Assembly (NCBI GenBank): GCA_021817985.1
Contig: JAKAFK010000032.1
Coordinates: 1 to 38,653 of the forward strand
Direction: 5' to 3'
Origin: Pseudomonadota bacterium
GTDB lineage: Bacteria; Pseudomonadota; Gammaproteobacteria; Burkholderiales; JAKAFK01
Length of the DNA stretch: 38,653 nt
The notes under the pieces were generated by a model. The model made no database searches, was not told the origin of the DNA, and worked only from the letters and a program-made list of their open reading frames with translations. Positions 1-38,653 of the stretch are shown in pieces. A program made the translations under genes and the position numbers. Every line of letters begins with the position of its first letter. The stretch's first letter is position 1.

Positions 1-578
1 ACCGGGCCGAGCGCAATATCGCGGTGATGTTCATGATCGACATGAGCGGGTCGACCAAGGGCTGGATCAATGAGGCGGAGCGCGAAGCGCTGGTGCTGCT
101 GTGCGAGGCGCTGGAGACCCTGGGGGATCGTTACGCGATCTATGGTTTCTCCGGAACCACCCGCAAGCGTTGCGAGCTCTACCGCATCAAACGCCTCGAC
201 GAGCCATATAGCCAGGAAGTGCGGGCGCGCATCTCCGGCATTCGGCCGCAGGATTATACGCGCATGGGCTTCGCGATCCGCCATCTCACCGAGCTGCTGG
301 CGGCGACCGATGCGCGCACGAAACTCCTCGTCACGCTATCGGACGGCAAACCGGACGACTACTTCGATGGCTATCGAGGCGCATATGGGATCGAGGATAC
401 CCGGCAGGCATTGTTCGAGGCGCGCCGCAACGGCATTCACACCTTTTGCGTGACCATCGACCAAGAGGCGCAGGACTATCTCCCTCACATGTATGGCCGA
501 TCGAATTTCGTCCTGATCAACGAGGTGCGCCAACTGCCCCTCAAGGTGGCCGACATCTACCGGCGCCTCACGACCTAG
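1..578 (+). CDS. VWA-domain protein, CbbO/NorD type (5' partial)
   Basis: The frame is open from the first bases of the window (first full codon at base 3), so only the C-terminal VWA domain is present. The MIDAS metal-binding motif DxSxS is visible as DMSGS, and a LSDGKPDDY segment supplies a further MIDAS aspartate. The [13 protein letters not shown] and [10 protein letters not shown] stretches are typical of the CbbO/NorD family. These proteins work with a MoxR-type AAA+ ATPase (CbbQ/NorQ) to activate Rubisco or nitric oxide reductase. The partner gene would lie left of the window, so CbbO cannot be told from NorD here. Its TAG stop (576-578) overlaps the stop of recR on the other strand, so the two genes converge with no spacer. 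Confidence 0.85.
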
Positions 579-1174
579 GGCAGTTCCCGCCTTTCCACGA
601 CGGCTTGCGCAAGCGTCCCGCTGTCGACGTGCTCGAGTTCCCCGCCCACCGGCAATCCCCGCGCGATGCGACTGACGCGCACGCCGCGCGAGCGCAGCAG
701 CTCGCCGATATAGTGGGCTGTCGCCTCGCCCTCCATCGTGAAGTTGGTGGCCAGGATCACCTCCTCCACCTCGCCGTCGAGCGCCCTTTTGAGCAGCTTG
801 TCGAGATGAATATCGCGGGCGCCGACGCCATCGAGGGGGGACAGGCGCCCCATCAGCACGAAATACATCCCGTTGTAGCACTGCGCCTGCTCCATCATCA
901 GGAGATCGGCCGGCATCTCAACCACGCAGAGCACGCGCGCATCGCGCCGTGGAGAGCCGCACAGCACGCAGACCTCCTGCTCCGTGAAGTTGTTGCATTT
1001 TTCGCAATGGCGCACCCGCGCCAACGCGTTGGACAGCGCCTGGGAAAGCCGCTGGGCGCCGCCCTGGTCGCGCTGCAGGAGGTGGTAGGCCATGCGCTGC
1101 GCGGATTTTGGGCCCACGCCAGGCAGGCAGCGCAACGCCTGCATCAGGTCTTCAAGGCTGGAGGGCATCTTCAT
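575..1174 (-). CDS. recR: Recombination mediator protein RecR
   Basis: RecR acts with RecF and RecO to load RecA on gapped DNA. The 199-aa product has the usual family length. It shows the N-terminal HhH region ([17 protein letters not shown]), a Cys4 zinc finger (CEKC...CVLC) and a Toprim domain starting at [13 protein letters not shown] and followed by [11 protein letters not shown] chose the ATG at 1174 because it gives the family N-terminus ([14 protein letters not shown]); another ATG lies two codons downstream and an 11-codon extension is possible upstream. It is the last gene of dnaX-ybaB-recR, 109 bp after ybaB, and overlaps the stop of the convergent VWA gene. Confidence 0.97.
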
Positions 1175-1283
1175 GAAAGGTCGGGTGTGCTGTGTGGCGG
1201 GGCCCATGCAGGTGCCGCGGCCTCATCCCCGCGGCACGGGTGCAATGGGCCGCAGACGCATGCCGGCAGGGCACCCTGTGGCG

Positions 1284-1610
1284 CTAGAAGGGCATCTTGA
1301 ACCCGGGGGGCAGCCCCATGCCCGCGGTCAGGCCGCCCATTTTCTCCTGGACCGTCTGGGCGACCTTCCTGACCGCGTCATTCATCGCCGCCGCCACGAG
1401 GTCTTCGAGCATTTCCTTGTCTTCGGACAACAGGCTCTCGTCGATGCTCACGCGCCGAACGTCATGTTGGCAGGTCATCACCACCTTGACCATTCCTGCG
1501 CCGGCCTGGCCCTCGACCTCCACGCTGGCCAGCTGTTCCTGCATCTTCTGCATGTTTTCCTGCATCTGCTGGGCCTGTTTCATGAGGTTGCCCAAACCAC
1601 CCTTCAGCAT
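1284..1610 (-). CDS. ybaB: YbaB/EbfC family nucleoid-associated protein
   Basis: The 108-aa protein has the YbaB/EbfC layout: an N-terminal helix rich in Gln and Met ([19 protein letters not shown]), a central beta segment ([18 protein letters not shown]) and a C-terminal helix ([15 protein letters not shown]). Family members form tweezer-like dimers that bind DNA. The start codon is preceded by AAAGGAG at good spacing, and the gene overlaps the end of dnaX by 7 bp, which suggests translational coupling. The order dnaX-ybaB-recR is conserved in proteobacteria. Confidence 0.96.
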
Positions 1611-3247
1611 GTCTGCTCTCCTTTGCCATCGGCCGACTTTGACGCGACCGGCTTGATCGTGGACTCAATCAGGCGTCCATCGAAATTCTCGACCAACTCG
1701 CGGACGAAGGGATCGCCCTGGATCGCCGCCGCGGCCTCTGCCTGGCGCTGTTCCTTCACTTTCTGCTCGATGCGCGCAGGAATCTCCCCGGTCACCGTCC
1801 CGACGGAGAACTCCACCTGCACACGGTCGCCGAGCTGCTCCCGGAGCGCGTTCAGCAAACGTTCCTGGTACGCCTTCTCGAGCAGGTGCTTATGCGCCTC
1901 CGGAACGCACAGCGCCAGACGCACTCCGTCGCTGCTTTTCAGTTCACAGTGCTGAGCCAGCATCTTGGCCATGCCGACCAATCTGAGTTTCGCAACCAGC
2001 GCATGCCATTCCGCCCCCGAGGGCAACAGGACATCGCCGTCCATCGCGTGTGCCGCCACGGTGGATGCGCGTTGCGCCCGTTCCGGCACTGCACGCACGG
2101 GGGCCGCGCTCGGCTCGTCCGGACGGCGTGCGTCGGCTCGACTCGCTCGCGGCACGCCACCTGTATCCGGGGCGAACGCCAACATCCGCAGCAAGGTCAT
2201 GGTAAACCCGGCGAATTCGTCCGGTGCCAGCCCCAGGTCGCGCCGCCCCAGCGCCGCGATCTGATAGTACAGCTGCACGGTCTCCGGCGAAAGCTGCTGG
2301 GCCAACGCGAGAACCTGGTCGCGCTCCGAGACGTCTTCGGCCAAGGCCTCCGGCACGACTTGTGCGAGGGCGATCTGATGCAAGAGCACGCCAAGTTCCT
2401 GCAAGGCCGCGTCAAAGGAGACATTGCGCGCGGCCATCTCATCGGCAAGGTCCAGCAAGGACTTCCCGTCCTGCGCGCCGAGGGCACGAAGCACATCAAA
2501 CAGGTAGCTCCCTGACGCCGTTCCCAGCATACCGCGCACGGCCGCTTCACTGACCTGTCCATTGCCATACGCGATGGCTTGGTCAAGCAGGCTCAGCGCA
2601 TCGCGCATGCTGCCCTGCGCGCCCCGCGCCAACAATGGCAAAGCGGCGTTGTCGCATGCCACGCCCTCGGCGCGGAGAATGTGCTCCAAATGCCCGACAA
2701 TCAGTGCGGGAGGCAAATGCTTCAGGCCAAATTGCAGGCATCGCGACAGGACCGTCACGGGAATCTTCTGCGGATCGGTCGTTGCGAGAATGAATTTGAC
2801 GTGTTCCGGGGGCTCCTCCAAGGTTTTGAGCATGGAATTGAAGGCCGCCTTGGACAGCATATGCACTTCGTCGATGATGTATACCTTGAAGCGGCCGGTG
2901 GTCGGCGCATACTGGGCGTTGTCCAAGACTTCCCGCATGCTGTCGACGCCCGTATTGGACGCGGCGTCGAGCTCGAGGAGATCCACGAAGCGCCCATCAT
3001 CGATCTCGCGGCACGCCGCGCAGGTCCCGCAGGGCGTGGCCGTGATGCCGGTTTCGCAGTTGAGCGATTTTGCGAGGATGCGCGCGATCGTGGTCTTGCC
3101 GACCCCCCGCGTGCCGGTAAACAAGTAGGCATGATGCAAGGTCTGCCGTTCCAGCGCGTGCGTGAGCGCCCGGACGACGTGCTCTTGCCCCGCGAGATCG
3201 GCAAACCGCCGGGGCCTCCACTTTCTCGCGAGCGCTTGATAACTCAT
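1604..3247 (-). CDS. dnaX: DNA polymerase III subunit tau/gamma
   Basis: DnaX is the clamp-loader ATPase of the replisome. From the ATG at 3247 the protein has 547 aa and begins [15 protein letters not shown], the canonical N-terminus; the frame stays open upstream but that part is not family-like. The Walker A motif GTRGVGKT is near residue 45, followed by a four-Cys zinc module (C...CGTCAAC), Walker B/DExH ([14 protein letters not shown]) and sensor 1 with the SRC arginine finger ([16 protein letters not shown]). A long C-terminal region after about residue 370 matches the tau-specific domains. I saw no A-AAA-AAG slippery site of the E. coli kind, so a gamma form by frameshifting is not supported. 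The SRP RNA gene ends 38 bp upstream on the same strand. Confidence 0.96.
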
Positions 3248-3285
3248 CTGGGATTCCGCAAGAGCATCCTTGATGGGATAAGGGT

Positions 3286-3381
3286 GGCGAGCCCAACCCC
3301 CGGCACTTGCGGTAAGTAGCTGTGGCTGCTTCCTTCCGGACCTGACCAGGTTCACCACGCCGCAATGCGGGGAGGCCCGCC
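3286..3381 (-). ncRNA. ffs: Signal recognition particle RNA (4.5S type)
   Basis: On the minus strand the universally conserved SRP domain IV is present: CAGGTCCGGAAGGAAGCAGC, with the GGAA tetraloop and the asymmetric loop. The flanks pair into one long hairpin: the 5' segment GGCGGGCCTCCCCGCATTG pairs with the 3' segment containing CCGGGGGTTGGGCTCGCC. The pairing sets the ends at about 3381 and 3286 (96 nt). A small bacterial SRP RNA next to dnaX is a common arrangement. The exact mature ends are inferred from pairing. Confidence 0.95.
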
Positions 3382-3798
3382 ATTGACTCTAAGCATCGCG
3401 CTGCCGTCCCGATCACGCGCAACCCGCGCGATCGGCTGCCGTCTCCCAGCAGCGCTTCACCAATCTGTAGAAGGACTTATTTTACTGGGACTCGACACCA
3501 AAGTCACCCGCAATTTGCGGCTGCACGGACAATGCAGAGAACGCTGTCCGGGACGAGGCCTGATCCCTTCCATCGATCATGGGCTTCGCACACGTCCCTT
3601 CAATGCATTTCTGGCGGGATGGGCCGAGATTCGGCAAACGAAAGGATGGCGGCAGAAATTTTTGCGCGCCGTCGCCCGCCTTGCGCTGCGAAGCCCGCAA
3701 AGCAAGCCCGGAAATGTGCGAAAATAGTCGCCACGGAACTCCTGGGCCGGAAAACACTCCCTCGCGCATGACCAATCGTATACGACCGATCTTATTCC
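3382..3798. other. Intergenic region between SRP RNA and the zeta-like gene
   Basis: I see no convincing coding sequence here; short open frames exist in several phases but lack ribosome binding sites and family features. The region must carry the promoters of ffs (leftward) and of the kinase gene (rightward), but I found no strong -35/-10 pair. A perfect 10-bp palindrome TCGTATACGA lies at 3776-3785, just ahead of the kinase start. Confidence 0.5.
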
Positions 3799-4698
3799 AT
3801 GGGCCTCTCGATCGAACAGCTTTTGCCGAAATCTCTCAACGAAGAACTCAAGAACACGCTGCTTGATCTCGAGCTTCGGGCGGCAAGCGCGACTGACGCG
3901 GACGCCGTCGATTTCATGGAGAACATCGCGTCTCAGAATGAGGCTGCGGCCATCCGTGAAGTGCTTGCCCGCGTTGAAGCGGCTTTTGTCACTTCGATCA
4001 ACGAACATGAAAGCAAGTCGAACCCGGACGCCTGCATCATTACGGGCGTTCCTGGGTCGGGAAAGAGTTTTCTCTCGCACGATCTCGTCGAAAACACAGG
4101 CCACGTCTATATCTGCGGAGACGAGATCAAGAAATCCTTCATTCGTGAAATAAAAAATCATTCGCTACTCGCCAAGAATGCGCGCCTCACGGATGCGATC
4201 TTCTTGCACCGACTGACCTCTCCGATCAACTGGTGCCTGTACGATTATGCGGTCTGGCACCACAAGGACATCGTCGTGGAGATGATCGGAAGCGATTCGA
4301 AGCTTGATGCGCAGATGATCTTTGCGCTCGCGAAGACCCATAAGGTGTCGCTTTTCCATGTGGCGACCCGCATCGAAAACTCGATTGAGAATGCGATTTC
4401 CCGCTACTTCGATCCTGCGAACGCGGATTATGGGCGCTACATCTCGCTCGTGGATATTGCCGAAAATCACAGCAAAATCATCAAGGCATTCAATGAAACC
4501 GTGTGGACGCTTGCGCTGAATGGGCTCGATTGCCAGGTCACGGTTTTCGACAACTCGGAGCGCAGGATGGTGTCGATTTTCGACGCGAAAATCGCTCGGA
4601 ATTCCTTGCCGGACCTATCAGACTTTACGCGCGCCGTGAGACAGATGGACGATCGTTTCAAAGACAGCCGAACCGAAGCGCCCGATTGTTCTTTATAG
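3799..4698 (+). CDS. Zeta-toxin-like P-loop kinase
   Basis: The 299-aa protein has an N-terminal helical part of about 75 residues, then a Walker A motif GVPGSGKS at residues 83-90. GDEIKKSF follows, placed like the substrate-binding segment of zeta-type kinases. A second block (MIGSDSKLDAQMIFALAKTHK then HVATRIENSIENAISRYF) resembles the part of zeta toxins that carries conserved arginines. Zeta toxins phosphorylate UDP-N-acetylglucosamine; whether this one does is unknown. No antitoxin-like ORF is visible on either side. Codon use is richer in A/T than in its neighbours (for example the stretch coding REIKNHSLLAKN), which suggests horizontal gain. There is no Shine-Dalgarno before the ATG. 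It may be an orphan toxin or a housekeeping kinase of the same fold. Confidence 0.65.
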   Translation: MGLSIEQLLPKSLNEELKNTLLDLELRAASATDADAVDFMENIASQNEAAAIREVLARVEAAFVTSINEHESKSNPDACIITGVPGSGKSFLSHDLVENTGHVYICGDEIKKSFIREIKNHSLLAKNARLTDAIFLHRLTSPINWCLYDYAVWHHKDIVVEMIGSDSKLDAQMIFALAKTHKVSLFHVATRIENSIENAISRYFDPANADYGRYISLVDIAENHSKIIKAFNETVWTLALNGLDCQVTVFDNSERRMVSIFDAKIARNSLPDLSDFTRAVRQMDDRFKDSRTEAPDCSL

Positions 4699-5734
4699 CC
4701 TCGACCGAGCCGCCGGGCGCGCACAAGGGAACATCGGCGGCCGGGCGAAATGCCACTGCCACAACGCCTTCCTCCGATGACATTCAGACACTCGGCACCC
4801 ACCGCGCCACGTTCCTGCCATTGCACTTCATCTTGCGCCCAAGGCCGCATCCGTAGACGGCTCCGAAAGCCGCGGTGCGGTCAGCGCCAACGAACCCCGG
4901 ATGACCTGCGCCCGTTCGCCTGAGTGCCCCCTCCGGCCACAGCGGATGGGGTTCCCATTCGCCCCCGAGAGTCGGTCGAATCGCCCAAGATTTCTCCAAC
5001 AACAGTGCTCCCGCAACTGAAGCGGCCGCGAGCATAGTCGGTTGCGTCATGCCCCGAAGCGTCAGGCCGGCTTTATTGGCTGGCTCACGCCGTACCCCTC
5101 GCCGTGCGGCCGCAAATGCGCCTGTCGGCTTGTCAGATCCCGCAGCAAGTGACCATGCGTTTACCCCAAGAGACGGGCGCATGCGCCACAGGCGCAAGGC
5201 AAGCCCGCCCCAACCGCCGCTGCGGGCGGTCCATGATGCCCCCAGGCTCGCCTTAGCGCCTGGATGAGCGGAAAAACATGTTCACCCGACAACGGATCCA
5301 GCAGCCTGCTCCGAAACCCTTGTACGATGGCGTCTGGCCGTGATAAAAGCCTACTGGGAGTCATAAAGAGCCCCCTAACCCTCACGGGCACGCCGGGAAC
5401 ACGGCTCGACGACAGGCAACAAGAACAGGGAAAGGACGAGGGGCCACCGCCTAGATCGAGCGCTTTTTTTCAGAAGAACATGTCGAGCGACTGATTGGGC
5501 AGCGGGCGGATAGGGACTCGGGTCAGACCCGGCGAGGAAACAGCCGATCGATCTTTGCCAAAGACTTGAGGCCTGCGGGCCGACTGCGGCGTTACGGCTC
5601 CGCCCGAGGCCACGCGGGGCTTTGGGTTCGTGTCCCACGACACGTTCTTTGGTCATCGCTCTCGGGGGGCTGATCGTCTAAACAGGGGCGAAAGGCGCCT
5701 CCGAAAGCTGGCTCTTAGCAGAAAGGGGAAAAGA
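4699..5734. other. Long region without a convincing gene; possible structured leader at its end
   Basis: About 1 kb carries only weak open frames, on both strands, with no family signature. Near the right side several hairpins can be drawn: CGGGT/ACCCG around 5518-5530, and CGTGTC-CCAC-GACACG around 5628-5643 followed by a short T-rich stretch. The second could be a weak terminator or part of the leader of the gene at 5735. I could not match the region to a known riboswitch. Confidence 0.4.
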
Positions 5735-6499
5735 ATGCCTGGACTACGATTGGGTTGTGCTCGTCGGAAAATCGCATACCTATGGGCAGCCACACTCATC
5801 CTGCCCGTGGTCGCGGCAGTTTTTCTGCCGTTCGGCATCGCCGAGGCGCAGTTCGGCGCGGCGACCAGTGCCGGCGTGGACTCCACGCTACGCTCAGCAC
5901 AAGAGCGCGTCGGCATGGATGCCCTGACGCGCCATGGCTCTGGAACACAGGGCGGATGCACGCCAGTGCCTCCCGGGTGGACCGCGCTGAGCGTTGTTGT
6001 TAATTTTCCTTCGGCGTATGGCGGCTATTCGGGTTGGGTCAATTCTGCTGAACTGGTTCCCGTGGGACAAGCCATCGGTTCATTTGTCAACGGCGGGCCA
6101 CAACCCCAAGGAACCCTGGTTCGCCCGGCGTGGCGGGCAAGTGCCTCTGCCATCCAGACTGACTTGTGCGCGCCCGCCGGGCGGAAATACTGGCTTGTCG
6201 TAGATTCCGGACAGGCGAGGGTCCTGATCGGTGAACTGACCGTCGGGGCGGCGCCAGGACCGTACCGACTGGTTGGCAAAGCCCCTCCGCTTGGAACCCA
6301 GACACACAGAGCGCAACCGCTTTCGAGTCCGCCGGCGCTACGCCAAAATGCGGGCGTCCACCCCCCGATGGGGAAGCGATGCAACTCTGACATACCCGCC
6401 TATGCTCAGCGCGGCTGCGTGGCGGACAACCCACCGCCCTCCCGCAGGCGTGAGTGCAACCCAGACATTCCCCGATACAGCCAGCCGGGTTGCCAATAG
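5735..6499 (+). CDS. Secreted protein with duplicated Cys motif, unknown function
   Basis: Translation from ATG 5735, preceded by an AAAGGGGAAAAG ribosome site, gives 254 aa. The N-terminus is a clear signal peptide: basic residues (GCARRKIAY), a hydrophobic core (LWAATLILPVVAAVFLPFGI) and cleavage after AEA. The mature part has one candidate domain with Trp/Tyr-rich strands (PPGWTALSVVVNFPSAYGGYSGWV; GRKYWLVVDSGQARVLIGELTV). A C-terminal tail repeats the motif CNxDIPxYxQxGC twice, separated by a Pro/Arg linker. Four or more cysteines suggest disulfides outside the cytoplasm. I do not recognise the family. The frame is open farther upstream but those codons lack a ribosome site. Confidence 0.65.
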   Translation: MPGLRLGCARRKIAYLWAATLILPVVAAVFLPFGIAEAQFGAATSAGVDSTLRSAQERVGMDALTRHGSGTQGGCTPVPPGWTALSVVVNFPSAYGGYSGWVNSAELVPVGQAIGSFVNGGPQPQGTLVRPAWRASASAIQTDLCAPAGRKYWLVVDSGQARVLIGELTVGAAPGPYRLVGKAPPLGTQTHRAQPLSSPPALRQNAGVHPPMGKRCNSDIPAYAQRGCVADNPPPSRRRECNPDIPRYSQPGCQ

Positions 6500-7148
6500 A
6501 AGAATCGGTTGTTCCCGGGGCATGCCCCTGCCGCATGCGGGGGACGCCTCCCGGGGCAGCACAAGGGTCACCCTTGCGCGCGAACGCCGCGTGAGTCAGG
6601 CCGTAATGGGCTTGGCGCATGGCCGCGAGCTTAGGACGGAGAGGACGACCGCCCCCCGCTTCGCCGATCATCGCCATCTAATCCGGGCAATCTCGCAGTC
6701 ACGACGGCAGCGCATTGCACCGGTTTCCGGGGTCGCGCCAACTTGAGCCGGAAACAGGGGGCCCTTCGTCGGCACTGCCTTCCTTGATGTTCATCTTTTC
6801 GCCCCGCCCTCGGCACTGCGCGTGTACTGCCTCGCCTGCAGGCGCGCACAAAGACTCCGGGAATGCCCATACCCCGGCTTCCGCAGGGGTTCCATGCTGC
6901 CGTGCGTAGACATTGACCCGCTGGTCACCCGACCTCTGCCGAGCCCATGGGGTCTGGCCCCTGCCCCCCGGAGCCAAGGCGCATCGCCTGCCCAAGGCGC
7001 GACGTCGGTCAGTGAACGTCACAGATGAGATATCCTGCAAAGAGGAAGTACGCTTCTCAGAACGGCCGGCGGCATGCGACAAGATTCGTGCGAATGCAAC
7101 GGCTGCGCTGATGGAAGGCGCTCCTCATCACCATGCGGAGGACCCACC
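6500..7148. other. Intergenic region, no clear gene
   Basis: Open frames here are short and conflict between strands, and none has a ribosome site with a recognisable product. A GC-rich inverted repeat built on CCCGGGG and CCCCTGCCGCATGCGGGGG (about 6515-6560) lies soon after the secreted-protein gene. It could act as a transcription stop or as an mRNA end, though no T-run follows. Confidence 0.4.
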
Positions 7149-7505
7149 ATGACAACGACGCTCGATACTCTCCTTGCGATTGAAGGCGTGACGCTTGCGT
7201 TCGAGGCGACGCCCACCGGAGGACTTCGCGACATCCGGTCCAAGCAGCCCATCGCTACGGAGGAAGGCGAACTCATCGCCCAGTTTTGCGCCAGCATCAC
7301 CATGAACTTTCGTGTTCTGGCGCAGACATTCAGCAAGCTGAGCGGGCAAAGCTGGGTGCCGCCAGAAGGATGGGCCTATACCAACGGCCGATGGACCGTC
7401 GCCGTGGGCGGAAAGGGTTATCGGGGCGTATTCATCGATACGGACAAGGCGGACTTCAACGTCCTGTTCGAACAGCTGGTCGGCATTTCCCGGCCCGCCG
7501 GATGA
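7149..7505 (+). CDS. DUF2173 family protein (Roadblock/LC7-like fold)
   Basis: The ATG at 7149 follows a strong GGAGG site (7138-7142) and gives a 118-aa protein. It has the family features: an LDTLLAIEGVTLAFEATPTGGL start, a central MNFRVLAQTFSKLSGQSW helix, the PPEGWAYTNGRWTVAVGG segment, and the terminal DTDKADFNVLFEQL motif. DUF2173 proteins are small cytoplasmic proteins of unknown role, often present in sulfur- and iron-oxidising chemolithotrophs. The gene stands alone. A minimal hairpin (AAGGC-tga-GCCTT) follows its stop and may be a weak terminator. Confidence 0.85.
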   Translation: MTTTLDTLLAIEGVTLAFEATPTGGLRDIRSKQPIATEEGELIAQFCASITMNFRVLAQTFSKLSGQSWVPPEGWAYTNGRWTVAVGGKGYRGVFIDTDKADFNVLFEQLVGISRPAG

Positions 7506-8108
7506 AAAGGCTGAGCCTTGCCTTTCACCCGGACGGTTTCTGTGGCGAGCACAATCCAAATACCCCAGGAGAAAGGGTTTCCGCCAACGTCCGAAGGTCC
7601 TCTCCTTCCGGCGATCCCCCACCGGAGCCTCGCAGTTCCGCCGGCGCTGTGCATCATCCGGCGCTTGTTACGTAGGCGTTCCTTGGTGCCAATCCGCAAT
7701 CGTGCGACACGAAGCAAGTTCGCACGCAGCATTTGAATTGGGCATACCGGGATCACGGGAAAACCGCGCCGGTCCGGCCATTCCGACGATAGATGACAAC
7801 CCTAACCGGACTCAATTGTCCCTATTATGCCAAAATGCGACGTTGCATCGCCCTATCTGTGTTATTTGGCGCATACAGCAGGCGCACATTGGGCTACGAT
7901 GCCGCTAACTGCCTCAGTTCTGACAGCAGTCCGAGATAGGGAGATGGAAGTATTAGAATATCAGTATAACTGCTATCCGGTTAAATTTGTGGCCATGACC
8001 TGAATTTCTGATTGACGCGGCGTTCGTGGCGACCAGGGGGTGTCGATTTGAAATTGAACATCGGTCTGCGATTCGGGCAACCTTCCGGGATTTGTTCCGG
8101 AGGGCGGC
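7506..8108. other. Intergenic region, no clear gene
   Basis: About 600 bp without a supported gene. The part from about 7920 to 8010 is richer in A/T than its surroundings and may hold the promoter of the following unit, but I could not assign a convincing -35/-10 pair. Confidence 0.4.
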
Positions 8109-8465
8109 ATGAACACGGGCAAAACGCCGTTCGCGCAACGCCTGACCGCTCAGGCGCGCGCGCTCTATCTTGGCGAGGACCTTGGGCTGGAAAAGGCGGC
8201 CGTAAAGATCCACACGTCGCTGGACTTGCGGGGCAACATTTTCGAGCGGCTTCATACGCTGCGCCTCGCGGGGGCGTTCTTTATCACGCGTGCCCCATCC
8301 AATCTCAGCGCGCACACCCTATTCGAGAAAATGCCGGTCCAACAAGCGCTTGCCGGAATCGAATGCAGTCCGGAAGAGCGCACGGAATGCAACCCCTTGC
8401 AGTTGTTCTATGGCGCGCGCTCACTCATACACGAAGGAGGACGACAGGAATTTGAGATCGGTTGA
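8109..8465 (+). CDS. Hypothetical protein upstream of the first RpoS-like gene
   Basis: The 118-aa frame starts at an ATG preceded by GGAGGGCGGC, a good ribosome site. Codon choice looks coding in the first half, and the product has an ordinary soluble composition (GLEKAAVKIHTSLDLRGNIFERLHTLRLAGAFF). There is no signal peptide or membrane segment and I recognise no domain. It ends 92 bp before rpoS-like gene 1 on the same strand, with a stable hairpin between them, so the two may share a transcript. It may instead be a chance frame; a shorter overlapping frame exists on the other strand. Confidence 0.5.
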   Translation: MNTGKTPFAQRLTAQARALYLGEDLGLEKAAVKIHTSLDLRGNIFERLHTLRLAGAFFITRAPSNLSAHTLFEKMPVQQALAGIECSPEERTECNPLQLFYGARSLIHEGGRQEFEIG

Positions 8466-8470
8466 AGGTG

Positions 8471-8508
8471 CCGGATCGTTCCGCAGTGGACAGCGGAACC
8501 CGCACCGG
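8471..8508 (+). promoter_or_regulatory. Stem-loop in the leader of rpoS-like gene 1
   Basis: A perfect 7-bp stem GTTCCGC/GCGGAAC (8478-8484 with 8493-8499) with an 8-nt loop is framed by outer CCGG/CCGG pairs (8471-8474 with 8505-8508). It lies 50 nt ahead of the sigma-factor start. No T-run follows, so it is more likely an mRNA leader structure than a terminator. Structured leaders that control translation are known for rpoS in enterobacteria; the same role here is inference. Confidence 0.45.
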
Positions 8509-8557
8509 CTTCATGTCCTGAGATAAATGATCCACAGCCAATAAAAAGGAGATAGCC

Positions 8558-9487
8558 ATGGACAGTCTTGATGACGCCGTATACGAGGGCGCCGTTGCTG
8601 AGATCGAACCGACCTTCTTCGACACCGCGCACGATGAGGAAGAGACGCTGCAAGACCTGCGCGGCGACATCACCCAGCTATACTTGAACGAGATCGGCCG
8701 CAACGAGGTGCTTTCCGGTGAAAGGGAGCGCTCCCTCACCCGATTGGCGCAAAAAGGGGATCCCGCGGCGCGCCGGCAGATGATCGAGCACAACCTTCGC
8801 CTGGTCGTCAACATCGCCAAGCGCTATATCAATCGGGACCTCCCCTTCCTGGATCTGATTGAAGAAGGGAACCTGGGTCTCATGCACGCCCTCGACAAAT
8901 TCGATCCGGAGCGCGGTTTCCGGTTCTCCACGTACGCCTCATGGTGGATTCGCCAGAACATCGAGCGGGCGATCATGAACCAGTCGCGAACCATCCGGCT
9001 GCCCGTCCACGTACTCCGCAGGATGAACACCTACCTTCGCGCCTTCCGGGAACTACAAGTCGCCAGCGGCGAGGAGCCCAACCTGGTCCAAGTCGCCCGA
9101 CAGCTCAATGAGCCTATTGAGCGGGTCCGCGGGATTCTCGATCTGAACGAACGGATCGAGTCGCTGGACGCGCCATTGGATTCCGACTCGTCGAGCACCC
9201 TCGGCGAATGCCTCGCCGATGAGGAAACGCCGCAACCGCACGATCGCCTGCATCAGGCATCCCTCGAATCCCTGATCGCCGAGTGGCTTTCCGCCTTGAA
9301 TGAGAAGCAACGGACGGTCATCTGCGGATCGTATGGGCTGGGAGGTGCGGAAGCCAAGAATGCGTCGGAACTGGCTGCTGACTTGAAGGTGACGCGCGAA
9401 AGAGTACGCCAGATTCATCTGGATGCGCTCAAGAAGCTGCGCGCCATACTGGGAGACAGCAACATCTCCAAGACGATGCTCTACTGA
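8558..9487 (+). CDS. RpoS-type sigma factor, paralogue 1
   Basis: The 309-aa group 2 sigma-70 factor would direct RNA polymerase to general-stress promoters. Region 1.2 begins at [13 protein letters not shown] (residue 37). Region 2 is almost unchanged from Rpo[44 protein letters not shown], then [19 protein letters not shown], the -10 reading part. Region 4.2 is [32 protein letters not shown] lies at ideal spacing from the ATG. It aligns without gaps to the second sigma factor at 17647; by hand count 168 of 309 residues are identical. The divergence is in the N-terminus, residues 151-190 and around 261-270, so promoter choice may differ between the two. Which one is the true RpoS is unclear; paralogue 2 looks closer to the standard region 4.2. 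Confidence 0.92.
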
Positions 9488-9623
9488 TCCTTCCGCGTCG
9501 TCCATCCCAGACGCATCGCGTCCAGCCCTGGGGCCCGGGTGGGGGCGCGCCACCGGGATCAAGCGGACCGCATGCTGATTTCGCCTTGCAGATCCGACGG
9601 TACATATGGGTGTGGAGCTCCGT

Positions 9624-11969
9624 ATGACGAAACCTGACGAACCATTCTACCCATGGGCCGACAGCGCCCTGGATGAGATCTTCATCGGCACCCACGGATA
9701 TTTTTGCTATCTGAACCCCGCAGCAGTGCAATTGTTCGGAGCGACCTCCGCGGCCCGGCTGTTAGGCAAACGCATCGTGGATTGCATCCACCCGGAGGAG
9801 GATAAGGAGGGCTGGAATGCCGATCGTGACCTTGAACGAAGCGTGGCGGTGCGCACCCAGGAACTCAAGGAGAAGGAGAGATTCCTGCAGGAAATTCTCA
9901 ACGCCATACCGATCCCGCTCTTCTTCAAAGATCTCGAGGGTCGCTATCTGGGATGCAACAGCGCCTTTTCGGCAGCGACGGGCAAGACGGCGGCGGAGAT
10001 CCGCGGCAAGACCGTTTTTGAACTGTGGCCGAGTGAGCTGGCCAAGATCTATCACCAAAAGGATCTTGAGCTGATGGATACGCCAACGCCCCAACACTAC
10101 GAATCCGAGATCGTCGACAAGTTCAGTCAGGTGCGACAGGTGCTCTATGCCAAAAACGTGTTCTCCAACGATCGGGGCGAGGTGGCCGGCATTATCGGCG
10201 CCTTCATCGACATCACCGAGCGCAAACGAGCCGAGGCGGAACTGGCCGAACGAAGCGCGGAGCTGACCCGGGCCAATGCAGAGCTGAGTCTCGCGGCGAG
10301 CGTTTTCCACGAATCGGTGGAGGGCGTCCTGGTCACCGATGCCGAGAGTACCATCCTTTCGGTCAATCCAGCCTTCACCGAGATTACCGGGTACACGGGA
10401 GCCGAGGCGATAGGCCGAAAGCCCCGCTTGCTTCGCTCCGACCGCCATGACCTCGAGTTCTATCGTTCCATGTGGGACAGGTTGATCAAGGACGGTCGCT
10501 GGCAGGGCGAGATATGGAACCGGCGCAAGAGCGGCGAAGCGTACCTGGAATGGCTGACGATCAACCGTATCACTGATGCCTCTGGACGCCCAATTCGCTA
10601 CGTCGCGGTCTTCCACGACATTACCGAGATGCGCAGCAAGGACGAGCGCATCCGACATCTCGCCTTTCACGACGCCCTGACAGGACTCCCTAACCGGTCG
10701 TTGCTGCATGACCGGCTGGAACACGCCCTGGCCCGAGCCAAACGCGAGGGTCGCCGACTGTCGGTGAGCTTCATCGACCTGGATCGATTCAAGGCGGTCA
10801 ACGACGGCCTTGGCCACGACGTCGGCGACCTGCTCCTGCAGGAGGTTGCACACCGGATCCAACTTCGGCTGCGTTCCATGGACACGGTGGCCCGGATGGG
10901 GGGCGACGAATTTGTGGTGCTGATGGAGGATTTCGACACCGCGGGGGACTGCGCCACCCTCGCCGACGAGCTGATTCGCGGGATCGCGCAGCCAATGGCG
11001 TTGCGAGGACATACCGTGGAGGTCGGTGCGTCCATGGGCATAGCGTTCTTCCCCGAGGACGGCAGCGAGGCGCTGGAACTGATGAAGCGCGCCGACATGG
11101 CGATGTATGCGGCCAAGGCGGCTGGGCGGAGCACTTATCGCTTCTTCCAGAAGGAGATGCTCGAGCACGTCAATCGCCACCTTTCCTTGGAAATGGAATT
11201 GCGTCGCGCCGTGGCCAGGCAGGAATTCGAACTGCACTACCAACCGCGCGTTGACCTCGCAACCGGACGCGCCCTCAGTGTCGAGGCCCTGCTGCGCTGG
11301 CGGCACCCCGACCGGGGGCTGCTTCTCCCGAGCGAATTCATTGCACTGGCGGAGGAAAGCGGCCTGATCGTTGACATCGGCGCCTGGGTTCTCGACGAGG
11401 CATGCCGCCAGGTGAGCGATTGGCTGGCCCGTGGCACGACGCTGCGGGTCGCGGTCAACGTTTCTGCCAAGCAGATGGGTCACGGCGATCTGGTCGAGCG
11501 CATCCGGACCCTCACTGTCCGTCATGCGATTTCGCCCGCCCTGTTGGAAATTGAGCTCACCGAGAGCGCTGTGATGGCCGACCCCGAGGAGGTCGCCATC
11601 GTCTTCTCCCATCTGCGCAAGATGGGGATCACCATCGCGGTCGATGATTTCGGGACCGGCTATTCGAGCCTCGCCTACCTGCGCCGCCTGCCCATCGACG
11701 TATTGAAGATCGACCGGTCGTTCGTCATGAACGTGGATCGCGCAGAGGAGGATGCACAAATTGTGAAGACGATCCTGGCCCTCGGTCACTCGCTCAAGCT
11801 CAGCGTCGTCGCCGAAGGCATTGAGACCAGCCCCCAGGCCGAATTGCTCAAATCCGTAGGCTGCAATATCGTTCAGGGATACCACTTCTCGCGGCCATTG
11901 CCGCCCGCCCAACTCGACGAGTGGCTGCAGCGCCACGCGGTGACAGATATTGACACCAGACAGGGTTGA
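9624..11969 (+). CDS. PAS-PAS-GGDEF-EAL c-di-GMP signalling protein
   Basis: The protein (781 aa from 9624, where GGAG precedes the ATG; 787 aa from 9606) appears to have both c-di-GMP synthase and phosphodiesterase domains. The N-terminus looks like a shortened PAS: after IHPEED it jumps straight to the coiled linker RDLERSVAVRTQELKEKE. Two full PAS domains follow (about residues 92-210 and 228-345), the second ending VAVFHDITEMRSKDERI. The GGDEF motif is intact near residue 432 and is preceded by RSMD five residues upstream, a proper inhibitory I-site. The EAL domain has VEALLRW near 558 and DDFGTGYSSL near 679, so both catalytic motifs are kept. No membrane segment is seen, so it is probably a cytosolic sensor. 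It lies 136 bp after sigma paralogue 1 on the same strand. Confidence 0.93.
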   Translation: MTKPDEPFYPWADSALDEIFIGTHGYFCYLNPAAVQLFGATSAARLLGKRIVDCIHPEEDKEGWNADRDLERSVAVRTQELKEKERFLQEILNAIPIPLFFKDLEGRYLGCNSAFSAATGKTAAEIRGKTVFELWPSELAKIYHQKDLELMDTPTPQHYESEIVDKFSQVRQVLYAKNVFSNDRGEVAGIIGAFIDITERKRAEAELAERSAELTRANAELSLAASVFHESVEGVLVTDAESTILSVNPAFTEITGYTGAEAIGRKPRLLRSDRHDLEFYRSMWDRLIKDGRWQGEIWNRRKSGEAYLEWLTINRITDASGRPIRYVAVFHDITEMRSKDERIRHLAFHDALTGLPNRSLLHDRLEHALARAKREGRRLSVSFIDLDRFKAVNDGLGHDVGDLLLQEVAHRIQLRLRSMDTVARMGGDEFVVLMEDFDTAGDCATLADELIRGIAQPMALRGHTVEVGASMGIAFFPEDGSEALELMKRADMAMYAAKAAGRSTYRFFQKEMLEHVNRHLSLEMELRRAVARQEFELHYQPRVDLATGRALSVEALLRWRHPDRGLLLPSEFIALAEESGLIVDIGAWVLDEACRQVSDWLARGTTLRVAVNVSAKQMGHGDLVERIRTLTVRHAISPALLEIELTESAVMADPEEVAIVFSHLRKMGITIAVDDFGTGYSSLAYLRRLPIDVLKIDRSFVMNVDRAEEDAQIVKTILALGHSLKLSVVAEGIETSPQAELLKSVGCNIVQGYHFSRPLPPAQLDEWLQRHAVTDIDTRQG

Positions 11970-12552
11970 CGGAGGGTCAGGGTGCGCGGGAACCTTCTCC
12001 TTGAGGACGGCGAAGGGTGGCGCGGCCACCGAAGGCGTCCTGAGCCGTTAATATGGGCTTTTGCTGTGGGTCAGTCCACTGCCGAAGGAAAACTCAAGCC
12101 CGACGCCTCGCCTCCAAAGCGCATGCGCACCTTGCCCAACGCAAGCCATCGACAGGTTCACCGAAGAAAATGCTCGCCCGCGCAAGGTGGCCCCAGAACA
12201 GCAGCCGGGTCCCAATTGATAGCATTCATCGCCAAGGCGCCGTCGTTCCGAAAGCGGCAATGCCGGACAACCGCGCCCGCATGCGCGTTCACCAGATGAA
12301 GCATTGCCGGCCCCGGCGTTTCATGAATTTCCCTGATGCCGCGCGACACGACCCTGTGCCGCGGGATGAACGCGGGTCACGTCCCGCTCGCAAAGGCGAG
12401 TGCCCTGCCTGCGCTTTGCAGACACAGGATGGCTGGCCCATCTTTGCCCACTCGCGGGTGTGAGCGACGTCAAGCCCCCGATGGGAGCAGCGCCAAACCT
12501 GCTGAGCCCGACAGGACGAAGACGCGATTGAGATGGGCTTACGACCTTCTCG
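11970..12552. other. Intergenic region, no clear gene
   Basis: This region lies between two convergent genes (PAS-GGDEF-EAL rightward, outer-membrane protein leftward). Several open frames of 60-130 codons run through it on both strands, but none has a good ribosome site or a recognisable product. No clear terminator with a T-run was seen. Confidence 0.4.
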
Positions 12553-13371
12553 TCACCAAGTCCATTCATACGCTGCGTAATACATGAGCTGATCCGTCAG
12601 ATCAACGTTTTGCACTCCCTTGCCCGCCGAAAAAAGCAAGTGGTTGTGCGAGTCGAAATCGTAAATGCCGCCCACGTTAAAACCGGAGTTCGCCCCCAGT
12701 CCGTATCCCGGATCGGTCTGATGAAAGATCTCACCCCCGAACGTCAATTGCTCCGACAAGGCTTTCGAGAGTTCCCAGCCCATGAACCAGTGATTCTTTC
12801 CGCCCGCATTGTTGTCGATCCAGTACCCGCCACCGCCATACGTTTCCCAGCCCTCGCCCCAGTCCTTTTGCGCCCACACCGGCAGAAAGTACATGGTGTG
12901 ACCGGTCCCCAGGTGCTTCGTCTCGTTGCCACTCGGTACCTCGGCCAGCGGAAAAATCGCGACCGCCGGGATCGACGCGTTTTGATCAACGAACTGGTAC
13001 TTGATGCCCAACTCGGTGTCGCCCCGGCCGGTCGCGCGCAGCCCGCCGGAGGGATCGTTATAGGCATCGGAAACGATGACGTGGGCCATGACGTTAGGAT
13101 AGATGCCGCGGTTGTATTCGATGTGGACGTCGCCGCTCCAGTTGCCGGGCGTGTGCGCTCCTTGTGATGCGACATACAATTCGTTGTGCCCATAAGGCAC
13201 GATCCCGGGATCATCCGTGATGAACGGGGCCCCTGCAACCGCCGGCCGCGCCGCCAGCCCAAGAAGCGCCCCCGCCGCCCACGCGCCGGTGAGCAAGCGC
13301 CCGATGGATAGCGAGGTCGATCCGCCGGATGGATAAACCTTTTTAGTTTGCACACGCGCTGTCTTTGCCAT
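12553..13371 (-). CDS. Outer-membrane beta-barrel protein, phenol MetA-pathway type
   Basis: From the ATG at 13371, preceded by AAGGAAAAAG, the protein has 272 aa. A basic, rather long signal peptide ends near ARPAVAGA. The mature chain starts with PFITDDPGIVPYGHNELYV and continues as alternating strands rich in Tyr, Trp and Gly (IEYNRGIYPNVMAHV; GDTELGIKYQFV; TYGGGGYWIDNN; YYAAYEWTW). It ends in an aromatic residue, as many outer-membrane barrels do. The pattern fits the family annotated as MetA-pathway of phenol degradation or putative transporter, whose function is poorly known. The frame is open upstream to 13512, but that part has no signal-peptide logic. Confidence 0.75.
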   Translation of the reverse strand: MAKTARVQTKKVYPSGGSTSLSIGRLLTGAWAAGALLGLAARPAVAGAPFITDDPGIVPYGHNELYVASQGAHTPGNWSGDVHIEYNRGIYPNVMAHVIVSDAYNDPSGGLRATGRGDTELGIKYQFVDQNASIPAVAIFPLAEVPSGNETKHLGTGHTMYFLPVWAQKDWGEGWETYGGGGYWIDNNAGGKNHWFMGWELSKALSEQLTFGGEIFHQTDPGYGLGANSGFNVGGIYDFDSHNHLLFSAGKGVQNVDLTDQLMYYAAYEWTW

Positions 13372-13798
13372 CTTTTTCCTTGCTACAGTCGGAAGCGCTA
13401 CAGCCAGGGTTCCTGGCCATCCTGAAGATCGCTGCGCACCGTCAAGCGCGAGTGCCCGTCGCCGAAAATGGGTCCCCTGAGAAACCGGGGGCGCACTATA
13501 TAGTCCGAGCATGCTGCGCGGTCAGTGGCCCGAACAGACGACCGAGGTCGAATCGCAGCCCCACCTGCGCATTGCGCAGTTCGCGCAACCGGTCTACGAA
13601 TTGGCGGCTTTGCTCACATGTCTAGCCGCGCTCAGGATCCGAGGATGCGTTCTGAGGCCCCGTTCATCCTTGGTGTATGCCAGGCGGGAACCATCCAAAA
13701 CCGCCACGCGACGGAACACGATTTGTGGTTTTCTTGTGGGGCATCATAGACAAACAATATATTTTTATATTATTTATCATGATGTTATGATAAATACG
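13372..13798. other. Intergenic region with an AT-rich island downstream of tRNA-Ser(GGA)
   Basis: There is no supported gene. The last 50 bp (about 13750-13797) are strikingly A/T-rich in a GC-rich genome and contain a perfect 8-bp inverted repeat TTTATCAT/ATGATAAA with a 6-nt loop. It lies directly after the tRNA 3' end (tRNA on the minus strand), so it may end or process the tRNA transcript. No U-run follows the stem on the tRNA strand. Confidence 0.5.
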
Positions 13799-13889
13799 TG
13801 GCGGAGAAGGCGGGATTCGAACCCGCGTTGGGTTATTCACCCAAACACGCTTTCCAGGCGTGCACCTTAAACCACTCGGTCACCTCTCC
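13799..13889 (-). tRNA. tRNA-Ser (anticodon GGA)
   Basis: Read on the minus strand, the gene starts GGAGAGG at 13889 and pairs with CTTCTCC (13803-13809). The anticodon stem CACGC/GCGTG encloses the loop CTGGAAA, giving anticodon GGA. A long variable arm typical of class II tRNA-Ser is present (TTGGGTGAATAACCCAA), as is the T-arm CGGGTTCGAATCCCG. Discriminator G and an encoded CCA end the gene at 13799. It reads UCC/UCU serine codons. Confidence 0.97.
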
Positions 13890-14401
13890 GAGAGACCTGC
13901 GAGACATTCCGATCCTCATGCCTGCCGCCCATGCCGCGCGCGGAGCGCATCAAAGGCGGAAAGAGGGTGTGAAGAATAAACCAAGAAGGACGGGGGAGCA
14001 AATTTTTTTGCATGTGCGTGCGCGCTGGCCGCGATGTCCTGCCTCGCCGTGTCCCTCCGCGAGACGGAGTCCCCACGACCACCTGCCGGACGGCCGAGCT
14101 GCGATATACTTCAATTTTCAGTCATCGGTGGCCATGTGCCGCATCGGCGCATCTGAGAAGCCTGTCTTTGACCTTACACGAGGCATGCACGCACGGCCGC
14201 GTACCCGCCGCCTCCCGGATGCCTGACGGCGGCCTAAGGTTACCTTCGATCGGGGATTGCCGACATGGCCTGCAAGGCAGATCGAGAACACAGCGTCGAT
14301 TCGGCGGCTGCTGCACGACACCAAAAGGATTCGCGGCACGAGCCTGCAGGATCCCATTCCACGGACCCTCTCCCTCATCACGTCCTGCGGCGGGCGGCGT
14401 G
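13890..14401. other. Intergenic region between tRNA-Ser(GGA) and the diiron oxygenase gene
   Basis: The frame of the oxygenase runs open through much of this stretch, but the encoded residues are Arg/Cys/Pro-rich and unlike the family, so I treat it as non-coding. A TATACT hexamer at 14105-14110 could be a -10 box for rightward transcription; no good -35 was found at the right distance. Confidence 0.4.
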
Positions 14402-15271
14402 ATGGGCACAAACCCCGTTCCCCTGCTGGACCAGCTCAACCGACACAGCGTCCCCTACGCCGACCCGCTGACCGCCCTGCATTGGCCCGCGCTCAGTCTC
14501 GCCGACTATTGGCTGCCCCCTGATGCCATCTCGTTGCACGGCATCGCTGAGTTCGAGGCCATGCCGGAAGCCACGCGCAAGCGCCTGTCGCAGTTTGAAT
14601 TCGCAGCCTTCGTCCAGGCCGGACTGTGGCTTGAGGCCCTGTTCATGGAGCGCTTGAGCAAGGACCTCAGAAAGACCGTCAGCGCACCGGAGCACGCCTA
14701 TCGCCTGCACGAGATCCGCGAGGAGGCCGGGCACAGCCTCATGTTCTTGCACTTCTTGCAAGAATGCGGGCTCGCCCTTCCGCGGAGCGAGACCCGAAGG
14801 TCTTGCGCAGCCGATGTCATTGGCCGGCACACCCCCCTCGCCAGTCCACTCTTCTGGCTTGCCGTCGTCATCGGCGAGGAACTCCCCAACAGACTGAACC
14901 GCCATATCCGAACGGAAGGCACGCCCCTCGTGAATCAGGTGATCACCCAAATGTGCACGCTCCACAGCACGGACGAAGCGCGTCACATCGCTCACGCGCG
15001 CGACGCGCTCGAGCGCAGCCTTGAAGACGCCGGGCACTGGCGGCGCCGAGTCCTTGCCGTCCTGGCGACGACCTTGGCCCGCCAGCTCGTGCGCCTGTTC
15101 TACGTTCCTCCGGCATGGGTTTATGAACGGGCGGGACTCGCACCCGACACCGACTGGCAGCGCCGGGCCCGCGGCAATCCCGCCCGACAAGCGTTCGTCA
15201 CCCAGTGCATCAAGCCGACGCTTGACTTCCTCGAACGGCAGGGCGTCAGCATCGATCTGCAGGAATGGTAA
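14402..15271 (+). CDS. AurF-like diiron oxygenase
   Basis: The 289-aa helical protein carries a full set of candidate diiron ligands spaced as in p-aminobenzoate N-oxygenase AurF: E78 (WLEAL), E108 and H111 (REEAGHS), E159 or E160 (VIGEE), then H188, E192 and H195 (HSTDEARHI). The ExxH and HxxxExxH spacings are the same as in the AurF family. AurF itself oxidises an aromatic amine to a nitro group; the substrate here is unknown, and no biosynthetic genes are nearby. It is soluble with no signal peptide. I chose ATG 14402 because family-like sequence starts just after it, although its ribosome site is weak. Confidence 0.8.
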   Translation: MGTNPVPLLDQLNRHSVPYADPLTALHWPALSLADYWLPPDAISLHGIAEFEAMPEATRKRLSQFEFAAFVQAGLWLEALFMERLSKDLRKTVSAPEHAYRLHEIREEAGHSLMFLHFLQECGLALPRSETRRSCAADVIGRHTPLASPLFWLAVVIGEELPNRLNRHIRTEGTPLVNQVITQMCTLHSTDEARHIAHARDALERSLEDAGHWRRRVLAVLATTLARQLVRLFYVPPAWVYERAGLAPDTDWQRRARGNPARQAFVTQCIKPTLDFLERQGVSIDLQEW

Positions 15272-15346
15272 TCCCGTGCGGCTGGAGCGTCGGGCTAGCC
15301 GGCACACGTTTCCTGCGCGGCGTGCCGCGCGTTCTATTTAGAATGC

Positions 15347-15374
15347 TTGTGCCGTGGCGACGATCCTCTATACT
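15347..15374 (+). promoter_or_regulatory. Candidate sigma-70/sigma-S promoter
   Basis: TTGTGC (15347-15352) and TATACT (15369-15374) are separated by 16 bp. The -10 hexamer is close to consensus. The nearest rightward coding remnant is the VpsR-type pseudogene at 15658, so this may be the surviving promoter of that gene. The 280 bp in between have no convincing gene. Confidence 0.4.
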
Positions 15375-15657
15375 TCAGCGTAATGCAGGCGCCGATGCCG
15401 ACGGCAGATCGCTTGGAACGCCCTGCCGCGCCTAATTATGACCCGTCGCCGTTTTCGTTTAATGGATGCGGACCGTCCGAACATCCGCGTCTTGCGACCA
15501 GAACGGCTCCTGCTCTAAGGCCTATGGATTCGTCCCGTTGTCGCACTCAGCGTTTGTGGGAAGGCTATACACGGACGCAATGCATGTGATCTGGGCATAG
15601 CCCGTTAGGGGCGTATCAGCACCCCGTTCGATCCTTCTCAACAACCCAGCGAGCACG

Positions 15658-15973
15658 ATGTCCTCAGATACGGGTACCGTCCGGCACCCGTTGCTGCTCG
15701 CCCCGGAAGATGTCTCTGGGGTGTGCCCCCAAGCCCTTCGGGCCGAGGGTTGGCACCTGTCGACCGCGCGAGATCTTCGCGCGGCGGCACAGGCCATCGC
15801 CCAACATCCCTTGACCGTGGGTCTGGCCTTCCTTGATCCTCATGACGAAAGGCCGGATAAGGCGCTTGAGGAATTCATCCTCAACCATCCCGACGTGGAA
15901 TGGATCGCGCTCCTGGCGCCCGGCCCGACGCCGCCTCATCACCACGGTCTTCTACGATTATCACAGCCACCCG
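15658..15973 (+). pseudogene. Remnant of a VpsR-family sigma-54 activator (N-terminal domain only)
   Basis: The first 85 residues look like the receiver-like N-terminal domain of VpsR-type regulators: LLLAPEDV..., a GW turn, DLRAAAQAIAQHPLTVGLAFLD, then HPDVEWIALLAPG. After about base 15925 the homology moves to another phase, where LITTVFYDYHSHP matches the FFDYHTLP-like end of the domain. This indicates a frameshift or small deletion. Homology stops at about 15973, where a GC-rich repeat tract of a different gene begins. The AAA+ and HTH parts that make the activator work are gone. VpsR-type proteins control polysaccharide and biofilm genes, often with c-di-GMP. Confidence 0.6.
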
Positions 15974-16611
15974 TCCCGGCCCCGGCGGACACGGTACCCG
16001 CACTGCCCCCGCCGGCCCCGGAGGCCCCGCCCGTGGACGCCCCGCTGGTCGCGCTCCCGGTCCCCGCCTGACCCGCCCCGGAGGTCCCTCCGGTCGCCGG
16101 CCCGCTGGTCCCGACCGCGCTGCCCGCGCCACCCATGCCGCCGGCGCCCGAGGTCGACGGTCCGCAGGTCCCGGTGCCTGTGCCCATCGCCCCGTTGCCG
16201 CTCGCCGCACCGCTCGCCACGCCTGCGGTACCGGCCGCGCCGGCGCCCCCCGTGCCGCCCACCGCCGGCCCGCTGGTGCCCGTGCCGGTGCCCGCGCATC
16301 CCGCCAGCGCCGCCGTTACCCGTCGCGTTGGCCGCACCCACGCTGTTGCCCGTGCCGCTGACGGTGTTGCCGGTGACGGTGCCGGACAGACTGGTGGTCG
16401 CGTTTACGCTGTTGGTGTCCGAATAGGTCGCCGCCGCGCCCGCGTTCAGCGCGGCACCATCCGCCGGCGAGGTTGCCGCGCCCAACGCCGGTTGGGTATT
16501 GGGTCTGACGAGGGGACTGCTCGGGCTATTGGTGGGATTGCCGGCGGCCCACACGGGAGCGGAAACCCCAAGAGCCAATGCCACCGCAGATGCTATAAGC
16601 GTTTTCTTCAT
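15939..16611 (-). pseudogene. Gly/Ala/Thr-rich secreted protein, frameshifted
   Basis: The ATG at 16611 follows CGGAGA and codes a clean signal peptide (MKKTLIASAVALALGVSAPVWA). The mature part starts AGNPTNSPSSP and continues as Ser/Thr/Asn/Gly sequence (TYSDTNSVNATTSLSGTVTG). Near 16297-16302 the phase breaks: the original frame turns into Arg/His/Gly nonsense, while the frame one base over continues as Gly-Ala-Thr-Ser repeats such as GTSGPxxGGTxGAG. A single-base indel therefore splits the gene. The repeat frame runs to 15939, where its last codons read antisense through the VpsR remnant (ending CDNRRRPW). The true C-terminus is probably lost. A sequencing error in the GC-rich repeat cannot be excluded. 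Confidence 0.65.
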
Positions 16612-17389
16612 GATGATCTCCGTAATTGAGGATCTCCATAGCAACACCTGGAAGTAACGGCGTTGGACCTAGCGAGGCGCCAAGCCTGGCTCGGTAACTG
16701 CAAGAGTCGTGCCAATGGACAGAACACCGCTAATCGGTTGTTCATTCAACGCAAAGGCGCGCATGACCTGAGGGACTGTTGCGGCACATGGTCTCAATGT
16801 TGGAACAGCGGTTTCGGCGCGGATCTTGTTCTCCTTGTGAAATCAGGGACGTTCCCAGGATCGGGACTGTCTTCGTTTTGAGACACCCCATGTTCACAAG
16901 GCGTCCGTCCTGTGGATCACTCCGCCTGCGTGGCGCTTAGCCCCTAACGGCGCGCCGGATGGGCGCACTGCCCTTTGCTTTCCGCGAAAATGAACTATGC
17001 TTCCAACAACGCGCCTAAGCTGGAATGAATCCCCCCTTGGCGGGGCAGCCCTGGTGCGAACGCGAGTGCTTCTAGTTTGCGGCCGCATTTGACAACATCA
17101 TAACTTTGTCATAGTCTTCTTCTACCATGACGAGGTGGGGTAGCGTAATTTCGTTGCCGTAACGGATGTGTCGCGTGCCTCGTGCGGATCTTCACGCCGG
17201 GACCGCCGGCGCGGTCGTCAATGAGGTGACGGCCGGCAGCCGCAGCGGCCCCACAGGCGGTCGCACAGCGGTGCAGCCCAAAGGCATGGCCCCGCATACG
17301 GCTTCGCCGCGGCACGAGCAAAGCACACAAGTAAAGCAACGGATGCGCGGTCCCGGCAGCCCAGGCGCGCATGTAGGGAGGATTCCACA
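16612..17389. other. Intergenic region upstream of the second RpoS-like gene
   Basis: About 780 bp without a supported gene. It should hold the leftward promoter of the Gly-rich secreted-protein gene and rightward promoter(s) of the sigma-factor unit; the one good rightward candidate is listed separately. Confidence 0.4.
17089..17117 (+). promoter_or_regulatory. Candidate promoter ahead of the second RpoS-like gene
   Basis: A perfect -35 box TTGACA (17089-17094) is followed, after 16 or 17 bp, by ATAGTC/TAGTCT as a weak -10. The surrounding stretch (17085-17130) is A/T-rich. It lies about 550 bp before the sigma-factor start, which would imply a long leader that includes the small ORF at 17390. 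Confidence 0.35.
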
Positions 17390-17602
17390 ATGGATGATGC
17401 GTCCGGAAAACGCAGAACGGCTGCCCTAAGGGCGCCAGGCGATTGGACGAATCACCTATACACCCGGTCTTCCCCCTGCTACCGGCAAGGCCCCGCACGC
17501 CGTCTTCGCGCGTCCCCGATCGGCGAGCACGCGAAGGATCGCTGGACCGGCGGTACGACGCAGTTGAAGACGGCGCAAGCCGGCGACCTCATCCAAGGCT
17601 AA
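17390..17602 (+). CDS. Small ORF directly upstream of RpoS-like gene 2
   Basis: A 70-aa frame starts at an ATG behind GGGAGG with 8-nt spacing, one of the better ribosome sites in the area, and ends 44 bp before the sigma-factor start. The product (MDDASGKRRTAALRAPGDW...) is basic and soluble, and no family is recognised. It could be a leader ORF that couples translation to the sigma factor, or a chance frame. Confidence 0.3.
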   Translation: MDDASGKRRTAALRAPGDWTNHLYTRSSPCYRQGPARRLRASPIGEHAKDRWTGGTTQLKTAQAGDLIQG

Positions 17603-17646
17603 TTGCTCACAACAAGAAGCGAGCAGACAACGACAAGGAGATGATC

Positions 17647-18576
17647 ATGGAGGAAGAGAGCCAACTCGAAGAGGGCAACTTTGCAGTCGAGGATATTGTT
17701 CTGTCGGAACCTGAAGCTGCGTTCAAGGAAGACTATTATGATGCGTCGCAGGCGGACATCACGCAGCTCTACCTGAACGAAATCGGCCGCAATCCCCTGC
17801 TCTCCCCCGACGAGGAATTCGAGCTGGCGCGCTCCGTCCGGCTGGGCGACTTCACCGCCCGCCAGAAGATGATTGAGCACAACCTGCGCCTGGTCGTCAA
17901 CATCGCCAAACACTATGTCAACCGGGGCATGCCCTTGCTCGACCTGATAGAGGAAGGCAATCTCGGACTGATGCACGCATTGAGCAAGTTCGATCCGGAG
18001 CGCGGCTTCCGCTTCTCGACCTACGCCACTTGGTGGATCCGGCAGAACATCGAGCGGGCCATCATGAACCAGTCCCGCGTCATCCGCCTGCCGGTCCACA
18101 TCATCAAGGACCTCAACGTCTGCCTGCGCGCCTTTCGCCATCTGGAGGCGACCGGGACGCGCGACCCCAGCGTGGAAGACGTCGCCCAGATGGTCGGCAA
18201 GTCCGCGGAAGAGGTCCGACGCGTGCTGGCCCTGAACGAACGCATCGGCTCCCTTGACGCGCCGCTTGATGTCGATCCGTCCTTGACTATTGCCGAAGCG
18301 GTCGCCGACGAGGATGCACCCCAACCCGACGAGGTCCTTCACCAATCGGCCGTGGAAGCCCTTGTGCGGCAATGGCTCGGGGAACTAAGCGATAAGCAGC
18401 GCCTGGTCATCACTCGCCGCTACGGCATCGACGGGAACGACACGTCGACCCTCGACGAACTCGCGGCCGACCTGGGGCTAACCCGCGAACGCGTGCGTCA
18501 GATCCAGATCGAATCCCTGGAAACGCTTCGCACCATGCTGCAAGAAAACGGCATCTCCAAGGCCGCCATTTTCTAG
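17647..18576 (+). CDS. rpoS: RNA polymerase sigma factor RpoS, paralogue 2
   Basis: The start at 17647 is fixed by AAGGAG six bases upstream; an ATG at 17641 is too close to it. The protein has 309 aa. Regions: 1.2 from [13 protein letters not shown], 2 with [43 protein letters not shown] and [19 protein letters not shown], 3 around EVRRVLALNERIGSLDAPL, and 4.2 with [21 protein letters not shown]. It matches classical RpoS more closely in region 4.2 than paralogue 1 does. The acidic N-terminus (MEEESQLEEGN) is unlike that of paralogue 1. The gene points toward spoVR on the other strand, and an inverted repeat spans both stop codons. RpoS controls stationary-phase and starvation genes, and the PrkA-YeaH-SpoVR operon is a known RpoS target in E. 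coli. Confidence 0.93.
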   Translation: MEEESQLEEGNFAVEDIVLSEPEAAFKEDYYDASQADITQLYLNEIGRNPLLSPDEEFELARSVRLGDFTARQKMIEHNLRLVVNIAKHYVNRGMPLLDLIEEGNLGLMHALSKFDPERGFRFSTYATWWIRQNIERAIMNQSRVIRLPVHIIKDLNVCLRAFRHLEATGTRDPSVEDVAQMVGKSAEEVRRVLALNERIGSLDAPLDVDPSLTIAEAVADEDAPQPDEVLHQSAVEALVRQWLGELSDKQRLVITRRYGIDGNDTSTLDELAADLGLTRERVRQIQIESLETLRTMLQENGISKAAIF

Positions 18577-18619
18577 CGCCGCCGGCGGGCGCGGGCATGC
18601 CGTCGCCCTCTCGGCGCTA
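18574..18619. terminator. Inverted repeat between convergent rpoS and spoVR
   Basis: TAGCGCCG (18574-18581) pairs with CGGCGCTA (18612-18619), with an inner GGGCG/CGCCC pairing. The stop codons of both convergent genes (TAG on each strand) are the outermost bases of the stem. There is no T-run on either side, so it is not a classic intrinsic terminator, but its place and symmetry suggest a shared bidirectional stop or an mRNA 3' end. Confidence 0.45.
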
Positions 18620-20116
18620 GGCGGCAATCTCATACGCCAACTCGACGCGACCGTCATCGGCCATGCTCTCAAGGCGCACGGGAAATCCCCACAAGCGGGC
18701 CAGATGCCGCATCACTTCCTCCGTGCTTTCGTGGAGCGGCTGCCGGTTGTGCACCGTATGACGCAAGGTCAGCGAGCGGTCCCCGAAACGGTCCACCCGA
18801 AACACTTGAATATTCGGTTCGCGGCCCCCTAGGTTGTACATGTCCGCCAGCGACTGCCGAATATGCTGATAGCCGGACTCGTCGTGAATGGCGGCAATTT
18901 CCAGTTGCGGTGCGCTTTCGTCGTCCAGGACCGCAAACAGTTTGAGATCGCGGATGACCTTCGGCGACAGGTACTGGGCGATGAAGCTTTCGTCCTTAAA
19001 GTTTCGCATCGCGAAGTCCAGCGATTGCACCCAATCGGACCCGGCAAGTTCCGGGAACCAGCGCCGATCCTCCTCGGTGGGGGCCTCGCAGATCCGGCGG
19101 ATGTCACTCATCATGGCAAAGCCCAGCGCATAGGGATTGAGACCGGAATAATAATCGCTGTTGTATCCCGGCTGAGACAAGACGTTGGTGTGCGCCTGCA
19201 GAAACTCGATCATGAACCCGTCGCTCACCAGGCCCTCCTCATAGAGCCGGTTGAGGATCGTGTAATGCCAGAAGGTGGCCCAGCCTTCGTTCATCACCTG
19301 GGTCTGGCGCTGCGGATAGAAGTACTGCGCGATCTTGCGCACGATCCGGACGATCTCGCGTTGCCACGGCTTCAGCAAGGGCGCGTGCTTTTCGATGAAA
19401 TACAGAAGGTTTTCCTGCGGCTCGGCGGGGAAACGCTCGTCGCCTTGCGCCTCCTCGTGCAGGATGCGCTCTGGCAAGGTCCGCCAGAGCACATTCACCT
19501 GGGCCTGCAGATAGGCTTCCCTCTCGCGCTGCCGCGCCTGCTCGCGCTGCAAGGACAGGCGCCCGGGATGCTTGTAGCGGTCAACGCCATAGTTGCTGAG
19601 CGCATGGCACGAATCGAGGAGGCTTTCCACCGCCTCCTCGCCGAAACGCTCTTCGCAGGCCAGCACGTAGTTCCGGGCAAACACCAGATAATCGATGATG
19701 GACTCCGCATTGGTCCATGTCTTGAACAAGTAATTGTTCTTGAAGAACGAATTGTGTCCATAACTGGCGTGCGCGATCACCAGCGCCTGCATCATCATGG
19801 AGTTTTCTTCCATGAGATAGGCGATGCAGGGATTGGAATTGATCACGATCTCGTAGGCCAAGCCGGTCTGGCCACGCTTGTAGCGCTGCTGGGTCGCCAG
19901 AAAATGCTTGCCATACGACCAATGGGGGTACCCTACTGGCAGACCGACCGACGAATAGGCGTCCAGCATCTGCTCCGACGAGATGATCTCGATCTGGTTG
20001 GGATAGGTATCGAGCCCGAACTCGCCGGCCACGCGGCGAATTTCCTGCTCATACCGCTCGATGAGTTCAAAGGTCCATTCGGACCCTTCCGAGAGCACCT
20101 TGCGCTTGACCTTCAT
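18617..20116 (-). CDS. spoVR: SpoVR family protein (YcgB-like)
   Basis: The 499-aa protein is full length for the SpoVR/YcgB family. Typical blocks are present: [33 protein letters not shown] region, [46 protein letters not shown] and [21 protein letters not shown]. SpoVR is needed for spore cortex formation in Bacillus; in non-sporulating proteobacteria its biochemical role is unknown, but it is co-inherited with PrkA and YeaH. Its ATG overlaps the TGA of yeaH by 4 bp, so translation is probably coupled. It is the last gene of the operon. Confidence 0.97.
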
Positions 20117-21375
20117 GCGGCTTGCTTCCTAAAGAGTTCGCGGAATACCGGGTAGATGTCCGGGAGGCCTGCGATGCGCTGCATCGCAAACTGCTGCGGC
20201 CAGGCGTCCTTGACCTTCAGATACTCGCGCCAGAGATTCTGCGGCGCGTCCGGCGTGATCTCGATGTAGGCGAAATATTGCACCAGCGGGACGAGAGATC
20301 CGATCAGGAGATCCCGGCATATGGGCGAATCGGCGTCCCAGTTGTCGCCGTCCGACGCCTGGGCGCCATAGATGTTCCAGCTTCCGCTCGGATAGCGCTC
20401 ACGAATGATGTCGAGCATCATGGACAGGGCACTGGAGACGACGGTCCCGCCCGATTCTCGCGACGTGAAGAAGTCGTTCTCATCCACTTCCCGCGCCACC
20501 GTATGGTGGCGGATGAAAACGAGATCGAGCCGCTCGTAGGTCCGCGTGAGGAACAAGTAGAGCAGGATGAAGAATCGCTTGGCGATGTTCTTCTTGGCCT
20601 CATCCATCGACCCGGATACGTCCATCAAGCAGAACATCACCGCCTGACTGGTCGGCCTGGGCTGTTCGACGCGATTGCTGTAGCGAAGATCGATCGTGTC
20701 GAGGAAAGGGATGGCCGCGATCCGCGCCTTGAGACGCGCCATTTCCTCTTCGAGCGCCGCCACCTTGCCTTCGTCCTCCGTGTCGGCATCGTGCAATGCG
20801 GCCAGCGACGCCTCCACCTCGCGCAAACGCTGGGCATGGGGGCCGGCCAAGGCGAGCCGCCGTCCCAATGCGCTGCGCATGGAACGGATCACGTGCAAAT
20901 TGGCGGGATTGCCGTCGCTGCGGAAGCCCGCGCGCACCAGCTTGTGCTCCGGCAATGTCGCAAGCTGCGTCTTGACGAGATTGGGCAGCTCGAGGTCCTC
21001 GAAGAAGAACTGCATGAATTCTTCCCGACTCAGCTCAAAGACGAAGTCGTCCATGCCCTCGCCGCTGTCGGAGGCACGCGACCCCTGCCCTTCGCCCTCG
21101 GGCGGCCGGTCGATTTTGTCGCCCGTGACGAAGTCGGCGTTTCCCGGGTGCACCATCTCCCGGCGCCCGCCCTTGCCATGGCGGAAGACGGGCTCCGTGA
21201 TGTCCTTGGTGGGAATGGAGATCTTCTCTCCGTTTTCGATGTCGCTGATGCTGCGGCCGGATACGGCGTCGGCCACCGCCCTCTTGATCTGGCTCTTGTA
21301 TCGGTGGAGAAAGCGCTGGCGGTTGACGGCGCTCTTGTTCTTTCCGCTGAGGCGGCGATCGATGATTTGTGCCAT
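20113..21375 (-). CDS. yeaH: YeaH/DUF444 family VWA-like protein
   Basis: The protein (420 aa from the ATG at 21375; a GTG two codons upstream is also possible) begins [23 protein letters not shown], the family N-terminus. The middle carries the conserved [26 protein letters not shown] segment. The C-terminal half has a VWA-like fold with MDVSGSMDE, an intact MIDAS motif, and [19 protein letters not shown]. YeaH works with the kinase PrkA/YeaG in E. coli under nitrogen starvation and other stress. It starts 12 bp after prkA and overlaps spoVR by 4 bp. Confidence 0.97.
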
Positions 21376-21387
21376 GTGCACCCCGCC

Positions 21388-23307
21388 TCAGGAAGACTTG
21401 CGCGCGCGCAGATACCATTCTGCAAGCAAGCGCACCTGCTTCTCGGTATAGCCTTTTGCGACCATGCGGTTGACGAATTCCTGGTGTTTCTTCTGATCCT
21501 CCGAGGACGCCTTGGCATTGAACGAGATCACGGGAAGCAGATCCTCCGTGCTGGAGAACATCTTCTTCTCGATGACCGTCCGCAGCTTCTCGTAGCTGGT
21601 CCAGGCTGGGTTCTTGCCATGGTTGTTGGCGCGCGCCCGCAGGACGAAGTTCACGATCTCGTTGCGGAAATCCTTGGGGTTCGCGATACCAGCGGGCTTC
21701 TCCACCCGCTCCAACTCCTCGTTGAGGGCCGCCCGGTCGAGGATTTCCCCGGTGTCAGGGTCGCGGTATTCCTGGTCTTGAATCCACATGTCCGCATAGA
21801 TCACATACCGGTCGAAGAGGTTCTGGCCATACTCGGAATAAGATTCGAGGTACGCGGTCTGCAACTCCTTGCCGATCAACTCGACATAGCGCGCGGAAAG
21901 GTATTCCTTGAGATAGGACAGGTACCGCTGCTCGATCTCGGGCGCAAACTGCTCGCGCTCGACCTGCTGCTCCAGTACATAGAGCAGATGCACCGGGTTG
22001 GCGGCGACCTCCGAATGGTCGAAGTTGAAGACCTTCGACAGGATCTTGAAGGCAAATCGGGTGGACAGCCCCGTCATCCCTTCGTCGACCCCCGCAAAGT
22101 CCCGATATTCCTGGTAGGACTTCGCCTTCGGATCGGTGTCCTTCAGGTTCTCGCCGTCGTACACCCGCATCTTCGAAAAGATGTTGGAATTCTCCGGTTC
22201 CTGCAGGCGCGACAAGACGGCGAACTGCGCCATCATCTTCAGGGTACCCGGCGCGCAGGGCGATTGCGCCAGCGAACTGCTGCGCAGCAATTTCTCATAG
22301 ATCTTCACTTCGTCCGAGACGCGCAGGCAATACGGCACCTTGACGATGTAGATCCGGTCCAGGAAGGCCTCGTTGTTCTTGTTGTTCTTGAACGCCTGCC
22401 ACTCCGATTCGTTGGAATGCGCGAGAATCACCCCGTCGAACGGAATCGCGCCGAATCCCTCGGTCCCCTTGTAGTTCCCCTCCTGGGTGGCCGTGAGCAA
22501 GGGATGAAGGACCTTGATCGGCGCCTTGAACATCTCGACGAACTCGAGCAGGCCCTGATTGGCCAGACACAGTCCGCCCGAATAGCTGTAGGCGTCCGGA
22601 TCATCCTGCGAGAACTGCTCCAACTTGCGGATATCGACCTTGCCCACGAGCGACGAAATGTCCTGGTTGTTCTCGTCCCCCGGTTCGGTTTTCGCAACCG
22701 CAATCTGGCCTAGCACCGACGGCATCAGCTTCACCACCCGGAAGCGCGTGATATCGCCGTTGAACTCGCGCAACCGCTTGACCGCCCAAGGCGACACCAA
22801 GCCCGTCAGGTAGCGGCGGGGAATCCCGTAGTCCTCTTCCAGGATCCCCCCGTCCTCGTCCGGAGAGAACAGGCCGAGGGGCGACTCGTTGATGGGCGAG
22901 CCCTTGAGAGCATAGACGGGCACCTTCTCGATCAGGTGCTTGAGCTTCTCGGCAAGCGAGGACTTGCCCCCGCCGACCGGGCCCAGCAAGTACAGGATTT
23001 GCTTCTTCTCTTCCAACCCCTGGGCGGCGTGACGGAAATACGAGACGATCTGCTCGATGGCCTCTTCCATGCCATAGAAATCCTTGAACGCCGGATAGAT
23101 CTTGATCACCTTGTTGGAAAAGATCCGGCTCAGCCGCGCATCCAGATGCGTATCGACCAGCTGCGGCTCGCCGATCGCCTCCAACATGCGCTCAGCCGCG
23201 GTCGCATACGCAGAGGGGTCGCGTTTGCAAATTTCCAGGTATTCCTGAATGGAATATTCTTCGTTGCTGACTTCATAGCGCGATCGGTACTGGTCAAAAA
23301 TTCTCAT
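21388..23307 (-). CDS. prkA: PrkA/YeaG family serine kinase with AAA+ domain
   Basis: From ATG 23307 the protein has 639 aa, close to E. coli YeaG, and starts MRIFDQYRSRYEV as YeaG does; the frame is open nine codons farther but that part is not conserved. Near residue 100 it has a Walker A motif GPVGGGKSS within QILYLLGPVGGGKSSLAEKL. Conserved blocks follow (AKTEPGDENNQDISSLVGKVDIRKLE; KAPIKVLHPLLTATQEGNYKGTEG; NNKNNEAFLDRIYIVKVPYCLR), and the kinase-like C-terminus ends in EWYLRARKSS. Family work reports protein kinase activity and, for Bacillus PrkA, ATP-dependent protease activity. It is first in the prkA-yeaH-spoVR operon. A full-consensus sigma-54 promoter lies about 110 bp upstream. 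Confidence 0.98.
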   Translation of the reverse strand: MRIFDQYRSRYEVSNEEYSIQEYLEICKRDPSAYATAAERMLEAIGEPQLVDTHLDARLSRIFSNKVIKIYPAFKDFYGMEEAIEQIVSYFRHAAQGLEEKKQILYLLGPVGGGKSSLAEKLKHLIEKVPVYALKGSPINESPLGLFSPDEDGGILEEDYGIPRRYLTGLVSPWAVKRLREFNGDITRFRVVKLMPSVLGQIAVAKTEPGDENNQDISSLVGKVDIRKLEQFSQDDPDAYSYSGGLCLANQGLLEFVEMFKAPIKVLHPLLTATQEGNYKGTEGFGAIPFDGVILAHSNESEWQAFKNNKNNEAFLDRIYIVKVPYCLRVSDEVKIYEKLLRSSSLAQSPCAPGTLKMMAQFAVLSRLQEPENSNIFSKMRVYDGENLKDTDPKAKSYQEYRDFAGVDEGMTGLSTRFAFKILSKVFNFDHSEVAANPVHLLYVLEQQVEREQFAPEIEQRYLSYLKEYLSARYVELIGKELQTAYLESYSEYGQNLFDRYVIYADMWIQDQEYRDPDTGEILDRAALNEELERVEKPAGIANPKDFRNEIVNFVLRARANNHGKNPAWTSYEKLRTVIEKKMFSSTEDLLPVISFNAKASSEDQKKHQEFVNRMVAKGYTEKQVRLLAEWYLRARKSS

Positions 23308-23416
23308 CTCTTTCGCTCTCGCAAAATAATCCACAGTAGATTGACCACGGATTCAGTCTGGACCACCCGACCATGACGCGTCGCTCGTAGCCGCGAGCCA
23401 AACCCATACTTCTGGC

Positions 23417-23433
23417 AAGCAAACGATATGCCA
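23417..23433 (-). promoter_or_regulatory. Sigma-54 promoter of the prkA-yeaH-spoVR operon
   Basis: On the minus strand the sequence TGGCATATCGTTTGCT fits the sigma-54 consensus TGGCAYRNNNNTTGCW at every fixed position, with GG and GC separated by exactly 10 bases. The start of transcription would be near 23407, leaving a leader of about 100 nt before the prkA ATG. In E. coli the homologous yeaGH operon is reported to be under NtrC/sigma-54 control as well as RpoS, so the location fits known biology. Confidence 0.8.
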
Positions 23434-23490
23434 CAAGGTCATCGCGCAGGGGCGACGGGGTTATTCTTGTTTTGGCTTAGACTTGTTATG

Positions 23491-23505
23491 CGCACCACAG
23501 GTGCG
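23491..23505. promoter_or_regulatory. Inverted repeat at enhancer distance from the sigma-54 promoter
   Basis: CGCACC-ACA-GGTGCG is a perfect 6-bp inverted repeat with a 3-bp spacer. It sits about 85-100 bp upstream of the predicted start, where sigma-54 activators bind. The half-sites GCACC/GGTGC are those of NtrC, but NtrC sites have a 5-bp spacer, so another activator of the same class is possible. Confidence 0.45.
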
Positions 23506-24059
23506 AAAGAGGAATCAGGGGCGCGGGGGAAATCCCCTCGCGGCAAGACCAGACAGGGCGAAACCGCCCTGACGCAGAGAGACCGCAGTTGCATACGCAC
23601 CCCCGTCAGTACCGTTCACGTTCTTCTGGGGCTGGACGCCGAAATAAGGCTTGCGAAACCATTCTACACTTATCTCGGCGCTTTGGAATCGCCACCACCG
23701 ATTTTCGCGAAGGGCGCCCCCGCGCGAGCTCGCATCACCAACCGGTGCGGACCGACTCACTCATCATATCGGCACCCGAGCGCACGGCTTTAGCGTTCTG
23801 CGCACGGCCAGCACCGCCATCCGGCGACCCGCCAGTCGATTGGACAGGCGAACTTCGAAAAAGATCGCCAGCGGAGCATGATTCAGCGAAGGGTGGCAAT
23901 CACGGCCTTGGCCGTCCGCCCCGGCGCGGGCGCCTCGCGCGCGGTGGTTAGCCCATCTCAGCACGGGATACGCGGGAGGCTCGGGCAGGTGCCGTGTTGT
24001 CCCGAGGGATGATCGAGCAAGCGCCATGCACGCTCTGGCTCGGCGCAAGGATCAAATGC
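23506..24059. other. Intergenic region upstream of the stress operon
   Basis: There is no supported gene. Small hairpins are present at about 23524-23600 (GGGG-GAAAT-CCCC; CAGGGC-GAAAC-CGCCCTG). Near 23978-24007 CTCGGG/CCCGAG can pair just after the end of the lipoprotein gene (minus strand) and could weakly terminate it. Confidence 0.4.
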
Positions 24060-24416
24060 TCAGGGCGACTCCTGGTACTGTGGATCTTGGTCGCGATGCT
24101 CGCGCTCCTCCCCATCTCTATGCTCGTAGTGCCTGTCCTGTTCTTGTTCTTCCTGCTGCCGTTCGTGCTCGCCCTGGTCCTGCTCCTCCTGTTCTTGGAA
24201 CGGATAGATCGGCTCCTGGTACGGGTAGATCTCCGCTGGGGGCGGGCGCCGATAGATTGGATACGGGGGCGACGGCGCACACCCTGCGAGCACCGCCATT
24301 GCCATCAGCGCGAGGACCTTGCATCCCGTCCCCCAGATCGCCGCGGCGACTTCCCGTCCGTGCCTGCCGTCAGCTTCCCACTGTCCTCCACCCTTCACTT
24401 CGCGTGAACGTCCCAT
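24060..24416 (-). CDS. Small lipoprotein with a Gln/Glu/His/Arg-rich tail
   Basis: The ATG at 24416 follows AAAGGAG with 7-nt spacing and gives 118 aa. After a longish basic N-region a hydrophobic core (KVLALMAMAVLAGC) ends in a lipobox LAGC with the lipidated Cys at residue 46. The mature part starts with a Pro/Tyr segment (PYPIYRRPPPAEIYPYQEPIYPFQ) and ends in a low-complexity charged tail (EQEEQDQGEHERQQEEQEQ). Such tails are common in small envelope lipoproteins of unknown role. The frame continues upstream without a better start. Confidence 0.7.
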   Translation of the reverse strand: MGRSREVKGGGQWEADGRHGREVAAAIWGTGCKVLALMAMAVLAGCAPSPPYPIYRRPPPAEIYPYQEPIYPFQEQEEQDQGEHERQQEEQEQDRHYEHRDGEEREHRDQDPQYQESP

Positions 24417-25055
24417 GTCGTGCTCCTTTTGCTTTACCGTAACGCTCGACAGAGACCACACAGGCTCGGCTTCCGCCGCGCCACACGCCCGAGCATGCAT
24501 GCCTTTTCGCAGGTTCTTATCGCACGACCAGCTCATGGCCATATGCGGCCCCGTTCGTGTTGAGGCCAGCAACGCCACTTTGCATCGGGCGGACGGGATG
24601 GCATGCGAGATATCCAGGCACACCTCCTGGCTGCCGGATTCCCGGCGTGACGGCCCCTGCCGACTCGCGGCCAGTTGCTGCCCGGCCGCAAGCCGTTTAG
24701 CTACCCTACAGTTCAAGTAAAGCAAAGCTCGTCACGCCGTTCGAGCCGAATCGATGGGGCGTGCCCAGGCGGGCTGGGGTAAAGGAGTATTTTTGAATCG
24801 CTCCGCCGAGGGCAAGACAGGTGAGGACGGCGATGCGGCAGTGGAGCCCACCGCCGATGAAAAGGCTGGGGAACCGTGCCGTGATCCGTCGTGCTTTTGT
24901 CGCGACACCAAGGGGCACGTGCCTGATGTTGAACAGGAATGCCAATGCGTTTATTCTTGGCTCACGGCGGCTCCAAGCAATACGCACCGGTTCAGCTAGA
25001 CTGTGCCACCACGCGAATGGACGGCGCCGCACATGGATGCGAGGATAACGTGAGA
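24417..25055. other. Divergent intergenic region between two lipoprotein genes
   Basis: It must carry promoters for both lipoprotein genes. A possible 68-aa Cys-rich frame starts at a TTG near 24793 behind AAAGGAG, but an equally long frame runs on the other strand and I recognise neither. I leave both uncalled. Confidence 0.35.
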
Positions 25056-25397
25056 ATGACGCTTGGCCTTCTGGTGCTGTCGATGTGTGCTGCTTTGGCC
25101 GCGTGCGCGACCGTGACCCCGCTCACGCAAGCGGGACGGAACGTCCAGATTCAGTCAACGAACAGTTCGCTGCCGCCATCGTGCATGAAGCTCGGCCCGA
25201 TCACGGCAAGCGGCGCCCGTTTTTTCGATCCGGAAAACGCAGCCAGAGATGCCCGGCACAGACTCAGGGAAGCGGCCGCCGCTTTGGGCGCAGACACCGT
25301 TGTACTGCTCAGCGAGCACATAGAGGGTCTTCTCACGCGTCCGCGAGTCACGCTACAGGGTGTGGCACTGCGATGCCACGACAGGAGGGCAAGGTAG
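25056..25397 (+). CDS. DUF4156-like lipoprotein
   Basis: From ATG 25056 the protein has 113 aa; a GTG two codons earlier (25050) lies at better spacing from GAGG and may be the true start. The signal sequence MTLGLLVLSMCAALAAC ends in a lipobox with Cys17. The mature part has the DUF4156-type pattern: TPLTQAGRNVQI, a second Cys in SCMKLGPI, then ARHRLREAAAALGADTVVL. DUF4156 proteins are small envelope lipoproteins (E. coli YajI-like) with no known activity. It stands just left of an IS3 remnant. Confidence 0.7.
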   Translation: MTLGLLVLSMCAALAACATVTPLTQAGRNVQIQSTNSSLPPSCMKLGPITASGARFFDPENAARDARHRLREAAAALGADTVVLLSEHIEGLLTRPRVTLQGVALRCHDRRAR

Positions 25398-25619
25398 CAC
25401 GATCTCATCGCCCAGGCGGCCGACTGCCCTAGCTTTGCCGTTCTCGAAGAACGAGAAGAAGAACCTAAAGAGTGCACTTTCAAGCTCGTGCGCATCGCAA
25501 TCGCGCAGGCCCGGTAAAATCATTCTCGGTGAAAGGCGCACCGGTGGAGCTGGTGGCCCTTCCCCTTTTGTGGGCCTAGCGTCCCACCACTCTGATCTGG
25601 TCAAGTTTTTGTAGAGGGA

Positions 25620-26434
25620 TTATTCGTCCTGTTTGCACGGGCGGACGAACCCCAGGAATGACACTGATTCAGGAACGCCCTGGGGGATACGAACCCGAGC
25701 GTTGAGTGACGCCGATCGCAGTTGTAGAAGCCTTACGATGTAGGCGAAGACGTCCCTCGTGGCTTCCTCCCGTGTCGCGTAGCCTGCGCCATGCACACGC
25801 TCGACTTTCGAGCGTGTGCCAAAAGCCTTCCATTGGCGCATTGTCGTAGCCGTGGCCGGTGCCGGTCATCGAGCACCGGAAACCTTCCCGGTCAAGCCAT
25901 GCGCGCACAGCACGGCTGGCATACTGGCTGCCACGGTCTGAGTGGACGGTGAGGCCAGCAGCTGGGCGCCGCCTGAATTTGGCAAACGTCAGCGCGTCTT
26001 CCACAATGTCCTGGGTCCGGATGTGGTGATATCCGACAGCCAGACTTCATTGGGGCGTGAAGTCTGGAACTTCTGCTCCAGCAAGTTGGGGGGCCACCGG
26101 CAACGCGTGCTTCGAGTCCGTCGTCGCCTTGAACTTGCGCTTGGCCTTCGGGAACAGGCCCGCCGCGCGCATCAGGCGTCGCACGCGCTGGATGCCCCCG
26201 GTGTACCCATGGGCCTCGCGCAGCTCAAATGCAATGCGCCGCACGCCATAGATCCTGCCGCTCGCAAGGAAGATCTCCTTGCTCTTGCGCGCAAGCTCGC
26301 GATTGTCCTGGCTTCTGGGCGCCTCCGGTCGCACCCCGCCAGGCATGGCACCCCGCCGGCGAGACCTCCAGTGCCCCGCAAGCCACGACGACCGGATAAT
26401 GGGAGCGTTCCTGCACGATGAATGCGTACTTCAC
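25620..26434 (-). pseudogene. IS3-family OrfB transposase, multiply frameshifted
   Basis: The N-terminus MKYAFIVQERSHYPVVVACGALEVSPAGCHAW is standard for OrfB, but the phase breaks near 26340. The next piece (RELARKSKEIFLASGRIYGVRRIAFELR) breaks near 26090, and a further piece reads EVWLSDITT. The segment between DIT and EDALTFAKF is shorter than in intact copies, so part of the DDE core including the region after the first Asp is deleted. HSDRGSQY and YDNAPMEGFWHTLE (second Asp and catalytic Glu) remain. Further phase changes follow to the end near 25620. Confidence 0.85.
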
Positions 26435-26700
26435 AGACTCTCCTTCGCCAAGTACGCCGCGGCCTTTTTTAAAATCGCGTTTTCCATCTTCAGGCGCGAA
26501 AGGTGCGACTTCAGCTCAGAGATCTCCTGCTGTTCAGGCGCGATCCGCCGCTTGGCCTTCTCCGGCAACAGCATCCCTGCCTGATACTGCTTCCCCCAAT
26601 CCTCGACCAGTTTCGGCAGCGCATCCAGCCTGCGCCCGACATCCCTGTACGACAGGCCCTCCGCCTGCTTGAGCGTCACGGCCTCGACCTTGAAGTCCAC
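26431..26700 (-). pseudogene. IS3-family OrfA (HTH) protein, start codon lost
   Basis: An 89-aa frame beginning VDFKVEAVTLKQAEGLSYRDVGRRL carries the HTH of IS3 OrfA and ends in the leucine-zipper-like EISELKSHLSRLKMENAILKKAAAYL. The conserved N-terminus can be read farther upstream (SRQTFTVDFKVEAV) but meets a TGA before any good start, so the true start has decayed. A GTG at 26700 could serve poorly. Confidence 0.75.
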
Positions 26701-26797
26701 TGTGAACGTCTGCCGGCTCAGTCACCGATTAAGGCGCCGCACACATTCCTCCCACAAGGGTTTTTGATGCGCGGCGGCCCTAAAATTCACTGCCTAG

Positions 26798-26959
26798 CAG
26801 GCTGATGAAAAACTCGCAAATTCACCCGAGTCCGCCAGCCTATTGCACGCGGTATGTTTGTAATCCATTGATTTGCAATTGTCGCAAAGCCGTCGACCAG
26901 TCACCGAAGGTCGTAAATCAGGGCCAAAGACGAAATTTGAGGCGTTTTTCATCACCCTG
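26798..26959. mobile_element. MITE-like element, 162 bp, flanked by CTAG
   Basis: The left end starts CAGGCTGATGAAAAAC; the right end, reverse-complemented, starts CAGGGTGATGAAAAAC: 15 of 16 positions agree, with more similarity inward (CAAATT). Both ends are bordered by CTAG (26794-26797 and 26960-26963), a likely 4-bp target duplication. There is no coding capacity inside. This is the pattern of a non-autonomous element moved by a transposase that targets CTAG, as some IS5-family enzymes do. Confidence 0.75.
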
Positions 26960-27448
26960 CTAGTGCGGCACATTAAGTTTGTGCTCTGTCAGCGCCTGGT
27001 CAACAACCACATTGAGTTTCCAGGCATTCGCCATCATCGACTGCACCACTCGCCGTTGCGCAGCCGGCGATGTTATGGCTGTCTGGAATTTTTTATACAC
27101 CGGATCGCTCAGAATCACCATGAGCCGCTGCAAATCGGAATCCGAAAGGGTCTCGAGCGGCGTCCGCAACACTGAATCCATCACCCCGCCCTTGCCGTTA
27201 ACAGCCCTGCCTAACGCCGGCGCAATTTCCTTCGCGATGCCCTGCCAGACCGCGTTGCTGACGCCGGGGTTGACGCTCTTCGCGGGGGCCAACAGTGTCT
27301 GCACCAACGGAGAATCCGGAGAAAAGAACGTCGTGCTGGAATACTCGCCTTCGATCTTCTGGATTAGAGCCTCGCGCGATACCGGATTAGCCCAAGCTAC
27401 GGTTGTGAAAAGCGAAAACACAGCCCCGATGAGCATGACTGATTTCAT
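26960..27448 (-). CDS. Secreted DUF2059-like protein
   Basis: From ATG 27448, preceded by AAAGGACAGGA, the protein has 162 aa. The signal peptide MKSVMLIGAVFSLFTTVAWA is followed by a helical mature chain. The last half (LETLSDSDLQRLMVILSDPVYKKFQTAITSPAAQRRVVQSMM) resembles DUF2059 proteins, periplasmic helical proteins of unknown role. Its stop codon TAG lies inside the CTAG that borders the MITE, so the element inserted exactly at the end of this gene. It starts 20 bp after the zincin-like gene and is very probably in one operon with it. Confidence 0.7.
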   Translation of the reverse strand: MKSVMLIGAVFSLFTTVAWANPVSREALIQKIEGEYSSTTFFSPDSPLVQTLLAPAKSVNPGVSNAVWQGIAKEIAPALGRAVNGKGGVMDSVLRTPLETLSDSDLQRLMVILSDPVYKKFQTAITSPAAQRRVVQSMMANAWKLNVVVDQALTEHKLNVPH

Positions 27449-27468
27449 TCCTGTCCTTTCCAAAAGAG

Positions 27469-27750
27469 TTAGTCGTGATCAACTTCGTGTGCTCGGGCAT
27501 CAACCTCGTACGGCGCGTTTTCATAGCCGAACTTAGCGACTTGCTTCAAATAAACTGCCAAAAAGCTGGCGCTGTCCCCAGCTGCTTCGTATTGCTGAAC
27601 ATGTCTGAACTCATGAGACATCAGCCGAATACCACTGGCGCCATGACAAACGTAGATCCCGTAACCAAGCGTCAGACCATGCATTTGGGCGCCAAGGAGG
27701 CCCATGTCGAGCGCGAGCCTCTTGAGTTCCGGGTCGTCGGGTTGCGGCAA
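27469..27750 (-). CDS. Very small HExxH zincin-like protein
   Basis: The frame starts at a TTG (27748-27750) that sits 7 nt after a perfect GGAGGT, with a stop codon just upstream in frame, so TTG is the only reasonable start. The 93-aa product contains HEFRHVQQYE (H46, E47, H50), the zinc-binding and catalytic motif of metallopeptidases. A conserved-looking YENAPYEVDARAHE follows at 77-89, whose E82 or E89 could be the third ligand. It is far smaller than secreted zinc proteases and has no signal peptide. Similar HExxHxxQY minimal domains occur in uncharacterised families. It pairs with the DUF2059-like gene 20 bp downstream. Confidence 0.65.
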   Translation of the reverse strand: MPQPDDPELKRLALDMGLLGAQMHGLTLGYGIYVCHGASGIRLMSHEFRHVQQYEAAGDSASFLAVYLKQVAKFGYENAPYEVDARAHEVDHD

Positions 27751-28109
<359 letters not shown>

Positions 28110-28119
28110 GGAGGCCTGC

Positions 28120-28125
28120 ATTTTA
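28120..28125 (-). promoter_or_regulatory. -10 box of tRNA-Ser(CGA)
   Basis: On the minus strand TAAAAT, preceded by TGC (giving an extended -10), lies 10 bp before the mature 5' end, which puts transcription start near 28113. The -35 region (around CTAAAC, about 18 bp upstream) is weak. The A/T-rich stretch 28140-28185 farther up may serve both this tRNA and the divergent mltF. Confidence 0.45.
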
Positions 28126-28196
28126 GCAGTTTCCGCCCCGATTGTTTAGACAAAAAAATATTTACAAAGCATAAAAATTTCCCCACACTGGGCGCC

Positions 28197-30951
<2,755 letters not shown>

Positions 30952-30968
30952 CTACGCTCCGAGGTTCA

Positions 30969-32333
30969 TCATTCTTCATTGGGGCGCCGATCCCGCGCCC
31001 TCGCCTGCTCGTCCTCCGGCGTCCTCGCCCGCCGGTCGCGCTCGCGCAGTTCCGCCAGACGCTCGGCAATTTTGGCTTCCAGTCCGCGCGGGGACGGCTG
31101 GTACCAGCCGGGCGCCTCCATACCCTCCGGCAGGTACGTCTGTCCTGCGGCATAGCCGCCGGGCTCATCGTGCGCATAGCGGTACTCCGCCCCATGCCCC
31201 AATGTCTTCATGAGACGCGTGGGCGCATTCCGCAGATGCAGCGGCACCGGCCGCGACTGATCCTGCCCGACGAATGCTCGCGCGCGCTGATAGGCGACAT
31301 AGCCCGCGTTGCTCTTCGGCGCCGCGGCCAAGTAAAGCACGGCCTGCGCGAGGGCCAATTCCCCCTCGGGAGATCCCAACCGCTCGAACGTATCGGCCGC
31401 GTCCTTGGCGATCGTCAGCGCCCTCGGATCGGCCAGCCCCACGTCTTCCCAGGCCATCCTGACGATCCTGCGGGCGAGGTAGCGCGGATCGGCGCCGCCG
31501 TCCAGCATGCGGGCAAGCCAGTATAGCGCGGCATCCGGCGAAGAGCCCCGCACGGACTTGTGCAGGGCGGAGATCTGGTCGTAAAAATGATCGCCGGATT
31601 TGTCAAACCGGCGCAGGCTCGCGCCCAGCGTCTCGCCCAAGAATGCAAGGTCCACGCGCGCCATGCCGGCGGCACGCGCGGCGCTCGCCGCATGCTCCAG
31701 CCGATTCAAAAGCCGCCGCGCATCGCCGTCGGCCTGGTGCACCAGCGCGCTCATCGCGGCATCATCGAAGGCGAGGTCGGAAAGGAACTGGGACTGCGCC
31801 CTTGCCGCGAGCGTTCCGAGATCATTTTCCGAGAGCGGCTCGAGGACATACACCTCCGCCCGCGAGAGCAAGGCGGCGTTGACCTCGAACGAGGGATTTT
31901 CTGTCGTCGCGCCGATGAAGGTGATCAGCCCGGATTCCACATAGGGCAGCAAGGCGTCTTGCTGGGATTTGTTGAAGCGATGAATCTCGTCGACAAACAG
32001 AATCGTTGCGCGCCCCCGCGCATCCAGAGTCTCCTGCGCGGCGTCCATGGCCGCCCGAATATCCTTGACGCCCGCGAACACCGCCGACAATGCGATGAAT
32101 TCGCACGAGAATCCCTGGGCCATCAGGCGGGCCAGCGTCGTCTTGCCGACCCCCGGCGGCCCCCACAGGATCATCGAGTGGATCCGCTGCGCCTCGAAGG
32201 CAAGCCGTAACGGTCGACCGTCCCCCAGGAGGTGCGTTTGCCCGGCGACCTCGGACAACCGCGTCGGGCGCAGCCGCTCGGCGAGCGGAACCTCGCGCGG
32301 CGCCTGCGAGAACAGGTCGGGTTTCTCCCTCAA
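30969..32333 (-). CDS. rarA: Replication-associated recombination protein RarA (MgsA)
   Basis: The 454-aa AAA+ ATPase acts at stalled replication forks. It has the RPTRLSEVAGQTHLLG start of the family, Walker A GPPGVGKTT, Walker B ILFVDEIHRFNKSQQDALLPYVE, GATTENPSFEVNAALLSRA with the arginine finger, and the MgsA C-terminal tetramerisation domain (YWLARMLDGGADPRYLARRIVRMAWEDVGLADP). The start is TTG (32331-32333), whose last bases form the TGA of lolA; no in-frame ATG exists near, so translation probably depends on coupling to lolA. Confidence 0.96.
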   Translation of the reverse strand: MREKPDLFSQAPREVPLAERLRPTRLSEVAGQTHLLGDGRPLRLAFEAQRIHSMILWGPPGVGKTTLARLMAQGFSCEFIALSAVFAGVKDIRAAMDAAQETLDARGRATILFVDEIHRFNKSQQDALLPYVESGLITFIGATTENPSFEVNAALLSRAEVYVLEPLSENDLGTLAARAQSQFLSDLAFDDAAMSALVHQADGDARRLLNRLEHAASAARAAGMARVDLAFLGETLGASLRRFDKSGDHFYDQISALHKSVRGSSPDAALYWLARMLDGGADPRYLARRIVRMAWEDVGLADPRALTIAKDAADTFERLGSPEGELALAQAVLYLAAAPKSNAGYVAYQRARAFVGQDQSRPVPLHLRNAPTRLMKTLGHGAEYRYAHDEPGGYAAGQTYLPEGMEAPGWYQPSPRGLEAKIAERLAELRERDRRARTPEDEQARARDRRPNEE

Positions 32334-32998
32334 GGGGCGCCCCGTGGTTGCGGGGCTGCGCCGGGCGCCCCGAGGACATCGGCCCCCTGGGGCGGCACGA
32401 AGTGAAAAAGTCCCGGAGGGAATGCCGGATTGCGCACGAAGTCAGAGAACCGCAGGTAGGTCGTATGTCCGAAGTTGTCCTTCAGGATCATCTCGCGCAG
32501 GCCAGGGCCCTGCGTCCCGCCTGGCGCAAAGCCCATGCGCACCGCCGCAAAAGTGGATTCCCGCGACTTCGGCACCGCTTCGATCCAGTGCAGTCCGCCC
32601 GGTCCGGGCACGGTACGCACCAGGAACAGCTTCTCGATGTCGTCGCTGCCCGCCAGCAGGGCCGCTGGACTCTCGCCGATGGCTTGGCCCAGCGGTTCCT
32701 CCGTCACCTGGTTCAGGTCCGGATCGTACAGCCACAGCGTCTTGCTGTCGCCCACGATCACCTGCCGATAGGGCGCTTCGTAGACCCAGCGGAATCGGCC
32801 CGGGCGGGAGAATGCCATCGTTCCGTTCGTGGTCTGGATCACGCGGCCGTTCTGGTCGACCACGGTTTGCGTGAATCGCGCGCGGGCCCCATGGGTGGCC
32901 ACGATGAATGCGCGCAGCAACGCGGGCGCAGACGGCGCGGCGGCGGCGTCCGCCGTAGACAGCCAGGCGGCCAGGACAAATAGGAGGATTTTAGCCAT
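32330..32998 (-). CDS. lolA: Outer-membrane lipoprotein carrier protein LolA
   Basis: The 222-aa periplasmic chaperone carries lipoproteins from LolCDE to LolB. The signal peptide MAKILLFVLAAWLSTADAAAA is followed by the LolA fold: ARFTQTVVDQNGRVIQTTNGTMAFSRPGRFRWVYEAPY, then VGDSKTLWLYDPDLNQVTEEPL and GLREMILKDNFGHTTYLRFSDFVRN. The proline-rich C-terminal tail (APGAAPQPRGAP) is longer than usual and overlaps rarA by 4 bp. Its position between ftsK and rarA is conserved. Confidence 0.95.
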   Translation of the reverse strand: MAKILLFVLAAWLSTADAAAAPSAPALLRAFIVATHGARARFTQTVVDQNGRVIQTTNGTMAFSRPGRFRWVYEAPYRQVIVGDSKTLWLYDPDLNQVTEEPLGQAIGESPAALLAGSDDIEKLFLVRTVPGPGGLHWIEAVPKSRESTFAAVRMGFAPGGTQGPGLREMILKDNFGHTTYLRFSDFVRNPAFPPGLFHFVPPQGADVLGAPGAAPQPRGAP

Positions 32999-33044
32999 TG
33001 AGTTCTTGCACGGAAAAATGTCGGAAATAGGGAAAACGCAACGA

Positions 33045-36663
<3,619 letters not shown>

Positions 36664-36665
36664 GC

Positions 36666-37238
36666 ATGGGAAGCCGGCGGCGGAACGTGCCCCAACCCTT
36701 GGCCGCCGTGACGGCCGAGGAGTCGGTGACTTTTCGCGCCGCCGTGCAGGATGTGACGCCCTTGCAGGTGTCCCCCAGGGCTGAACACCCCCGTGTCCTC
36801 CCGCGCCCCGTGGCCCACCGCCGGACGGCGGACGAGCGCCCGGCGCTCGCCGACTCGCTGAGCGATCACTCGCCGTGGGAGAACCCGCCCGAATCCGACG
36901 AGGCGCTTTGCTTCCTGCGCCCGGGCTTGAGCCCGCAGATCCTGCGCCGCCTGCGCAGAGGGCATTGGGGCATTCAGGCCGAACTCGACCTCCATGGACT
37001 GACCGTGGACGAGGCGCGCGGGCAGCTGGCGCAATTCCTCGCCGAATCCACGCAGCTCGGGTTGCGCTGCGTGCGCATCATCCACGGCAAGGGCCATGGC
37101 TCCCCCCAGCGCGAACCCGTGCTCAAGGGACGCGTCAGGGCATGGCTGATGCAGCGCGACGAAGTCCTGGCCTTCTGCCAGGCACGCGCGGCGGACGGCG
37201 GCAGTGGCGCGGCCATCGCCTTGCTGCGGGCCACGTAA
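36666..37238 (+). CDS. Smr (MutS2 C-terminal-like) domain protein
   Basis: The 190-aa protein has a poorly conserved, Arg/Pro-rich N-terminal half, then a Smr domain from about residue 85. The two hallmark motifs are visible: LDLHGLTVDEAR and RIIHGKGHGS. Smr domains nick or bind branched DNA or RNA; E. coli SmrB cleaves mRNA at collided ribosomes, and SmrA has endonuclease activity. Whether this is SmrA- or SmrB-like cannot be decided by eye. It starts 2 bp after trxB and must be co-transcribed with it. Confidence 0.9.
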   Translation: MGSRRRNVPQPLAAVTAEESVTFRAAVQDVTPLQVSPRAEHPRVLPRPVAHRRTADERPALADSLSDHSPWENPPESDEALCFLRPGLSPQILRRLRRGHWGIQAELDLHGLTVDEARGQLAQFLAESTQLGLRCVRIIHGKGHGSPQREPVLKGRVRAWLMQRDEVLAFCQARAADGGSGAAIALLRAT

Positions 37239-37353
37239 GCCACGGTGAATTTGCGCCACCTCAGGAAGTCGCTTGAGCCGCACGTCTGGAATTCTCGGTC
37301 ATCCGGAGATCATCGAGAACGAGGCGGGTGTTCAAAGCCAACGCCCTGTCGCG

Positions 37354-38649
37354 TTGCATCAGAAGTAAATGTTACCGAATGGTCAGATACGTTGCCTCGC
37401 AATTGATGTTACCGAGACGTGTTTGAAGATGAGCTTCAATTTTGCCTCTATTTGGCGCTTTAGTTCAAACGGGTTGAGTGCTAGGAAGGTCGATTCCAGC
37501 TGGCGTTTCTTCGCCTTGGTTATGTGGGGGGAGTCCATGATCCGCTGATAGGGCGTGGCGGGGTCGTGATATTTCTTGACGTAGCGGCTGCCGACGCGGG
37601 TCTTTTCCTTGAGCTTCATGGACGGAGAGAAGTAGTTATGGAGCATGCTCCATTCGTTGGCGTAGAGGTCATTCATGAGACCGACAAGGAGCGGATCCTC
37701 GAAGCGTTGGTAGCCGAACAGTTGACGCACATGCGTCCAATTCTTCTGCTCGACGTGGGCGTTGTCGTTCTTCTTGTAGGGGCGTGAGCGCGTGAAGCCT
37801 GGCTTGTTGTGGTGGCTGGCGAAGTAGCGCAAGAGGTGGTAGTTCAGAAATTCCGAGCCGTTGTCGCAATCGAAGCCCTTGAGGCGGAACGGCAGTGCCT
37901 TCTCGATGTTTTTGATCTGCGCGACGACGCCCTCTGCGCCCTTGTTCCAGGTGGCACGGCATTCTGTCCAGCCGGTGTGGATGTCGGTGATGGTGAGGCT
38001 CCAGGCGAAGTCTCCGGCCAAGGAATTGCCGCAGTGCGCCACGGTGTCGGCCTCGACGAAGCCGGGCTGCGAGATGTCCCAGTTGTCGGTGCGGATGGGG
38101 ATCTGGTTCTTGAGCAACGTTCCCGGCTTGGTGCCGGACAGGCCGTGGCCCGGGATCTCTACCCGGATGGGCTTGAGAAGGCGATCCAGGGTGGAGGTCG
38201 AGACCTCCGCAAGCAAGGCCCGTGCGGCAGGCTCCAGGGGCCCGTATTCGGCTTCAAAGTGAGGGATCCATAGTGGCAGTGCCGCCTTCAGTTTCTTGGA
38301 GCACATCTGGTCACTGGCCAGCCAGATCGTCCGTATCGCCTGCAGCAACTGCGGATGGTCAAAGCGTGGCTTGCGGCCAGGGCGTTGCTTGGGCGCCGCC
38401 TTCCTGCGCTGGCGCCTCAGCAGGCGTATGGCGTGCTTGCGGTGATACCCGCATACCGCGCAGAACTCATCGAGGATCTTCGCCTTGTCGGCCCGCTTGG
38501 CGCGTTGATAGCGGTTCCGGATCTGATCAAGATATGCGCGCCTCTCGCTCTTTCCCATTGATGGCCACCTCTGTTCCTTTGGTAACCATCAATTTGATGC
38601 AACGATCCTTTTTCCCACCCCGCTTCGGTAACATTATTTGTGATGCAAT
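37354..38649 (-). mobile_element. Insertion sequence, near complete, with doubled end repeats
   Basis: The left end starts TTGCATCAGAAGTAAATGTT and the right end, reverse-complemented, TTGCATCACAAATAATGTTA; both run into ACCGAA. Each end has a second inner copy in the same orientation: left 37391-37415 (GTTGCCTCGCAATTGATGTT) and right about 38580-38604. Between them lies one transposase gene. Length is about 1.3 kb. The target duplication cannot be confirmed because the window ends a few bases after the right terminus. It inserted about 115 bp after the Smr gene and breaks no gene here. Confidence 0.85.
37383..38558 (-). CDS. DDE transposase with integrase catalytic core (ISNCY-like)
   Basis: The 391-aa protein looks intact. 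An N-terminal HTH region (LDEFCAVCGYHRKHAIRLLRRQ) is followed by an rve-type catalytic core. The DDE triad is visible: first Asp in PGFVEADTVAHCG, second in GFDCDNGSEFLN, and Glu in NAHVEQKNWTHVRQLFGY. The conserved tail TPYQRIMDSPHITKAKK and NPFELKRQIEAKLKLIF follows. The family is usually annotated as ISNCY or an integrase-catalytic-domain transposase; my family call is from memory of sequence pattern. The last codons lie within the inner left end repeat. AGAGGTG precedes the ATG. Confidence 0.9.
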   Translation of the reverse strand: MGKSERRAYLDQIRNRYQRAKRADKAKILDEFCAVCGYHRKHAIRLLRRQRRKAAPKQRPGRKPRFDHPQLLQAIRTIWLASDQMCSKKLKAALPLWIPHFEAEYGPLEPAARALLAEVSTSTLDRLLKPIRVEIPGHGLSGTKPGTLLKNQIPIRTDNWDISQPGFVEADTVAHCGNSLAGDFAWSLTITDIHTGWTECRATWNKGAEGVVAQIKNIEKALPFRLKGFDCDNGSEFLNYHLLRYFASHHNKPGFTRSRPYKKNDNAHVEQKNWTHVRQLFGYQRFEDPLLVGLMNDLYANEWSMLHNYFSPSMKLKEKTRVGSRYVKKYHDPATPYQRIMDSPHITKAKKRQLESTFLALNPFELKRQIEAKLKLIFKHVSVTSIARQRI

Positions 38650-38653
38650 TCGC

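What the first reader, a model, noticed from the sequence alone, without database searches (positions are those of the whole stretch)
26960..27750. Two-gene unit: 93-aa HExxH protein with TTG start and a secreted DUF2059-like protein
The HEFRHVQQYE motif in such a short chain, with a possible third ligand in YENAPYEVDARAHE, suggests a minimal zincin. It is tightly linked to a secreted helical protein, which may be its substrate, inhibitor or partner. No known system of this make-up comes to mind.
Basis: partly seen in the sequence, partly recalled or inferred. Interest (0 to 1): 0.5.

Follow-up and report, generated by a model that had tools for sequence, protein, structure and literature searches.

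The report
IS-truncated zincin beside unrelated secreted protein
What looked like a very short metal-enzyme paired with a secreted partner is most likely the leftover two thirds of an ordinary-length, uncharacterised zinc-peptidase-like gene that a jumping element cut off at its front, lying by accident next to an intact but unrelated gene.

Summary
Both ORFs and the HExxH motif are real; the "minimal zincin" and the "two-gene unit" are not supported. The 93-aa ORF is the C-terminal two thirds of a stand-alone family of about 150 aa (Burkholderia, Cupriavidus, Nitrosospira, Ramlibacter, Acidobacteria and others; 'hypothetical protein' where I saw annotation). Homology runs upstream through the TTG to 27774. 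There an IS3-family remnant ends, at 27775, and an in-frame TGA stands where 43 of 46 relatives have Arg. Twelve strongly conserved N-terminal columns are gone; 31 of 32 C-terminal ones are kept, including H46, E47, H50 and E82. A full-length relative is predicted confidently (pLDDT 95.1); its best structural match is the VgrG2b C-terminal metallopeptidase domain (Z 8.7). The neighbour (162 aa from its ATG) is a complete, secreted-looking protein of another family, 45% identical to a 162-aa homologue in a genome without a zincin hit. It lies beside none of 80 zincin loci. A 170-bp MITE-like repeat sits on its stop codon. All this lies in a 2.6-kb scarred segment below tRNA-Ser where synteny with a same-genus genome breaks. 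Best reading: pseudogene remnant plus bystander. The intact family is an uncharacterised, mildly interesting gluzincin-like group.

The parts
27469..27774 (-). Remnant of a ~150-aa gluzincin-like gene (the 93-aa TTG ORF 27469-27750 plus 8 further codons upstream, one of them a TGA)
   Evidence: Homology to full-length relatives; alignment columns 54 onward present, columns 1-53 absent.
27601..27615 (-). HEFRH motif (residues 46-50)
   Evidence: Translation; H46, E47, H50 invariant in 46 of 46 relatives.
27505..27507 (-). E82, presumed third zinc ligand near the start of the last helix
   Evidence: Invariant in 46 of 46 relatives; helix 80-87 in the model. Ligand role inferred from VgrG2b E983.
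27769..27771 (-). In-frame TGA two codons from the IS edge
   Evidence: alignment column 55, Arg in 43 of 46 relatives; also flagged as '1 TGA' by the profile search.
27775..27962 (-). Remnant of the end of an IS3-family element (terminal bases at 27775; orfB C-terminus up to about 27962)
   Evidence: 27775-27814 is 88% identical to an IS end elsewhere in the genome, the match stopping exactly at 27775; DNA and protein matches to annotated IS3 family transposases. 27963-28017 is unassigned.
26960..27448 (-). Apparently complete gene for a 162-aa secreted-looking protein of unknown family (167 aa if read from the TTG at 27463)
   Evidence: 45% identity over 160 columns to a 162-aa protein with matching ends in genome G635; signal-peptide-like start by my heuristic.
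26794..26963 (.). 170-bp repeat with CTAG...CTAG ends and terminal inverted repeats (MITE-like), overlapping the stop codon of the secreted-protein gene
   Evidence: Four further copies in the genome, 67-93% identical; boundaries.
25669..26700 (-). Second, broken IS3-type element (orfA and pieces of orfB)
   Evidence: HTH_Tnp_1 and HTH_21 over cut-off, rve just below it.
28018..28109 (-). tRNA-Ser(CGA), the edge of the variable segment
   Evidence: same-genus synteny stops exactly at 28018.

Best explanation
The 93-aa ORF is a pseudogene remnant. An IS3-family element inserted into, or recombined within, a gene for a stand-alone ~150-aa gluzincin-like protein. About 50 N-terminal residues (the long first helix and the second helix) were lost; the codons of the first strand remain but lie upstream of the TTG and are interrupted by a TGA. 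What can be translated is the zinc-site half, little decayed at its conserved positions. The TTG is an internal codon of the old gene. The downstream gene is a complete, unrelated gene for a secreted protein that happens to follow it in an IS- and MITE-scarred segment below tRNA-Ser. SHOWN: homology, truncation point, in-frame stop, IS end, a full-length homologue of the neighbour, lack of co-occurrence in what was searched, local loss of synteny. INFERRED: that the fragment is non-functional, that the intact relatives bind zinc and cut peptides, and that the IS rather than another event removed the 5' part.
For: Relatives are ~150 aa: 5 of 6 plasmid regions opened have an annotated CDS of 150-173 aa there (the sixth has no annotation), and 77 of 80 genome loci match from query residue 30 or earlier, 74 from residue 16 or earlier. 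The IS3 end lies at 27775, exactly where gene homology stops, at alignment column 54. TGA at column 55. Twelve of twelve strongly conserved columns before the cut are absent, 31 of 32 after it kept. In the 399-genome search the ten genomes with E <= 1e-10 hold eleven matches; ten start at model position 15 or earlier without a stop, only the window's starts at 50 with a TGA. AlphaFold confidence falls from pLDDT 95.1/pTM 0.90 (full-length L028) to 83.5/0.72 (fragment). Neighbour absent in 80 of 80 loci. Secreted-like ORFs just downstream in relatives: 7 of 76, against 9 of 73 random intervals.
Against: The conserved residues are nearly all kept, so loss of function is not proven by sequence. 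A GGAGG lies 8 bases before the TTG (27759-27763), so the fragment could be translated. The fragment model still has both the HExxH helix and the ligand helix at fair confidence, and natural zincins of ~105-109 aa are among the structural matches to the full-length model (abylysin 4jiu Z 4.1, selecase 4qhj Z 3.7).
Confidence: 0.88

Rival explanations
1. A decayed effector-immunity pair of the VgrG2b type: the zincin was an injected or cargo antibacterial peptidase and the secreted 162-aa protein its periplasmic immunity protein, now orphaned after the effector was cut by the IS. (Compatible with the truncation itself; it differs on what the neighbour is.)
For: The full-length relative's model matches the VgrG2b C-terminal domain best (Z 8.7, 134 residues, 3.6 A, 16% identity). 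In that system a zincin gene is followed by a small gene for an envelope protein (PMC6899460), the arrangement seen here. VgrG2b relatives are called DUF4157 there; 34 of 47 members of this family give hits to eCIS_core (PF13699; that this is the renamed DUF4157 is recalled) at E <= 0.1. The one good homologue of the neighbour lies in a genome with TssC/VipB.
Against: Neither G000 nor its same-genus neighbour G001 holds TssC/VipB, and only 2 of 9 other zincin-bearing genomes searched do. Relatives show no secreted-like gene downstream above control (7 of 76 against 9 of 73). The neighbour's homologue sits in a genome without a zincin hit. The neighbour has no cysteine, whereas the PA0261 family is reported to share partly conserved ones. 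No sequence match of the family profile to the solved VgrG2b domain up to E 10.
Confidence: 0.06
2. A genuine, working mini-zincin: the fragment is translated from the TTG with its GGAGG and functions alone as a ~90-aa gluzincin.
For: All zinc-site residues kept, GGAGG at 8 bases, natural zincins of ~105-109 aa exist.
Against: Loss of the N-terminal helices that the relatives keep; lower model confidence. The consensus scan of 26700-28200 gives only one promoter-like site on that strand, upstream of the tRNA at 28148-28120, none between the IS end and the TTG (other promoter types are not covered). TGA next to the IS edge.
Confidence: 0.05
3. Assembly artefact: the join between zincin and IS end is a misassembly across a repeat in a fragmented genome (184 contigs).
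For: The genome is fragmented, and IS and MITE repeats are common sites of false joins.
Against: The TGA on the gene side of the junction is a separate lesion. The only other matches to 27770-28015 found in the genome are pieces of 88% and 74% identity on C33, so a repeat collapse is unlikely.
Confidence: 0.04

Closest known systems
Stand-alone ~150-aa hypothetical proteins of Burkholderia, Cupriavidus and Granulicella plasmids (WP_012367365.1, WP_115683898.1, WP_013573126.1)
   Same: Same family: 49-56% identity over the 93 aa for these three, same zinc-site residues.
   Different: They are complete; the window copy lacks columns 1-53 and has an in-frame TGA.
C-terminal metallopeptidase domain of VgrG2b (PDB 6h56) with immunity protein PA0261
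   Same: Best structural match of the full-length relative (Z 8.7); HExxH plus a downstream Glu at the top of a helix; small secreted protein encoded next door in the window.
   Different: No detectable sequence match to the profile; stand-alone gene; no TssC in the host genome; the neighbour has no cysteine and is not found beside the relatives.
eCIS_core domain, PF13699 (formerly DUF4157, recalled)
   Same: HExxH stretch aligned; hits at E <= 0.1 in 34 of 47 members, best E 0.00047.
   Different: The window protein (17.5 bits) and the five full-length members whose eCIS_core score was printed (13.3-17 bits) are below the curated cut-off of 22; scores of the other members were not shown. At most about 40 residues align.
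Minigluzincins / selecases (abylysin 4jiu, selecase 4qhj)
   Same: Short gluzincin-like chains, 105-109 residues in the solved entries.
   Different: Weak structural match of the full-length relative (Z 4.1 and 3.7); natural short proteins (recalled), whereas the 93-aa form here is a truncation.

Membership tests
Stand-alone ~150-aa gluzincin-like family (alignment A3) | C-terminal zinc-site half: HExRHVxQYE ... GY..AP.E.DAR..E | tested here: met
   31 of 32 columns conserved at >=85% kept.
Stand-alone ~150-aa gluzincin-like family (alignment A3) | N-terminal third (W20, G32, L35, A43, V46-G47-V48, P51, R55 by alignment column) | tested here: not met
   Absent; replaced by IS3 end at 27775 and a TGA. 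The window holds a remnant, not an intact member.
VgrG2b C-terminal metallopeptidase family | Fold of the 6h56 domain | tested here: inconclusive
   Full-length relative Z 8.7 over 134 of 153 residues, only just above the level the tool calls middling; the window fragment itself gives no match above Z 3.2.
VgrG2b C-terminal metallopeptidase family | HExxH plus downstream Glu ligand | tested here: met
   H46, E47, H50, E82 present; that E82 is the ligand is inferred, coordinates were not at hand.
VgrG2b C-terminal metallopeptidase family | Sequence homology to the solved domain | tested here: not met
   No match of profile A3 to it up to E 10.
VgrG2b C-terminal metallopeptidase family | T6SS in the same genome | tested here: not met
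   No TssC/VipB (PF05943) in G000 or G001; G000 is 96% complete. The paper itself reports relatives in groups that rarely have a T6SS.
VgrG2b C-terminal metallopeptidase family | Small envelope-targeted ORF directly downstream (immunity) | tested here: inconclusive
   Present in the window; in relatives only 7 of 76 have a secreted-like ORF there, against 9 of 73 control intervals, by a simple heuristic; 0 of 80 hold this one.
DUF2059 (neighbour protein) | Match to the Pfam model | tested here: not met
   No DUF2059 hit up to E 10 for the window protein or its homologue.
eCIS_core PF13699 | Score over the curated cut-off | tested here: not met
   Window protein 17.5 bits against 22.
Zincin peptidase (activity) | Zinc binding and peptide cleavage | not testable with these tools
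   Needs purified protein.

The most novel reading that the evidence does not exclude
The intact ~150-aa family is an undescribed, stand-alone, plasmid-travelling branch of VgrG2b-type gluzincins, and this locus is the fossil of one that had a dedicated periplasmic partner: the zincin was broken by an IS while the secreted partner stayed intact as an orphan immunity or inhibitor gene.
Probability: 0.06. Interest if true: 0.45.

Novelty: new member of a known kind. Interest (0 to 1): 0.13.

Why it matters
It removes a false lead: a minimal zincin with a secreted partner would have been a new kind of two-gene system, but the short length comes from a mobile element. It points instead to a ~150-aa gluzincin-like family on chromosomes and plasmids (4 of 10 plasmid records conjugative) that gave no NCBIfam hit (3 members checked), no PADLOC hit (1 checked) and no printed Pfam score over a cut-off, and whose best structural neighbour is an antibacterial effector domain. 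That intact family is the part worth a test.

Tried and rejected
Minimal zincin: rejected because relatives are ~150 aa and the cut coincides with an IS3 end. Conserved pair: rejected. Phage gene: no match in 50,697 phage records for the 93-aa ORF up to E 1e-5 or the neighbour up to E 0.01. Defence system: no PADLOC hit up to E 1 for either window protein or L028; the G635 homologue of the neighbour has a weak JukA hit (E 0.0032 over 44 residues), not followed. Solved relative by sequence: none up to E 10 with profile A2; two chance-level hits with A3, a ribosomal protein and a phosphotransacetylase-like protein. Neighbour in plasmids: none up to E 0.01. The neighbour's weak second hit (G235, E 7e-5, 33% over residues 4-89) belongs to a 198-aa protein of other make-up, and I do not count it as a homologue. 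tRNA-end direct repeat marking an integrated element: none convincing in the window; only the other tRNA-Ser and short chance matches. Empty site in the same genus: not fully shown, because the G001 contigs end on both sides. Foldseek against PDB gave nothing below E 0.16. VIA-align 2 on the fragment gave only Z 3.2 or less, to PPEP-1, PPEP-3 and Zmp1 entries. A search for 'minigluzincin' papers gave five listings, none opened; of the listings only PMC6899460 was opened.

Limits: the scan of genome contigs used one peptide pattern built on the HExRHV stretch and kept 80 of 84 confirmed loci, so relatives without that stretch were missed and the motif's invariance is partly built in. The 46 relatives in A3 are a hand-picked diverse part of the 80 (most near-identical Burkholderia copies and the partial loci left out), and conservation counts refer to those 46. 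For the downstream test 4 of 80 loci had too little sequence and were dropped. The signal-peptide test is my own simple heuristic. The neighbourhood map is mechanical ORF clustering; shared neighbours showed mainly among Burkholderia loci. In some searches the neighbour was given without its initiator Met (161 aa). Organism class names are read from record titles.

Full report
WHAT IS THERE. The first holds HEFRH at residues 46-50 and YENAPYEVDARAHE near its end.

THE 93-AA ORF IS THE BACK PART OF A LONGER GENE. tblastn against plasmids finds 10 records, all covering at least 80% of the 93 aa, in Burkholderia (6), Cupriavidus (2), Granulicella (1) and Pseudoalteromonas (1). I opened six of the ten regions: five have an annotated 'hypothetical protein' of 150-173 aa there, the sixth has no annotation. 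A profile scan of genome contigs confirmed 84 loci, 80 kept, mostly Betaproteobacteria by their titles, with some Gammaproteobacteria, Acidobacteria, a Planctomyces, a Nannocystis and others; 77 of the 80 match from query residue 30 or earlier, and none has a stop inside the matched stretch. The closest to the window by BLAST is L028, from a Nitrosospira metagenome assembly, 66% over 92 aa. In the window the same frame stays alignable for 8 codons upstream of the TTG (TGC, TGA, then IAEVAS), so the TTG is an internal codon of the old gene.

WHAT CUT IT. From 27775 on, the sequence is the end of an IS3-family element: 27775-27814 is 88% identical to an IS end elsewhere in the same genome (G000:C33), the match ending exactly at 27775. 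The stretch behind it, to about 27962, matches plasmid records by DNA (155 records) and by protein (328 records); where the listed matches fall on annotated genes these are IS3 family or IS986/IS6110 transposases. Gene homology resumes at alignment column 54, and column 55 is a TGA in the window where 43 of 46 relatives have Arg. Of 44 columns conserved at 85% or more among 46 relatives, the 12 before the cut are missing and 31 of the 32 after it are kept; the exception is residue 59, D instead of S. A profile search of 399 genomes of the order gives 29 genomes with E <= 0.001, 19 of them weaker than 1e-10 and partial. The ten genomes with E <= 1e-10 hold eleven matches; ten start at model position 15 or earlier in open frames, and only the window's starts at position 50 with a TGA.

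FOLD. AlphaFold2 on the full-length L028 protein with 47 aligned sequences gives pLDDT 95.1, pTM 0.90. The 93-aa fragment with the same sequences gives 83.5 and 0.72. In the fragment H46, E47 and H50 lie on one helix (41-57) and E82 near the start of the last helix (80-87). I could not measure distances. VIA-align 2 places the full-length model nearest the C-terminal metallopeptidase domain of VgrG2b (6h56, Z 8.7, 134 residues, 3.6 A, 16% identity), then IrrE/PprI, a putative Zn peptidase (3c37), BepA, abylysin and PPEPs at Z below 5. Z 8.7 stands clear of the rest but is only just above what the tool calls middling. No sequence match of the profile to any solved chain is meaningful. Pfam sees eCIS_core, below its cut-off wherever a score was printed.

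THE NEIGHBOUR. The secreted-looking protein and its homologue have no family over a cut-off in Pfam or NCBIfam (sub-threshold hits to 7TMR-HDED, Tim44-type models, PYRIN and BH0509), and DUF2059 is not hit. It has no match in the phage and plasmid collections up to E 0.01. Among 100 relatives it is found only in the window's genome. Among 399 genomes of the order there is the window's genome and one weak, partial hit that I do not accept. Among 369 genomes of the class there is one good homologue, in G635, 162 aa, 45% over 160 columns with matching start and end. So the window gene looks complete, although a 170-bp repeat with inverted ends (26794-26963, four further copies in the genome) sits on its stop codon.

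ARE THEY A PAIR? None of the 80 zincin loci (up to 4 kb on each side, less where contigs end) encodes the secreted protein at E <= 1; the only matches among the 97 loci then held were the four copies of the window's own region. G635, with the good homologue of the secreted protein, has no zincin hit. Secreted-like ORFs directly downstream of the zincin occur in 7 of 76 relatives, against 9 of 73 control intervals. The shared strand and short gap are the only support for a unit.

SURROUNDINGS. tRNA-Ser(CGA) ends at 28018. Synteny with the same-genus genome G001 runs from 32512 down to exactly 28018 at 91% and stops. On the other side G001 matches in pieces (67-89%) up to 25380. The 2.6 kb between (25381-28017) holds a broken IS3-type element, the repeat, both ORFs and the IS3 remnant. 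The two ORFs have G+C at third codon positions of 0.59 and 0.68, against 0.78-0.82 in five core-looking genes of the window, which fits acquired DNA. In G001 both contigs run into other sequence and end, so the empty site is not shown.

WHAT IT WORKS LIKE, AND MEMBERSHIP. If the intact relatives work, they most likely work as zinc peptidases of the gluzincin type (two His of HExxH, catalytic Glu, downstream Glu), by analogy with VgrG2b, where the ligands H935, H939 and E983 and zinc binding were reported and no cleaved substrate was identified (PMC6899460, passages and section 10 seen). The VgrG2b/PA0261 effector-immunity pair is the known system closest in make-up. Membership is not met on host T6SS and on sequence detectability, and is inconclusive on fold and on the small downstream gene. 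That paper itself notes that VgrG2b-like proteins in Sphingomonadaceae suggest roles beyond T6SS.

VERDICT. A truncated gene of an uncharacterised gluzincin-like family next to a bystander. Low interest for the finding as given; modest interest for the intact family.

Noticed in passing
window 26794-26963: 170-bp MITE-like repeat with CTAG ends and inverted termini, five copies found in the genome counting this one, here overlapping a stop codon.
   Followed up: partly
window 25381-28017: Variable segment below tRNA-Ser(CGA); the same-genus genome G001 has other sequence at both edges (by eye its ORFs look like a TnpB-type protein after the tRNA, and a GNAT protein and an integrase-like fragment on the other side; no family search was run on them).
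   Followed up: partly
L010-L089: Little-annotated ~150-aa gluzincin-like family, also on plasmids, with a VgrG2b-domain-like predicted fold and shared neighbours mainly within Burkholderia.
   Followed up: partly
L133 1495-1983: Only good homologue found of the secreted 162-aa protein, between genes that by eye look like a methyltransferase and a glycosyltransferase, in a genome that has TssC/VipB but no zincin hit.
   Followed up: partly
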